A stretch of DNA of 64,000 bases from Cutibacterium equinum (GCF_028021195.1 NZ_CP115668.1:1612001-1676000), one strand, 5' to 3'. Positions 1 through 64,000 are shown, numbered from the stretch's first letter. Numbers and translations: made by a program. Notes: a model not told the origin generated them from the letters alone.

Positions 1-444
1 CTGCAGGATCCCACATGGGAGCGTTCTGGTCACACTGACCGCGGACGTGACGGCTGCCGCGTCCCGATCCCGTGGCGCGGTTCCGAGCCCCCCTACGGAT
101 GGTCGTCGACCAGCGACACCTGGCTTCCGATGCCCCACACCTGGGCTGACTGGACCGTCGAGGCAGAACAGGATGATCCGTCGTCCTTCCTGACCCTCTA
201 CCGTGCTCTGCTGGCCGAGCGTCGAAGTAACCCTGCTCTGGGCACCGGGACGATGACGTGGGACGCGTCCAGCGAGGATGTCCTCGATTTCTCCCGCGAG
301 CCTGGCTTCCGTTGCGTCGTGAATTTCGGGGATGACCCTGTGGTGGTGGAGCCAGACAAGATCATCGTCGCCTCAACCTACCTGGAGACCCACGACGGGC
401 GTGCCTGCGTCGGCCGTGACCAGGCCGTGTGGCTACGAGTTTGA
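1..444 (+). CDS. Alpha-glucosidase / GH13 family hydrolase, 3' end (partial)
   Basis: The frame is open from the first base, so the gene begins before the window; about 147 C-terminal residues are present. The segment has the features of the end of GH13 oligo-1,6-glucosidase/alpha-glucosidase proteins: a CRVPIPW stretch (the RTPMQW-like region after the catalytic barrel), a PYGWSS segment, a helix with DDPSSFLTLYRALLAERR (usual 'S.L..YR.L..LR' of the family) and a short beta C-terminal domain with a VVNFGD strand. It would hydrolyse alpha-glucosidic bonds of imported oligosaccharides in the cytoplasm. It converges on the thioesterase gene with only a 7-base gap. The catalytic residues lie outside the window, so substrate specificity cannot be judged. 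Confidence 0.85.
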   Translation: MQDPTWERSGHTDRGRDGCRVPIPWRGSEPPYGWSSTSDTWLPMPHTWADWTVEAEQDDPSSFLTLYRALLAERRSNPALGTGTMTWDASSEDVLDFSREPGFRCVVNFGDDPVVVEPDKIIVASTYLETHDGRACVGRDQAVWLRV

Positions 445-451
445 TCGCCGA

Positions 452-1297
452 TCACACCGTGATGAGGTGGGCTGTCAACGCATCTCTGGTCCGGTCGTCG
501 ATGGGAACAGAGGCTCCGGTCTCCGGATCGACGCAGACGAGCACCGTTGCGGCGTCGAGGGCCGAACCCTCGTCTGTGGCAATAGACCCAGCGAGGGTCA
601 TCGACGAAGTCCCCAGCCGGGTGAGCGCGGTGTGCACCGTGCAGGACCGCTGGGACGGCAAGATCTGGCGTCGATAGCGGATGTCTTGGCGCACGACGAC
701 CCACAGGTGGTCACCGGCTCGCCTCATCCCCGGTGACCACGACGTCGTCGCGAGAATCCTGGCCTCCTGCAGGTAACCAGCCATGCTGACGTTGTTGACG
801 TGGCCCTGCCGGTCAACATCAGACCACCGGATAGGCACCTCGACGATGTCACCGACCCCGCACACATCGACGATCGTGATCGGCTTCCACGGGGTCTGTT
901 CGACCTTCATGGCCTGGAAGGCACTGCGTTCTCCGTCGGTGAGCCGACGGGGTCGTCCCGTGTCGAAGTCAAAAGGGCAGATGGTTCCGCGTGCCCGGGC
1001 GACCTCCAGGTCGTGATGCCAGGCGCGGTAATCCAGGACGGTTCGCGAGGCGCCGAGCTGGGAGCAACCAACCTCGACTCGCAGCGGGCTCTTGTCCACG
1101 GCGAACGGCGCCAAGAACTCGACGTCCTGAGTGACGACGACGATCCCGGTGTCGAGCATTTCCTGGGCACCGCTGGTGTAGAACGCTTGGTGTCGGGATT
1201 CCTGAACGAGCTCGCTGATGCGAACGTTGTTGACGTGTCCCTGCGCATCCATGTCGGACCATCGCAGCGGAATGTCGACGACAACGGCTCCGGTCAC
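452..1297 (-). CDS. Double-hotdog acyl-CoA thioesterase
   Basis: 281 aa made of two copies of the 4HBT hotdog fold. Each copy begins with nearly the same motif (IPLRWSDMDAQGHVNNV near residue 10 and VPIRWSDVDRQGHVNNV near residue 155), the active-site segment of 4-hydroxybenzoyl-CoA thioesterase-like enzymes, with the Asp and the HVNN turn intact in both. It is therefore an internally duplicated thioesterase that probably hydrolyses acyl-CoA. Its start overlaps the stop of the upstream acyl-CoA ligase by 4 bases, so the two are translationally coupled and probably act on the same acyl-CoA pool. The natural acyl chain is unknown. Confidence 0.85.
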   Translation of the reverse strand: MTGAVVVDIPLRWSDMDAQGHVNNVRISELVQESRHQAFYTSGAQEMLDTGIVVVTQDVEFLAPFAVDKSPLRVEVGCSQLGASRTVLDYRAWHHDLEVARARGTICPFDFDTGRPRRLTDGERSAFQAMKVEQTPWKPITIVDVCGVGDIVEVPIRWSDVDRQGHVNNVSMAGYLQEARILATTSWSPGMRRAGDHLWVVVRQDIRYRRQILPSQRSCTVHTALTRLGTSSMTLAGSIATDEGSALDAATVLVCVDPETGASVPIDDRTRDALTAHLITV

Positions 1298-3201
1298 GAC
1301 GCGTCGCCGCCCTTGGCCACACTCGGTTGATCATTCTCGTCGGCGAACATCTCATCAATGACGGCGGAGTACCTCTTAGCCACGACGTCGCGCCGAACCT
1401 TGAGGCTGGTCGTCACCGAGTGAGAGTCCTCAGTCAACTCGTGGTCGAGAATCGCGAACTTCTTGACGGTCTCCCAGCGCTCAAGTCGGGAGTTTGCGCG
1501 ATCGACATACCTTTGGATGCTGCGACGCACGTCAGGGTCTGCCGCGAGCTCGGCGTAACTGGCGTCAGGGCGTCCGCGGCGACGTCCCCACTTCATGAGA
1601 GCACCCTCGTCAAGGGTGAGGAGGGCCACGACGTACTTGTGTCCCTCGCCCAGAACCACCGCGCTGGACAGGTACGGGCAGTTGGCCATCAGGGTGGCCT
1701 CGACCTTCTGGGGGGCGACGTATTTGCCGCCTGAGGTCTTGAACAGGTCCCGCTTGCGGTCGGTGATGCGCAGATAGTTCATCTCGTCGAGTTCGCCAAT
1801 GTCGCCGGTGTGGAACCAGCCGTCGGTGAAGGCCTCGGCCGTCTTGCCGGGCAGGTTGTGGTAGCCGCGGGCAACGATCGGTCCGGAGACGAGGATCTCG
1901 CCATCCTCAGCGATCCGCGCGAGGCATCCAGGGGCGACCGGCCCCACAGTGCCAGGTCGAATGGCGTCAGGTCCACTGAAGAACGCGACTGCCCCGACCT
2001 CGGTCGCCCCGTATCCTTCGACGATGGGGATCCCGGCGGAGGAGAACCACTGCTGAACCTGCTCGGACAGTTTGGCACCGCCGCAGATCATGAACTCGAT
2101 GCCACCAAGCTTGCGACGCAAGGTGGAGAAGACCAGCGCATCAGCGATCTTCCGCTGGGCCGCAAGCATGACCGGTACCCGATCGCCAGCGTTTCGGTAG
2201 CGCTGGACGTCACGTCCGGTTGCGAAGGCCCACCGCGAGACACGACTCGCCATTCGTCCTCTCGGATATGCCGTCATGACGCCGGCTCGGATCTTCTCGA
2301 AGATGCGCGGCACGCCACACATGACGCGGGGCTTGACCTCGCCGAGGCTGCGGGCCAGCCGTGAAATTCGGGGTTCGACGGCCTGGGTGATCCCGATTTC
2401 GACGCAGATGGCGATGAGACACTTCCCGAAGGCGTGGGACAACGGCAACCACAACATGTGGACGTCCCCGCCACGGAACATGTTGAGGCTCTTCCACGCC
2501 TGGCCCATGTACGTCCACGCCCGGTGAGTCAGTTCGACTCCCTTGGGCGTGCCGGTGGTGCCCGAGGTGTAGATGAGGGTGCACAGGTCGTCGGGTTCGA
2601 TGGAGTCGATCATGCGACGCACGAGGTCTGGCTCAGCGGCCAGACGTCGACGTCCCTTCGCAATGATCTCGGCCATGGTGGTCAACCGGTCATCTCGGAC
2701 GCCGGTGTCCGCGGAATCGTCGACGAAGCTGATGATGTGTCGGACGACCGCATCGACCTCGGGCCTGCCCTGAATCTTGGCAACCTGAGCCGTGGAATCG
2801 ACGAAAAGAATGGACGACTCGGAGTCCACCAGGATGAAACTGGCCTCTTCTGGCCCCGAATTCGGATAGATCGTCGTTGTGGCTCCACCGGCACAGGAGA
2901 TGGCCATGTCGGCAACAATCCACTCGGTGCGCGTCCCCGAGAGCACGGCGACGCGTCCCTCCCGAGGAAGCCCCATTTCCATCAGCCCAGCAGCCACCTC
3001 GTGGGCCTGACGGCGAAATTCGGCAAAGGTCATGGGGAGCCAGGTGTTGGTCTCGTCGTCGGCGCCGGAAGGAGTGAGGAAGGCGATGCGGTTCGGATGG
3101 GCATCTGCCTGTCGATCGAGCATCGCCGCGAAGTTCTTGGCCGAGGCCGCCATGAGCTTGCGCTGCAGGGCAAGGGACTCTTCGTCGCTGGTACACCTCA
3201 T
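1294..3201 (-). CDS. Long-chain fatty-acid--CoA ligase (FadD15-like)
   Basis: 635 aa AMP-forming adenylating enzyme that activates a fatty acid as acyl-AMP and transfers it to CoA. Visible ANL-superfamily motifs: A3 phosphate loop YTSGTTGTPKGVEL near residue 215, GYGATE near 400, TGDIGELD near 465 and a lysine-bearing C-terminal region (KTSGGKYVAPQ). The length and sequence match the long-chain ligases of the FadD15/FAA1 type. An SD-like GAAGGTGAG precedes the ATG. It is the first gene of a two-gene unit with the thioesterase (4-base overlap) and is divergent from the marR gene 150 bases away, so the MarR protein could control both sides; that is inference. Confidence 0.9.
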   Translation of the reverse strand: MRCTSDEESLALQRKLMAASAKNFAAMLDRQADAHPNRIAFLTPSGADDETNTWLPMTFAEFRRQAHEVAAGLMEMGLPREGRVAVLSGTRTEWIVADMAISCAGGATTTIYPNSGPEEASFILVDSESSILFVDSTAQVAKIQGRPEVDAVVRHIISFVDDSADTGVRDDRLTTMAEIIAKGRRRLAAEPDLVRRMIDSIEPDDLCTLIYTSGTTGTPKGVELTHRAWTYMGQAWKSLNMFRGGDVHMLWLPLSHAFGKCLIAICVEIGITQAVEPRISRLARSLGEVKPRVMCGVPRIFEKIRAGVMTAYPRGRMASRVSRWAFATGRDVQRYRNAGDRVPVMLAAQRKIADALVFSTLRRKLGGIEFMICGGAKLSEQVQQWFSSAGIPIVEGYGATEVGAVAFFSGPDAIRPGTVGPVAPGCLARIAEDGEILVSGPIVARGYHNLPGKTAEAFTDGWFHTGDIGELDEMNYLRITDRKRDLFKTSGGKYVAPQKVEATLMANCPYLSSAVVLGEGHKYVVALLTLDEGALMKWGRRRGRPDASYAELAADPDVRRSIQRYVDRANSRLERWETVKKFAILDHELTEDSHSVTTSLKVRRDVVAKRYSAVIDEMFADENDQPSVAKGGDAS

Positions 3202-3338
3202 CAGCTCACCTTCTCATCGACCAAAATGACTTCTGCCACGCTATTGCATGGCGCATTGGCCGGTCCCCACAATTCTTGATGGCACTCATGGGTGGGTGTC
3301 CACAGGAGTGCACAGAAGAGCATCCCATCCATCGCAGG

Positions 3339-3352
3339 TAGGATGTTGATCA
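3339..3352 (+). promoter_or_regulatory. -10-like element directly before marR, leaderless start
   Basis: TAGGAT at 3339-3344 is followed by seven bases and then ATG at 3352. This spacing puts the predicted transcription start on or next to the A of the start codon. AGGTAGG in the same place could alternatively serve as a weak Shine-Dalgarno sequence. Confidence 0.45.
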
Positions 3353-3897
3353 TGTCACAGGGTGGTTCCGGGCGCAGCGATGATGACGATGCCTCGAACA
3401 CGCCATCAGCGACGTCTTTTGACGATGTCGGGCCGCAGGTCGAGCGGTCAGCAGCTGCCCCCTGGCTGAGCATCGAGCAGCAACGGGTCTGGCGAGCCTG
3501 GCTCCTCGGGGCAGCTCGTATCACTGCGCATCTGTCGCAGGATTTGCGGCAGCATGGTCTCGAGTTGTGCGAGTACGAGATCCTTGTCAGTCTTTCGGAG
3601 GCCCCCGATCACGCGGTCCGGATGTCTGTGCTTGCCACCGAGGTGCATCAGTCTCGGTCGCGGCTGACTCACGCCATCGAAAGACTCGAGGCTCGCGGAC
3701 TCGTCGTGCGTGAGCCTGCTGTGCGGGATCGCCGCGGAGTGGTGGCGAGTCTGAGCTCTGAGGGGATGGACCTGCTGCGACAGGCCGCCCCCGACCATGT
3801 CCGTGCCGTCCGTCATATTTTCGTCGATCCCATCGACCCGACGGATTTCGCGGCCTTGGGACGGGCCATGAACGCTGTGCTTTCCGTGTCAGACTGA
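3352..3897 (+). CDS. MarR-family transcriptional regulator
   Basis: 181 aa. After a Ser/Asp-rich N-terminal extension of about 40 residues comes a typical MarR fold: helices from residue 45, the winged helix-turn-helix (MSVLATEVHQSRSRLTHAIERLEARGLV, with VRDRRGVVASLS as the wing) and a dimerisation helix at the end. MarR proteins are dimeric repressors often released by aromatic or phenolic ligands. A start further upstream (3292) is possible, but the ATG at 3352 sits correctly behind TAGGAT or AGGTAGG. The gene lies 4 bases upstream of the FAD/Fe-S oxidoreductase, so the two are co-transcribed and the regulator probably controls that enzyme and perhaps the divergent fadD. The ligand is not predictable. 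Confidence 0.85.
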   Translation: MSQGGSGRSDDDDASNTPSATSFDDVGPQVERSAAAPWLSIEQQRVWRAWLLGAARITAHLSQDLRQHGLELCEYEILVSLSEAPDHAVRMSVLATEVHQSRSRLTHAIERLEARGLVVREPAVRDRRGVVASLSSEGMDLLRQAAPDHVRAVRHIFVDPIDPTDFAALGRAMNAVLSVSD

Positions 3898-3901
3898 GCC
3901 C

Positions 3902-6805
3902 ATGACGGCCACCACGGACATTCTCCAGGACTTTCGCTCAACCCTGAGGGGCTTGGACGCATCTGCTGTGGACACCCTGGACGATTCCCGGCTGGGTCGC
4001 GCCTTGTATTCCTCTGATGCTTCGATTTACCGCGTCGTCCCTACCGCGGTCGCCCATCCGCGAAGTACTGATGAGCTGTGTGCCTTGGTGACGGCCGCCT
4101 GTCACGTCGGCCTACCCCTCACGACCCGTGGCGCCGGCACGACATGTGCTGGCAATGCCGTGGGAACCGGCCTCATCATCGACACCTCGAAGCACCTCGA
4201 CCGCATCCTTTCCCTCGATCCAGAATCAGCTACCGCCGTCGTCGAGCCGGGTGTGGTCCAGAACTGCCTCCAGCAGGCCGGGGCTCCCCATCACCTGCGG
4301 TTTGGTCCAGACCCCTCCACGTCGACTCGCTGCACCATCGGCGGGATGATCGGGAACAACGCTTGCGGACCGCGGGCTTTGGGGTACGGACGTACCGGAG
4401 ACAACATCGTCGACCTCGACCTGCTCACTGCTGACGGACGCATAACGTCCCTGCGCCCAGGTGATCTCACCCCCGCCTTCGCGCAACGCCTCGCCGATCT
4501 GGCAGACGCGAACCTTGGAACCATCCGAACCGAATTCGCGACCTTCTCCCGCCAAGTTTCCGGCTATTCCATGGAATGGCTTCTGCCCGAACGTGGTCGC
4601 AACCTTCCCTCCTTCATCGCCGGCAGTGAGGCCACCCTCGGCATCGTCACGAGGGCGACGGTCCGGCTCGTCCGCGAGGCTCCCTACGGAGTCACGGTGG
4701 CGCTGGGCTACCCATCGATGCCCGAGGCCGCCGACGCCGTCACGGCTTTGCTGCCCTTCTCCCCCGTCGCGTGCGAAGGATTTGGGAGACGGATCGTCGA
4801 CGTGGTCGCCCGGGCAGGACGACCAGTCCCTGACCTTCCACGTGGCGACGGCTGGATGTTCGTGGAGCTTCGCGGCGATGACGAAGCTGAGGTGGCGTCT
4901 CGGGCCAAGGACATGGTCTCTGCCAGCGGATGCCTCGATGGCTGGGTGGTCTGCGATCCAGGTCAGGCCTCAGCCCTGTGGAAGATCCGTGCTGACGGTG
5001 CAGGATTGGCCGGTGTCAGCCTCGACAAGCCGGCCTGGGCAGGATGGGAGGATTCGGCCGTTCCCGCCGCCGACCTTGGCGCCTACCTCCGAGACTTCGA
5101 GTCCTTACTGGAGGACCACGGCCTTCACGGTCTGCCTTACGGCCACTTCGGCGAAGGGTGCCTGCACTGTCGCATCGACTTCCCCCTCGATCAGCCCGAC
5201 GGCCCCCAGCGTTACCGCTCCTTCATCACCGAGGCGGCACACCTGGTCGCCCAGCATGGCGGCTCGGTCTCCGGAGAGCACGGTGACGGCCGGGCACGCT
5301 CGGCCTTGCTGGAGACGATGTACTCCCGCGAGGCTGTGGATCTCTTCGGCAAGGTCAAGGCCATCCTCGACCCGGACAACATGTTCAACCCGGGGATTCT
5401 CGTCAACCCTGCCCCGCTCGAGGCCAGTATCCGAACCCACGAGTCGGCTCTTTCCGCGATCACCATCTCCCATCCCGACTTCGCCAGAGAAGTCCATCGC
5501 TGCACCGGGGTCGGCAAATGCATCGCCCACACCGCCTCGGGCGGGCTGATGTGCCCCTCGTATCAGGCTTCCGGGCTCGAGGTGGACTCCACCCGGGGCC
5601 GGGCCAGCGTGCTCAAGGAGATGGTCAATGGCACTCTCATTGGCGGTTGGGACTCCCCCGAGGTGGAACGGGCCCTCGACCTGTGCATGGCATGCAAGGG
5701 GTGCGCTCGTGACTGCCCTACCGGAATCGACATGGCCAGCTACCGCAGCACGGTGCTCAACGAAAAGTACCGGCACCGGCTTCGTCCCCGCTCTCACGTG
5801 ACCATGGGCCTGCTTCCCCTCTGGGAGCGCCTGATCAACCACATCCCGGGAGCGCCTGCCCTGGCCAACACAGTGCTGTCGGTCCCGGTTTTCGCTCGTC
5901 TCGCCCGGTGGACGGCCGGCATCGACCAACGCCGTCCAATTCCCCGGTTCCAGGCCTCGGCACGATTGGCCAGCGGGAACGCAACATCAGCACAGCGCAT
6001 CGTGGCGGATCAGGAAACTCCGGCCTCGTCTGCTACCGAAACTCCCTCGTCGGCATCACCCTCGCTGACGCGCCACAAGCCAGACAAGGGGGACGTCGTC
6101 ATCTGGGTGGATTCCTTCTCCGACATGTTGGAAGGCTCAGACCTCTCTGCGGTCGTCGCGGTGCTGGCCGACGCGGGCTACCACCCCAGGGTCCTGTCCG
6201 ACAACGTTTGCTGTGGCTTGAGCTGGATCACCACTGGTCAGCTCAACGGTGCCCGTCGTCGGCTCCGAGCCGGAGTGGCGGTGCTGGCTCCTTTGGCCGA
6301 TGCCAACGTCCCGGTTGTTGGGTTGGAACCGTCCTGCACAACCGTCTGGCGTGACGACGCCCTGCGCCTTCTTCCGGACGATCCACGCGTTGGTCGCGTC
6401 GCCCGGAACATGTGCACGGTAGCTGAGCTGCTGGAGGCAGCGAACTGGACCCCGCCTTCCCTGGCTGGCCACACCGTCGTCGCCCAGCCCCACTGCCATC
6501 ACGCGTCGATCCTTGGCTTCGGCCCGGACAAGCGCTTGCTCGAGGCTGCAGGGGCGAGGGTCACGGTGGTCGGCGGTTGCTGTGGTTACGCAGGAAACTT
6601 CGGAGTCGAGAACGGTCATTACGACTTCTCGGTGAAGGTTGCCCAGCATGACCTCCTCCCGGCCATTGACGAAGCCGGGGAACAGGCCATCATCCTTGCC
6701 GATGGGTTCTCCTGCCGCCGGCAAATCTCGGACCTGGCAGGACGTCGAGCTCTCACCCTCTCAGAGTTGTTTGCCTCACATCTGCCAGCGCGGACACCAC
6801 GCTGA
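3902..6805 (+). CDS. FAD-binding and 4Fe-4S oxidoreductase, D-lactate dehydrogenase-like (Dld/GlpC fusion)
   Basis: 967 aa fusion. Residues about 40-280: PCMH-type FAD-binding domain (TTRGAGTTCAGNAVG, GNNACGPRALGYGRT). Residues about 290-540: FAD-oxidase C-terminal domain with PYGHFGEG and GEHGDGRAR. Residues about 545-640: two [4Fe-4S] motifs (CTGVGKC...CPSY and CMACKGCARDCP). Residues about 725-960: a CCG heterodisulfide reductase-like domain with CCGLSW, a CHHASILGF segment and GGCCGYAGNFG. This is the architecture of the large quinone-linked D-lactate or glycolate dehydrogenases, which oxidise a 2-hydroxy acid and pass electrons through FAD and Fe-S centres. In a lactate-consuming propionibacterium a D-lactate role is plausible but not proven. 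It follows marR with a 4-base gap. Confidence 0.85.
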   Translation: MTATTDILQDFRSTLRGLDASAVDTLDDSRLGRALYSSDASIYRVVPTAVAHPRSTDELCALVTAACHVGLPLTTRGAGTTCAGNAVGTGLIIDTSKHLDRILSLDPESATAVVEPGVVQNCLQQAGAPHHLRFGPDPSTSTRCTIGGMIGNNACGPRALGYGRTGDNIVDLDLLTADGRITSLRPGDLTPAFAQRLADLADANLGTIRTEFATFSRQVSGYSMEWLLPERGRNLPSFIAGSEATLGIVTRATVRLVREAPYGVTVALGYPSMPEAADAVTALLPFSPVACEGFGRRIVDVVARAGRPVPDLPRGDGWMFVELRGDDEAEVASRAKDMVSASGCLDGWVVCDPGQASALWKIRADGAGLAGVSLDKPAWAGWEDSAVPAADLGAYLRDFESLLEDHGLHGLPYGHFGEGCLHCRIDFPLDQPDGPQRYRSFITEAAHLVAQHGGSVSGEHGDGRARSALLETMYSREAVDLFGKVKAILDPDNMFNPGILVNPAPLEASIRTHESALSAITISHPDFAREVHRCTGVGKCIAHTASGGLMCPSYQASGLEVDSTRGRASVLKEMVNGTLIGGWDSPEVERALDLCMACKGCARDCPTGIDMASYRSTVLNEKYRHRLRPRSHVTMGLLPLWERLINHIPGAPALANTVLSVPVFARLARWTAGIDQRRPIPRFQASARLASGNATSAQRIVADQETPASSATETPSSASPSLTRHKPDKGDVVIWVDSFSDMLEGSDLSAVVAVLADAGYHPRVLSDNVCCGLSWITTGQLNGARRRLRAGVAVLAPLADANVPVVGLEPSCTTVWRDDALRLLPDDPRVGRVARNMCTVAELLEAANWTPPSLAGHTVVAQPHCHHASILGFGPDKRLLEAAGARVTVVGGCCGYAGNFGVENGHYDFSVKVAQHDLLPAIDEAGEQAIILADGFSCRRQISDLAGRRALTLSELFASHLPARTPR

Positions 6806-6870
6806 CGGCAGGCACCACGCTGACAGCACGACGCCGAGAGGACACCACGCGACAGGGCCCACACGGCAGA

Positions 6871-6900
6871 TCAGGTCGGACCACCATTGGCCCGACCTGA
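6871..6900. terminator. Terminator hairpin between convergent genes
   Basis: TCAGGTCGG and CCGACCTGA form a 9-bp stem; the 12-base intervening segment contains a further CCA/TGG pairing. It lies between the convergent oxidoreductase and telA genes and could serve both. The preceding 60 bases contain CACCACGCTGAC twice, a short direct repeat. Confidence 0.55.
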
Positions 6901-6932
6901 CCCCGAGGCCTCACGTTAACCTCACGCAAACT

Positions 6933-8267
6933 TCACGCCGTGATCGCGGCAACCTCAGACTGCTTGTCGCTGGGCACTTGGGCCATGACCGTCTCGGGCA
7001 GGTGTGGTGCGGGAGGAAGCTCGACGGTGTTCGCGGACTTGGCGACGAGCTCGGCGACTGTCTGGTCCAGATCGGCGGAGGTCTTGGCGATGCTCGACTG
7101 GGCGACCAGGATCGCAGCGACGACCTCCTGGCGAGCCGACTCGCCGTAGCGAACCGCGTCTTGTAGACCGGTGGCCTGCTGATCAAGGGACTCAGCGACG
7201 TCGAGGATCGTCTGCGGGTCCAGGGTCGGAGTCTGCATCGTGCGAGAGATCTCACCCACGGTCTGTCCCGAAGCCGCGGCGTAGGCCGACAACACCTCGT
7301 TGGCCCCCTCGGCGACGGCCTTCTGCATACCTGTGGCCTGCTGGGCCTCGAGCAGCAACCCCCACTGGGCGATGGTGAGCTTCATCGTCGGGATCGTGAG
7401 GTTGACCATGAGGGCCAGACGCTGGCCGAGTCCGTAGTGCAGGGCGCGAATGTTGCGAATCTGCGGGCTGGTGGACCATGCCACGAACAGACGCTGCTGG
7501 AACTCGTTGATGCGCGTCTGCATCGCCGTCATGAATTCGGTGATGCGAGCCCTCTCCTCCTGTTTGGCACGGCCATCAGGGGCGGACAGGTCGACGACGA
7601 TCGCGGCCTGCGCCTTGGCAGCCTCGTCGAGAATGGCCTCCATCACGGCGATGGCGCCGACGAGTTGGGCGATAGAGGCCTCGTTGGCCTGGTAGAGCTC
7701 GTCGCACAACACGACGTTGCGACGCAGTTCACGCTGCTTGGTGGCGAGTTGCCCGGCAATGCGGTCGAGCTGCTGGTCGACCGAGCGCGCCTCCTCGAAG
7801 AGCATCTCGACGATGTCGCGGCCACGTCGGAAGATTCCCTTGATAGCGTCGGTGAACTTGTCGAATGTCTCTCGAACCTCACGGTTGAGGCTCGGGTCAT
7901 AGTTGCGGCGGAAGGCGCGCATCCTGTCGTTGATCTCGTTCATGATCGAGGTCAACTCGGGAATTTGCACCGGGCCGACCTCACGGAAGATCCGATTCAC
8001 CTGGCTGTTGACTGCCGACAGCGCCTGATCGCCGAAGGACCCCAGCGCATCGGTGTCGGCCAGCAGGCGCTGGAACTGCTGCGCAGCCATCTTTCTGGCT
8101 GCCTCCTGCTGTTCGGTAGAGAGCATGGCCAGGCACGAGAGGGTGTGACCCGGCTCAGCCCCCTGCGCGGCTTGGACGGCGAGTTCTCCAACAGTGGAGT
8201 CGGCCGCCCCCTTGGCAGGGGTCTCGGGTCCGGTCAAGGCATTGAAATCGATCGACATCTCGGACAT
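6933..8267 (-). CDS. telA: TelA / YaaN toxic-anion resistance protein
   Basis: 444 aa, almost entirely helical, with the central region of the TelA family (QLDRIAGQLATKQRELRRNVVLCDELYQANE... followed by helices rich in Gln, Ala and Glu). TelA homologues were named for plasmid tellurite resistance, but most are linked with Ter-type stress systems, and their biochemical role is not known. The start is set at ATG 8267: AAAGG lies six bases upstream, while the TTG six bases earlier has no better site. It is the last gene of the operon VWA/SBP - XpaC-like - SBP - TelA, separated from the preceding SBP by 37 bases. In Bacillus the TelA homologue YaaN is encoded next to XpaC, so the XpaC-TelA pairing is conserved across phyla. 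Confidence 0.85.
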   Translation of the reverse strand: MSEMSIDFNALTGPETPAKGAADSTVGELAVQAAQGAEPGHTLSCLAMLSTEQQEAARKMAAQQFQRLLADTDALGSFGDQALSAVNSQVNRIFREVGPVQIPELTSIMNEINDRMRAFRRNYDPSLNREVRETFDKFTDAIKGIFRRGRDIVEMLFEEARSVDQQLDRIAGQLATKQRELRRNVVLCDELYQANEASIAQLVGAIAVMEAILDEAAKAQAAIVVDLSAPDGRAKQEERARITEFMTAMQTRINEFQQRLFVAWSTSPQIRNIRALHYGLGQRLALMVNLTIPTMKLTIAQWGLLLEAQQATGMQKAVAEGANEVLSAYAAASGQTVGEISRTMQTPTLDPQTILDVAESLDQQATGLQDAVRYGESARQEVVAAILVAQSSIAKTSADLDQTVAELVAKSANTVELPPAPHLPETVMAQVPSDKQSEVAAITA

Positions 8268-8304
8268 GGTCAACCTTTCGGTGGTGCTGTTGTGGTGGTT
8301 GTGC

Positions 8305-9456
8305 TCAGGAACACTTCTTGGCGTCAGTGAGGCAGGCCAACAGGGCCGACGTCACGTCGGCGTTGGTGGCGGGAATGGTCCGCACGCGTGAGGCGAGGGG
8401 CAAGTCCTTGATAGTTGACGTGGTGTTGATTCCAGCATTCGTCGTGGATCGGAACCCGTACTTCTTCCACGCGATCGTCTGAATCTCATTGTCACGCATG
8501 GCGTTGATGAGCTTGCGGCCGTCGGTGTCCAGGGTGATCTGAGTAGATCGTCGGGCTGGGGTACAGCACCGTGACGTCCTTGAGGATCTCCTTCGAGTTC
8601 GAGTTGGTGGCTGCCAGCTGGATGATCTGGTTCTCGTACCCGGCGAACAGCGGGCCGCGTACTCACCGCCCTGGGTGAGCCACTGACCGAAGCCATTCTC
8701 GGAGCTGGCTGCCTGTAAGCCCGAGGTCTCGTACAGCTGCCTCATCTGGGGCAACACCGCTTTGCTCTGGGCCAAGGTTGGCGAGGAGGTGTTGTCTTTG
8801 GTGGCCAGGATCGTCAGTTCGAGCTGCATCATGGTGAACCCAGAGTTGGAGCTTCGAGCATCGGTGCTGCGGATGCGTACCGGGCCGGCCAGATTTCCGG
8901 CCTTGAGCTTCTGCCACGTGGTGTCCTTCGTGGCGTGGTCGAGTAGAAAGGTCTTGATGTCGAACTCGTGATGATCGTCGACCTTGGTGACGAGCTTGGC
9001 GCGCTGCAACGCGGCCGTTGCCTGCGGACCGGAATAGACCACCTCGGGGGACTGCAGGACCGTCTGGGCACGATATCCGGAGAATTGGCCGCGATGGTCA
9101 GCCTCGAAGATCCGCTGTGCTGAAGCGCTGGAGGGCCACAGGCAGTTGAATCCGGCCTTCTTGATGTCATCGGTCGACATCTGGACCTGGGAGTAGGAGC
9201 CCATCGGCACGAAGTCAAGTTTGAGGTGGTACTTGTCGGCAAGCACCTTGGTGACTTCCGGGTCAGCCATGAGTTCGGTCTTCTCCGAGCCACCTGCGCA
9301 CTTGATCTGGGTGACCTCAGACGACGACGTCTTCGCCTTGCCGCCACCGGTAGACGAGGATGAATCCGGTTGCAGATAGAGGTACGACGCTCCCCCGACG
9401 ACGCACACGAGGAGCAGAATAACGACCCCAATGATGAAACGTGGTTTGGACATCAT
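8305..9456 (-). CDS. Membrane-anchored solute-binding-like protein with a compensating frameshift pair
   Basis: 383 aa as an open frame. One N-terminal membrane segment (residues 7-28) without lipobox is followed by a Ser/Gly linker and a periplasmic-binding-protein-like domain: KCAGGSEK and a pattern (VTKVLADKYHLKLDFVPMGSYSQVQ) resembling the related domain of the upstream lipoprotein. Residues about 268-303 are Arg/Ser/Thr-rich nonsense, whereas another frame there reads FAGYENQIIQLAATNSNS and VTVLYPSPTIYS, which is what the family should have. Two opposite single-base shifts, near 8650 and 8545, explain this. It overlaps the XpaC-like gene by 4 bases. Ligand unknown; it may be a domain that senses or presents a metal or anion. 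Confidence 0.7.
   Translation of the reverse strand: MMSKPRFIIGVVILLLVCVVGGASYLYLQPDSSSSTGGGKAKTSSSEVTQIKCAGGSEKTELMADPEVTKVLADKYHLKLDFVPMGSYSQVQMSTDDIKKAGFNCLWPSSASAQRIFEADHRGQFSGYRAQTVLQSPEVVYSGPQATAALQRAKLVTKVDDHHEFDIKTFLLDHATKDTTWQKLKAGNLAGPVRIRSTDARSSNSGFTMMQLELTILATKDNTSSPTLAQSKAVLPQMRQLYETSGLQAASSENGFGQWLTQGGEYAARCSPGTRTRSSSWQPPTRTRRRSSRTSRCCTPARRSTQITLDTDGRKLINAMRDNEIQTIAWKKYGFRSTTNAGINTTSTIKDLPLASRVRTIPATNADVTSALLACLTDAKKCS
8545..8655 (-). other. Out-of-frame segment between two compensating frameshifts
   Basis: Between about 8655 and 8545 the real coding frame is displaced: the nominal frame yields a basic Arg/Ser/Thr string, the neighbouring frame yields a well-formed binding-protein segment. 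One base (or four) appears missing near 8652 and one base appears extra (or two missing) near 8545, which restores the nominal frame. Confidence 0.7.
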
Positions 9457-10088
9457 TTCTCCTCGATGGCGAGAACGGGCATTTCCGGCGGGGCGACAGT
9501 CTCAAGATTGGCTCGGTATTCCGCCAGATCTCCCTGGTTGATGAGTCGGATCGAATCGACGGCGAAGTCAAGGAACCGCCGCGTCGCCTGCTCTCCGGCC
9601 AACAACACCTCGTCGGGCTGCTTGTAGTAGGTGGGATGTTCCTCGACGTCGCGGTAGGTGTTCACCACCCCTGACAGCGAGCGCAGATGACCTTCCAGTT
9701 GGCTGGCCGTGGAATACAAGGCAGATGGCGATGCCTCCTTCACCCGATCCAACAGATCCGGAACAACCTTGGAGATCTGCCTCACCAGTGACTTCATGGA
9801 CGCCGAGTCCAAGGACCGACCTTGACTGGTGATCTCGTCGACGATCCGATGACACGACCTCACCTTGTCCTCGGCGTCGTCGTTGTAGGAGTCGTCGGTG
9901 ATTTGAGCGGGGGAACGCCACATGACCAAGCTGACGCCAACTGCGGTGGCGATGGCCAAGCCGGTCGAGATGGCCAGGCGTGGAACCGGCGCGACTGCGT
10001 CAAGAATGATCATCATGACGATGAAGACCACGGCGACCGCAGCCAGGACGGCCGCAGATGCGACTGTACGGGCGCGACGTCGACTCAC
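9453..10088 (-). CDS. XpaC-like membrane protein (5-bromo-4-chloroindolyl phosphate hydrolysis family)
   Basis: 211 aa. Two N-terminal transmembrane helices (residues about 10-32 and 38-56) are followed by a cytoplasmic helical domain of about 150 residues (DKVRSCHRIVDEITSQGRSL..., LEGHLRSLSGVVNTYRDVEEHPTYY..., FLDFAVDSIRLINQGDLAEYRANLETV). The layout and the neighbouring TelA agree with the XpaC family, whose members co-occur with TelA/YaaN. No enzymatic motif is visible; the historical phosphatase name does not imply a proven activity. It overlaps both neighbours by 4 bases, so the three upstream genes are translationally coupled. I infer that it anchors a TelA assembly to the membrane. Confidence 0.65.
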   Translation of the reverse strand: MSRRRARTVASAAVLAAVAVVFIVMMIILDAVAPVPRLAISTGLAIATAVGVSLVMWRSPAQITDDSYNDDAEDKVRSCHRIVDEITSQGRSLDSASMKSLVRQISKVVPDLLDRVKEASPSALYSTASQLEGHLRSLSGVVNTYRDVEEHPTYYKQPDEVLLAGEQATRRFLDFAVDSIRLINQGDLAEYRANLETVAPPEMPVLAIEEK

Positions 10089-11731
10089 TTGTACCCCGCA
10101 GCTTCCCGCAACGCCGACACCATGTCCTCGTTCTTCACGTGGCTACCACCGCTGGCCTTCGCGACCTCTTGGAGCTGCCCGGGTGAAGCTCTCTTGCCGA
10201 AGGCGATCGTCACGACGGGGATGTGGGCCTTCTTGAGCTCGTCGATGGACGAGGCTCGGGACTTGTCCTCAGATTGGCCGTCGGACATGACGACGATCAG
10301 CTTCTTGCTCACCGAGGACCTCGACAGTTGCTGAACGGCATGGTCGAGGCAGGTGTACATGTCCGTTCCGCCGTAAGGGTCGTACCCGTCAATCTTGTCG
10401 CGCAGGTCAGTGAACTTACTGGGGTCGTTTCCGGTGACCGTCCATGGCCCGGCAGCAAGGTTGCTGTTGAAGATCGAGACTGTGGTGACGTCCTTGTTCG
10501 CTGTTTGCAACCTGTTGCGCTTGGCTTCGGCGGGATCGAACAATGCCTTCGCTGCGTCCTTGACGCCATCCCAGCCACCGTTGCTGGCCATCGATCCGGA
10601 CCCGTCCAGGCAGTAGTAGGTATTCACCGGCTTGCGGTAGAGGGAGTGATAATCGTCCAGAGCTTGGTCGATCACCTCGGAACTGGGGAAGGTGACTCCC
10701 TGCTCCCTGAGGGTGGTCTTGATCCCCCAATCAGGATTGAAAACCTTGGCGTCGGCATTGCTCATGGACAGGCCGACCCCATTGCCCGGACGTCGTCCGA
10801 TGGCGGCCAACTTCTTCAGTGCGTCATCGTCCTTGAGTAGATAGTTCTGCAGCTCGTTGAAGACCTTGTGATGCCCCTCGACATCGGCTTGACCATGGTC
10901 GACGAATCCGAGCGGAGCATCCGAGATCGCCAGCGCGCCGCGCGGATAGGCGACGTAGAGGGGGTCCTTCCCCTGCCTGACCAACTTCTGATTCTCCTCA
11001 ATGACGAGGTCCTCATAGGTGAACATCGTCTGACAGAGATTGGGCTCATTGACGCACTGACTGGTCATGGTGCCGGTGGAAGGAGGGGTGCGATCCATGG
11101 CATTGAAAAACTTCTTCATGTCGTCGACGACCTTGGGGTCCTTGAGCTGAGCCGCCGTCAAGGCTTGCCCAGGAGGGTTGCCTGCGAAGTGGTTGAGGAA
11201 GCTGAACAGGACCGTGGCACCGGAATTCGACTGGGTCGGGTTGGTGGCCCACACCTTCACCTTGCCGGATTCGACGCTGTCGATGATCTGGGCTGCGGTG
11301 ACGTCCTTCCCGACGAGGCCAAGCTTGTCCATGACCGGCTTGTACCCGGCATAGACGACCGGGGTGAGGAACATCGGTTTGACGTCGCTGAGGACGTGCT
11401 TGGTGTTGGCGAGCTGGGAAAACACTGAGGAGGCAAACCAGTAGGCGTCAGCCTCGATCTGCCCGGCTTGGAGGTCACGGGCCTGATCAACCGACCCCTT
11501 GAGCTTCCATGTACAGGTGTATCCCTTGTTCTTGCACCAAGGACCGACGATGGTTTCGAGGACCGTCTTCTGCTCCGACCCAGCGACGATACTGAGGGCC
11601 GTCGGCCCCGTTGCCTCAGGCGTACTTGGGTCTCGGGACGTCAAGGAGCCCGCTGAGCACCCTGTGACGACCAGGCACACCGCGGAAACAAAAGCGGTGA
11701 CGACGGTGGGAACAAAATGGCGCCGACCCAT
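10085..11731 (-). CDS. Lipoprotein with solute-binding domain fused to a von Willebrand A domain
   Basis: 548 aa. Signal peptide with lipobox VTGCS (Cys 25) indicates an extracytoplasmic lipoprotein. Residues about 45-340 form a periplasmic-binding-protein-like domain (SIVAGSEQKTVLETIVGPW, VWATNPTQSNSGATVLFSFL). Residues about 368-545 form a VWA domain with a complete MIDAS metal site: DGSGS near 376, the Thr of GGTDMYT near 453 and the Asp of MSDGQS near 481. VWA domains bind protein partners through a divalent metal. It is the first gene of a four-gene operon with the XpaC-like protein, a second binding protein and TelA. The fusion suggests a surface sensor or scaffold in which ligand capture controls partner binding; that is inference. 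Confidence 0.8.
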   Translation of the reverse strand: MGRRHFVPTVVTAFVSAVCLVVTGCSAGSLTSRDPSTPEATGPTALSIVAGSEQKTVLETIVGPWCKNKGYTCTWKLKGSVDQARDLQAGQIEADAYWFASSVFSQLANTKHVLSDVKPMFLTPVVYAGYKPVMDKLGLVGKDVTAAQIIDSVESGKVKVWATNPTQSNSGATVLFSFLNHFAGNPPGQALTAAQLKDPKVVDDMKKFFNAMDRTPPSTGTMTSQCVNEPNLCQTMFTYEDLVIEENQKLVRQGKDPLYVAYPRGALAISDAPLGFVDHGQADVEGHHKVFNELQNYLLKDDDALKKLAAIGRRPGNGVGLSMSNADAKVFNPDWGIKTTLREQGVTFPSSEVIDQALDDYHSLYRKPVNTYYCLDGSGSMASNGGWDGVKDAAKALFDPAEAKRNRLQTANKDVTTVSIFNSNLAAGPWTVTGNDPSKFTDLRDKIDGYDPYGGTDMYTCLDHAVQQLSRSSVSKKLIVVMSDGQSEDKSRASSIDELKKAHIPVVTIAFGKRASPGQLQEVAKASGGSHVKNEDMVSALREAAGYK

Positions 11732-11811
11732 ACTATGGTTACAGCAGTAGGCCGGCGCCGTTAATAGCGCATTAGGGCGAGTTCATCGACCATTCATCGA
11801 TACGTCACCAC

Positions 11812-13497
11812 TCAGTCACGCGTGAGCCGGCGATGCTTCGAGGCATGCGGACGAGCCGCCTCCGGCCCGAGGCGCTCGATCTTGTTCTCCTCGTAGTCAG
11901 CGAAGTTGCCCTCGAACCAGAACCAGCGCGGCACGCCGTCCTCATCCTCACCTTCCCAAGCCAGGATGTGGGTGGCGACACGGTCAAGGAACCAGCGGTC
12001 GTGAGAGACGACCACTGCACATCCTGGGAATTCCAGCAGAGCGTCCTCGAGGCTCGAGAGGGTCTCGACGTCGAGGTCGTTGGTCGGCTCGTCGAGCAGC
12101 AGCACGTTGCCGCCCTGCTTGAGGGTCAGGGCCAGGTTCAGCCGGTTCCGCTCACCACCAGAGAGCACACCGGACTTCTTCTGCTGGTCCGGGCCCTTGA
12201 AGCCGAAACTGGCCACATAGGCGCGCGAGGGCTCCTCGAAGTTCGCGACCTTGATGTAGTCCAATCCGTCGGAGACGACTTCCCAGACGTTCTTCTCCGG
12301 GTCGATGCCGGTACGGTTCTGGTCGACGTAGGAGAAGCTGACCGTCTCGCCGACCTTGAGGGAACCGGAATCGGCCTTCTCCAACCCGACGATGGTCTTG
12401 AACAAGGTCGTCTTACCAACACCGTTGGGGCCGATGACGCCGACAATACCGGCCCGAGGCAGAGTGAAGGACAGGTCCTTGATGAGGACCCGGTCGCCAA
12501 ATCCCTTGGTGAGGTTGTTGGCCTCCAGCACAACATTGCCCAGACGCGGACCCGGCGGGATATTGATCTCGGCGGTGTCGATCTTGCGGTTACGCTCAGC
12601 CTCGGCAGCCATCTCCTCGTAACGAGCCAGACGGGCCTTGTTCTTGGCCTGGCGCGCCTTCGGCGAGGAGCGCACCCATTCCAGCTCCTTCTCGAGGATC
12701 TTGGCGCGCTTGGCATCTTTCTTGCCCTCGATCTGGAGACGCTTGCGCTTGGTGTCCAGGTAGGTCGAGTAGTTGCCCTCGTAGGGGTGAAGCTGACCGC
12801 GATCGACCTCACAGATCCACTCAGCAACGTGGTCAAGGAAGTAGCGGTCGTGGGTGACGGCCAGGACGGCACCCGGGTAGGACTTGAGGTGACCCTCGAG
12901 CCAGTTGACCGACTCGGCGTCCAGGTGGTTGGTGGGCTCGTCGAGAAGCAACAGATCAGGCTGCTCGATGAGGAGCTTGCACAAGGCCACGCGACGACGC
13001 TCACCACCGGAGAGGACGTTGACCGGAGTGTCACCGGGCGGGCACTGCAAGGCGTCCATCGCCTGTTCCAGACGAGTGTCGATGTCCCACGCGTTGGCGT
13101 TGTCGAGCTCGGTCTGCAGCTCGCCCATCTCAGCCATGAGGGCGTCGAAATCGGCATCGGGGTTGGCCATCTCGGCCGAAACCTCCTCGAACCGAGCCAG
13201 CTTGGCCTTGATCTCGCCGACGGCCTCCTCGACGTTCTCGCGAACCGTCTTGTCCTCGGTGAGCGGGGGCTCCTGGAGCAGGATTCCGACCGTGGCTCCC
13301 TTGGCAAGGTTGGCGTCACCGTTGTTGGGCTTGTCGAGCCCAGCCATCAGCTTGAGCATCGTCGACTTACCAGCACCGTTGGGTCCGACAACACCAATCT
13401 TGGCACCCGGGAAGAACGACAGCGTGACATTGTCAAGAATGACCTTGTCACCCACCGCCTTTCGGACGTTGTGCATGGTGTAGATGAACTCGGCCAT
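11812..13497 (-). CDS. ettA: ABC-F ATPase EttA, energy-dependent translational throttle protein
   Basis: 561 aa with two ABC ATPase domains and no membrane segment. Walker A motifs GPNGAGKST near residue 40 and GPNGVGKTT near 360, ABC signatures LSGGERRRVALCK near 163 and LSGGERNRLNLAL near 440, Walker B LLLLDEPTNHLD and LLLDEPTNDLD, and a long charged linker between domains (KRKRLQIEGKKDAKRAKILEKELEWVR). The C-terminal LGPEAARPH...RRLTRD is diagnostic of EttA. EttA binds the ribosomal E site and gates the first elongation steps according to the ATP/ADP ratio. The start is placed at ATG 13497, six bases behind GGAGGAG, rather than at the longer upstream frame. Confidence 0.93.
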   Translation of the reverse strand: MAEFIYTMHNVRKAVGDKVILDNVTLSFFPGAKIGVVGPNGAGKSTMLKLMAGLDKPNNGDANLAKGATVGILLQEPPLTEDKTVRENVEEAVGEIKAKLARFEEVSAEMANPDADFDALMAEMGELQTELDNANAWDIDTRLEQAMDALQCPPGDTPVNVLSGGERRRVALCKLLIEQPDLLLLDEPTNHLDAESVNWLEGHLKSYPGAVLAVTHDRYFLDHVAEWICEVDRGQLHPYEGNYSTYLDTKRKRLQIEGKKDAKRAKILEKELEWVRSSPKARQAKNKARLARYEEMAAEAERNRKIDTAEINIPPGPRLGNVVLEANNLTKGFGDRVLIKDLSFTLPRAGIVGVIGPNGVGKTTLFKTIVGLEKADSGSLKVGETVSFSYVDQNRTGIDPEKNVWEVVSDGLDYIKVANFEEPSRAYVASFGFKGPDQQKKSGVLSGGERNRLNLALTLKQGGNVLLLDEPTNDLDVETLSSLEDALLEFPGCAVVVSHDRWFLDRVATHILAWEGEDEDGVPRWFWFEGNFADYEENKIERLGPEAARPHASKHRRLTRD

Positions 13498-13527
13498 CGG
13501 CACTCCTCCAGAATCCACGGGAACGGG

Positions 13528-13550
13528 GCGGTCGGCACCTCACCGACCGC
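13528..13550 (-). terminator. Hairpin between ssb paralogue and ettA
   Basis: GCGGTCGG and CCGACCGC pair with a 7-base loop. On the minus strand the hairpin lies after the SSB-like gene and 31 bases before the ettA start, so it is either a terminator of the upstream gene or part of the ettA leader. No run of T follows. Confidence 0.35.
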
Positions 13551-13617
13551 TGCCCAGTATGCCAGTCGTCGTAACGACTCCCGTCACCCGCTCATTCCCG
13601 ACGAGTCCCCTCGAGGC

Positions 13618-14091
13618 TCAGGAAGCGACCGCATGCACGCCGTCGTCAATCACCTCAGCGTCATCCTCCATCTCATCGCCACTCATGTCGTTTGGTTCCT
13701 GACAACTCAGGACGCGATCGTCACCCAGGGGCGCCTCCGCCCGCTTCTCGGGGCGACAACACACCGCCGACACTCGAGACAGATCTGGTCCGACATTGCT
13801 TGCGACGACGATGAGTTGCTCGTGGGAGCCCTCGTCGTCAATCCAATTGCGGGTGCGCAATCGCCCACTCACCACGACCGGGTCTCCCTTGCGCAAGGAT
13901 GCGGCGCAGTTGTCCGCAAGCCGACCGTAGACATGGACCGACAGCCACGTCGTCGTTGCGTCGACCCACTCCCCCTGCCTCATGACCCGCGGAGTATGAG
14001 CAACCCGGAATCGGGCTCCCCGCCACCCCTCACCAATCTTCATCTCGACGTCAGTCCCGAGATTTCCGGTAAACGACACGTTTGCGTCCAT
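13618..14091 (-). CDS. Single-stranded DNA-binding protein paralogue
   Basis: 157 aa with an N-terminal OB fold of the SSB family (MDANVSFTGNLGTDVEMKI..., TTWLSVHVYGRLADNCAASLRKGDPVVVSGRLRTRNW), followed by a short acidic tail. The tail ends DDGVHAVAS and lacks the DDDIPF-type tip with which the housekeeping SSB recruits partner proteins, so this is probably an accessory SSB. The start is ATG 14091, seven bases behind AAAGGAG, rather than the GTG six codons upstream. It stands alone between the ettA leader and the GTPase pair. Confidence 0.85.
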   Translation of the reverse strand: MDANVSFTGNLGTDVEMKIGEGWRGARFRVAHTPRVMRQGEWVDATTTWLSVHVYGRLADNCAASLRKGDPVVVSGRLRTRNWIDDEGSHEQLIVVASNVGPDLSRVSAVCCRPEKRAEAPLGDDRVLSCQEPNDMSGDEMEDDAEVIDDGVHAVAS

Positions 14092-14236
14092 CTGTGAGCT
14101 CCTTTCCACTCACAGACAGTTATCGTCGGGACCGGCGAAATCCGTCAGGCAATCTCAGATCTGTGGACAACTCCAAATCCACCACCGGATCCCCCTGTGG
14201 ACAACTGTGCGCACGCAGGAGGGATATTTTCCCTCG

Positions 14237-15856
14237 TCAGGACGCTTTCGACAAGATCTTGACGACCTCGTCGTGGTGATCGAGCTCGGCGTTGACCGGA
14301 TCAACGACCGATTGCCATGCCACCTCGGTGAGACTGGCCCGCAACTCGGACCTGGCATGATGGGCAGCCGCTCGAGAACCCGCCTGCACACCGATCTGGC
14401 ACAGCAGTGACACCAAGATCCCCGCGAGGGCGCCCCCCGCCACGATGAGGGGCGGCAGCGGGACGTGATGCCATCTCACCGGCGAGACTCGGAACTGGAA
14501 GTAGGCGGCCATGCCATCCACCAGCCACCAAATTGCCCCGGCCACGATGATGACCACGAGAATCCACTGCACCACCGTCACCGCTTTCCACCAGCCGGTA
14601 GCGCGATGCACCCCCAGATCCGTGGACGAGACAGCTCGATCAATGTCGTCGGGTAGATCCTTGCGGTTCGACAGTGACGCATCCCGCACCGAGTCGGCCC
14701 AAAGTCGCGGCAGCCCCTCGGAAGCTTGCGACGCCAGAGCGCGCACTGCCGTGTCCACCTTGGCCCCCGCAACGCCAACACGTGCCGTCATGGCGCTTCG
14801 CTGCACCTCGGTGGGTTCACTCCCGCGCGACAATTCCTTCTTCCGCCTGGTACGCCTCGAACCCAGGTCCAGATGCAGCCGGTGCAACGGATCCGGGCGA
14901 AGCTTCGACACCCAGGCCGTCACTGGCCACCCTGTGGCGTAGTGGCCTCTCTTGCGGTACGCATCCCGGGTCGCATCGACGACAGGGTCCACCCCACCTG
15001 CAGTGCACAAGGCGTCGATCAATCGGTCGACGGAGTCCTGGCTGACCTGACCTGCCTGGTCACCGGTCACTTCCGACAAGCGCTGGGAAACGCCGTCGAG
15101 GTCAGCATGGAGACGTGCTGCCTGCGCCTTCTTGGCACGCACGGCGCGAGCCAATGCGACACGCATGTCGTCCACGCCTTCACCTGTGGTGGCCGACATC
15201 GCCATGATCTTGGCCTTGTCCAGGCCTTCGGAGTCCAACAACCGGCGCAGGTCTCGCAGACAGTTCTTGCGTTGCTCCTTGTCGAGGCGATCAACCTGAT
15301 TGAGAACCACCGTCATGACCTCGGAATGGGTCGCCAGCGGCGCCAGATAACGCGTATGAAGAGCGGCGTCAGCATATTTCTGCGGATCGACGATCCACAC
15401 GATCATGTCGACCATCTCGACGAGCCGGTCCACCTCGAGTCGATGTTCGGTACGCACCGAGTCGTGGTCGGGTAGATCCAGCAGCACCAGACCGTCGAGA
15501 GCATCGTCGCTACCCATGTGGTGGCGACGAGGAACATCGAGCCAGTCCAACAAGGACTCGGCCGACTGGCTTCCCCACACCGCTGCTGTGGCTTTCGAGG
15601 TCGTCGGACGCCGCACGCCCGGATCGGACAGTTCCGCGCCGGCCAGTGCATTGAAGGTCGATGATTTTCCCGAGCCAGTGGCACCAGCAAGGGCAATGAC
15701 GGTGTGGTCACCGCCGATTCGGCAACGTTGGTCAGCACGATCAAGCACAGCGTGGACACGGTCGGCCAGCTCATCGGGGATACGTCCCGTCGACAAATCC
15801 ACCGCCGTGCTCAGCATCTCAATGCGCTCGGCAAGGTCGACGCGTCGTCTCCTCAT
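14237..15856 (-). CDS. Dynamin-like / YfjP-family membrane GTPase, second of a tandem pair
   Basis: 539 aa. N-terminal GTPase domain: P-loop GATGSGKSST near residue 57, G2 region RRPTTSKATAAV, G3 LLDLPDHDS near 130 and G4 NQVD near 185. A helical middle region (about residues 240-410) is followed by two transmembrane helices (about 425-455 and 470-490) and a short cytoplasmic tail. This layout matches bacterial dynamin-like proteins and the YfjP family of membrane-associated GTPases. The start overlaps the stop of the preceding GTPase gene by 4 bases, so the two are produced together and probably form a hetero-oligomer. Function in this organism is unknown; related tandem pairs in Streptomyces (DynA/DynB) act at division septa. 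Confidence 0.75.
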   Translation of the reverse strand: MRRRRVDLAERIEMLSTAVDLSTGRIPDELADRVHAVLDRADQRCRIGGDHTVIALAGATGSGKSSTFNALAGAELSDPGVRRPTTSKATAAVWGSQSAESLLDWLDVPRRHHMGSDDALDGLVLLDLPDHDSVRTEHRLEVDRLVEMVDMIVWIVDPQKYADAALHTRYLAPLATHSEVMTVVLNQVDRLDKEQRKNCLRDLRRLLDSEGLDKAKIMAMSATTGEGVDDMRVALARAVRAKKAQAARLHADLDGVSQRLSEVTGDQAGQVSQDSVDRLIDALCTAGGVDPVVDATRDAYRKRGHYATGWPVTAWVSKLRPDPLHRLHLDLGSRRTRRKKELSRGSEPTEVQRSAMTARVGVAGAKVDTAVRALASQASEGLPRLWADSVRDASLSNRKDLPDDIDRAVSSTDLGVHRATGWWKAVTVVQWILVVIIVAGAIWWLVDGMAAYFQFRVSPVRWHHVPLPPLIVAGGALAGILVSLLCQIGVQAGSRAAAHHARSELRASLTEVAWQSVVDPVNAELDHHDEVVKILSKAS

Positions 15857-17718
15857 CGTTCCTCCCCACGCGGCTCAGGATCCAGGACAACCGATGGTTC
15901 GATGATCTCGGCGTCGAGGACGGGCATGTCAACTCTCATGTGTCCAAGCTCAGAAGGTCCGGGCTCCTCCACCTGGCGGGTCTGTGGACGGGTTCGGATC
16001 GCCGCCTGGCCATCGCGGGATTCCGGCGCCTCCTGGGCCTGCCGCACCGCCTCGACCGAGGCGCGGATCCGAGCTGGCAGCTCGTGGTCGACCCCCAGTG
16101 CGGCGAGCGCGTCGTGGTAGCGCGCAACCTCATTGGCAAGTAGCCCCTCAACCCTGGCGTCAAGCTGTTCCTTGGCAACCTTCGCCAGACGTCGCACCGC
16201 GTCGTCGCCGAAGAGAGCCTCGAGAAGACGCTGAGCGACGATGGCCGATCCGCCAGCAATTCCAGCCTCGGCACCGGACAGTCCGCCAGTGTGGGTGAAG
16301 ACGACGAGCATCAGAGCGACGGAAACCCCGTTGACACCGAAAGCCATGAATCGGGCCTTGGAGCGTTTGTCCATGCCCTCCCCGGCAACCAACTCCATGA
16401 CGTCACCCTGCCAGTCCCTCACCGTACGAGAGACGGACTGCTCAAAACTGTCCGATGGGCGGGCCAGATCCTCGTCCGCCCGTTCCAGGACACTGCGGCC
16501 AGCCGGGTCGGCCTGCCACACGGCCTCAATGCGCTCACACCCGGCCTGGGTTTCCGCGATGATGAGGCTTTCCAAGCCAGATTCGACCGCGACACTGACC
16601 TTCTCGACCTCCGGCGGCGCTCCCTTGAACGCCTGGACGACGCGGTCTCGCAACCATGAGACCTTCGCCTCCATGGCCCGCATGAACTCGCCGGTTCCCA
16701 CGAATTCATGCCACCGTGCCAGTACCTCGCCACGCAGCAAGGTGCCGTCGGCAGACTGCGCGGCGATCGACTGCGCGGCCTCGGCCATGATCGACTGAGC
16801 ATCCTCGGCCAGCCGGGAGGTGGCGCTTGCTTGAGCCTCCAGGCCGGCGGCAATGTAAGACGACCTCTCACACACCGATCCGATGGCCCCCGACAAGGTG
16901 GACGCAATGACCTCACGTCGCTTCTGCTGGTCCTGAGCCAGGCTCGACAGGAAGAAGCGCAGCGGCGCAACCGCCTGGTCAGGAAGCAAGCCATCGGCAT
17001 CGGTCTTGGTCTCCGGCACGGCAAAGAGCGGGGAATCGGCCAGTCCCCGCGCTGTCATGAGCCGGCCAAGGTCCGCAGGAACATCCCGCATGGCCTCCGG
17101 GGGGACGCGGTCGCACACCACCGCCACGGACGCATGTCTCTCCTGGGCCTCGTTGAGGAAGTCCCACGGCACCGCGTCGGCGTAGCGGGCGGCCGAGGTG
17201 ACGAAGACCCACAGATCGGCTGCTTGCAGCAACTGGGCGGCGAGGTCACGATTTCGCGCCACCACGGAATCGATGTCGGGGGCATCCAAAATGGCCAAGC
17301 CCCTCGGGATTCCCGGCTCAGCGACCAGTTGGAGGCTCGATGCGTCATTGCTGGCAACCCGGGAGCGCACCAGTGTGGGCAGAACCCGGTCACCGTCAAA
17401 CCACACTGAGTCGTCAGGATGGTGGACGAGAACCGGGGAGGTGGTGGTGGGACGGATGACGCCGGGCCGGGTCACCACTCGCCCGACCAGCGAATTGACC
17501 AGGGTGGACTTTCCGGCTCCCGTCGACCCACCGACCACGGCCAGCAGCGGTGCGTCAATGGTCTCCAAGCGAGGAAGGACGTAGTCGTTGAGCTGGTTGG
17601 TGATGCGACGAGCCAGCCCCGCCTGGGTGATGGCCTCGGGCAGGTCAAGAGGGAACTCAGCCTGACGCAGGTCATGCCGCAGATCAGTCAGAGACAGCAG
17701 CATCTGCTCAGTATTCAT
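15853..17718 (-). CDS. Dynamin-like membrane GTPase, first of a tandem pair
   Basis: 621 aa. P-loop GGSTGAGKSTLVNSLVG near residue 63, G2 RPTTTSPVLVH, G3 LDAPDIDSV near 145, then a nucleotide-specificity region that is less clear (VVCDRVP). A long helical stalk (residues about 260-430) precedes a hydrophobic pair (about 455-475 and 490-510) and a Pro/Glu-rich C-terminal tail of about 70 residues with no obvious domain. AGGAAGG stands seven bases before the ATG. With the overlapping downstream gene it makes a two-gene dynamin-like cassette. The PrsW-like protease gene lies just upstream on the same strand (22-base gap), so all three may be one transcript. Confidence 0.75.
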   Translation of the reverse strand: MNTEQMLLSLTDLRHDLRQAEFPLDLPEAITQAGLARRITNQLNDYVLPRLETIDAPLLAVVGGSTGAGKSTLVNSLVGRVVTRPGVIRPTTTSPVLVHHPDDSVWFDGDRVLPTLVRSRVASNDASSLQLVAEPGIPRGLAILDAPDIDSVVARNRDLAAQLLQAADLWVFVTSAARYADAVPWDFLNEAQERHASVAVVCDRVPPEAMRDVPADLGRLMTARGLADSPLFAVPETKTDADGLLPDQAVAPLRFFLSSLAQDQQKRREVIASTLSGAIGSVCERSSYIAAGLEAQASATSRLAEDAQSIMAEAAQSIAAQSADGTLLRGEVLARWHEFVGTGEFMRAMEAKVSWLRDRVVQAFKGAPPEVEKVSVAVESGLESLIIAETQAGCERIEAVWQADPAGRSVLERADEDLARPSDSFEQSVSRTVRDWQGDVMELVAGEGMDKRSKARFMAFGVNGVSVALMLVVFTHTGGLSGAEAGIAGGSAIVAQRLLEALFGDDAVRRLAKVAKEQLDARVEGLLANEVARYHDALAALGVDHELPARIRASVEAVRQAQEAPESRDGQAAIRTRPQTRQVEEPGPSELGHMRVDMPVLDAEIIEPSVVLDPEPRGEER

Positions 17719-17740
17719 GGTGATCCTTCCTGGTCACTCG

Positions 17741-19051
17741 TCAGGCCTGTGGCGGCGCCCACTGCAACTCGTTGGCGATCGGAGCGGCGTGGCGTCTTCG
17801 CAGGAATGCGGGCAGTCTCGGTTTGGACAGTTTGGCGCCTCGGGCCACGGTGACAGCGATGGGACGCAGCGCGTTCATGTCGTTGATGAGTTGGATCTGA
17901 CGGGTACCCGGATCGTCGTCCAATCCACGAACGATTTCGTCGCGCAAGTAAGCCAGATTGGTACCAGTGCGCAAGAACTTCAGGGTGTTCCACCACCGGC
18001 GCGGACCCTGGCTCAAAGCGACCATCGCTGCCCACTTCCGCCGCGGCAGGGAGCACAGCGTGTCGGCGTCGGATTCCGGCAGCCATCCAGCCTTGACGTA
18101 ATCCTCAAGACGATTCCGGATCATCGTGCCTTCCCGCACCATACGAATGATCACGAAGACCACGACGGATGCGACGATCCCGAGAGCGATGTACCAAAGC
18201 TTCTTCAACGCTGCAACCGGGAGCACCGAGGAGAATCCGTTGAACAGCATGTGCCCGAGCACTGCCATGACGAACCCTGTCGTCGGGGCCAGAATCCGCA
18301 CTAGACGACTGCGAGATCGAAGCCCCAGGGCCAGACCGATACCCGTCATGCTGGTGAACAACGGATGCCCGAAAGATGTGTAGACGCCACGCAGCATGAC
18401 CAGTTCCAGGACGGCCTGCTTGGGATCACCCGCTGCCGCGGTGACGCGAGCGTAGTTGTCGGCCCGTGCGTAATACATGATGTTCTCGACGAAAGCGAAG
18501 CCGATGGCGGAAAGCCCGGCCATACTCACCGTCTGAAGCATCGAGGTCATACGTCTGCCCGTGAAAACAGCCAGCCCGAAAAGCACCATGGCCTTGCACG
18601 ACTCCTCGACAAAGGGAGCCGAATACACCGCTGGGCCCGCACCTGAGGCCGGATCAACCCCGCCTGCCACCGAGAGCATCCCAGCCATCCAGGTATTGAC
18701 GTGCAGGCTGATCCACGTCGCTATGCATGCTCCCCAGCAGAAGCAGAGGAACCAGATGTGAAGATGCCGGGTTCTGAACCGGTCGACGAGGATGAAGATC
18801 ACCGACCAGACGGCTGCCGTCGGCCATGCGTAGTGCAGACCAAGCTTGAACGACCGGTTCGTGATGCCCGGGATGACACCCTTTTGACCACCGTCGTCCA
18901 CCACTGTGTCCGCATGCATGATGTCGTAGGTGTGCACCAGTGAGGCCGCCGACGCCACGACCAGGACAAGCAGCACCCAGAACCACGGGTTACGCAACAG
19001 ACGTTGCCACCAAGGACGACGCGCAACGGGTGCGGGGGCAACGTAGGACAT
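17741..19051 (-). CDS. PrsW-family intramembrane metalloprotease
   Basis: 436 aa with about eight membrane segments. The conserved PrsW residues are present: EESCK (EExxK motif) near residue 150, FAFVENIMYY (FxxxEN) near 188, GHPLFTS and GHMLFNG with the metal-binding histidines near 228 and 263. The C-terminal 140 residues are cytoplasmic and basic. PrsW of Bacillus performs site-1 cleavage of an anti-sigma factor; in actinobacteria substrates are unknown and no sigma/anti-sigma pair is visible nearby. TAGTCT followed by six bases precedes the ATG, consistent with a leaderless mRNA. The two dynamin-like GTPases follow immediately on the same strand. Confidence 0.85.
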   Translation of the reverse strand: MSYVAPAPVARRPWWQRLLRNPWFWVLLVLVVASAASLVHTYDIMHADTVVDDGGQKGVIPGITNRSFKLGLHYAWPTAAVWSVIFILVDRFRTRHLHIWFLCFCWGACIATWISLHVNTWMAGMLSVAGGVDPASGAGPAVYSAPFVEESCKAMVLFGLAVFTGRRMTSMLQTVSMAGLSAIGFAFVENIMYYARADNYARVTAAAGDPKQAVLELVMLRGVYTSFGHPLFTSMTGIGLALGLRSRSRLVRILAPTTGFVMAVLGHMLFNGFSSVLPVAALKKLWYIALGIVASVVVFVIIRMVREGTMIRNRLEDYVKAGWLPESDADTLCSLPRRKWAAMVALSQGPRRWWNTLKFLRTGTNLAYLRDEIVRGLDDDPGTRQIQLINDMNALRPIAVTVARGAKLSKPRLPAFLRRRHAAPIANELQWAPPQA

Positions 19052-19129
19052 GGTTGAAGACTACCGGGCACCCGTGACAGTTTCCGACGCGTTTATTCCT
19101 CGCCGCGCAGAACACGGAAGAACATGTGG

Positions 19130-19202
19130 CGGCCCGGGTGGGAATCGAACCCACGCGCGACAGATTAGAAGGCTGCTGCTCTATCCGCTGAGCTACCGGG
19201 CC
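19130..19202 (-). tRNA. tRNA-Arg (anticodon UCU)
   Basis: 73 bases on the minus strand fold as a cloverleaf: acceptor GGCCCGG/CCGGGCC, D stem GCTC/GAGC, anticodon loop CTTCTAA giving UCU, T arm GTGGG-TTCGATT-CCCAC, discriminator G. The last anticodon-stem pair (C31-U39) is a mismatch. It reads AGA/AGG, rare codons in this GC-rich genome. The 3' CCA is not encoded. Confidence 0.95.
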
Positions 19203-19304
19203 ATGCGCGCTATCCTACCGACGTTCGACCACTATGGCCCATTCGGCACCAACCAAGTTGCGAACAAGGCTGCATGCTTCTGATCGACGTCCTAACCTTT
19301 TCCC

Positions 19305-20516
19305 GTGATTGACTCGCCGCGCACCGAGCCCCCCAGACCGTCGGTGAAGTGGTCGTCGATCATCGTCTCCGCCTACCTGCCGACTCTCATGTCGTCGCTG
19401 GGTTACGGTGCGGTGATTCCGCTCATTCCACTCAGCGCAGTCCACAACGGTGCATCCGCTGCCCTTGCTGCCGCAATCGCCGCGCTCGTCAGCATCGGCC
19501 AGATCATTGGCGATGTCCCTGCCGGATGGCTCGTCACGAAGATCGGCGAGAAGTGGTCGTTGGTCATCGCCATGCTCATCGACGCCGTGGCCCTGGTATC
19601 CATGGGGCTCATCCATCATCTTGGCCTGCTCGCCATCGCGGTGCTCGTCAATGGCATGGCCGGAGCTGTCTACGGCATTGCTCGACAGAACTATCTGACG
19701 GTCGCCATCCCCTACCGGTACCGGGCCCGCGCCCTGTCCACCCTGGGCGGGGTGTTTCGGGTGGGCTGGTTCGTCGGTCCGATGGCTGGGTCATGGATCC
19801 TGCGTGAGTCCTCGATGGCATGGGCATATGGATTCGCATCCATCGCCAGTCTTCTCGCAGCCGCCGTGACCACCGTCATGCCTGACCTGCCACCGGCCGA
19901 CACCCCAGAGACCGCCAAGGACGACGCTGCCACCAAAATCTCGACCTGGACCATCGCCAAGCAGAACTCGACGGTCCTCTGGACGACGGGTCTGGGAGTG
20001 GCGGCACTCATGCTTGTTCGGTCAGCCCGACGCTCGTTGCTGCCGCTGTGGTGCCATGCGAACGGACTTACCCCGGCTACCACGGATCTCATCTACGCCT
20101 GGTCGATGGCAGCTGATGTTCTCCTCTTCCTGCCCGGCGGTGCCCTCATGGACAAGTTCGGGCGCTGGTGGGTGGCCGTGCCATCGATCTTCATCCAAGC
20201 CATCGCTCTGCTCACTTTGCCGCTGACCCACACCGCGACGACCATTGGCATCGTCGCGCTCATCATCGGGATCGGAAACGGAGTCAGCTCGGGCATCGTC
20301 ATGACCCTGGGATCCGACGCTTCCCCTGACATTGGACGGCCTCAATTCCTGGCCGCCTGGCGATTGCTCACCGACACCGGCTCGGCAATGGGACCGCTCG
20401 TCGTCACCCTCATCACTTTGGCATGGCCGCTGTCGGCAGCCAGCATCGTCATGGCCGTCATTGGACTGGTCGGCAGCTACTGGATGGCGCGCTGGGTACC
20501 GCGAGGCACACGGTAG
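19305..20516 (+). CDS. MFS transporter
   Basis: 403 aa with about twelve hydrophobic segments. The first half contains a loop 2-3 motif GDVPAGWLVTKIGEKW (variant of the MFS GxLaDrxGrk motif) and the second half a related GGALMDKFGRWW. It has the look of a multidrug or sugar-type efflux permease, but no substrate can be assigned. TAACCT (19293-19298) is followed by six bases and then GTG 19305, and there is no SD sequence, which suggests leaderless translation. It lies alone between tRNA-Arg and the oligoribonuclease gene. Confidence 0.85.
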   Translation: MIDSPRTEPPRPSVKWSSIIVSAYLPTLMSSLGYGAVIPLIPLSAVHNGASAALAAAIAALVSIGQIIGDVPAGWLVTKIGEKWSLVIAMLIDAVALVSMGLIHHLGLLAIAVLVNGMAGAVYGIARQNYLTVAIPYRYRARALSTLGGVFRVGWFVGPMAGSWILRESSMAWAYGFASIASLLAAAVTTVMPDLPPADTPETAKDDAATKISTWTIAKQNSTVLWTTGLGVAALMLVRSARRSLLPLWCHANGLTPATTDLIYAWSMAADVLLFLPGGALMDKFGRWWVAVPSIFIQAIALLTLPLTHTATTIGIVALIIGIGNGVSSGIVMTLGSDASPDIGRPQFLAAWRLLTDTGSAMGPLVVTLITLAWPLSAASIVMAVIGLVGSYWMARWVPRGTR

Positions 20517-20580
20517 GCGCTCCCCGTGGGCCACCGGCGAGCACACGCCATGTCGTCGCCACCAACTAATCTGTCATGAC

Positions 20581-21198
20581 GTGAAAGACATGTTGGTGTG
20601 GATCGATTGCGAAATGACCGGGCTCGACCTGGCCCACGATGGACTCATCGAGGTGGCAGCCCTGGTCACCGATGGACAGCTCAAGGTCCAGGGCGAGGGC
20701 GTGGACGTCATCATCAAACCCGAACCCGAGTGGCTCGACCACATGAATGACTTCGTGCGCGACATGCACACCAAGTCCGGGCTCCTCGAGGAGCTCGACA
20801 AGGGCCTGACGATGACCGAGGCTCAGGAACGGGTGCTCGATTACATTCGTACCCACGTCCCGCAGGCAGGCAAGGCCCCGTTGGCCGGAAACACCATTGG
20901 CACTGACCGGTCCTTCCTGGCCAAGGACATGCCGGAGTTGGAGTCCTACGTGCACTACCGCAACGTTGACGTCTCCTCCATCAAGGAGCTGGCGCGACGC
21001 TGGTATCCGCGCGCCTTCGGCCACGCCCCACAAAAGCAGGGCAACCACCGCGCTCTGGCCGACATCCAGGAGTCGATCGAGGAACTCATGTACTGGCGCG
21101 AAGCCCTCATGGTTCCTTCCCCCGGCCCAGATGCCCATCGCTGCGACGAGATTGCAACCAAGTACCAGGGCATTCTCACCGGAGCCGGAAAGCACTGA
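20581..21198 (+). CDS. orn: Oligoribonuclease
   Basis: 205 aa DEDDh 3'-5' exoribonuclease that degrades 2-5 nt RNA (and pGpG) to mononucleotides. Catalytic motifs: WIDCEMTGLD at the N terminus (Asp and Glu), GNTIGTDRSFLAKDMPEL in the middle and HRALADIQES near residue 160 with His and Asp. Length is normal. TAATCT at 20567-20572 lies eight bases before GTG 20581, so the GTG (MKDMLVWID) is preferred to the ATG three codons later; no SD sequence is seen. tRNA-His follows 83 bases downstream. Confidence 0.95.
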   Translation: MKDMLVWIDCEMTGLDLAHDGLIEVAALVTDGQLKVQGEGVDVIIKPEPEWLDHMNDFVRDMHTKSGLLEELDKGLTMTEAQERVLDYIRTHVPQAGKAPLAGNTIGTDRSFLAKDMPELESYVHYRNVDVSSIKELARRWYPRAFGHAPQKQGNHRALADIQESIEELMYWREALMVPSPGPDAHRCDEIATKYQGILTGAGKH

Positions 21199-21281
21199 CA
21201 CCGGCGACGCGACGAGAAGCCCAAGTTGCGCCCCTGCTCTCGAACCCGGTACTCTTTCCGGGTTGTCTGATAAAGGCACAT

Positions 21282-21355
21282 GGTGGCTATAGCTCAGTCG
21301 GTAGAGCACCTGGTTGTGGTCCAGGGGGTCGCGGGTTCAAGTCCCGTTAGCCACC
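21282..21355 (+). tRNA. tRNA-His (anticodon GUG)
   Basis: Cloverleaf with acceptor GTGGCTA/TAGCCAC, the histidine-specific extra G at position -1 (21282) opposite C73, D arm with GTCGGTAGAGC, anticodon loop TTGTGGT giving GUG and T arm CGGGTTCAAGTCCCG. A CCA follows directly in the DNA (21356-21358), so here the 3' end is encoded. Confidence 0.95.
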
Positions 21356-21366
21356 CCATGTTTCGG

Positions 21367-21386
21367 AAGGGGAGACGACTCCCCTT
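21367..21386 (+). terminator. Hairpin after tRNA-His
   Basis: AAGGGGAG and CTCCCCTT form a perfect 8-bp stem with loop ACGA, nine bases after the encoded CCA; the stem ends in TT. A likely terminator or processing end for tRNA-His. Confidence 0.55.
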
Positions 21387-21504
21387 GAACCCCTCGAGCG
21401 GGTCATGCCAGCGCGAAGGCTTTAGCTCTTCTCCCCATCAAGCCACGGGTCAAGTTATCCTCACACGCTCCGGACGACTCCCCTTGAACCCTTCGAGCGG
21501 GTCA
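21374..21504. repeat. Pair of 32-bp direct repeats 99 bp apart
   Basis: Copies at 21374-21405 and 21473-21504 share 31 of 32 positions; the core is CGACTCCCCTTGAACCC followed by a TCGAGCGGGTCA end. The first copy overlaps the tRNA-His terminator stem; the second lacks the left arm of that hairpin. The 67 bases between copies are not repeated and contain no gene. Confidence 0.8.
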
Positions 21505-21506
21505 CG

Positions 21507-21543
21507 GCGGAGGCCCCAACCTTTCCCAGCTGTAGGCCTCCGC
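21507..21543 (-). terminator. Hairpin after the amidohydrolase gene
   Basis: GCGGAGGCC and GGCCTCCGC pair over a 19-base loop, 11 bases beyond the stop of the minus-strand amidohydrolase. The loop is long, so the assignment is tentative. Confidence 0.35.
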
Positions 21544-21553
21544 GCGTTCGCCA

Positions 21554-22900
21554 TCACCTACGCAAGGTGTCGAGCAGCTCGTCGATCTCGTCAAAGGTGT
21601 CGACCGACGGGGCATCAATGACATTTCCTCTGACGACAACCGTGTCGATTGCCTCGAGTGCCTTGAGATCGTCAAGCGGATTGGATCCCAGAATCAGTAG
21701 ATCGGCAGACAGCCCCGCCTCCACCGCACCCGTCACGGACTCCAGGCCGAGCATCTTGGCATTGACCCGAGTTACGGACTCGAGGGCACGTGCATGGGAC
21801 AATCCGGTTCTCGACACCACGAGGTCAAGCTCACGCCACATGGCGTAGTGGGGAGTAAACGTCATCGAGGAATCCAAACCGGATCCGAGCACCACATCGT
21901 TCGCAATGGCATCGCGAATCCCCTGGACCATCGAGTCCAGCACGATCTTGGCATTCTCCCTGACGACGTTGTTGATCCCCGTGATCTTGGTATCGATCTC
22001 GACCAGCGGGGCAGCGGCCAGCAAAGTCGCATCGAAAGCGGACCATCCGCGCAGAGACCGCGGATTGTCGTGGAACAGTTCGATGATCTCGTCGGTCATG
22101 GCCGAGCCATGCTCAATGGTGTCGACGCCAGCCTTGAGTGACCTCAGCACCCCCTCAGGACTCTGAGCATGGGCAGCAACAAGCACCCCAGCCGAGTGAG
22201 CTTCCTCGCAGATTGCCGTCATTTCCTCGGTGGTCATCTGCGGACGCCCAGCCTCACCGACGACCTTCGCATCGGTGACCCCGCCCGTCGCGGCGATCTT
22301 GATAGATGTGGCGCCCAGCCGCAGGTTTTGACGCACCGCCTTGCGTCCCTCCCACGGAGCATCGACGACCCGGGCGAGACCCAGCTCGGCGCCGTGGCCT
22401 CCGGTGATAGCCAGCATCGGACCAGACGCCATAATGCGAGGACCCAGCCACTGCCCCGACTCGCTCTCACGCCCCAGGGACACCGCCTCGTTGTCGTACT
22501 CACCGAGGCTGCGGAAAGTCGTCACGCCTGAGTTGAGTTCGGCCTGCGCAAATCCCCGCGCGCGTTCCCGCAGCATGGGCCGTCCCAATGGAGTTTTCCA
22601 GAACCCCACGATTCCCCGCGCGAGCGCTGCATTCATCAATGCTTTGGGCAGCGGACGTCCATCAGCCAGAAGGTGAGCGTGAGCATTGATGAGGCCCGGC
22701 ATGACCCATTTACCCGTACAGTCAATCTGACGCTGAGCCGCCACGGCTCGCTCAGCGAGCTCCTCACGCGACCCGACGGCCTCAATGAAACCGTCTTCGG
22801 CAACAAGCACAGTCTGGTCAGACAACACGGAGCCATCACGGTCACACGTCAGGACATTGGCACCGGTGAGAGCAACTCTCGTGGTCATCGTCGTCATCAT
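21554..22900 (-). CDS. Metal-dependent amidohydrolase (imidazolonepropionase-like)
   Basis: 448 aa of the amidohydrolase superfamily. A small beta domain at both ends flanks a TIM barrel with HAHLLADG (metal-binding HxH, near residue 75), AAHAQSPEGV near 240 and EHGSAMTDE near 262; the lysine ligand probably lies in GATSIKIAATGG near 205, and GLDSSMTFTP near 345 provides the last Asp. The pattern resembles the Xaa-Pro dipeptidase/imidazolonepropionase-like subgroup, which hydrolyses cyclic amides or dipeptides. No hut genes are nearby, so histidine degradation is not implied. GAGAGGAG directly precedes the ATG. Confidence 0.85.
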   Translation of the reverse strand: MMTTMTTRVALTGANVLTCDRDGSVLSDQTVLVAEDGFIEAVGSREELAERAVAAQRQIDCTGKWVMPGLINAHAHLLADGRPLPKALMNAALARGIVGFWKTPLGRPMLRERARGFAQAELNSGVTTFRSLGEYDNEAVSLGRESESGQWLGPRIMASGPMLAITGGHGAELGLARVVDAPWEGRKAVRQNLRLGATSIKIAATGGVTDAKVVGEAGRPQMTTEEMTAICEEAHSAGVLVAAHAQSPEGVLRSLKAGVDTIEHGSAMTDEIIELFHDNPRSLRGWSAFDATLLAAAPLVEIDTKITGINNVVRENAKIVLDSMVQGIRDAIANDVVLGSGLDSSMTFTPHYAMWRELDLVVSRTGLSHARALESVTRVNAKMLGLESVTGAVEAGLSADLLILGSNPLDDLKALEAIDTVVVRGNVIDAPSVDTFDEIDELLDTLRR

Positions 22901-22968
22901 CTCCTCTCAGAACGACGCTGCCCCCAGCATTATCCGGAATCCTAAGGAACGGACGACAGTTGCAGAAT

Positions 22969-23391
22969 GTGAGATGGCCTCATTGGAGTCGGACTGTTCA
23001 TGGGATTCGGAGAATCTATCAACACCTCAGGCCCGAGCATCGTGGTTGCCTATCTCGAGATCGGCGCGATGCTCTTCTTGGTCATGGGGCCCTGGATGAA
23101 CTACTCCTGCACAACCTGCGATGGAAGTCCTTCCAGAATTTCGCCGCCGGGCGTGGGGACCCATGGCGGATTCGCCCCGACGAGCTGGAGCGGGTTCTTC
23201 GGCGGCTTCCAGATCGCTGTTTTCGCCAACGGTGGCATCGAGCTGGTCGACACCACCTCCGCCGAGGCCCGTGATCCCCGCAAGACAACACCCAAGGACA
23301 TCAAGGCCATCTCGGCGCGAGTCTCGGTCTTCCATGTGGTGTCTCTGCTCGCCATGATGTGCGTGACGCCGTCATTGGGGCTGACTCAGCG
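22969..23391 (+). pseudogene. Decayed amino acid permease (APC family) fragment
   Basis: The first fragment, open only after a TGA, reads GLIGVGLFMGFGESI..TSGPSIVVAYLEIGAMLFLVMG, the first two membrane segments of AroP/CycA-type amino acid permeases. At about 23085 the match moves one frame over (DELLLHNLRWKSFQNFAA, equal to the GELLLSNL.Y.SF..FA segment of the family), then returns to the first frame for GFFGGFQIAVFANGGIELVDTTSAEARDPRKT and SVFHVVSLLAMMCVTP, which belong to TM6-TM7 of an intact transporter. So the 5' end, TM3-TM5 and everything after TM7 are missing, and a frameshift is present. It cannot encode a working transporter. Confidence 0.85.
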
Positions 23392-23586
23392 TGTATCGCC
23401 AAATCCTGGCTTAAACTCAGTTGTCACGGCGGGCAACCCGCGAACCGGGAAGCCGACAGCTTCGTCGGTCATGTCATCAGTGAATACGCCGACAGCGGTA
23501 ACCAGGGTTTCGGGGGTCTCTCGTCATTCGGTAATCGTCGTCCCGGCCACTACAGGCATTGGGGAAGACTATGAAATAATCCGGCC

Positions 23587-24867
23587 ATGAGACGCCGAAC
23601 AATCATCGCAGCTGGTTTGAGCGCACCATTGGCTGGATGCGTCTCAGAAGCCACTCCCCCAGCCGAATCGCCCTCTCCTGCGCCCGTGGTGTCGTCATCC
23701 CCATCTGAGACGCCGACTGCCACAGCCTCCTCAGCCAGTCCTACCACCAGTGCAACCCCCAGTCCGACCACCAGTGCAACCCCCAGCCCTACCCCGTCGT
23801 CAGCATCGACGGGCAAAGTGACTCCGGTCCCAATGGATCCGCGGGCCGCCCGCATCACCGCGGACATGTCGGTCGAGGAGCGCGCTGGGCAGTGCATTCT
23901 CGTCGGGGTGGTTCCTTCGGACTCCCCCGAGTACATCGCCAATCTCATAGACACCAAGTGCCTTGCCGGGATCTTCATCCTGGGCCACTGGACCAAGAAG
24001 TCCAAGCTGGTAGCCATGCTCGACGCCGTCAACAGCGTCAGCCCGCACGGCATCAAGCCCATCGTCGCGACTGATCATGAGGGCGGCGAGATTCAGAACG
24101 TCCGGATCCCGGGAGTCGATAGGTTGCCGAGCCAGGAAGCTCTGGCTCGGATGTCCCCGGCGAAGGCTCAGTCAGTGGTGACGGAGGGTGCACGTCAGCT
24201 TGCTGACCTCGGCGTCCACATGATCTTTTCCCCCGTCGCTGACGTCATTGACCCTGATCTTGGTGTCAGGAACAAGCCGATCGCCAAGCACCATCGTGGC
24301 TTCGGTACCGATCCCCAGACCTGTGGCCGGTATGCGGCTTCCGTCATCGCAGCGCATCGCAAGGCCGGGATCATCTCGACCGCAAAGCATTTCCCTGGAA
24401 TTGGGCGAATCGTCGAGGACACGGATTTCAAGTCCGCAGGAATTACCGACGACAAGACGACGCGCCATGACCCGTATCTCGAATCGTTCCGAACAGCATT
24501 CAACGCTGGGGCCGAAGCCGTCATGATTGCCTCAGCGTACTACTCGAAGATCGATCCAGGAACCCTCGGGTTGTTCTCGTCCAAGATCATGACTGACATG
24601 CTTCGCGATGACTTCGGATACCAAGGACTCATTGTGTCCGATGACTTGGGAAGCTCAGTTTCGGTGTTCTCGGTCGATGGTGGACACCGGGCAAGCAAAT
24701 TCGTGTCCGCTGGCGGTGACTTGGCAATCACAGCCAACCCAGGTCTGGTTCGCCCCATGATCCGGGCGTTGACGTCAATGGCGGCGTCATCGTCGGGCGA
24801 GAAACGTCTCAGCGACGCCGCCCGCCATGTCATCAACGTCAAATTGGCGCATTCACTGACGAAGTGA
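23587..24867 (+). CDS. GH3 (NagZ-like) lipoprotein with altered catalytic dyad
   Basis: 426 aa. A twin-arginine-like signal (MRRRTIIAAG) with lipobox LAGC (Cys 18) and a Ser/Thr/Pro linker (residues 24-77, with a TSATPSP repeat) precede a glycoside hydrolase family 3 N-terminal barrel: ATDHEGGEIQNVR, KHFPGIG near residue 267 and the nucleophile motif IVSDDLGS near 351. NagZ enzymes release N-acetylglucosamine from peptidoglycan fragments and use an Asp-His dyad in a D-S/T-H motif; here that site reads EDTDF, with Asp 280 instead of His, and the usual HFPGHG is HFPGIG. It may be inactive, a binding protein or a divergent enzyme. AATAAT six bases before the ATG suggests a leaderless mRNA. Confidence 0.8.
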   Translation: MRRRTIIAAGLSAPLAGCVSEATPPAESPSPAPVVSSSPSETPTATASSASPTTSATPSPTTSATPSPTPSSASTGKVTPVPMDPRAARITADMSVEERAGQCILVGVVPSDSPEYIANLIDTKCLAGIFILGHWTKKSKLVAMLDAVNSVSPHGIKPIVATDHEGGEIQNVRIPGVDRLPSQEALARMSPAKAQSVVTEGARQLADLGVHMIFSPVADVIDPDLGVRNKPIAKHHRGFGTDPQTCGRYAASVIAAHRKAGIISTAKHFPGIGRIVEDTDFKSAGITDDKTTRHDPYLESFRTAFNAGAEAVMIASAYYSKIDPGTLGLFSSKIMTDMLRDDFGYQGLIVSDDLGSSVSVFSVDGGHRASKFVSAGGDLAITANPGLVRPMIRALTSMAASSSGEKRLSDAARHVINVKLAHSLTK

Positions 24868-24881
24868 GGAGAGAATGAATC

Positions 24882-26694
24882 ATGGTTGACGATAAGTTTG
24901 AGGGGGGCCAGCAACCCGATGACTCATACTCCGACGACAATGACGCCGAACTGATTCCTGATCAGTTCGACCCTGGCCAGCGACAGGATTACGAACCTAC
25001 TCAGGAACTGCCAGAGGACGTTGACCCGACGCAGCAGTTCTCGATGACCCCTGACAGTTCGCAATTCCTCTACAGAGACCAGCAGTATCCGCAGCAGGGT
25101 GACTTCCAGGATGGCCAGTATCCTCAGGATCCGAACCAATACCCGCAAGAGTGGAACCAATACCCGCAAGATCCAAACCAGTACCCGCAAAGCGGCAATG
25201 CCTGGACAGATCAGAACGCCGCAGCGCAGTGGACCCCCCAGACAGGTCAATATGACGGCTGGAATGACCAGTACGCGCAACAGGGCTGGGACCAGCAACA
25301 GGATTGGAACACCACCCAAAACCCACAGGGCTGGAACCAACAACCCGACCAACAAGCCTGGGACGGAGGCGAACCGACAACAAACTGGAACACCACCCAA
25401 AACCCCCAAAGACTGGAACCAACAACCCGACCAACAAGCCTGGGACGGAAGTGAACCCACAACAAACTGGAATAACGCCGGTTTCCAGGACGAGCAACAG
25501 CTGGGAGACGCCCAACAGTTTGGCCCTGGGTACGACGATTCTGCTGCACCGGTCGGTGCAGCGACCGATGATCACCCGAACATCAGTGAGCCCGTGGGCG
25601 GGATCACCTTCAGCGATGAGCCCCAGCCAAAACGCAAGAAACAGCACTGGATCATTGCCGTCGCCGCAGTTCTCGTCGTCGCGCTAGGGCTTGGTCTCGG
25701 CTACTTCTTCATGCCCAAGAATGATGCGACGAAGGCAGCCCCAGCGCCCGCGTCGAAGCCTGCCGCATCAGCGTCCAAGACCCCACATCCCACGGTCACG
25801 GCCTCCACGGCAGCGTCCGCTTCATCGGCGCCCACCCCTTCATCGGCGGTCAGCATGTCGCCAGGGGTCACCGTGTCGCCGGTGCCGTCACTGATTCCGA
25901 CTGTTCCGAACAACGCATCTGTCACCCCGACGCCAGATCTCGTCAGACAGCTGTTCAACAGCCCTGACGCCCAAGTCCAGTGGGTCGCGTTGGCCGCTGA
26001 CGGTCAAAATGCCGCAGTGGCCTATGCACCTACTTTCAACATCAATGGCAAGTCCGCTGGCCCCAATGGAGGCCACCTCATCATGAGGAAGAACAAAGGG
26101 CATTGGGAGCCCCTCCCCCAGGGCGGAGTCATTGTGGACGACAACGACTGCGATGCGATGCTGAAGGTGTTGGGAGACAAGACTGCTGTCGCTACCAGCG
26201 AAGTCATGTACAACAAGCAGTGCGATGCGGCAATCGTTTATGACTTGGCGAAGAAGAACCCGATCCGACTCGGAAAGATGGCCGGTGTTGGGCCTCTCAA
26301 TCTCGACAAGGCGACGTCGGAACTCGCCGCCACGATCCATGTCATCCCTGACGGCGTCAGTGACGGCTGTGTCCGCAATACGCCGCAGTATGCCCGTTAC
26401 AACGGCTTCCTTGGTGGAGTATGGACCAGCGGAGGCAGCGTTCAGGCGTACCTGTTCGTTGGCGGCAACAACGCGAGCTCGAATGGTGCGCGGATTGGTA
26501 TCACTGAGGCGCAGCTACGGTCCGACTACTCCAAGCTCACATTGACCGACGTCACCTCGGACTTCGTTGGAATGGGATACCAAAAGGCCCTTGCATTCTC
26601 CAACGACGGCAAGGAAGTTGATTATCTGCTCAATGGTGGCCGTGTCGTTGCCTACATGATCAGGAACTCCGGCTTCAGCCCGACCCAGTGCTGA
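24882..26694 (+). pseudogene. Gln/Trp/Asn-repeat single-pass membrane protein, interrupted by a +1 frameshift
   Basis: Start ATG 24882 behind GGAGAG. The first frame runs to 25454: an acidic N-terminus, DPNQYPQ repeats and a WNTTQNPQGWNQQPDQQAWDG unit. In the second copy of that unit a C-run has one extra base, and the reading moves into another frame that continues to 26694. The continuation holds the rest of the repeat, a membrane helix (IIAVAAVLVVALGLGLGYFF), a Ser/Thr/Pro/Ala linker and an external domain of about 250 residues with several Cys (DDNDCDA, YNKQCDAA, DGCVRN, PTQC). Repaired, it would be about 603 aa with the N-terminus inside. Function unknown. It lies 14 bases after the NagZ-like gene. 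It may be truncated, phase variable or a sequence error. Confidence 0.75.
25305..25467 (+). repeat. Tandem 81/82-bp coding repeat with frameshift
   Basis: Two adjacent copies, 25305-25385 (81 bases) and 25386-25467 (82 bases), each beginning TGGAACACCACCCAAAAC and ending with ACAACAAAC. They are nearly identical except around 25402-25412, where copy 2 has CCCCCAAAGAC against CCCACAGGGC and is one base longer. The extra base causes the frameshift in the host gene. Confidence 0.9.
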
Positions 26695-26712
26695 CGGTGC
26701 TCTCACGCTGAC

Positions 26713-26739
26713 GTGGCCCCTCGGAACACGAGGGGCCAC
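26713..26739 (+). terminator. Rho-independent terminator after the repeat protein gene
   Basis: GTGGCCCCTCG and CGAGGGGCCAC form an 11-bp perfect stem with a 5-base loop, followed by TTGTCT, 18 bases after the stop codon. Confidence 0.8.
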
Positions 26740-26998
26740 TTGTCTATCCTCGCCTCCCCATTCTGACGCTCTCAACCGACATATCCGGATCCCGGGCTTC
26801 TTCCGAATGCCTGAGTTGTGGAGCCTTGTACCGAGAATGGGAAGCCACGTACGGGGTCGATGACAGCAGCAGTGAAAAGGATGGCGGACAGCTGCGTCCA
26901 AGGCGAATCCGACGCTATGCGAGACGAAAAAGGCCTGACGAAAGATGCTCGTTGGCGGGTATCAGGACGCGACGACTGTTGTTGGTGGCGGAAATTGA
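26740..26998. other. Intergenic stretch with no recognisable gene
   Basis: About 260 bases between the terminator of the repeat protein gene and the rRNA terminator. Several frames are open in both directions. One plus frame contains ECLSCGALYREWEATYG followed by an Arg-rich stretch, which hints at a zinc-binding relic, but there is no start with a ribosome binding site and no family match that I can name. Confidence 0.4.
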
Positions 26999-27041
26999 AG
27001 AGACCCGGGAAACAACAGCGTCTGTTGTTTCCCGGGTCTTC
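26999..27041 (-). terminator. Terminator of the rRNA operon
   Basis: An 18-bp perfect inverted repeat (27001-27018 with 27022-27039; arms AGACCCGGGAAACAACAG and its complement) with a 3-base loop lies about 12 bases beyond the 5S end in the minus direction, followed by CTTCAATTT. The strongest hairpin in the window. Confidence 0.9.
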
Positions 27042-27050
27042 GGGTTGGGT

Positions 27051-27168
27051 TTCCGGCGGCGTCCTACTCTCCCACACGATCCCTCGTGCAGTACCATGGG
27101 CGCTGGAAGGCTTAACTACCGGGTTCGGTATGGGACCGGGTGTTTCCCTTCCGCTATGGCCACCGGAA
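27051..27168 (-). rRNA. rrf: 5S ribosomal RNA
   Basis: The complement reads CCGGTGGCCATAGCGGAAGG, then CACCCGGTCCCATACCGAAC and ends GGAGAGTAGGACGCCGCCGG, the canonical bacterial 5S sequence with pairing 5' and 3' ends. Ends are accurate to a few bases. It is the last gene of the rRNA operon, with about 120 bases of spacer after the 23S gene. Confidence 0.95.
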
Positions 27169-27290
27169 AAACAGTGGGCACCCCCTTGCGGGGGTGTGGC
27201 TCGTGGCCCCCGTGCTGATGGTGGGGGTTGGGAGCCGTATAGTGGATGCGACGCGATCAGAAAGAATTGTGTGTGCCGGGATTGTGTGTA

Positions 27291-32182
<4,892 letters not shown>

Positions 32183-32721
32183 AAATATCACCCACCCACA
32201 CACAAAAAAAGTGCAGGCCACGGTGTCACAAGAGAATCCAAAACACTGACCCCAAACACTAACCAAAAAACAATTTAGTCATGTCCAGAATCACAAAGGA
32301 ATTCATAAACAAATCCGACACATCCAAAACGATGCATCAAAAAAATCATTGACTATCAAAGACACACTGTTGAGTTCTCAAACATCACACCCACACGAAA
32401 CAACCCCACCCACAACAGGCAGAACCACCCCGAAGGCGACCCGACCAACCCTACCACACCAACCCCAACCCCACAAAACCGCAGGACCAGAAGCCAACCA
32501 GCAGAACCAGCCAAACCACGCCACCACCCACAAAGGCAGCAACCCGATCAACCTTACCGAAACCCACACCCACCGTCAAACCCGACAAGTAGGGATCCAG
32601 CATGGATACCATCCAGAAACCACATCACGCAGCCCCCGGCAGCTCGGAAAACATTACACAGAGCCGGACACCCATGCAAATCCAACTGCCTCTGCCACCA
32701 AATCCCCTAGTCACAAGCACC
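32183..32721 (-). promoter_or_regulatory. rRNA operon promoter and leader region
   Basis: 539 bases without a protein gene, between the 16S gene and the dnaE2 stop. On the minus strand I see three candidate promoters, all with 17-base spacers, about 100 bases apart: TTGCAT/TAATGT (32679-32651), TTGACG/TAAGGT (32579-32551) and TTGTGG/TAGGGT (32476-32448). Downstream, at 32386-32363, is TGTTTGAGAACTCAACAGTG, an element conserved in actinobacterial rRNA leaders near the antitermination/processing region, then an AT-rich leader up to the 16S gene. Confidence 0.75.
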
Positions 32722-35700
32722 TCAACAGAAGTCGCGAGACCTCGTCGGCACCGACAGATCGAGGGCTTCCAACCGATCTGCCTGCAAACTCGTCACTCCC
32801 TCGTCGCCTCTTTCCAAGATCCCCCGCACCACCAAAGCCCGCGACGTCCGAGCTACACGTCGGTGATGCTTCCATGCCCCCGGGGTGACGATGACATTGA
32901 GCAGGCCAGTTTCGTCTTCCACATTGAGGAAGGTCACTCCCCCAGCTGTTCCAGGTCTTTGTCTGTGGGTAACGACTCCAGCAACTTCTATACGTCGTCC
33001 GGCCTCGACGTCACCCAATTGGTCAACTGGCACCACACCTCGTCGATCAAGGATGCTGCGGAGGTGGCGAACGGGATGGTCTGCAGTGCTGATTCCGGTG
33101 GCACGGATGTCGTCACCCAGTAACTCCAGCTGAGTGGGTTCGGGGAGCAAAGGGGGCTGGGTAGCCACCTGAACATCAAGCTGTCCCGGTGCCACACCGT
33201 CAATCTGACCGATTTGCCACAAAGCACCACGTCTTGAACCTACGAGATCGTCGAAAGCGCCTGCCAGGGCAAGGGCTTCCACCTCTTCCTTGGTCAGTTC
33301 AACCCGACGCGCGAGATCGTCAAGACTGGTGAAAGGCTCGCGTTCCCGCTCCGCAACGATCCGGGCGGCTGCCTCGGTGCTGATGCCGGAAACGTCAGAA
33401 AGCCCCAGACGCACGGCAAAGTGAGTATCCCGGCGATGGTCACCGTCATCACGATGGGGATCAAAAGGACCGATCTCAGACTCGTCGTGGTCATGAAGGC
33501 ACTCGTCCATCCCGGTCTCCACGCCGCCGCCCTCACGATCCAGCGGTTCCAGATTTGCCCCCACTGACGACGTCGTCAGATCTGGGCGTCGCGTCACCAC
33601 GCCATGTCGTCGAGCATCAGCCACCAGAGTCGCCGGAGAATAGAACCCCATCGGCTGACTACGCAGCAAGGCCGCAAGACATGCTGCCGGGTAGTGCAGC
33701 TTGACCCAGGCTGAGGCGTAGACCAGTCCGGCGAAGCTCAGCGCATGGGACTCGGCGAATCCAAAATTGGCAAAGGACTCGATGCGGGCATAGATGTCCT
33801 GGGCTGTGTCGTCGTCAATCCCATTGGCTGCCATCCCCTCGAAGAGCTTGGCGCGTAGGGAGTCAATGCGCTCGACCCCACGCTTGGACCCCATTGCTCG
33901 GCGTAACAGGTCAGCATCAGCGGCCGTGCAGTTGCCGACTGTCGTGGCCATCTGCATGAGCTGCTCCTGAAAGAGCGGGATCCCCAGGGTGCGTTCCAGC
34001 ACCGGTTCGAGTAACGGGTGCGGATAGGTGATCGGTTCAGCACCAGTGCGCCGTCGGATATAGGGATGCACCGCGCCTCCCTGCACCGGGCCAGGACGGA
34101 TGAGCCCGATCTCCACGGCCAGGTCATAGAAACAGCGCGGTTTGAGCCGAGGCAGGGTGCCGATCTGGGCCCGACTCTCCACTTGGAAGACACCGATACT
34201 GTCACCGCGGCACAACATGTCGTAAACCCCCGGCTCATTGCGCGGGATCGAAGCCAGGCTCAAGGATCGTCCGCAGTGGTGGGAGATGAGGTCGAAGGAG
34301 ATGCTCAGCGCCGAGAGCATTCCCAACCCGAGTAGGTCGAACTTCACCAATCCCATCCAGGCGCAGTCCTCCTTGTCCCATTGCAGCACCGTGCGACCGG
34401 GCATCCGGGCCGGCTCGATCGGACAGATATGCCCCACCGGTTCTCGGGTCAGCACCATTCCGGCCGAATGGATACCCAGGTGACGTGGCAGGCCCATCAC
34501 CTGTTGGGCAAGAGCGACGACGTCGTCAGGAATCTCGGGGCCGTCAGGATTTTGAGAGTCCGGCACTGCTGATCGTCTCTCCATCTGACCAGACCACGCG
34601 TCCTGCTGTCCCTGGGAATAGCCGAGGGCTTTGGCCATGTCGCGAATAGCACTGCGCGGCCGATAGGTGATGACGTCGGCCACTTGGGCGGCGTTGCGGC
34701 GTCCGTATTTGGCGTAGACGTATTGGATGACCTCCTCACGACGTCGGGCGTCGAAATCGACGTCAATATCGGGCTCCTCCTCGCGCAGCACCGACAGGAA
34801 CCGCTCGAAGGGCAAGCCATAGAACACCGGGTCGACGACGGTGATACCCAACACGTAACAGACCGCCGAAGCCGCTGCTGACCCACGTCCTTGACACACG
34901 ATCCCCTGAGACCGGGCGAACTCCACGATGTCGGAAACGATGAGGAAGTAGCCGGCAAAATCTCGGGCTTCGATGAGGTCAAGTTCAGTTTCCAGTCGGT
35001 CCTTGGCCACCGGATCGTCTCCGTAACAGCCCCGACGGCCTTCCTCCACCAGATGACGCAGCCAACTGATGGGCGTCTGGCCCTCGGGCACCTTCTGGTC
35101 GGGCAGACGGGGACGCACCGACCTCAGTTGGAAAGCCGTCCTGTCCGCCACAGCCACGGTGTTGTCCACCGCATCCCGGTGACGACTGAACAGGTCTGCC
35201 ATCTCTACCCCGCTGCGCAACCTCGCCACCGGGCCGGCAGGAAGCCAGCCGTCCATCTCGTCAAGACTGCGTCGGGCCCGCACCGCTGACAGGGCACAGG
35301 CCAGCTCGAACTGCTCAGCACCGGCGTAGTGGGCGGCTGTCGTCGCCACCGTTGCCAGACCATGACGACCCGCCAGCTCAGCGAGGATGTCGTTGTCACG
35401 GGAATCGGTGGGAGCGCGATGATCGGTCAACTCGACCAGGACGTTGTCAATGCCGAACAAATCAACCAGATGATGAAGTTTGGCCTCAGCCTGCTCCACT
35501 CCCCTGGCCAACCCCTGCCTCACCGCTCCTTTACGACACCCAGTGAGGACGGTCCAGTGCCCGTCGGCCACCTCGGCCAGATGGTTGAGATCATGGACCG
35601 GATGACCCTTCTGCCCTCCCTCAGCCAGATAGGCATCGGTGAGGGCGCCCGCCAAGCGGCGATACCCCTCCGGACCATTGGCCAACACGAGCAGATGACT

Positions 35701-36111
35701 GCCCACCGGATCAGCCACCCCGTTCTGCGCATCCGGCGCTCCGATGGACAACTCCGACCCGATGATGGTGGGAAGACCACAGGCTTCAGCCGCTTCAGCC
35801 ATCCTGACGACCCCGTAGAGGCCGTCATGATCGGTCAGGGCCAGCCCCGACAGCCCCAACTCCACCGCCCGGGTGACGAGATCCTCCGGGCTGGAGGCAC
35901 CGTCAAGAAAACTGTAGGAGGAGTGGCAGTGCAGCTCGGCATAGGGCACTACAGGCCCTTCGGGCCGGACGGGATGGCGGTCAAAGGGCTTACGGACGCG
36001 GCGATACCCAGCCTGGTCGACATGACTGTCCTGATGACCATTGGGAGGACGCCGCCCCGAGATGCGTCTCTCCAGCTCTCGCCACGGAATCGGAGGATTG
36101 TGGTAACTCAT
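32722..36111 (-). CDS. dnaE2: Error-prone DNA polymerase III alpha subunit DnaE2
   Basis: 1129 aa C-family polymerase. N-terminal PHP domain (ELHCHSSYSFLDGASSPEDL, ALTDHDGLYGV), catalytic palm with PDIDVDFD (two of the three Asp) near residue 420, fingers/thumb with GIHSAGMVL and FAESHALSFA, then helix-hairpin-helix (SLDDLARRVELTKEEVEALALAGAFD) and an OB fold at the end. DnaE2 is the non-processive polymerase of mutagenic translesion synthesis in actinobacteria and works with ImuA' and ImuB. The start at ATG 36111, five bases after the imuB stop, is preferred to a longer frame that begins inside imuB. There is no terminator between its stop and the rRNA promoters. Confidence 0.95.
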   Translation of the reverse strand: MSYHNPPIPWRELERRISGRRPPNGHQDSHVDQAGYRRVRKPFDRHPVRPEGPVVPYAELHCHSSYSFLDGASSPEDLVTRAVELGLSGLALTDHDGLYGVVRMAEAAEACGLPTIIGSELSIGAPDAQNGVADPVGSHLLVLANGPEGYRRLAGALTDAYLAEGGQKGHPVHDLNHLAEVADGHWTVLTGCRKGAVRQGLARGVEQAEAKLHHLVDLFGIDNVLVELTDHRAPTDSRDNDILAELAGRHGLATVATTAAHYAGAEQFELACALSAVRARRSLDEMDGWLPAGPVARLRSGVEMADLFSRHRDAVDNTVAVADRTAFQLRSVRPRLPDQKVPEGQTPISWLRHLVEEGRRGCYGDDPVAKDRLETELDLIEARDFAGYFLIVSDIVEFARSQGIVCQGRGSAAASAVCYVLGITVVDPVFYGLPFERFLSVLREEEPDIDVDFDARRREEVIQYVYAKYGRRNAAQVADVITYRPRSAIRDMAKALGYSQGQQDAWSGQMERRSAVPDSQNPDGPEIPDDVVALAQQVMGLPRHLGIHSAGMVLTREPVGHICPIEPARMPGRTVLQWDKEDCAWMGLVKFDLLGLGMLSALSISFDLISHHCGRSLSLASIPRNEPGVYDMLCRGDSIGVFQVESRAQIGTLPRLKPRCFYDLAVEIGLIRPGPVQGGAVHPYIRRRTGAEPITYPHPLLEPVLERTLGIPLFQEQLMQMATTVGNCTAADADLLRRAMGSKRGVERIDSLRAKLFEGMAANGIDDDTAQDIYARIESFANFGFAESHALSFAGLVYASAWVKLHYPAACLAALLRSQPMGFYSPATLVADARRHGVVTRRPDLTTSSVGANLEPLDREGGGVETGMDECLHDHDESEIGPFDPHRDDGDHRRDTHFAVRLGLSDVSGISTEAAARIVAEREREPFTSLDDLARRVELTKEEVEALALAGAFDDLVGSRRGALWQIGQIDGVAPGQLDVQVATQPPLLPEPTQLELLGDDIRATGISTADHPVRHLRSILDRRGVVPVDQLGDVEAGRRIEVAGVVTHRQRPGTAGGVTFLNVEDETGLLNVIVTPGAWKHHRRVARTSRALVVRGILERGDEGVTSLQADRLEALDLSVPTRSRDFC

Positions 36112-36116
36112 CCCGA

Positions 36117-37709
36117 TCACGCCTCGTCGTAACGAGCCTCGACCCACCAGCGGTCAGCCGACCCCGCCAGGACCCACGCCTGTTGGTCCTCGGTGACCAA
36201 CTGCACTCGCTCCACCGAGACCGCCGGGGTACTCCACCACCTCTGGTGCACCGGCCATGGCCCAGCCCATGCGATGACGCGCCGTCGCGAAGTGCCGTCG
36301 TGAAACCATCCCGGGCTGATCGTCGGCAGGTCAGACGACGTCGTCAGCGGCATACCGTCCGTTGTCTCCAACCGGGCTGGCAGCGGACGGGAATACACGA
36401 TCCCGGGGGCAGGACCGTCAAGATGACCTGGCCAAGGGCGATCCACCGGACGCGCATCCTCGGCAACCGTCCCGAAAGGAACCAGTCGCCGTCGGTCCTT
36501 GAGCATCCGGCCACCGGCGACTTCCCCCACCAGAACTCCCTCTGGCCCCAGCTTCTCCTGCAACTGAGAGATGACGTGGACAAGATGCTCGGTGGGTCTG
36601 GCCCCGAACAATCCCTCGGCCGCCTCCCCCGCACGATGGATGGTGGGAACGATCCGCACCGCCTCAACACCGGACTGGCAGAACTCATCAGCACCGAATT
36701 CGTCCACGGTCCTGGGAAGATCATCGAGCTGACGGGACAACCGAGCCACCAGATCGTCACTGCTGAACTGCCAGGGTTGACGCCAAGTGCGCTCAGACAA
36801 CCCGGTGGTGGCCCGGATGAGAATGCGAGCCTGGGAGCACACCCGACCATTGGCTGCCAGACCTGCCATGAACTCCTCGGCCACAGGACGCACCACGGCC
36901 ACCACCTGGGCTCCGGAAGGTTCCGGATCGTCAAGGACCACTTCCATGGCATCGTCGTCCTCGAGACGGTGTGCCGACAACACCGTGACGTCCATGCCAC
37001 GTGCCCAATCGTGGGCGCGCTGCCCAGCCTCCGCGAATCGCTGCACGACATGCTGACGATCCAGGCCGGCGAAGGCACCCAGGGTCGTCAGACCGAGCTG
37101 ACGCAAGGTCCGCACCAATGACTCGTCAACCCGGCCAGTACGTGCCAGAACCGAAACGTCGTGGGAGGCCAGAAAGGCCGTGGACATCCCGGGGTTGAGG
37201 ATCTTCGGGGCATGGTCCTGCGAGCTGGCCGCCTCGGACCCGGCCACCTCAGCCGCGAACAACCCGTCGGCCACCGAAATCCCCGCGTCGGTGTATCCGA
37301 TTCGTGCCAGCACCTCAGACATGCGCTGCGCAGCAGCATGTTCACCACCATAGAAACGAGCAACCCCGCGAGCAGTCACCGCAACCACTCCTGGGCGCAC
37401 CACGTGGACTGAAGGGGCTACTGATGTCTCGATCTCGCGAACCACCTCGTCAAAGAGGACTTCCTCGGAAGCAGGATCGTGAGGCACGACAACGGCGTCC
37501 GGGCACCGTAACTGGGCAGCCCTCACCGACAAGCCTGGGATGACACCTTCCTCAGCGGCTCGGGAACAGCAGTCGACGACGGCCCCACGATCGACAACCA
37601 GAAGAGGATCATCCCCCGGCTGACGTCGGGATGCTGCCACAATTCGCCACCTGGGAATGACTGCCATGAGGACCCGAACCGGGGTGGCACTGAGCCGCTC
37701 AGCAGGCAT
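36117..37709 (-). CDS. imuB: ImuB, inactive Y-family polymerase of the mutasome
   Basis: 530 aa with the outline of a Y-family polymerase but without its catalytic acids: the N-terminal strand reads LMAVIPRWRIVA where active enzymes have a metal-binding Asp. The thumb and little-finger regions are recognisable (LRQLGLTTLGAFAGLDRQHVVQRFAEAGQRAHDWARG), and a C-terminal extension of about 150 residues carries the family-specific tail (WAGPWPVHQRWW, WVEARYDEA). ImuB is the hub that binds the beta clamp, DnaE2 and ImuA'. Its start overlaps the imuA' stop by 11 bases and it ends 5 bases before dnaE2. Confidence 0.92.
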   Translation of the reverse strand: MPAERLSATPVRVLMAVIPRWRIVAASRRQPGDDPLLVVDRGAVVDCCSRAAEEGVIPGLSVRAAQLRCPDAVVVPHDPASEEVLFDEVVREIETSVAPSVHVVRPGVVAVTARGVARFYGGEHAAAQRMSEVLARIGYTDAGISVADGLFAAEVAGSEAASSQDHAPKILNPGMSTAFLASHDVSVLARTGRVDESLVRTLRQLGLTTLGAFAGLDRQHVVQRFAEAGQRAHDWARGMDVTVLSAHRLEDDDAMEVVLDDPEPSGAQVVAVVRPVAEEFMAGLAANGRVCSQARILIRATTGLSERTWRQPWQFSSDDLVARLSRQLDDLPRTVDEFGADEFCQSGVEAVRIVPTIHRAGEAAEGLFGARPTEHLVHVISQLQEKLGPEGVLVGEVAGGRMLKDRRRLVPFGTVAEDARPVDRPWPGHLDGPAPGIVYSRPLPARLETTDGMPLTTSSDLPTISPGWFHDGTSRRRVIAWAGPWPVHQRWWSTPAVSVERVQLVTEDQQAWVLAGSADRWWVEARYDEA

Positions 37710-38295
37710 CAGCCACCTCCTCGGCAGGGTGCACCCCGGTACCAGTGCGAATGAGCCGCACAGAACGGTTGCGGTGATGCCTCGTCACCGTCACCTCAAG
37801 TTCCTGAGCCGACAAACAGCCATGTCCCTGGCCAAGCCCGCGCCACCCCATGGTGCGGACATCGATTCGAGCCGCAGGATTGGACCACGGCCCCAGCACC
37901 ACCAAGGTCGAGCCGCGAGAACGTAGCCTGGCCGTCAATCGTCTGCTGGCCGCCATCGGCAATGGTGGTGGGGATGCAGCGAGAATGACGTCCAGCCCCT
38001 CGATGAGAGTTGCCACCGTCTCGAGCCAGTTCCCTGGATCAGGCACGAGCACCAGCCGTGACAACTCCACTCCCCACTGCCGAGCCGCCTCGACACTGAG
38101 CTCAGGCAGACCGACGACCCCACACCAGCCATGGGTGAGCAGCCCCAGACCAACGGATGACGCACCGTCCAGCCGGTACACCGCAGGCATGAGTCCACCA
38201 GGGAAAAGAGGCTGGAGCGACGGGTGGATGGCATGCCCGCTGGGAACCTCCAAACCGTCGACACCACGACTCACCAACTCCTCGACGTCGACCAT
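37699..38295 (-). CDS. imuA': ImuA'-like protein of the DnaE2 mutasome
   Basis: 198 aa with the RecA-like core of ImuA' proteins (HAIHPSLQPLFPGGLMPAVYRLDG, SSVGLGLLTHGWCGVVGLPELSVEAARQWGVELSRLVLVPDPG, LIEGLDVILAASPP). It lacks a proper Walker A motif, as expected for an ImuA' that no longer binds ATP like RecA. The start ATG 38295 is supported by AAGGGGG four bases upstream, in preference to a TTG 28 codons earlier. First gene of imuA'-imuB-dnaE2, divergent from murT. The family is usually induced by DNA damage, but I see no clear GAAC-N4-GTTC LexA site in the 200 bases upstream. Confidence 0.85.
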   Translation of the reverse strand: MVDVEELVSRGVDGLEVPSGHAIHPSLQPLFPGGLMPAVYRLDGASSVGLGLLTHGWCGVVGLPELSVEAARQWGVELSRLVLVPDPGNWLETVATLIEGLDVILAASPPPLPMAASRRLTARLRSRGSTLVVLGPWSNPAARIDVRTMGWRGLGQGHGCLSAQELEVTVTRHHRNRSVRLIRTGTGVHPAEEVADAC

Positions 38296-38494
38296 GACAC
38301 CCCCTTGTCCGGCACTCGTCAACCCCTCGCATCTGACAGGAATTACCGTGACACGCGTGCCCGACAGGTTTCCCGACAATCATCTGGAACAGAGGCGAAC
38401 AACCTTGTCACCCAGCAGTTTGAGATCACAGACACTCCCCTCGTCACCAGTGAGTGCACCGGGGCCGTCATCCCTTCCTGCCATGATTGGGACC

Positions 38495-39781
38495 ATGACC
38501 TCGTCATCTGGAAGACACCGCACCTCCCTGCGGCTGCACCTGGCCCTGCTGGCCGGGCGGACAGCGGCAACAGCCTCCCGCTTGGCAGGGAAGGGCTCGG
38601 GAGCGTCAATTCGCGGTCGGGTGACGATGAAATTGGCCCCCAACGCCTTGCCCGAGCTGCTGGCAGACCGTCGTATCGCCAGTGTCACCGGCACCAACGG
38701 CAAGACCACCACTACTCATTTCCTCACCGCCGCAGTGCGAGCTGGGACTCCTGACGACCAACGAAACGTCGTCACCAATGCCGATGGGGCCAACCTTCAT
38801 CACGGTATCGTCTCGGCCCTGGGAGAGGCCCCTGACGCCACCATCGCCGTGTTAGAGACCGATGAGAGGGTTGTCGCCGATGTCGTCGCGATGGGCAACC
38901 CAGAAGTACTGGTCCTGCTCAACTTCAGCCGTGACCAGTTGGACCGCAACCACGAGTTGACCTTCCTGGGACGCGACTGGCGTGCTGCCCTGGACAAGGC
39001 CGCCGAGCATGGCCCGACAGTGATCGCCAACGCCTGTGACCCACTCATCGTGTGGGTGTGTCAGAAAGCTCGTCATGTCATCTGGGTGAACACCAACCCT
39101 CGGTGGACCGCTGACTCGACGCTGTGCCCCAACTGTGGCGCCGTCCTCACCCATGGCGAGGACGGCTGGGATTGCCCTGGATGTGAGCTGCGTCAGCCTG
39201 CCGCCGATTGGTGGGTGGAAGGACACGAGGCCGTCGAGGCTTCCGGGAGACGTTTCCCCCTCGACGTCCAGGTGCCCGGTTCCTTCAACCTCGCCAACGC
39301 CACCTGCGCCCTTGCCGCGGCCATCCACATGGGCATCCAGCCCGAAGATGCGCTGCGCGGGATCGCCACGGTGGAGTCGCCGGCTGGCCGCTATGCCACC
39401 TGCACCATCAGCGGCACCCATTGCCGTCTACTGTTGTCGAAGAATCCTGCCGGCTGGACCGAATCCCTGCCGCTGACGACCTCCGATCCGCTGGTGCTGG
39501 CCATCGACGCGGTGGCTGCTGACGGCAAGGACGTCTCCTGGTTGTGGGACGTCGATTACGAGCAGTTGGCCGGGCGGACCGTCATCTGCACCGGCCCGCG
39601 CGCACTCGACCTGGCCGTCAGACTGCAATACGCCGGGGTGGAGCACGTCGTCATTGAGGACCTCTCCCAGGCTCTCAGCTCGCCTCTGCTGGCTGGCAAG
39701 TGGGACTCTGACCATCCCATCGACGTGCTGTCGACCTACACCCCTTTCCAGAAACTGCGCCGACTCGGAGGACTGGCATGA
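38495..39781 (+). CDS. murT: Lipid II isoglutaminyl synthase, subunit MurT
   Basis: 428 aa Mur-ligase-like protein. P-loop SVTGTNGKTTTTHF near residue 65, a central Mur ligase domain with LETDERVVADV and LLNFSRDQLDRNHE, a four-cysteine zinc ribbon (CPNC...CPGC, near residues 210-230) characteristic of MurT, and a C-terminal ligase domain (ATVESPAGRYATC, SKNPAGWTE). With GatD it amidates the D-Glu of the lipid II stem peptide to D-isoglutamine, using ammonia passed from GatD. The ATG at 38495 lies seven bases after CATGAT, and no SD is visible; a start at 38483 is possible. It overlaps gatD by 4 bases. Confidence 0.92.
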   Translation: MTSSSGRHRTSLRLHLALLAGRTAATASRLAGKGSGASIRGRVTMKLAPNALPELLADRRIASVTGTNGKTTTTHFLTAAVRAGTPDDQRNVVTNADGANLHHGIVSALGEAPDATIAVLETDERVVADVVAMGNPEVLVLLNFSRDQLDRNHELTFLGRDWRAALDKAAEHGPTVIANACDPLIVWVCQKARHVIWVNTNPRWTADSTLCPNCGAVLTHGEDGWDCPGCELRQPAADWWVEGHEAVEASGRRFPLDVQVPGSFNLANATCALAAAIHMGIQPEDALRGIATVESPAGRYATCTISGTHCRLLLSKNPAGWTESLPLTTSDPLVLAIDAVAADGKDVSWLWDVDYEQLAGRTVICTGPRALDLAVRLQYAGVEHVVIEDLSQALSSPLLAGKWDSDHPIDVLSTYTPFQKLRRLGGLA

Positions 39782-40506
39782 ACACCGACCGTCCCAAGAT
39801 CGTCCTGCTGTACCAGTCCTTGTTGGGCATCTACGGCGATCATGGCAATGCTGTCGTGCTCACCAAGAGACTGCAATGGCGCGGCATCGACGCCGAGCTC
39901 GTCACCGTCGAGCCCGGCCAGAAGGTGCCCACTGACGGGGCCGTCTATCTGCTGGGAGGTGGCGAGGACACCGCCCAGATCACCGCTGTCCAGGAGCTCA
40001 AGGCCGATGGCGGATTGTTCACCGCCCTCGACGACGGCGCCATGCTGTTCGCGGTGTGCGCCGGCTATCAGATCTGCGGCAAGTCCTTCACCATCGGAGC
40101 TCATGACGAGGTCATCGAGGGACTCGGGCTTCTCGACGCCGAGACCCGACGCGGCCCACAGCGTGCTGTCGGGGAAGTTCTGCACATCTGGACCCAGCCC
40201 GACGGGAACACGTGCCCGATCACCGGTTTCGAGAACCACGGTGGCTGGACAGAACTTGGTTCTGACGCCAAACCGCTGGCTGCCGTCGAGGTGGGTTGGG
40301 GCAACGGTAACCGTCGCGACGAGGGAGCCGTGCAGGGCCGTGTCATCGGCACCTATCCGCACGGACCAGTTCTTGCACGCAACCCACAGCTGGCCGACCA
40401 TGTGCTTGACATGGCTCTAGGACGCCATTTGGAGCCCCTCGACATACCCGAGATCACGGCGTTGAGGCAGCGTCGAATCGATGCCGCACGCACCAGTCGG
40501 CCATGA
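39778..40506 (+). CDS. gatD: Lipid II isoglutaminyl synthase, glutaminase subunit GatD
   Basis: 242 aa class I glutamine amidotransferase of the CobB/CobQ-like type. The nucleophile elbow FAVCAGYQICG gives the catalytic Cys near residue 92, and the catalytic His lies in TYPHGPVLARNP near residue 195. It hydrolyses glutamine and channels ammonia to MurT for amidation of lipid II. The ATGA overlap with murT couples their translation. tRNA-Lys follows 56 bases later. Confidence 0.95.
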   Translation: MNTDRPKIVLLYQSLLGIYGDHGNAVVLTKRLQWRGIDAELVTVEPGQKVPTDGAVYLLGGGEDTAQITAVQELKADGGLFTALDDGAMLFAVCAGYQICGKSFTIGAHDEVIEGLGLLDAETRRGPQRAVGEVLHIWTQPDGNTCPITGFENHGGWTELGSDAKPLAAVEVGWGNGNRRDEGAVQGRVIGTYPHGPVLARNPQLADHVLDMALGRHLEPLDIPEITALRQRRIDAARTSRP

Positions 40507-40562
40507 ATCCGTCACCTCGATTTTGCATCCTGGCCGAAGTCCGCTAATGTTTCTCCTCGCCG

Positions 40563-40635
<73 letters not shown>

Positions 40636-40642
40636 CCGGAAC

Positions 40643-40682
40643 GGAAGCCGTTCCATCCTGGAGACAGGGTGGAACGGCTTCC
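40643..40682 (+). terminator. Terminator of tRNA-Lys
   Basis: An 18-bp stem (GGAAGCCGTTCCATCCTG with CAGGGTGGAACGGCTTCC, one G-U pair) with loop GAGA begins eight bases after the tRNA end and is followed by TTCATGTT. Confidence 0.8.
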
Positions 40683-41065
40683 TTCATGTTGCCTCCTACA
40701 CAGCCCGAGACTCCTACACAGCCCAAGACTTTGCGACCTGTCCTCCCATCGAGGCCCGAGGTCGCCCCGCCTCCCGAACATGGCCATCCTGGTGACACCA
40801 CTCAGAGGAATCCCTTCTTCCACACTCATTCAGACGGATTCAGCGACATACCAACACCACTGCGACCAGATTGGTGAGAGGAACAACCCCCAATCTCACT
40901 TGCTGTGCACGATCATTCACGTTCCTCGCAAAATGACATGCACACATGTCAGGGGGTCGGTGTAAGGTCCTAAGTGAGGTTGTGACCTATCGCACCTGCA
41001 GGAAATCGCTGATGCGTCCGTGATGTCGGTGTCGACATCGCCCAGTTCAAGGAGGAAGAAGTCAC
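40683..41065 (+). promoter_or_regulatory. Intergenic control region of the sugar ABC operon
   Basis: 383 bases without a gene. At 40693-40728 an 18-bp unit CTCCTACACAGCCCGAGA occurs twice in tandem with one difference. At 40934-40951 lies the perfect inverted repeat TGACATG-CACA-CATGTCA, a likely operator for a LacI- or GntR-type repressor. AAGGAGG stands about ten bases before the ATG of the binding-protein gene. The rest shows nothing recognisable. Confidence 0.6.
40934..40951. promoter_or_regulatory. Perfect palindromic operator candidate
   Basis: Two 7-base arms (TGACATG and CATGTCA) separated by CACA, about 115 bases before the start codon of the sugar-binding lipoprotein. No regulator gene is adjacent in the window. 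Confidence 0.55.
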
Positions 41066-42376
41066 ATGACGCACTACACACATTCCCGTCGGGCCTTCAT
41101 CCAGGGCTCCGTCGGAGCACTGGCGCTCGGTGCCTTGGCAGCTTGTTCCAACGGGGACTCGAAGGGCTCCGAATCCAACAAGCCCGCCACGGGCGCAGAC
41201 TTCACCGGAGAAGGCCCCATCAGCTGGGTGCAGGGCAAGGACTTCTCCGGCGGAATGGTCCAGAAGCGCATTGACGAGTGGAACAAGAAGTACCCCAAGG
41301 AGAAGGTCACTCTCATTGAGTTGTCCTCGGAGGCCGACCAGCAGCGTCAGTCCCTCATCAACGCCGCTCAGACGAACTCTGCCGCCTACGACGTCATTGG
41401 CCTTGACCTGGTGTGGGTTGCCGAGTTCGCGGCCAACCGCTGGATCGTGGAGATCCCGCAGGACATGAAGCCCGACGGCATCATTGACTCGGTGTGGGAG
41501 ACCGGTTCGTACCGCGACAGGCAGTACGCCGTCCCGTACGCCACGGACGCCCCCATCATGTACTACCGCAAGGACTTCCTCGAGAAGGCCAAGGTCGAGG
41601 TTCCCAAGACCTGGGACGACGTCAAGAAGGCCACCGAGGCCGTCCGCAAACTCCCCGGTATGCAGAACATCGGCGGATTCGGTGGCCAGTGGGCCAAGTA
41701 CGAGGGGCTCACCTGCAACATCTGCGAGTTCATCACCACCTGTGGCGGTGCGATCGTCGATGACTCCGGAAAGGTGGTCGTCGACTCCCCGGAGTCCATC
41801 AAGGGCATCCAGACCGCGGTGGACGCCTTCAAGTCCAACCTCATCCCGACTGCCGCCCTGGAGTGGAAGGAGGAGGACAGCCGTAACGGCTTCGAGTCCG
41901 GCAAGGTCCTCTTCCTGCGTAACTGGCCTTACCAGTACGGCAACGACGTAAAGGAACTGGGCCCCGACAAGTTCGGCATCGCCCCCCTGCCTTCCATCGA
42001 CGGCAAGGCGTTCATGGCAACCCTGGGCGGCCACAACTGCGCCATCACCACCAACTGCAAGAACAAGGCGACGGCCCTCAAGTTCGTCAAGTGGTGGACC
42101 AACGAGGAGTCCGAACAGTACAACCTCGAGAAGCAGTCCAACGCGCCGATCTACGGTGAGCTGTACACCAAGGACGACAACGTCAAGAACTACCCGTACC
42201 TGCCAACCTTGAAGGCCTCCCTGGACAGCGCCAAGGGCCGTCCGCATGCCGTCGCCTACGGTGACGTCACTGCGGCCATCCAGGACGCCATCTACCCGGC
42301 TCTGCAGGGCAAGACGGACGCCCAGACCGCAGCCAAGCAGCTGGCCGACAAGCTGAAGACGATCATCAAGAACTGA
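41066..42376 (+). CDS. ABC sugar transporter, solute-binding lipoprotein
   Basis: 436 aa. The N-terminus has a twin-arginine motif (SRRAFIQG) and a lipobox LAAC (Cys about 29), so a Tat-exported lipoprotein is likely. The mature part is an extracellular solute-binding family 1 domain (ISWVQGKDFSGG, ERIDEW-like helix, AYDVIGLDLVWVAEFAANRW, YAVPYATDAPIMYYRKD, WPYQYGN) similar to trehalose/maltose-type oligosaccharide binders. It is the first gene of a three-gene operon with two permeases. The sugar is not predictable from sequence alone. Confidence 0.9.
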   Translation: MTHYTHSRRAFIQGSVGALALGALAACSNGDSKGSESNKPATGADFTGEGPISWVQGKDFSGGMVQKRIDEWNKKYPKEKVTLIELSSEADQQRQSLINAAQTNSAAYDVIGLDLVWVAEFAANRWIVEIPQDMKPDGIIDSVWETGSYRDRQYAVPYATDAPIMYYRKDFLEKAKVEVPKTWDDVKKATEAVRKLPGMQNIGGFGGQWAKYEGLTCNICEFITTCGGAIVDDSGKVVVDSPESIKGIQTAVDAFKSNLIPTAALEWKEEDSRNGFESGKVLFLRNWPYQYGNDVKELGPDKFGIAPLPSIDGKAFMATLGGHNCAITTNCKNKATALKFVKWWTNEESEQYNLEKQSNAPIYGELYTKDDNVKNYPYLPTLKASLDSAKGRPHAVAYGDVTAAIQDAIYPALQGKTDAQTAAKQLADKLKTIIKN

Positions 42377-42489
42377 CCGTCACGCAGTATCAGCCACATG
42401 GATACGGCGGGGCGGGGCACCCACCCCGCCGTATCCATGACATCGCTCGCACCACCTGGCAGACAGCACCGGGGACAAGGAGCTTCATC

Positions 42490-43536
42490 ATGACCGCCGC
42501 AACAGTCGAACCGGCCCGCAAACGGTCTTCGCGGGCCAGAGCCCAGGAACGCCTGGCCCTGGCGCTCATCACACCAACCCTCATCGTCTTGACGATCGTC
42601 ATCGTCATTCCCGTCATTCAATCGATGAAGCAGGCCCTCTACGGCCAGCCTGGTTTGGATCCTGAAACGGGATTCGTCAACGACACCGAGCCGTTCGTCG
42701 GAATGAAGAACTTCACCGACATCTTCACCGGCTCGGGAGATCGATTCTGGAACGCGTTGTGGAACACCACCCTCTTCGGTGTCGTCACGGTCGTGCTCGA
42801 AACCGTGCTGGGCGTCATCATGGCGCTGATCATGCACCGGGCGATGGCCGGACGGGGCGTCGTTAGAGCCTCCATCCTCGTCCCTTGGGCCATCCCTACC
42901 GCAGTCTCGGCCATCTTGTGGGGCTGGATCTTCAACCAGAACGGTGTGGCCAACGCCATCATCGGCCGGCAGATCATGTGGGCATCAGGCGACTGGACGG
43001 CCAAGTGGTCGATCATCATCGCTGACGTCTGGAAGACCGCCCCCTACATCGGTCTGTTGACGCTGGCGGGCCTCCAGGTGATACCCACCGAGGTCTATGA
43101 GGCGGCCAAGGTCGATGGTGCCAATGCGTGGAAGAGGTTCGTCTCGATCACCTTGCCACTGGTCAAACCGGCCCTGGTGGTCGCTGTGCTGTTCCGAACC
43201 CTTGACGCGCTACGCATGTTCGACCTGCCGTTCATCCTCGTCGGCCCGCGCAGGGAGTCGGTCGAGACCTTGTCGATGTTGGTCCAGGATGAGGCGTCGA
43301 ACCTGAGGTACGGAGCGGCCGCCGCATACGCCATCATCTTGTTCCTCTACGTGTTCATCATCGCATTCGCCTTCATCAAGATCCTGGGCGCCGACCTCAT
43401 CGGTGACGAGGGTAAGCGCAACAAGATGAAGGCCACCACCTTCGTCAACGGTGGACGTCCTGGTGGGCGTCGTGGCCGACAGAAGGCGAACGCCGCACAA
43501 GCCGCAACAACGAGTGGCAAGGAGGTGTCGGCATGA
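42490..43536 (+). CDS. ABC sugar transporter permease, MalF type
   Basis: 348 aa with six membrane segments. The EAA loop that docks with the ATPase is visible near residue 205 (EAAKVDGANAWKRFVSITLP). Residues 1-20 and the last 45 are basic and cytoplasmic, the latter rich in Gly/Arg/Lys. ATG 42490 follows ACAAGGAG. The gene is 113 bases after the binding protein and overlaps the next permease by 4 bases. Confidence 0.9.
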   Translation: MTAATVEPARKRSSRARAQERLALALITPTLIVLTIVIVIPVIQSMKQALYGQPGLDPETGFVNDTEPFVGMKNFTDIFTGSGDRFWNALWNTTLFGVVTVVLETVLGVIMALIMHRAMAGRGVVRASILVPWAIPTAVSAILWGWIFNQNGVANAIIGRQIMWASGDWTAKWSIIIADVWKTAPYIGLLTLAGLQVIPTEVYEAAKVDGANAWKRFVSITLPLVKPALVVAVLFRTLDALRMFDLPFILVGPRRESVETLSMLVQDEASNLRYGAAAAYAIILFLYVFIIAFAFIKILGADLIGDEGKRNKMKATTFVNGGRPGGRRGRQKANAAQAATTSGKEVSA

Positions 43537-44414
43537 GCACCGCTACGGCAACCGCACCGGGAGCCATCGACCAGGAAACCCACCACAAGAACAACACCTG
43601 GGCCAAGGCGCTGCCGATCATCGGCATCATCCTCATCGTCATCTACTGCTTGGCGCCCTTCTACTGGATGGTCGTGTCCTCGCTGCGCCCTGACGACGAG
43701 ATCTTCGACAACACGTGGTGGCCAGCTCACCCGTCATTGGAGAACTACCGGGCCGTCTTCCATCCGAGCAACAACTTCCTGCGCGGGCTGGGTAACTCTC
43801 TCATCGTCTCGCTGTCGGTGACCATCATTGCCCTGCTCATCGCCACCTTCGCCTCCTACGCCCTTGCGCGTCTGGACTTCCGTGGCAAGGGCGGATTGCT
43901 CATCCTCATCATTGCGACGTCGATGTTCCCGCTGGTGGCCATCATCGTCCCGCTGCTGAAGAACTTCTCGGCGTGGCACTGGATCAACACCTACCAGGCC
44001 ATGATCATCCCCGATCTGTCCTTCTCGCTGCCCTTGGCGGTGTGGAACCTGACGACGTTCTTCAAACAGATGCCCGACGAGCTGGAGCAGGCGGCCATGA
44101 TCGACGGCTGCTCCCCCGCTCAGGCCTTCCGCAAGGTCATTCTGCCTCTGGCTGCACCCGGCATCTTCACCACGGCGATCATCGTGTTCATCGGGGCGTG
44201 GAATGAGTTCCTCGTCGCCGTCACCATGATCAACGATCCGAAAATGGAGCCTGCCACGGTGCTGCTGTCGAAGTTCACCGGCGCTTCCCAGTTCAACACC
44301 CCGTTCGGCTCCCAGATGGCTGCCGGGGTCGTCATGACGGTGCCGCTGGTCATCATGGTGTTGATCTTCCAGCGTCGGATCGTCGCCGGCCTGTCTGCCG
44401 GCAGCCTCAAGTGA
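43533..44414 (+). CDS. ABC sugar transporter permease, MalG type
   Basis: 293 aa with six membrane segments and an EAA-like loop near residue 188 (EQAAMIDGCSPAQAFRKVILPLAAPG). It pairs with the preceding permease to form the channel. AAGGAGG lies upstream of the ATG inside the previous gene. No ATPase gene follows; a terminator comes instead, so a shared MsmK/UgpC-type ATPase encoded elsewhere must power the transporter. Confidence 0.9.
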   Translation: MSTATATAPGAIDQETHHKNNTWAKALPIIGIILIVIYCLAPFYWMVVSSLRPDDEIFDNTWWPAHPSLENYRAVFHPSNNFLRGLGNSLIVSLSVTIIALLIATFASYALARLDFRGKGGLLILIIATSMFPLVAIIVPLLKNFSAWHWINTYQAMIIPDLSFSLPLAVWNLTTFFKQMPDELEQAAMIDGCSPAQAFRKVILPLAAPGIFTTAIIVFIGAWNEFLVAVTMINDPKMEPATVLLSKFTGASQFNTPFGSQMAAGVVMTVPLVIMVLIFQRRIVAGLSAGSLK

Positions 44415-44431
44415 TCCCCGCCTGACGACAT

Positions 44432-44468
44432 AGTTCGGCCCCGGTCCGCGCTGGACCGGGGCCGAACT
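44432..44468. terminator. Strong terminator hairpin after the ABC operon
   Basis: Perfect 16-bp inverted repeat, AGTTCGGCCCCGGTCC and its complement, with loop GCGCT, 18 bases after the permease stop. It lies between convergent genes and may act in both directions. Confidence 0.75.
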
Positions 44469-44514
44469 CGTGCTGGATCGGTGTGAGTTGATCAGGTCAT
44501 GTCGACCCGATCAC

Positions 44515-45081
44515 TCAGGCGACGCCTTCCTCGCGTTCGGCAGCAGCCTGGGAACGCAGCACGGCGGCCTGCTTGAGCATCTTCTCGGCAAGGTTGCTCA
44601 TCGACGAGTCATCCGTGCTGAGCTTGCCGTACTTCTTGGCGTTCTTCTTACTGAGCTTGGCGTTCTTCTTGGCGGCCTTGGCGTCATCCTTGCGACGCTG
44701 CTTGGCCTCCTTGCGAACCCGCTTGGCCTCGGAGAGCTGCAGCTTCTCGAGCTTGCGGCGAGCGGTGGCTCCGGTGGCGCGACCAACGATCGCACGCAGC
44801 ACGATGATGCTGACGATACCGGCAGCCAGCGCACCCCCAGCGATGGCAATCCGCTGGATGCGCCAACCGTTCTCGTCCTTGACCTGGCCCTTGACCTGGT
44901 CGAACTCACCCTGCACGAAATCGCGGGCACGATCAGATGCCTCACGCTTGAGGGTGGCCGGATGCACCTGCTCCACGAGGCTCTCCATCCCGGCCGCCAG
45001 ACGAGCACGAGTCGCTGCAATGTCCCGCCTGATCTCGTCAGCGGAGCGCTCGTCCTTCGCCTTCGACTTGCTATCAGCCAT
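44515..45081 (-). CDS. DUF3618 domain protein with one membrane helix
   Basis: 188 aa. N-terminal DUF3618 helix (RSADEIRRDIAATRARLAAGMESLVEQVHP), which in actinobacteria precedes a membrane anchor, followed by an amphipathic region, one transmembrane helix (about residues 75-97) and a very Lys/Ala-rich cytoplasmic tail (KKNAKLSKKNAKKYGK). Function unknown; family members often sit with DUF1469/phage-holin-like membrane proteins, but none is adjacent here. The start ATG 45081 follows AGGAGGGG; the longer upstream frame has no such site. Confidence 0.8.
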   Translation of the reverse strand: MADSKSKAKDERSADEIRRDIAATRARLAAGMESLVEQVHPATLKREASDRARDFVQGEFDQVKGQVKDENGWRIQRIAIAGGALAAGIVSIIVLRAIVGRATGATARRKLEKLQLSEAKRVRKEAKQRRKDDAKAAKKNAKLSKKNAKKYGKLSTDDSSMSNLAEKMLKQAAVLRSQAAAEREEGVA

Positions 45082-45164
45082 GTGACCCCTCCTGGTGCCG
45101 TGTCTGCGCTTTGCGCCGACGTAGGCTCGGCGCTGGTCTGGCAACAGCCTATATCGTTGAGGGC

Positions 45165-45650
45165 ATGAGTACCCGTCTTCAGCCCGGTAATGAGGCCCCT
45201 GATTTCACACTGCCCGCCGCTGACGGCAGTCAGATCACCCTGTCCGACTTCGCTGGCAAGCGAGTCATCGTGTACTTCTACCCTGCGGCCATGACCCCTG
45301 GGTGTACCACCCAGGCTGTCGATTTCACGGCTCATCTGGCCGATTTTGAGGGCGCTGGCTACTCGGTGCTGGGCATCTCGCCCGACCCGGTTGCCAAGCT
45401 CCAGGCATTCGTCGCCAAGGAGTCGTTGACTCTGACTCTGCTCTCCGACGAGGACAAGGCCGTCATGACGGCTTACGGAACGTACGGCCCCAAGAACGTC
45501 TATGGCAAAGAGATCGTCGGCGTGATTCGTTCCACCTTCGTCATTGACGTCGATGAGGACGGTTCGTGCACGATCGTTGAAGCTCAGTACAATGTTCGAG
45601 CCAAGGGCCACGTCGACAAGCTCTGCAGGGAACTCAAGATCGGCTGCTGA
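45165..45650 (+). CDS. bcp: Peroxiredoxin, Bcp/PrxQ type
   Basis: 161 aa thioredoxin-fold peroxidase. The peroxidatic Cys lies in YPAAMTPGCTTQAVDF (residue about 46) with the preceding Pro/Thr of the PxxxT/SxxC motif; five residues later, where many PrxQ proteins have the resolving Cys, there is Asp, so it resembles one-Cys members, although Cys residues occur near the C-terminus. It reduces hydroperoxides with thioredoxin or another thiol. TATCGT at 45152-45157 is seven bases before the ATG, consistent with a leaderless mRNA; it is divergent from the DUF3618 gene. Confidence 0.9.
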   Translation: MSTRLQPGNEAPDFTLPAADGSQITLSDFAGKRVIVYFYPAAMTPGCTTQAVDFTAHLADFEGAGYSVLGISPDPVAKLQAFVAKESLTLTLLSDEDKAVMTAYGTYGPKNVYGKEIVGVIRSTFVIDVDEDGSCTIVEAQYNVRAKGHVDKLCRELKIGC

Positions 45651-45699
45651 TTCGGGAACACCGAGGGCCTGAGGTTGCCCGGGGCTGCAAGGCCCCGAC

Positions 45700-45781
45700 G
45701 CCGGAGTGGTGGAATTGGTAGACACGCAGGATTTAGGTTCCTGTGCCTTGTGGTGTGAGGGTTCGAGTCCCTTCTCCGGCA
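45700..45781 (+). tRNA. tRNA-Leu (anticodon UAG)
   Basis: 82 bases, class II tRNA with long variable arm. Acceptor GCCGGAG/CTCCGGC, D arm GTGGAATTGGTAGACAC, anticodon loop TTTAGGT giving UAG, T arm GAGGGTTCGAGTCCCTT, discriminator A. CCA is not fully encoded (CCG follows). Confidence 0.94.
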
Positions 45782-45911
45782 CCGTAGTGACGTGATTCAC
45801 CCATGTGTGATCGTGGGGATGATTGGCATTGACGGCCGCTTCTCCGCACAGGCTGATCAAGAGGGTCCAAACGGGCCGAGGCGCGGACCAGTCATCACCC
45901 TCGTATCGACC

Positions 45912-47300
45912 TCAGCCGTTTTCCCCGGCGGGTTGCCATGCCAGCGGCAGAGGATGGGCCGGATGCAAGGCCTCGTCGTCCTGGCTAACCGACTTCACCC
46001 GACCGATCTGGCTGCCCCGATGCTCAAAACGGCAGGTGACAATGCCGTGGCCCGACCCCCACACCCAGCCGCGGCCATAGTCGTCGTGGATGAGGTCTGC
46101 GCCAGGCGGCCAGGTGCGTCCATCGAAGGATCGGCGCCGTCCGAACGGGCCGGGTTGGATAGGAGTGACGTCCTCGGTCACGTCGGGCTCGTCACGCAGA
46201 TGTCCGTCGTCGTCGGTGGTGAACAGTTCTTCCTGGGCTGAGGTCGTGAAGTTGGACACACCAACCCCCAGCAACCGAACCCCCTCACGCAGGTCAAGAG
46301 AGTCGAGCATCTGCACCGCCACATGAGAGATTCGCTCGGGCGAATCGGTGGCTCCAGTCAGGGTCACCGATCGTGACCACACCTGAAAGTCCGCCATCTT
46401 GGCCTTGAGGGTCACGGTGCGGGCGAAATGCCCGGCCTTCTTGAGACGCCCACACACCAGCCCCGCATGACGCTCCACGATCTGACGGCACTCTTGCCGG
46501 TCGGTGAGATCGTGCTCGAAAGTGTCCTCAACCGAAATCGACTTGGCGATTCGGCTGGCCGCCACAGGGCGGTCGTCCCATGCCCGTGACAAGGCGACAA
46601 GGCTCGTGCCTGCTGCCTGGCCCAATTCGTGGACGAGCTCGGACTCCCGAGCGGAACGGACATCAGCAATGGTACGAAGACCCAACTTTTCCAACCGTTG
46701 CGCTGTCACGGGACCGACCCCCGGAATAGCCCGCGCCGGCAGGGGCGCAATGGTGTCAGCCTCGGTTCCGGGCGCAACGAGGGCGGTCTGGTCGCTGTAG
46801 CCACGCTTGGGCTTGGCCATCTCGGAGGCGACCTTCGCCATGAACTTGCTCGACCCGATCCCCACCGAGCAGCTCAATCCCTCAGTGCGCTCGAAGACTC
46901 GGGCGCGAAGATCAGCGGCCACCTGGCGCAAACCCTCCAGGTCATCGACGTCGATCCCGCCAGCCTCCAGATCGACGAAGGCCTCGTCAAGGCTCAACGG
47001 CTCCACCAGCGGCGAGACTTCTCGCAGGGTTGCCATGACGACCTTCGACGACTCTCGATACGCCTCAAATCGCCCCGAGAGGAACGCAGCATGGGGAGCC
47101 AGGCGGCGAGCCTGCGACCCTGCCATGGCGGAATGGACCCCGAATGCACGAGCTTCGTAGGAGGCGGTGGCCACGACTCCCCTACCACCGACCCCACCGA
47201 CGATGACGGCCTTGCCGACCAGGGACGGCTTGTCCCGTTGCTCCACCGAGGCGAAGAAGGCATCCATGTCCAGGTGGAGGATCGAGGCCGTCGATCTCAT
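45912..47300 (-). CDS. dinB: DNA polymerase IV (Y family)
   Basis: 462 aa translesion polymerase. Catalytic acids are intact: [14 protein letters not shown] at the start and SLDEAFVDL near residue 103. Helix-hairpin-helix region ([23 protein letters not shown]) near 190 and the little-finger domain after 240. The C-terminal 90 residues (after about residue 370) form an extension that includes a [20 protein letters not shown] stretch resembling a short extra module seen in actinobacterial DinB proteins. It ends a minus-strand operon with folA (4-base overlap) and thyA, unlike the catalytically dead ImuB 9 kb away. Confidence 0.92.
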
Positions 47301-47767
47301 GCCCGACGCCGGTACCCGACGAAGTCGAACCCATCTCGGGGCTCACGTCGGGTCTCAGCCCACACCTGCCGATCAATCTGGGGGAATGTTGCCGAGCCTG
47401 CCGGACTCTGGTGGACCTCGGTGATGTCGAGCTCGTCGCACAGGTCGAGGCCATCAGCGTAAATCTGGCCTCCCCCGGCGATGAAACAGATGTCCTCGCC
47501 GGCCTGGCGAGCCATCTCCACGGCTTCGCGCGGACTAGCGGCGACGTCAACGCCATCGGCAGACCACTGCCGGTCACGGGTGCAAATGATGTGACGACGC
47601 CCCGGAAGTTTGCCGACCTGCTCAAAGGTACGCCGCCCGAACACCAGGGTGTGACCCATCGTCACCTTCTTGAACCGGCGGAAATCCTCGCTGATGTGCC
47701 ACAGCATGTCCTGCCCGGACCCTATGACACCGTTATCAGCGACGGCGGCGATGGCGACGACCTTCAT
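47297..47767 (-). CDS. folA: Dihydrofolate reductase
   Basis: 156 aa, usual length. Motifs: [44 protein letters not shown] (substrate and NADPH sites; here the usual Pro-Trp of 'LPWH' is LW) and FIAGGGQIY near residue 100. It regenerates tetrahydrofolate consumed by thymidylate synthase, whose gene ends 40 bases upstream. ATG 47767 behind AGGAGA is preferred to the longer frame extending upstream into thyA. Confidence 0.94.
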
Positions 47768-47807
47768 CGTGTCTCCTGGTACTTCAAATAGTGCGATCCG
47801 GCTAGGT

Positions 47808-48620
47808 TCAGACGGCAATCGGAGCGGGAAGTGCCGGGTACGGGTCATACCCAGTCACGGTGATGTCCGACAGCTCGAATCCGTCAATGTCACGAATGTC
47901 TGGATTGACGGTCACCTGAGGCAGCTGACGGGGCTCACGGGTGAGCTGCTCGTGCACCTGATCCAGATGATTGAGGTAGAGATGAGCATCGCCCACGGTA
48001 TGAACGAACTTCAGCGGCTTCAACCCCGTCACCGATGCCACCAGATGCGTAAGCAAGGCGTACGACGCAATATTGAACGGCACACCGAGGAAGGTGTCAC
48101 CGGAACGCTGGTAGAGCTGACAGCTCAACCATTCAGGCTTCCCGTCCTCGTCAGGGGTGACATAGAACTGGAACAACGTATGGCAGGGAGGCAGGGCCAT
48201 CTGGTCGACCTCAGCCACATTCCACGCCGAGACGATGTGACGACGCGACCACGGGTTGGTGCGAATCTGCTCGATAACCCTGGCAATCTGGTCGATCGTG
48301 CCGCCGTCGGCGTCAGGCCAGGACCGCCACTGATGGCCGTACACCGGTCCCAGATCGCCATTCTCGTCAGCCCATTCGTCCCAGATATGGATGTTGTTGT
48401 CGTGCAGCCAGCCGATATTGGTGTCCCCACGCAAGAACCACAACAGCTCCCCGAACACACTGCGGGTGTAAATCTTCTTCGTCGTCACCAACGGGAAGCC
48501 CTCACGCAGATCAAAGGACATCTGGTGACCAAAGACACTCAACGTCCCGGTGCCCGTGCGATCCTCTCGACGCACCCCCTCATCGAGAATCCGCTGCAAC
48601 AAATCCAGGTAAACCTGCAC
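47808..48620 (-). CDS. thyA: Thymidylate synthase
   Basis: 270 aa. [30 protein letters not shown] at the N-terminus, catalytic Cys in [12 protein letters not shown] near residue 150, folate and dUMP-binding residues in [19 protein letters not shown] and HLYLNHLDQ. It makes dTMP from dUMP using methylene-tetrahydrofolate. The start is GTG 48620 behind GGAAGG, one base after the rdgB stop; the E. coli enzyme starts at the equivalent position. Confidence 0.95.
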
Positions 48621-48621
48621 G

Positions 48622-49236
48622 TCAACGACCTTCCAGATGAGCGACGACCGCCGGGACGATGGCACGAACGGCCTGCCCCCGGTGGCTGATGGCGTCCTTG
48701 ACCTCCGCAGACATCTCGGCGCTGGTCAGATCACCGGGCTGGGCGTCAGGCACGAACATCGGATCATAACCAAACCCGTTCTCCCCGCGAGCCTCCGCGA
48801 TGATCCTGCCCTCCATCGTGGCCACCTTGGTGATCTCGGTGCCATCCGGGTCAACGAAAGCCATCGCACACACGAACCGACCATGACGCCGCTCGTGGGG
48901 AAGATCGAAGGTTTGGTCAAGCAACAACTGAAGGTTGCGCTCATCAGTGGCATCCGGCCCCGACCAGCGCGACGAACGAATCCCAGGCATCCGGTTGAGG
49001 GCGTCAACCTCGATGCCAGAATCGTCGGCCAGAGCCGGCAAACCCGTGTCGTGGGCGGCGGCTCGGGCCTTGATGAGGGCGTTCTCGACAAAGGTGGTGC
49101 CCGTCTCCTCAGGGGCAGGGGCGCCACTGACCTCAGACAGGGCGACGATCTCGACGTCGGTACCGGCCGCCTCGAAGGTACGACGCAGCTCGACCACCTT
49201 CTTGGCGTTGTTGGACGCCAACACGATCCTGCTCAC
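48622..49236 (-). CDS. rdgB: dITP/XTP pyrophosphatase (RdgB/HAM1 family)
   Basis: 204 aa. Typical motifs: [15 protein letters not shown] at the start, [22 protein letters not shown] near residue 75 and HRGQAVRAI at the end, with GFGYDPMF near 155. It removes deaminated purine triphosphates from the nucleotide pool. GTG 49236 overlaps the rph stop by 4 bases. The gene is followed one base later by thyA, linking nucleotide sanitation with dTMP synthesis. Confidence 0.94.
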
Positions 49237-49967
49237 ACCGACACCCCCAACGCCTCCGACTGGGCAGCCTTGAGACTGGCACACCCGCCGGCAGCCAGGT
49301 CGAGCAACTCGTTGAGCAGATCGCGGTTGAAGGGAGCCCCCTCCGCGGTTCCCTGGATCTCCACGAAGTCACCATTGCCGCTCATGACAACATTCATGTC
49401 GGTGTCAGCCCGCGAATCCTCCTCATAGGCGAGGTCAAGCATCGGCGTACCGCCGACCACGCCGACCGAGATGGCCTGCACCGAACCAGTGATGGGCTCG
49501 CCCACCAATCCGCCACGCTCACGCAACCAGGTGACGGCGTCAACCAGGGCAACATAGGCGCCGGTGATGGAAGCCGTGCGAGTACCGCCGTCGGCCTGCA
49601 ACACATCACAGTCAAGGATGATGGTGTTCTCCCCCAGCGCCTTGTCATCGACGACAGCGCGCAGCGAGCGCCCCACCAGGCGGGAAATCTCATGGGTCCG
49701 TCCACCGATCTTGCCCTTACGGGACTCTCGACCGGAACGCTCATTGGTGGCGCGGGGCAGCATCTCGTACTCGGCAGTCACCCAGCCAAGCCCCGACCCC
49801 TTGCGCCAGCGCGGCACCCCCTCAGTGACCGAGGCATTGCACAACACCGTCGTGCGCCCGAAGCTCACCAGCACCGAACCTTCAGCCTGGCTCAACCAGC
49901 CGCGTTCGATCCTCACGTCTCGCAACTGGTCCAGGCGGCGTCCATCAATTCGAGAAGTCTCACTCAC
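49233..49967 (-). CDS. rph: Ribonuclease PH
   Basis: 244 aa 3'-5' exoribonuclease for tRNA maturation. Motifs: [18 protein letters not shown], the phosphate/RNA-binding [40 protein letters not shown] and [20 protein letters not shown]. Start choice between GTG 49967 and GTG 49997; the former gives the family length and I prefer it. It overlaps rdgB, the usual actinobacterial pairing murI-rph-rdgB. Confidence 0.93.
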
Positions 49968-50020
49968 GCCGTCAAGAGTAGTGGGAGGGGCTGACACGAA
50001 TCCCGACGCGGCACACCCGC

Positions 50021-50875
50021 TCAGTTGCGCACCACCGCACGGTCCCCGAAAGAAGGTTGATCGGCGTGCACCGACTGCACGTCATGAACAAAACCCTCCA
50101 TGAGTCGTCGTCCCAATGTCTCGAAACGCTCAGCATTACCCGTCGTCAGGAAGTAGCGGCTGGATTCCCGAGGCTCGGAGTGCAGCAACCCCGACTCAGC
50201 CAGCAAGGAATACGAGGCCCGGGCGCACTGATGGGAGGACGAGATGAGGGTGACGTCGTCGCCCAGCACATAGGAAATGAGCCCAGCCAACAGCGGATAG
50301 TGAGTACACCCCAGAATGAGGGTGTCGCAGCCAGCCTCCTGAATCGGCGTGAGGTAATCGCGAGCAATGGCTTCCAGCTCTGCGCCGCTGGTGACCCCCT
50401 GCTCGACGTAAGGGACGAACTTCGGACACGCCTGAGTCGTCAAAGTAATGCCAGGCACCGCCGCCAGGGCATCCTCATAAGCCAAGGAGCGGGCCGTGGC
50501 CTCGGTGCAAATAACACCGATACGACCATTCCGGGTCGCTGAACTGGCCCGCCGAGCAGCCGGCATGATGACGTCAATCACCGGCACGTCATAGCGTTCC
50601 CGAGCATCCCGAAGCACCGCCGACGATGCCGTATTACAGGCGATGAGCAAGGCTTTCACCCCGTGGGCGACGAGCCGGTCGAGGCATTGCAGGGCGTAAC
50701 GACGCACCTGGGCAATCGTCTTGTCACCATAAGGAGCACGGTCCGTGTCACCCAGATAGACGATGTCCTCATTGGGCATGAGGTCGACGACGGATCGGGC
50801 CACCGTCAACCCTCCGAATCCAGAATCGAAGATGCCGATCGGTGAGTCGACAACGTCGAAATCAGATTCGGTCAC
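50021..50875 (-). CDS. murI: Glutamate racemase
   Basis: 284 aa. N-terminal [19 protein letters not shown], first catalytic Cys in [10 protein letters not shown] near residue 85 and second in LGCTHYPLL near 198. It makes D-glutamate for peptidoglycan, the residue later amidated by MurT/GatD encoded elsewhere in this window. The start is uncertain; GTG 50875 gives the normal length, while the open frame extends 54 codons further upstream into the DUF2017 gene. Confidence 0.93.
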
Positions 50876-50960
50876 GGCTGGCAAGACTACCCCGCCCTGG
50901 ATGGTCTCCGAGGTGACCCTGGGGATGCGCGGGCCGGTGGGCGTCCGAGACGCCGACGCC

Positions 50961-51518
50961 CTACTCCGACAGCTCCACCTCGACAAGCACCTCGACGACG
51001 AAGCCAAGCCACTCGTAAACGCGCTCCTCCTGCGCATCCACGTCCTCCTGGGCGAGACGGGCGACCTCGTCAGCGCTGATCTGGTCGGTAATGCCCAACC
51101 TGGTAGCCATCATCACCCGCAAGGCATTGACCGTGCGAAGCCATCTCTGCGTGGTCTGAGGATTCATGGGGATGACGCCAGTTCGCTGCAAGGTGTCCAG
51201 ATCAGTCCGCAGCGCCTGGGCATCCTGCCAGCGCGCGGCGACCTCCTCGACGTCATGGCGGGCGTGGAACCCGGCGTCGGCAGCGTCATCGCCGCGATAG
51301 GCGCTGGGCAGAATGCTCCGACTCACCTCGTCGTCCTGCGGGCCAGAGAACTGGCTCTCCCAGAAGGCGAACGGATCTGCGTCGCGGGTGCGCTGAGCAA
51401 GACCGTCGCGCAAACCCGACAACGCCTCGAGGTAATGCCCCAGGGCGATCTCGACGCCGATGATCTCCTCGCTGTCCCAGTACCAGACCCACCGACTCCG
51501 GGTGCCCTCAATCCTCAT
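50961..51518 (-). CDS. DUF2017 family protein
   Basis: 185 aa, acidic and mostly helical, no membrane segment or catalytic motif. The pattern (WDSEEIIGVEIALGHYLEALSGL..., SRSILPSAYRGDD, WLRTVNALRVMMATRLGI) matches the DUF2017 family, which in actinobacteria is encoded next to clpS and murI. Function unknown; the constant neighbourhood suggests a role with the ClpS adaptor. It overlaps clpS by 4 bases. Confidence 0.85.
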   Translation of the reverse strand: MRIEGTRSRWVWYWDSEEIIGVEIALGHYLEALSGLRDGLAQRTRDADPFAFWESQFSGPQDDEVSRSILPSAYRGDDAADAGFHARHDVEEVAARWQDAQALRTDLDTLQRTGVIPMNPQTTQRWLRTVNALRVMMATRLGITDQISADEVARLAQEDVDAQEERVYEWLGFVVEVLVEVELSE

Positions 51519-51808
51519 TCCTGCCCGCCCTGTTCGACCGAGGCCTGAAGACCATAACTGTGCATGGCGTGCACCGCGATCTCCATCTCCTCCTTGGAGC
51601 CCTCGGCCACCGTCGCCCGACCATTGTTGTGGACCTGGATCATGAGTTGCACGGCTTTCTCACGGGGATAGCCGAAATACCTCATGAACACCATCGTCAC
51701 GTAGTCCATGAGGTTCACCGGATCGTCCCAGACGACCGTCGTCCACGTCGATTCCTCATCGGTGAGTCGAGCTGTCCGCACAACGGGGTCCACGGTGGGT
51801 GCAGTCAT
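51515..51808 (-). CDS. clpS: ClpS, ATP-dependent Clp protease adaptor
   Basis: 97 aa. The ClpS core is clear: VVWDDPVNLMDYVTMVFMRYFGYPREKAVQLMIQVHNNGRATVAEGSKEEMEIAVHAM (the hydrophobic pocket that binds N-degrons). It delivers N-end-rule substrates to the Clp protease. First gene of the minus-strand run that ends with dinB; divergent from pncB with 76 bases between. Confidence 0.94.
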   Translation of the reverse strand: MTAPTVDPVVRTARLTDEESTWTTVVWDDPVNLMDYVTMVFMRYFGYPREKAVQLMIQVHNNGRATVAEGSKEEMEIAVHAMHSYGLQASVEQGGQE

Positions 51809-51871
51809 GTGCCCATTGTGTCATCACGCGAGGGCACACAGACCTCACCGGCGGACACACCCCGTCGCCCC

Positions 51872-51885
51872 TAAACTGTGGCCCA
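51872..51885 (+). promoter_or_regulatory. -10 element of leaderless pncB
   Basis: TAAACT at 51872-51877 and seven bases before ATG 51885; no SD sequence is present. Confidence 0.55.
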
Positions 51886-53225
51886 TGTCGACCGCATTGT
51901 TCACCGACCACTACGAGCTGACCATGGTCGAGGCTGCCATGTCATCGGGAACCGCTGACCGCCGCTGCGTCTTCGAATTGTTCCCACGTCGGCTCCCCGA
52001 AGGCCGCCGCTACGGCGTCGTCGCCGGCACCGGGCGTGTCCTCGACGCGGTGGAGAACTTCCACTTCACCGATGAAGAAATCTCCTTCTTGGAGAAGAGC
52101 GGGGTCGTCGGCCCGCGCATGGCGCAGTGGCTGTCGAACTACCGTTTCACCGGATCCATCCACGGTTACGCCGAGGGCGATCTCTACTTCCCAGGATCGC
52201 CGCTACTGACCGTCGAAGGCACCTTTGCCGAGGCCTGCGTCCTCGAGACCCTGCTGCTGAGCATCTACAACCATGATTCCGCGATCGCCTCGGCGGCCTC
52301 CCGCATGGTCATGATGGCCGAAGGCCGCTCGATCATCGAGATGGGTTCTCGTCGCACCCACGAGGAGTCCGCAGTCGCCGCCGCCCGTGCTGCCTGGATC
52401 GCCGGATTCGGCCCCACCTCCAACCTCGCCGCCGGGATTCGCTACGGCGTCCCCACCTCCGGCACGGCTGCCCACGCCTTCACCCTCCTCCACGACAGCG
52501 AGGAGGACGCCTTCCGCGCCCAGCTGGCCGCCTACGGCGAGAAGACCACCCTGCTGGTCGACACCTACAACATCGAGAACGCCGTGCGCACAGCCGTTCG
52601 CCTCACCGAGGGACGCCTCGGCGCGGTGCGCATCGACTCCGGAGACCTCTCCATCGTCGCCCGACAGGTCCGCGACCTGCTCGACGACCTCGGCGCCACG
52701 ACCACCCGCATCATCGTCACCAGCGACCTTGACGAATGGCAGATTGCCGCCCTGCGCGGCGCCCCCGTCGACGGCTTCGGCGTCGGAACCTCCGTCGTGA
52801 CCGGTTCGGGAGCGCCAACCTGCTCCTTCGTCTACAAGCTCGTCGCCCGCGCACTCTCAGACGACCCGGACGCCGAGCTGCTGCCGGTGGCCAAGAAGTC
52901 ATCCCACAAGAACACCGTCGGTGGACGCAAGTACGCGGTGCGACGCATCGGTTCGGATGGCGTCGCCACCGCCGAGGTCGTCGGGGTAGGTCAGCAGCCA
53001 ACCGCCGACGCCGACGACCGCAACCTCATCGTCCCCCTCATCATCGACGGCGACGTCGTGGGCCGTGAACCTGTGGAGGCGGCGCGTCAGCGTCACCGGG
53101 ACGCCATCACCGAGCTGCCCATCGCTGGACGACGTATTTCGCGAGGCGACCAGGCCATCCCAACCATCATGGTGAAACAGGGAGATGGCGGCGCTGACAC
53201 CGTCCTCGGCGCATCCTTGTCGTGA
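51885..53225 (+). CDS. pncB: Nicotinate phosphoribosyltransferase
   Basis: 446 aa type II phosphoribosyltransferase. N-terminal TDHYELTMVEAAM, the catalytic-loop region MGSRRTHEESAVAAARAAWIAGFGPTSN with the His normally phosphorylated to boost activity (near residue 155-160), then SGTAAHAFTLLH and VRIDSGDLS. It feeds nicotinate to NAD biosynthesis. The longer open frame begins 59 codons earlier, but ATG 51885 with TAAACT seven bases before is the better start. Confidence 0.95.
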   Translation: MSTALFTDHYELTMVEAAMSSGTADRRCVFELFPRRLPEGRRYGVVAGTGRVLDAVENFHFTDEEISFLEKSGVVGPRMAQWLSNYRFTGSIHGYAEGDLYFPGSPLLTVEGTFAEACVLETLLLSIYNHDSAIASAASRMVMMAEGRSIIEMGSRRTHEESAVAAARAAWIAGFGPTSNLAAGIRYGVPTSGTAAHAFTLLHDSEEDAFRAQLAAYGEKTTLLVDTYNIENAVRTAVRLTEGRLGAVRIDSGDLSIVARQVRDLLDDLGATTTRIIVTSDLDEWQIAALRGAPVDGFGVGTSVVTGSGAPTCSFVYKLVARALSDDPDAELLPVAKKSSHKNTVGGRKYAVRRIGSDGVATAEVVGVGQQPTADADDRNLIVPLIIDGDVVGREPVEAARQRHRDAITELPIAGRRISRGDQAIPTIMVKQGDGGADTVLGASLS

Positions 53226-53332
53226 GTACGCAGCACTGCCTCACACTGCCGTTCCAGCTCCTCGAAATGTGACAACTGGGTTAACACTGGCCCGAAATGG
53301 GTGGAAAACCCGCTATTGAAGCGCATTTGGGC

Positions 53333-53362
53333 TTGACTGGACACCATCACCCGCTAGTGTCC
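53333..53362 (+). promoter_or_regulatory. Promoter of the HU gene with overlapping inverted repeat
   Basis: TTGACT (53333-53338), a 16-base spacer and TAGTGT (53355-53360). GGACAC (53339-53344) and GTGTCC (53357-53362) form an inverted repeat around the spacer, which could bind a regulator. Start codon lies about 60 bases downstream of the -10. Confidence 0.6.
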
Positions 53363-53421
53363 TTGGTTAGGGAAACGGCAAGACGCCGAAAACCGAACAT
53401 CGTCCATTTGAGGAGACCCCC

Positions 53422-53697
53422 ATGACCAAGTCCGAGCTCATCAAGGCCGTCGCCAAGCAGGCCTCGCTCACCGAGGCCCAGACCAACGAGGCCGTCAAGG
53501 CTCTCACCGACGTCATCACCAGCGCCCTGGCCAAGGGCGAGAAGGTGCAGCTTCCTGGTCTGTTCACCGCCGAGGCCGTCGAGCGCCCCGCTCGCAATGG
53601 CCGCAACCCCCGCACCGGCGAGTCCATGACCATCCCCGCTCACAAGGCCGTCAAGATTTCGGCCTCCAGCACCCTCAAGAAGGCGGTTGCTGACTGA
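53422..53697 (+). CDS. hup: HU-family DNA-binding protein
   Basis: 91 aa, the normal length of bacterial HU. MTKSELIKAVAKQASLTEAQTNEAVKALTDVITSALAKGEKVQLPGLFT and the DNA-binding arm RPARNGRNPRTGESMTIPAHKAVKISA are typical. It lacks the Lys/Ala-rich C-terminal tail found on mycobacterial HupB. GAGGAG precedes the ATG. Nucleoid compaction and DNA bending are expected. A terminator follows 38 bases after the stop. Confidence 0.95.
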   Translation: MTKSELIKAVAKQASLTEAQTNEAVKALTDVITSALAKGEKVQLPGLFTAEAVERPARNGRNPRTGESMTIPAHKAVKISASSTLKKAVAD

Positions 53698-53735
53698 GCG
53701 ACTGAGGCGGGTCATTGCCCCGCAGCTCAACGTTC

Positions 53736-53765
53736 GGGGTCCGATGCCATCAAGCATCGGACCCC
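53736..53765 (+). terminator. Terminator of hup
   Basis: GGGGTCCGATGC and GCATCGGACCCC form a perfect 12-bp stem with a 6-base loop, followed by GGTTT. Confidence 0.85.
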
Positions 53766-53824
53766 GGTTTCATATCTCCCACAGACCCCGGTTTTCGTCT
53801 CTGCCACAAGCGATGGTCAGCCGG

Positions 53825-55933
53825 TCACTTCTCGTTCATGACCGCAGACAGACGCGCGGCCCTCTCATCGGTGAAGACCTCCTCCAGCCACATCGGTGAG
53901 CCGTCCGGATGGCTGAGAGGCACCCGCCAGTTCGGGTACTCATTGGTCGTGCCGGGCAGATTCTGGGTACGGCGATCCCCCACCGCGTCAGTAAGGGTGG
54001 CGTTGAGAACCTTCGACGGTGTGCGGGTGAGCATGCGGTGCATGGCCACCACGATCTCCTCCTGCGAGGGATTGTCGGCCTCCAGGACTCCACGCGCCCG
54101 CAGGATGGCGATCCACGTTTGCGTCTGGCGAGCTGCCTCGGCTCGCTCGTGCTCCAATGATTCGGTGAGCAGTCCGAGGTTGTGGCGCACCTCGACGTGA
54201 TCACCAGCCAGATATCCGGTGGTGGGCGGCAGGTCGTGGGTGGTCACCGAACTCATGGCGTATTCGCGCCACTGCTCGGGAGCCAGCGGCTGGCCGTCCT
54301 CCCCGTTCTCGAACCACAGCACCGAGGTGCCCATGATCCCCCGCTCACGCAGGTAGGTGCGCACCCACGGCTCCACGGTGCCCAAGTCCTCACCGACGAC
54401 GAGGGCGCCGGCCCGGTAGGCCTCCAGAGCCACGATGCCGACCATGGCCTCGTGGTCGTAACGGATGTATGTGCCCATGCGCGGACCAAGACCAGCCGGG
54501 ACCCACCACAGCCGGAACAGGCCCAGGATGTGGTCAATACGAATACCCCCGGCGTGTCGCAGGGCCGCCCGCACCATGTCACGGAAGGGCTGGTAGGCCA
54601 TGTCAGCCAGAATGTCCGGGCGCATCGGAGGCTGGCCCCACTCCTGGCCAGCCTGGTTGAAAGCATCGGGCGGGGACCCGACGCAGACCCCGTCAGCAAA
54701 CAGTTCCCCGAGCATCCACGCATCGGCTCCAGCACCCGAGACACCCACGGCCATGTCACAGATGAGACCCAAGGACATCCCCGCGTCGCGTCCCGCCGAC
54801 TGAGCCGCCGAGAGCTGCTGGTCGGCGATCCACTGCAACCACATGAAGAAGTCCACGCGATCGGCGTGGGCGCGCACAAACTGCGCGACGGCCCGGTTGC
54901 TGGGGCGCTGGAGTTCCTCGGGCCATTCATGCCAGTTGTTGCCGTAGACCTCGCTCAGCGCACACCAGGTGGCCAGATCAACCAGACGGGTACCACGCAG
55001 CCTGCGGAAAGCCTGGTACGACAGCTCTCGTGACCCTTTCAGGCCGAGCGCGTGAACGGCCTCGAGAACCGGCAGTTTGGCTCCCCAGGAACGGTCGCGG
55101 TCAATGGTCTCGGTGGCCGCGGCGGCGTGAGTCTGGGCGCGGCGGGCCTGGGAACGCTCGTCGGGGTCCAGGTCTGCGAACTCGGGAATGATCTCGGGGC
55201 GCACGTACAGCGGGTTGAGGAAGAGACGGCTGCACGGCAGATACGGCGAGGGCTCGATCGGAGAGACGACCTGGCTGGCATGCAGAGGATTGACCAGCAT
55301 GTAGTCCGCGCCCTGAGTCGCCGACCAGGTGCACATATCCGCCAAATCCGCGAAATCGCCCATCCCCCAGGATCTGTGGGACCGCGTCGAGTACAACTGC
55401 ACCGCATGACCCCACACCCGCGACGAGCCCATCGACCTGGGCAGGCCGAGCCAGTTCGGGGACACCACCACGGTTGACGTGGCACGGTGATCTGCCGTCG
55501 TCGCGACGATGGTGTGGTAACCCAGTGGAAGGTCAGCGGGAATACCAAACGTAGCCTCGCCGATCCAACGGCCCTCCACCTGGCGATCCGGATTCCAGTT
55601 GTCGACCTGCCAACACTCGCGGCGCTGACCATCCTCACAGACGATGTGGACCTCGACCTGTTCCCCGGCAGTGACATGGACGTCGACACGCCCCTCCTGG
55701 CCTTCGCGCAGCACGACGATGCCCGGCAGGACACGACGCCAGGTGCGGTTTTCGACCTCGCGGCACGCCTGCTCGGCCGCATCCGGGGTCGACGCGTCGA
55801 TTCCGAGCCCGGCCAGGACGGCGATGACGGTCGCCTCCTCAACCTCGGTGTACTGGCCCTTCCAGTCGTGGTACTCACGGGAGATGCCGAAGTGATCGGC
55901 CAGGGTCGTCAGGTGGGGATCTGTCACGGGCAT
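53825..55933 (-). CDS. malQ: 4-alpha-glucanotransferase (amylomaltase)
   Basis: 702 aa GH77 enzyme. An N-terminal beta region of about 170 residues (seen in actinobacterial MalQ) precedes the barrel with LVNPLHASQ, the nucleophile in LICDMAVGVSGAGADAW near residue 395, the acid/base Glu in VVGEDLGTVEPWV near 535 and TTHDLPPTTGYLAGDH near 585. It transfers maltooligosaccharide segments in glycogen/maltodextrin metabolism. ATG 55933 follows GAAAGG; the longer frame is rejected. It could act with the GH13 glucosidase at the window start, but they are 53 kb apart. Confidence 0.93.
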   Translation of the reverse strand: MPVTDPHLTTLADHFGISREYHDWKGQYTEVEEATVIAVLAGLGIDASTPDAAEQACREVENRTWRRVLPGIVVLREGQEGRVDVHVTAGEQVEVHIVCEDGQRRECWQVDNWNPDRQVEGRWIGEATFGIPADLPLGYHTIVATTADHRATSTVVVSPNWLGLPRSMGSSRVWGHAVQLYSTRSHRSWGMGDFADLADMCTWSATQGADYMLVNPLHASQVVSPIEPSPYLPCSRLFLNPLYVRPEIIPEFADLDPDERSQARRAQTHAAAATETIDRDRSWGAKLPVLEAVHALGLKGSRELSYQAFRRLRGTRLVDLATWCALSEVYGNNWHEWPEELQRPSNRAVAQFVRAHADRVDFFMWLQWIADQQLSAAQSAGRDAGMSLGLICDMAVGVSGAGADAWMLGELFADGVCVGSPPDAFNQAGQEWGQPPMRPDILADMAYQPFRDMVRAALRHAGGIRIDHILGLFRLWWVPAGLGPRMGTYIRYDHEAMVGIVALEAYRAGALVVGEDLGTVEPWVRTYLRERGIMGTSVLWFENGEDGQPLAPEQWREYAMSSVTTHDLPPTTGYLAGDHVEVRHNLGLLTESLEHERAEAARQTQTWIAILRARGVLEADNPSQEEIVVAMHRMLTRTPSKVLNATLTDAVGDRRTQNLPGTTNEYPNWRVPLSHPDGSPMWLEEVFTDERAARLSAVMNEK

Positions 55934-56037
55934 GACGGCCTTTCGGTACCCCGCGTCGGGGCAAGATCGATGCGGACGGGATGTGAGGACGAGGTCAGCA
56001 CCCCTGCTGGACGACAGGTGTGTTCCTGCGTCGAAAT

Positions 56038-56844
56038 CTACTCGGCGTCGGGCTGACGAACCGGACGCACCACCTGGGTGCCGGCAATAGCATCGTGGAT
56101 GGTCTGACGAGACCGCTGCCACAACGGCATGAGATAGCTGAACGGGGTCAACACCACCAGAACCTGGTTACCGACCTCCACGCAGGCCCAGGCCGTGGCC
56201 CGGACCAAGGCACGCCACCACACCAGCCGGCGATGATCCTTGCCCTGGTTGGTGATCACCACGCGCAGACCACACACCAACTGACCCACCGAACCGGCGC
56301 AGGACGCCAACATGATGAACTGGTAGATCGCCTGGGCGATGATGACAGCGCCAACGAGAAGCGTCATGTCGTCGACGAACCCTGCCTCGCTCAGCGCTTG
56401 CGCGCTCACGACGTCAGACATGCTTGCTCCGGCACTGATCTTGCGCATCGACTCGTCGAGGAACGCCTGGTAGCCCGTCCTGACGCTGGAGACCTTGTCG
56501 TGCAAGGTGATTCCGACAACCGCCCACACCACGACAAAATCAATGACGGTGGCCAAGGCCCGCCACCACCACCCGGCCAGGGGAACCCCATCGGCGGTGG
56601 TGCCCCACCTACTGCCCTGCGCCACGACATCCCCATCGGGGGATGCGGCCATCCGGCCCGGGGAGGACGACGCCGCTGAGGCCGCAGCCGGCTCCTGGGG
56701 CACATGACCGGTGACATGACGCGGTGCAGGTTCAGGGGGATTACGCAGGTTACGGGTCCAGCCTTCGCCGTCCCAATACCGCTCCTGATCACTTCCGGCA
56801 GGATCGGGGTACCAGCCCATCGGGGGCGGAGTCGCATTCGTCAC
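56038..56844 (-). CDS. RDD family membrane protein with DUF2510 domain
   Basis: 268 aa. The N-terminal PMGWYPDPAGSDQERYWDGEGWTR is a DUF2510 motif (a short Trp-rich element common in actinobacterial membrane proteins). A Pro/Ser-rich linker leads to an RDD domain with about three membrane segments: LAGWWWRALATVIDFVVVWAVVG (the Arg/Asp pair of RDD), LVGAVIIAQAIYQFIMLASC and VEVGNQVLVVLTPFSYLMPL, then HDAIAGTQVV at the end. Function of the family is unknown (some members are sodium/proton antiporters). It stands alone. Confidence 0.85.
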   Translation of the reverse strand: MTNATPPPMGWYPDPAGSDQERYWDGEGWTRNLRNPPEPAPRHVTGHVPQEPAAASAASSSPGRMAASPDGDVVAQGSRWGTTADGVPLAGWWWRALATVIDFVVVWAVVGITLHDKVSSVRTGYQAFLDESMRKISAGASMSDVVSAQALSEAGFVDDMTLLVGAVIIAQAIYQFIMLASCAGSVGQLVCGLRVVITNQGKDHRRLVWWRALVRATAWACVEVGNQVLVVLTPFSYLMPLWQRSRQTIHDAIAGTQVVRPVRQPDAE

Positions 56845-56952
56845 CGGCCCATTCTCCCACGATGGGCCCCCAATGCGAATTACGTCCGCTGCCAGCGCGA
56901 CCAGTCAGCAACGGTGGTCGGACACGACACCGGCCACGTAGACTGGGTCACC

Positions 56953-57195
56953 ATGAGCACACAGGTGGCACCAGGGTCCAGCACAGCAGTCGAGGAGAAG
57001 ACTCGTCCATCCTTCGACGACGGTGACGCCGAACGCTTCTCGCACTACGTCCCCAAGGCCAAGCTCACCGACGCCATGGTCAACGGCACCCCCGTCGTCG
57101 CCCTGTGCGGCAAGGTGTGGGTGCCCTCCCGCAACCCGGACAAGTTCCCCGTCTGCCCGGAGTGCAAGGAAATCTTCGAGTCCATGAAACACTGA
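56953..57195 (+). CDS. DUF3039 domain protein, small zinc-finger-like
   Basis: 80 aa. The DUF3039 signature is clear: RFSHYVPKAKLTDAMVNGTPVVALCGKVWVPSRNPDKFPVCPECKEIFE, with Cys residues (ALCGK and CPEC) that probably bind zinc. It is a widespread actinobacterial protein of unknown function. TAGACT at 56939-56944 is eight bases before the ATG, again suggesting leaderless translation. Confidence 0.88.
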   Translation: MSTQVAPGSSTAVEEKTRPSFDDGDAERFSHYVPKAKLTDAMVNGTPVVALCGKVWVPSRNPDKFPVCPECKEIFESMKH

Positions 57196-57235
57196 TCCCG
57201 CGCGGGCCGTCGTCAACACCCCAGCGGCGTCGGCG

Positions 57236-57667
57236 TCACGACGTCGCCAACCAGGCGAGAGCCGCCTCGTAACCTTTCAGCCCCAGACCGGTGATCGTCC
57301 CGGTGACGTGTGCCGAGACGACACTGTGGTGACGCAACTCCTCCCGAGCGGCAATGTTGGAGATGTGCACCTCGATGCAGGGAGCCTCCAGCTGGGCAAG
57401 GGCGTCAGCGATCGCGATGCTGTAGTGACTCCATGCGGCCGGGTTGATGACGACCGGGGTCCGCTCGTCGGCGGCCTCATGAATCCACCCGATCATCCGC
57501 TCCTCGGAGTCAGTCTGACGCACCTCCACGTCGAGCCCGAGCCCTCGGCCATACTCGACCAGCCGAGCTGCCAGATCCGCGTGAGTCGTCGTCCCATAAA
57601 TCTGTGGCTCGCGACGACCCAATCGCCCCAAGTTCGGCCCGTTGAGCACCACGACGGGTTTGCTCAT
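57236..57667 (-). CDS. aroQ: 3-dehydroquinate dehydratase, type II
   Basis: 143 aa. [18 protein letters not shown] (with the catalytic Arg/Tyr loop), [34 protein letters not shown] and [31 protein letters not shown] are the family motifs. It dehydrates 3-dehydroquinate in the shikimate pathway. The gene overlaps the CDF transporter by 4 bases and is not in an aro cluster. Confidence 0.94.
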
Positions 57668-58692
57668 ATCTCATCCTCCGGACGCTTCTCATCGTCCTTG
57701 ATGCGCCGATCGCCATAGCGGATGTCAGGTTCGAGGAAGAGAGGGCCGACAAGCGGCTCAGCAGCACGGACGGCCACCTCCGCATTGTCGATGATGCGCG
57801 CCACCTCGAGGGCGGAGTCGCCTGGGTCGACGGCGATCTTGGCAGCCAGCAGAATGGTGTCGGGGCCCAGGTGGACCGTCTTCATGTAGATGACCGAATC
57901 GACACCGTCAGAGTTGCTGAGCGCATCGTGGATGGCCTGGCGAGATTCCGGGGTTGCTGACTCCCCCTCCAGCAGGGATTTCATCTCACGGGAGAGAATG
58001 GCTGCGACGACAACCAGGAGCACACCAATACAGGCCGAGCCGATACCGTCGAAGACCGGGTTGTGCGTCAGGACGGTCAGGCCGACGCCAAGGAATGCGA
58101 AGATCAGGCCGAGAACAGCGGCTGAATCCTCCATCATGACCACGGGTAGCTCCGGGGCCTTCGCCTTGCGGATGTACTGCAGGACCGTCAGACCATCACG
58201 ATCTGTCTTGCTCTCCTTGAGAGCAGTGCGCAAGCTGGCGCCCTCGGCGCACGCCGAGATGAGGGTCACGACCAGAGGCACCCACCACCACCGCGAGTCG
58301 AGCAACTCGTCAGGCTTGCCAGCAAGGGTGTCGCGAATCTTCTCATACGACGAGTACAGGGCAAACAATCCACCGACACTGAAGATGACCACGGCGACGA
58401 TGAAACCGGAAAGGTAGCGGACCCTCTCGTAGCCGAACGGGTGGTCCTCGTCAGCCTTCTTGTGGGACACCTTGCCGCCGATCATGAGAACGATCTGGTT
58501 GGTGGTGTCGGCCACCGAGTGAATGGCCTCGGCAAGCATTGACGAGGCGCCCGTCAAGAGCCAGGCCAGCGCCTTCGTCACCGCGATCACAAGGTTGGCG
58601 GAGGCTGCAGCAATGATCGCCTTGCGGCTTGCGCCCTCCATCTTCGGCTCCTCGGCCCCGTTGGACCCTTCAGCCACGCCAGACTGACTCAT
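57664..58692 (-). CDS. Cation diffusion facilitator (CDF) transporter
   Basis: 342 aa with six membrane segments. The metal site of TM2/TM5 is represented by [12 protein letters not shown] (near residue 55, the usual HSxxD) and a matching segment [21 protein letters not shown] cytoplasmic C-terminal domain follows ([22 protein letters not shown]). It exports a divalent cation such as Zn or Mn; the metal is not predictable. It overlaps both neighbours by 4 bases. Confidence 0.9.
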
Positions 58693-59708
58693 GACATCTC
58701 CTCCAGACGGTCCAACCCGAGGGCCAAATAGACAGCGGCAAAACCACCCTGCAACAACAGGGCCACGTAGCGGTCCACCGACGAAGACCTCTCATCCACA
58801 CCCAGCGGCAACGTGACACTGCGCACCGTCACGTCATGGACGGCACACAGGTGCTCCAGCTCTCGACGCGCGGCCTCATGTTCGCTCTCGGCGTCGTCCA
58901 TGACGACAAGGACCGGCCGACGCGATTCGCCGTCAAGGTCAGGGTCGGCAAAAGGATCCCGTCTGGGAGCAGACTCGATGATGGGCCGCAGCGCAGCGGC
59001 ATCAGCAGACAACGCGACACGACCCGTGGCCCGGCGCAACCACTCGGCCAGCCGTCGAGAGGCGCGAGCGGCCAACACCGATCCGCCCCAGGTCAGGGGG
59101 TCGGCGTCGGCCAAGGCACAGGCCAGGTCCTTGGCCTGGTTGACGGCCAGATCACGGTAGGGCGAGGCCGATTCGGCCACCATGTCCGCCACGAGAGCGA
59201 CCTGACCGGGATCAACGGCCGGCCCCAGACCGAGATCACCCAGCACCGCCAGCGCCGCGACCGCGGCTGACATGAGATCCTGGGAGGCCATCGAAATGCG
59301 GGCGGTCCCGTGGTCGCCGGCAGCACGCCACGACTCGGTGTCCTCGGGGCAGGCCAGGATGATGAGGCTCCCCCGACGACGCGCCTGCGCCACCTGGGCC
59401 GCGCATCGTCCGTCTGTGTCGAGGACCACGACGAGATCCAACGGGCCCACCCATGCCGGTAGGTGCTGCAACGGCCACGCCACAAGGGGCACCGGGCACA
59501 CCGGTTCCAGAACCGAACGCACCAGGCGAGCTTCCGGACCCACGACGAGGACTCCCCTGGGCCGGCCCCACTCACCGACAGTTCGACGCACCTCGTCAAG
59601 GCCGGCAGAGTCGCGGCGAATCCGTGCACCGGTGCTCGCCAGATGCCGCAGGACCCCTTCCGTCAGCGGATCCAACGGCGCGTCCAAACGTGAATCGTCG
59701 AAGGTCAC
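58689..59708 (-). CDS. TobH-like / phosphosugar isomerase-fold protein
   Basis: 339 aa, soluble, with two Rossmann-like halves: GRPRGVLVVGPEARLVRSVLEPVCPVPLVAW and RRPVLVVMDDAESEHEAARRELEHLC. The DLVVVLDTDGR...LIILACPEDTES stretch resembles a SIS domain. In actinobacteria this protein (often called TobH or a SIS-domain protein) is encoded next to mannose-phosphate genes and Trm112. No mannose gene is seen here. It overlaps Trm112 and the CDF gene, 4 bases each. The biochemical activity is not established. Confidence 0.7.
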   Translation of the reverse strand: MTFDDSRLDAPLDPLTEGVLRHLASTGARIRRDSAGLDEVRRTVGEWGRPRGVLVVGPEARLVRSVLEPVCPVPLVAWPLQHLPAWVGPLDLVVVLDTDGRCAAQVAQARRRGSLIILACPEDTESWRAAGDHGTARISMASQDLMSAAVAALAVLGDLGLGPAVDPGQVALVADMVAESASPYRDLAVNQAKDLACALADADPLTWGGSVLAARASRRLAEWLRRATGRVALSADAAALRPIIESAPRRDPFADPDLDGESRRPVLVVMDDAESEHEAARRELEHLCAVHDVTVRSVTLPLGVDERSSSVDRYVALLLQGGFAAVYLALGLDRLEEMS

Positions 59709-59983
59709 CGTGGTCCCATCTCATGACGAGCAGTGACATCAAAGGCCTCAGTGTCCTGCGCGTCAGTATCCTGCGCCACACCGCCTCGGCGCGCAGCGTC
59801 AAGACGAAGATCAGGCACACCGTCGCGCACCACGAAGACCAGCCCACACGAGGGTGAGGAGCAGACCAGCTCCCCGTGATCGAAGTTGAGTGCGAACCGG
59901 GAGTGGCACGCCGGGCAGGCCGCCACCTCCAGGAAGGCCGGGGACAGGTCAAGCGCCTCAGAAGCCAGAGGTAGATCAGGCAT
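59705..59983 (-). CDS. Trm112 family zinc-ribbon protein
   Basis: 92 aa. FLEVAACPACHSRF...VCSSPSCGLVFVVRDGVPDL has the four cysteines and the 'VRDGVPxL' end of the Trm112/UPF0434 family, which in eukaryotes activates methyltransferases. The bacterial partner is unknown. TAGGAT at 59996-59991 is seven bases before ATG 59983; the ATG at 59992 lies inside that -10-like element and would not suit a leaderless mRNA, so 59983 is preferred. It begins the operon Trm112-TobH-CDF-aroQ. Confidence 0.85.
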   Translation of the reverse strand: MPDLPLASEALDLSPAFLEVAACPACHSRFALNFDHGELVCSSPSCGLVFVVRDGVPDLRLDAARRGGVAQDTDAQDTEAFDVTARHEMGPR

Positions 59984-60002
59984 AACCGTCATCCTAGTAG
60001 TT

Positions 60003-60368
60003 TCACAGGTCGGGGCTGGCGTCCGTGATCACCGACAGGTGGCCGCGACGACCCAGGACGTGCACCGAGGCCGGATCAGGTTCGGCAACGACCTCATTGT
60101 CGAGCATCCCCACTTCACGCACCGCCGCAGCAAGGGCCATGAGGTCGTCGGTCGGAACAGCCGGGGCAGGATCGTCGATGCCCGGCAACCGGATGACCTC
60201 CCACCCGACTGGGGCTGAAAGGGCTTCAGCATGCTCAGCGCACATGTCGTAGGCACCGGGTTCACGGCTGGGACCCAAAGGGCCAAGGACCGCAGTGCGC
60301 TCGGAGTACACATAGGTCAGCGTCGCGACTGCCGCTCGGCAACATCCGGGTCGAATGCACTCTCTCAC
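60003..60368 (-). CDS. DUF3499 family protein
   Basis: 121 aa. RECIRPGCCRAAVATLTYVYSERTAVLGPLGPSREPGAYDMCAEHAEALSAPVGWEVIRL is the DUF3499 signature, with three conserved Cys/His pairs (C3, C8, C near 48, H near 51) likely to bind zinc. Function unknown. The start GTG 60368 is chosen because TAGCGT (60381-60376) is seven bases upstream and because family members start here; the open frame extends 58 codons further. Confidence 0.85.
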   Translation of the reverse strand: MRECIRPGCCRAAVATLTYVYSERTAVLGPLGPSREPGAYDMCAEHAEALSAPVGWEVIRLPGIDDPAPAVPTDDLMALAAAVREVGMLDNEVVAEPDPASVHVLGRRGHLSVITDASPDL

Positions 60369-60534
60369 TCGGGGCACGCTACGCCACGGTCCTGTTCTCC
60401 CGGTGACGCCACGCGGGTACCAGTACATCCGACCGGGCTGGAGGCGAACGTGGAACCAGCGCCGTACCCCTGGACGGGGTTGGCCTCGGATTGGTCCGAT
60501 CGCACCCTCGGCCCATCCGCAATACAGTGGCGTC

Positions 60535-60954
60535 ATGTCCAAGCGTCGAAACCGTCACGGCCGTGGCCAACGCGGGCCAGTCGTCCTGCCCCGCGCCCAC
60601 GGCGGGCGAATCGAGCGCATCGACCCCACCAAGGCCGAGTTCTTCATGACCTGTCTGGCCGAAGCCGTCGACCAGGTGCAAGGGTCGTGTCCGGGGATTC
60701 TCGACGATGCCGTCATCGGCGCAGAGGACGTCCCCACCATGCCGGACTGGACCCAGGGAAGGGTCCCACTGTCGTCAGCCGTCGATCGCCAAGACGACTC
60801 CCCTGCCCGCGTGGTCATGTACCGACGCCCCCTCGAGTTGAGAGCCACCAGCCGTCGGGGCCTTGCCATCCTCGTCCATCGCACCTTGGTCGAGCAGTTG
60901 TCGGCGTTGACCGGGCTGCCGGTCGAGAAGATCGACCCCAGCATCGACGAGTGA
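60535..60954 (+). CDS. Zincin-like metallopeptidase family protein with degenerate active site
   Basis: 139 aa. The actinobacterial DUF1025/PF06262-type metallopeptidase family usually has an HExxH motif near the C-terminus. Here the equivalent segment is LAILVHRTLVEQLSALTG: the first His is present but the Glu and the second His are missing, so zinc-dependent catalysis is unlikely. The assignment rests on the general pattern (RRGLAILVHRTL, YRRPLELRA) and on the neighbours DUF3499 and DUF5719, which accompany this family in other actinobacteria. TACAGT at 60523-60528 is six bases before the ATG. Confidence 0.65.
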   Translation: MSKRRNRHGRGQRGPVVLPRAHGGRIERIDPTKAEFFMTCLAEAVDQVQGSCPGILDDAVIGAEDVPTMPDWTQGRVPLSSAVDRQDDSPARVVMYRRPLELRATSRRGLAILVHRTLVEQLSALTGLPVEKIDPSIDE

Positions 60955-60966
60955 GGCCAACACGGT

Positions 60967-62406
60967 TCAGCGCAACTGCGTGTCGACCGTGGCGCGACGT
61001 CCATTGGTCGACATGGCGACACCGTCCAAAGGCAGGACGGCCAACCCGGTGTCGGAGACCACCCCGCCGACGAGTGGAGCCGACCCAGCGATGTGCAGGT
61101 GACCGGCCCCTGGAACCCGCCCCGACCAGGTGGACCCTGCCGGAACCGTCCCGCTGAGCTCAGTCTTCTCACCGCCGCTGCTCACCAGAGTGCCCGTGAA
61201 GGTCACGGCTTCCCCGCCAGGATTCGACAACTCGAGAGTGCCGCCGGCACCAAGGGTCTGCTCAAGGAGCTTGCTGGCTGAACCGGGCCCGGCGAAGGCG
61301 TAGTCCGTGGTGCCGCGCTTTCCCTGCACGAACAACCTGGCCACGAGCGGATCGCGGGCCGACAACGTGAGACTGACGGGTTCACCTGCCAACGCCTTCG
61401 ACAGATCGACCTGAATCGTCGATCGCGGGTCGATGTCGATCTCGTCGGCACCCTCGGGGGTGAACGAGCCGTGTGGGGCCAGCGCCGTCACAGACACCGT
61501 CAACCGGGTCGTGCCGGGGTTGGAGACGACCAGGGTCGCGGTGGACACATTGGCCGGCACTGCAGGCAGGTACACGGTCCTGGATGGCTGAGACATCGCG
61601 ATCGTCTCTCGCCCCTTGGGCGCCCACGTGCGAGCGCCGACGACGACTCGTCCCCCTCTGGCGTCGACGAGGGCGGTGACGGGCGTGGTGTCGTTGTCCC
61701 ACACCGACAGTGGCAACACTGCGGTCTGCCCGGCAGAAACCCGTATCCCGCGCATACCCGCCGTGTCGATCTCTCCCTTAGCACCCAACAAGGTGACGTC
61801 AACCGTGGCCGCCCGCGACACAGCACTGACGACCAGATCAGACACGGAGGGGTTGGTGAGGCTCACCGCACCGCCTGTGGCCGCACGCACGCAGGGAACC
61901 CACGTCGTCAACCCCTTCTCGATGGACAGGGCCGATCCGGTCGGGGGACGCTGCCCTGGCAGGGTGCGGACATACCCAGCCCCATTGTCGATCGTCGTCA
62001 CAGCAGGGGTCGAGGTCTGCGACAACGTCTCGACGGACGTACCGACCTGCACCTTGCCACTCAGGGAGCCAGCCGAGAGTGTGGCCTTCCCCTGCGACGG
62101 AGGACAGAGGAGAGTCCGCCCGGACGACACGAGCTGGGCCGCCGGAGCCGTCCGCTGGGACTGCGGGATGGCCGTGGTGGCCAACGACAGTGCCACCGAG
62201 GCCACGGCCAGGCTCACCGCCCAGACCGGCCCCTTCCAGCGGGGCCCCTTCGTATCGCCGGCATCCTCGACATCCACCCCTCGTCGAGCAGCCCCAGCCT
62301 CGGCATCCACCCCTCGTCGAGCAGCCCCGGCTTCGGCCGGCTCGGCCTCAAGGATCTCCTCGGAATCCTCGTCAACGGAAAGGGCGCGGCGTGGACGGTC
62401 GCTCAT
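60967..62406 (-). CDS. DUF5719 family secreted/membrane-anchored protein
   Basis: 479 aa. An acidic cytoplasmic head (with an 11-residue tandem repeat, EAGAARRGVDA) precedes one membrane helix (about residues 60-82, VWAVSLAVASVALSLATTAI) and an extracytoplasmic beta-rich domain with repeated NPGT/NPSV strands (SNPGTTRLTVSVTALAPHGSF, LSNPGGEAVTFTGTL). DUF5719 proteins are conserved in actinobacteria and lie after a large glycosyltransferase-like membrane protein, as here (4-base overlap). Role in envelope assembly is likely but unproved. Confidence 0.8.
   Translation of the reverse strand: MSDRPRRALSVDEDSEEILEAEPAEAGAARRGVDAEAGAARRGVDVEDAGDTKGPRWKGPVWAVSLAVASVALSLATTAIPQSQRTAPAAQLVSSGRTLLCPPSQGKATLSAGSLSGKVQVGTSVETLSQTSTPAVTTIDNGAGYVRTLPGQRPPTGSALSIEKGLTTWVPCVRAATGGAVSLTNPSVSDLVVSAVSRAATVDVTLLGAKGEIDTAGMRGIRVSAGQTAVLPLSVWDNDTTPVTALVDARGGRVVVGARTWAPKGRETIAMSQPSRTVYLPAVPANVSTATLVVSNPGTTRLTVSVTALAPHGSFTPEGADEIDIDPRSTIQVDLSKALAGEPVSLTLSARDPLVARLFVQGKRGTTDYAFAGPGSASKLLEQTLGAGGTLELSNPGGEAVTFTGTLVSSGGEKTELSGTVPAGSTWSGRVPGAGHLHIAGSAPLVGGVVSDTGLAVLPLDGVAMSTNGRRATVDTQLR
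62271..62336. repeat. 33-bp tandem repeat inside the DUF5719 gene
   Basis: Two copies, 62271-62303 and 62304-62336, beginning CATCCACCCCTCGTCGAG, with two differences in 33. They encode the 11-residue repeat EAGAARRGVDA/V in the cytoplasmic head. Confidence 0.9.
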
Positions 62407-64000
62407 GATTCCTCCTGACGACGGCTACGGCGCCCCCTACGGCCCCGAGCCGGGACGGACCGACGGGCAGAGACGCGGTGACGCTGAGGGGCCTGGGGGC
62501 CGGCGATCACCATCAACACAACCACAGCCCCCACCTCAATCGCGCAGGCCCAGCCCTGGGTGGGCATCGACCAGGTCAACTCACCCCGAGCCGAGCCGAC
62601 CTGATAGGACTCCCCCACCCCTTGGTGGGAAGCCCGGGCGAGCTGTGTGCCACCCACCTCAACCTTCCAGCGATCGTCACGGGGTTCCAGGATCGTCACG
62701 GTGCCCGACGTGGTGACCTTCCCGACGACCGGCTTGTGGTCGCTCCCGGATGCACTGACCACAGCCCTGGACGGCTGCCCCTCCACCGTCCAGACAGTCG
62801 TCGTCGGGTCAGTGTTGGCCGCTGTCAGACCAGCCGCATTGCCCACCTGGGCCACGACGTCGGCTCCTGCCCCTCGCAGCCACAGATGGCCGATGCCCAA
62901 CGCGGACAGTTGGCTCGCGAGGTCGTCAGGGACCGCACCAGTCGCCACGGCCATGGCAAGGTCAGCAGCCTCGTTGGCGATACGACTGTCCGAGGAGATG
63001 GCGGGGCGCTCCCCACTACCCCAGCTCGGGTTCTCGGCGTCAACGAGGTTCCTGCGGGCGTCACTGCCATGCACAGTCACCATAAGGGTGCGAGTCTGGC
63101 GCGGCGAACCCTCCACCGCAGTGACATAGGCCGGACGCATCTGGTCAGTGGTGGACATCGGGCCACGAGCGCCACCGATCAACCACCACACGCCACCTGC
63201 GGCCACAGACACCGCCATCACCCAGGGCAACCACTGGCTGCCCAGACCGACGAGAAGCTCCGCCAGGGTCGGAGATTCGCCAGCGCGATGGTGATCGACC
63301 TCAGCCCCCTTGAGCAGGACCGATCGGCGTGCCGCCGCGATGAGCATGAGCAGGGCTCCGACACCGACGAGCTGCCACGGCTCGATGGCCGGATGCACCT
63401 GCACTCCCCACACCTCAACGAGGATGCGCGAGCCGATACCGGCTGCGACCAGGCACACCAGATGGACGGCGATGAGGGCCAGCACCCGGCCTCTCGGATG
63501 CCCGGTGGAGGCCGACCGGTCGATGACGAGACGCCACACCGCCCACAAAGCGGCGATCCACAACGGGACCATCGCGGTCAAGGCGAACGCCGTCGGGGCG
63601 GTGCCCGGGACGATGGATCGTCCGACCAACAACCACAGCCCGGCCCGAGTCTCGACGGCGGGGCTCAGCAGCGGTTCGGCTCCCGTCACCATCCGCGCGG
63701 GCTCGCTGACCAGCCGTGGAATCCACGGCGAGATGACCATCAGCGGGCCGACGGCGACGATGGCCGCCAGCAGGCGACGGTGCGGCCGAGTCATGAGGAC
63801 GACGAGAGCCACCGTCAGCGGGTACAGCCACAACACCGGAACCATGCTGATCGCCAAGGCTGACCACAAGGCCAGGCCACCAGCCGAAGAGACGGCCCCG
63901 ACCTGGCGATGACCGATTCCGGCAGCACGCAACTCGGCGACGTCAGCAGGTTCACGGTCCACCAGACGCCAGGTGTGCAATGCCATGTGTGGAAGGATGA
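62403..64000 (-). CDS. C-terminal part of a large polytopic membrane protein, probably glycosyltransferase-related (partial)
   Basis: The frame is open to the window end (ILPH precedes the first Met at 63986), so the N-terminus is missing; about 531 residues are visible. At least six to seven membrane segments are seen (for example ALWSALAISMVPVLWLYPLTVALVVLM, VPLWIAALWAVWRLVI, VLALIAVHLVCLVAAGIG, WAVSVAAGGVWWL-like and GAVVVLMVIAG near the end), with a large extracytoplasmic loop between the last two. In actinobacteria the gene before DUF5719 is a roughly 1000-residue GT2 glycosyltransferase with such a membrane domain; the catalytic part would be outside the window. The identification by context is therefore tentative. 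Confidence 0.6.
   Translation of the reverse strand, partial: ILPHMALHTWRLVDREPADVAELRAAGIGHRQVGAVSSAGGLALWSALAISMVPVLWLYPLTVALVVLMTRPHRRLLAAIVAVGPLMVISPWIPRLVSEPARMVTGAEPLLSPAVETRAGLWLLVGRSIVPGTAPTAFALTAMVPLWIAALWAVWRLVIDRSASTGHPRGRVLALIAVHLVCLVAAGIGSRILVEVWGVQVHPAIEPWQLVGVGALLMLIAAARRSVLLKGAEVDHHRAGESPTLAELLVGLGSQWLPWVMAVSVAAGGVWWLIGGARGPMSTTDQMRPAYVTAVEGSPRQTRTLMVTVHGSDARRNLVDAENPSWGSGERPAISSDSRIANEAADLAMAVATGAVPDDLASQLSALGIGHLWLRGAGADVVAQVGNAAGLTAANTDPTTTVWTVEGQPSRAVVSASGSDHKPVVGKVTTSGTVTILEPRDDRWKVEVGGTQLARASHQGVGESYQVGSARGELTWSMPTQGWACAIEVGAVVVLMVIAGPQAPQRHRVSARRSVPARGRRGRRSRRQEES

Follow-up and report, generated by a model that had tools for sequence, protein, structure and literature searches.

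A four-gene SBP-VWA, XpaC-like, SBP and TelA cassette of Cutibacterium equinum as a candidate envelope-stress module

What does TelA do, and why would it be encoded with extracellular binding proteins? For decades it has carried the label of a toxic-anion resistance protein without a known mechanism. The question is raised by a four-gene cassette of Cutibacterium equinum, which we analyzed within a 64,000-nt stretch of the 2.51-Mb host genome (GCF_028021195.1, NZ_CP115668.1:1612001-1676000; hereafter, the window). On the minus strand, from window position 11731 to 6933, the cassette encodes a lipoprotein combining a solute-binding (SBP) domain with a VWA domain, an XpaC-like protein with two TM segments, a second SBP, and TelA. 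As the initial annotation had described, the four genes are co-oriented and the first three overlap by 4 bases each, through GTGA between genes 1 and 2 and ATGA between genes 2 and 3; telA starts at an ATG (8267) 37 nt past the gene 3 stop and has its own AAAGG ribosome site.

Gene 1 (10085..11731, minus strand) encodes a 548-aa SBP-VWA lipoprotein that carries an SBP domain, a VWA domain with MIDAS, and a lipobox (VTGC, Cys25) read from the sequence. Pfam places SBP_bac_11 (PF13531) at residues 46-280 and VWA (PF00092, E 7e-15) at residues 374-541, and the two domains as a whole take up residues of about 45-365 (10637..11599, minus strand) and about 369-545 (10097..10627, minus strand); the AF2 model of the protein is good (pLDDT 84, pTM 0.81). 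In a Foldseek comparison with the PDB, the SBP half has a class II SBP fold, matching AfuA, FbpA, PotF, and ModA at TM-scores (target) of 0.6-0.73, and it also resembles SubI. Because the best of these matches include sugar-phosphate, polyamine, and metal binders, no ligand class is favored. The VWA domain matches that of the anthrax toxin receptor in fold, and its MIDAS (D376-x-S-x-S...T456...D484) is intact, with the five residues D376, S378, S380, T456, and D484 kept in 32 of 32 relatives; the fusion of a solute-binding domain to a MIDAS-bearing VWA domain, recognized in the initial annotation, is thereby upheld. RefSeq calls homologues of this gene 1-type product 'substrate-binding and VWA domain-containing protein', naming their partners only 'hypothetical protein' or 'toxic anion resistance protein'.

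Gene 2 (9453..10088, minus strand) encodes a 211-aa protein with two N-terminal TM segments by hydropathy (residues 11-29 and 38-56) and a helical domain predicted to be cytosolic. Its score against the XpaC profile PF10112 (23.9 bits) falls below the cut-off of 29.8, while orthologues in a Ktedonobacteria genome (L008, 47.5 bits) and an IMG/VR contig (L039, 43.8 bits) are above it. Gene 4 (6933..8267, minus strand) encodes the 444-aa TelA, which matches PF05816 over residues 68-363 (92 bits versus a cut-off of 30; E 5e-26), has no TM segment by hydropathy, and is predicted to be cytosolic and all-helical. Its AF2 model is of low confidence (pLDDT 58), with long helices at residues 146-221 and 232-333, and a PDB search with this low-confidence model returned nothing at E <= 0.001. 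We dropped a likening of the TelA fold to PspA/ESCRT-III because the model is too poor for comparison. Domain content and hydropathy agree with the topology predicted earlier, in which two binding proteins lie outside, the XpaC-like protein forms a membrane hairpin, and TelA is internal. Relative to C. avidum, dN/dS is 0.16 for gene 1, 0.18 for gene 2, and 0.12 for telA, and 0.11-0.18 across all four genes when gene 3 is scored outside the patch described below, indicating purifying selection.

Gene 3 (8305..9456, minus strand) encodes an SBP anchored by one N-terminal TM segment (residues 8-26) and is kept in relatives that have the module. A Pfam search gave no match for it, but a profile-profile comparison identified it as a homologue of the gene 1 SBP part (hhalign 98%, 297 columns), which supports the second membrane-anchored SBP of the initial annotation; that reading had missed damage to the frame of the C. 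equinum copy. When aligned with C. avidum and further orthologues, that copy shows a 1-nt deletion in a C run at about 8655 and an 11-nt deletion at about 8532, which compensate each other so that the frame is regained, with about 41 codons between them misread (8532..8655, minus strand) and a conserved YSDHP-type segment lost. By eye, the patch differs from C. avidum at three sites, all third positions of the original frame; because these differences are few and of this kind, the deletions appear recent. Sequencing error is unlikely to be the sole source of the shift, given the 11-nt deletion. Judged from this alignment, gene 3 of C. equinum is probably impaired, its binding domain scrambled over about 41 residues, and the local module may therefore have shrunk to gene 1, gene 2, and TelA.

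The cassette occupies an interval (6806..11811) that lies between the stop codons of a convergent pair of neighbors: ettA, co-oriented with gene 1 and 80 bp upstream of it, and a gene for an FAD/Fe-S dehydrogenase with its 3' end at 6777-6787. Within Cutibacterium, the cassette is found only in C. equinum and C. avidum and is absent from 7 of 9 species; in these seven, alignable sequence picks up again at the EttA stop (11811) on one side and at the dehydrogenase 3' end on the other, leaving an empty site of 107-1250 bp. C. avidum is the closest congener at the locus (90% DNA identity; other congeners, 84-88%). The cassette does not stand out in base composition (61% versus 62%), and no mobile genes flank it in C. 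equinum. The earlier statement that the locus lacks a permease or ATPase holds for the permease, which is absent from the cassette; an ATPase gene does lie 80 bp upstream, yet its product, EttA, is an ABC-F translation factor and not a transporter. With EttA and the dehydrogenase as adjoining genes and no importer partner for the SBPs in the cassette, a transporter function for the module is not supported, in agreement with the earlier view that the binding domains do not serve classical ABC import.

The order of the cassette is conserved far beyond chance, making it one conserved unit. All four genes stand in this order in eight Propionibacteriaceae genomes, C. equinum among them; in a ninth, a contig end truncates the locus, and a tenth has the other three genes with no TelA found beside them. 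The arrangement is shared by Ktedonobacteria (Chloroflexota; L008 and L009), an Erysipelotrichaceae MAG (L012), the Bacillota-like IMG/VR contig L039, and other Actinomycetota (L013 and L014), and the four components also come together in f43, in f22, and in Betaproteobacteria (Pseudomonadota; L051 and L052). Some loci are rearranged: SBP, TelA, SBP-VWA, and hairpin protein follow one another in Streptomyces-like genomes (L017-L020) and on a Sphaerotilus plasmid (L052), L016 has SBP, SBP-VWA, hairpin protein, and TelA, and a Variovorax plasmid (L051) has SBP, TelA, SBP-VWA, and a 208-aa protein without a match. The first three components are present with TelA not nearby in Armatimonadota, L011, and Deinococcus. 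Among 396 Actinomycetota genomes, TelA exceeded the cut-off in 17, SBP-VWA was found in 16, and 9 genomes had both (Fisher P = 4e-10, odds ratio 60, uncorrected for relatedness), and the two genes were adjacent in all eight cases without a contig break (8/8). The initial annotation had proposed looking for this gene order across actinobacteria; it is there, and adjacency is the rule where both genes occur.

Trees of SBP-VWA, SBP, and TelA each group Propionibacteriaceae with Ktedonobacteria, apart from the Streptomyces-like genomes, which belong to the same class as Propionibacteriaceae. Their congruence is in line with the cassette having been transferred whole. In the TelA tree, a divergent Propionibacteriaceae locus (L031) falls inside the Propionibacteriaceae/Ktedonobacteria group on a very long branch.

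A clue to function came from relatives in which another protein stands where TelA would be. In six divergent Actinomycetota loci (L022-L024 and L026-L028), an SBP-VWA gene with the same architecture as gene 1 is followed by a gene for a TM-helical protein and then by PspA/IM30, usually with an SBP gene upstream. Pfam matches (E 4e-20 to 2e-35) identified PspA in five of these loci, and a profile built from these sequences identified it in the sixth; TelA over the cut-off was absent from all genomes of the six loci. In L031, the SBP-VWA protein is of the PspA type by tree (support 84/69, long branch), yet TelA adjoins it. Comparisons by hhalign detected no sequence homology between TelA and PspA and no clear homology between the XpaC-like protein and the TM proteins on the PspA side. 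Because TelA and PspA are not homologous by sequence and the TelA model is too poor, the claim is one of functional replacement and not of shared descent; and since Cutibacterium has its own PspA, which in C. equinum is encoded elsewhere in the genome and not in the cassette, TelA is not a simple PspA replacement in this genus.

Published data on TelA and XpaC point the same way. The xpaC-telA genes of L. lactis were up 10.3- and 3.4-fold in a CesSR study of membrane-protein overproduction (PMC3139573), and Listeria lmo1966-1967 (xpaC-telA) was induced along with psp genes by the bacteriocin garvicin KS (PMC12791056, PMC11765107). A Listeria telA mutant was 4-fold more sensitive to nisin and 2-fold more sensitive to tellurite (PMC12791056, PMC11765107), and a 2021 review assigned TelA to structures beneath the membrane in Ter systems (PMC7824862). 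The operons of Firmicutes (L. lactis llmg_1115-1116, Listeria lmo1966-1967, and B. subtilis xpaC-yaaN) share with the cassette an XpaC-like protein and TelA, and are themselves induced by envelope stress; however, no SBP-VWA or second SBP has been reported for them, whereas the cassette has four genes in a set order. PSP/Lia systems (PspA, PspC, LiaI) likewise tie a cytosolic helical effector to a small membrane protein, but the cassette has no Toastrack, PspC, or LiaF. Ter systems (TerB/C/D/F with TelA) also pair TelA with a VWA protein, but the VWA domain of the cassette is extracellular and fused to an SBP, and a search of the whole C. equinum genome for TerD (PF02342), the Ter component tested, gave no match.

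We propose, with a probability of roughly 0.5, that the cassette is a horizontally mobile, co-inherited envelope-stress module with TelA as its membrane effector. We favor envelope stress over metal-anion transport because PspA fills the TelA slot in relatives and because of the published TelA/XpaC stress data. The initial annotation had named an envelope-stress or metal-anion system; the first half is supported by those data, and the second is weakened by the lack of TerD in the genome. In the proposed mechanism, the two SBP-type domains outside the membrane, one joined to the MIDAS VWA domain in gene 1 and one anchored in gene 3, would sense or hold an envelope-derived ligand, whose binding would alter how the VWA/SBP pair is seated on the two-TM hairpin of gene 2; gene 2 would then recruit or release cytosolic TelA at the membrane, which TelA might protect or stiffen from the position that PspA occupies in relatives. 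Such an outside-to-inside relay is most likely, although we infer its direction, the gene 2-TelA contact, membrane protection, and the identity of the ligand alike; it fits the PspA parallel better than the inside-out signaling suggested before. The initial annotation as a whole was right in part but had missed PspA in place of TelA. Against the envelope-stress reading, the stress data on TelA were obtained with xpaC-telA pairs of Firmicutes that lack SBP-VWA genes, and we also count the lack of TelA/PspA homology, the lack of clear homology between the XpaC-like protein and its PspA-side counterparts, the poor TelA model, the separate PspA of Cutibacterium, and the damaged gene 3. More tentatively, SBP-VWA modules may be a class of extracellular receptor for cytosolic membrane-protection proteins, with TelA the functional counterpart of PspA and either effector pluggable into the same SBP-VWA/SBP/TM-hairpin receptor; L031 may be such a swap caught in one family. 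We regard this broader idea as possible rather than probable.

The name of PF05816 and the Ter literature suggest instead that TelA confers tolerance, with the SBP domains capturing tellurite-like oxyanions or metal complexes, and the resemblance of the gene 1 SBP to ModA, SubI, and FbpA, among others, together with the tellurite sensitivity of the Listeria telA mutant, is compatible with this. However, the nisin effect in that mutant is larger than the tellurite effect, and with no TerD, no permease, and SBP matches that span several ligand classes, we consider such a resistance role unlikely. Alternatively, the module might organize the cell surface, as an adhesin or a scaffold for envelope assembly, instead of responding to stress, with its MIDAS VWA domain attached to a wall or host ligand; this would accord with the anthrax toxin receptor-like fold and the invariant MIDAS. 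Such a role leaves unexplained why the link with cytosolic TelA or PspA is so strict, and VWA-MIDAS domains also work in chaperone and signaling complexes, so that we see little probability in this explanation.

Patchy distribution with an empty site and transfer across phyla would also suit defense, with TelA/Ter-type proteins blocking pore formers or phage at the membrane. TelA is present in jumbo phages (PMC7824862), a phage-type integrase adjoins the complete four-gene set of L039 (7185-8417), and on plasmid 2 of Variovorax sp. SRS16 (L051, 9592-11007) a Wadjet JetA gene is located about 2-3 kb away from the module. The single Wadjet neighbor is anecdotal, though, mobile genes do not flank the C. 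equinum cassette, and PADLOC profiles matched none of six proteins tested, making defense improbable. Profile patterns confirmed no SBP-VWA in viral contigs, although the TelA query did yield the full set in L039; a TelA search of plasmids returned no IncP record, IncP kilA (TelA/KlaC) having been considered the nearest plasmid parallel. The gene 3 deletions (-1 and -11 nt) and the absence of the module from seven congeners could, finally, mark a decaying passenger in this strain at the onset of loss. The restored frame of gene 3 and the other three genes, intact at dN/dS 0.12-0.18, argue against decay, which we hold to be the least probable of these alternatives.

A partner set found across several phyla and its alternation with PspA would give TelA a concrete, testable role as a membrane-recruited envelope-stress effector. 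The module would also add an extracellular sensor arm to envelope-stress systems, one absent from the main text of a 2024 PSP survey, which makes no mention of TelA, SBP, or von Willebrand (PMC11237479). In literature other than a 2012 Ter survey, we found nothing joining the names TelA, XpaC, and VWA, or toxic anion resistance and VWA; the four-gene set has apparently not been described as a system, though a prior account in that survey is possible.

Variants of the module were also observed. In L031, a longer protein stands in for gene 2 between SBP-VWA and TelA (7908-8975); it has a secreted-looking N-terminal part, a TM segment, a helical tail, and no Pfam match. The hairpin protein of L016 (6557-7267) weakly matches the PspC/LiaI-LiaF TM family, below the cut-off (E 0.002), and a second Streptomyces-like SBP-VWA copy (L021, 5586-8582) has only an SBP gene beside it, without TelA or PspA. 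In the C. equinum window, upstream of EttA and on the same strand, two adjacent genes for Era/dynamin-like GTPases and one for a PrsW-type membrane protease (14237-17718 and 17741-19051) form a membrane-linked neighborhood.
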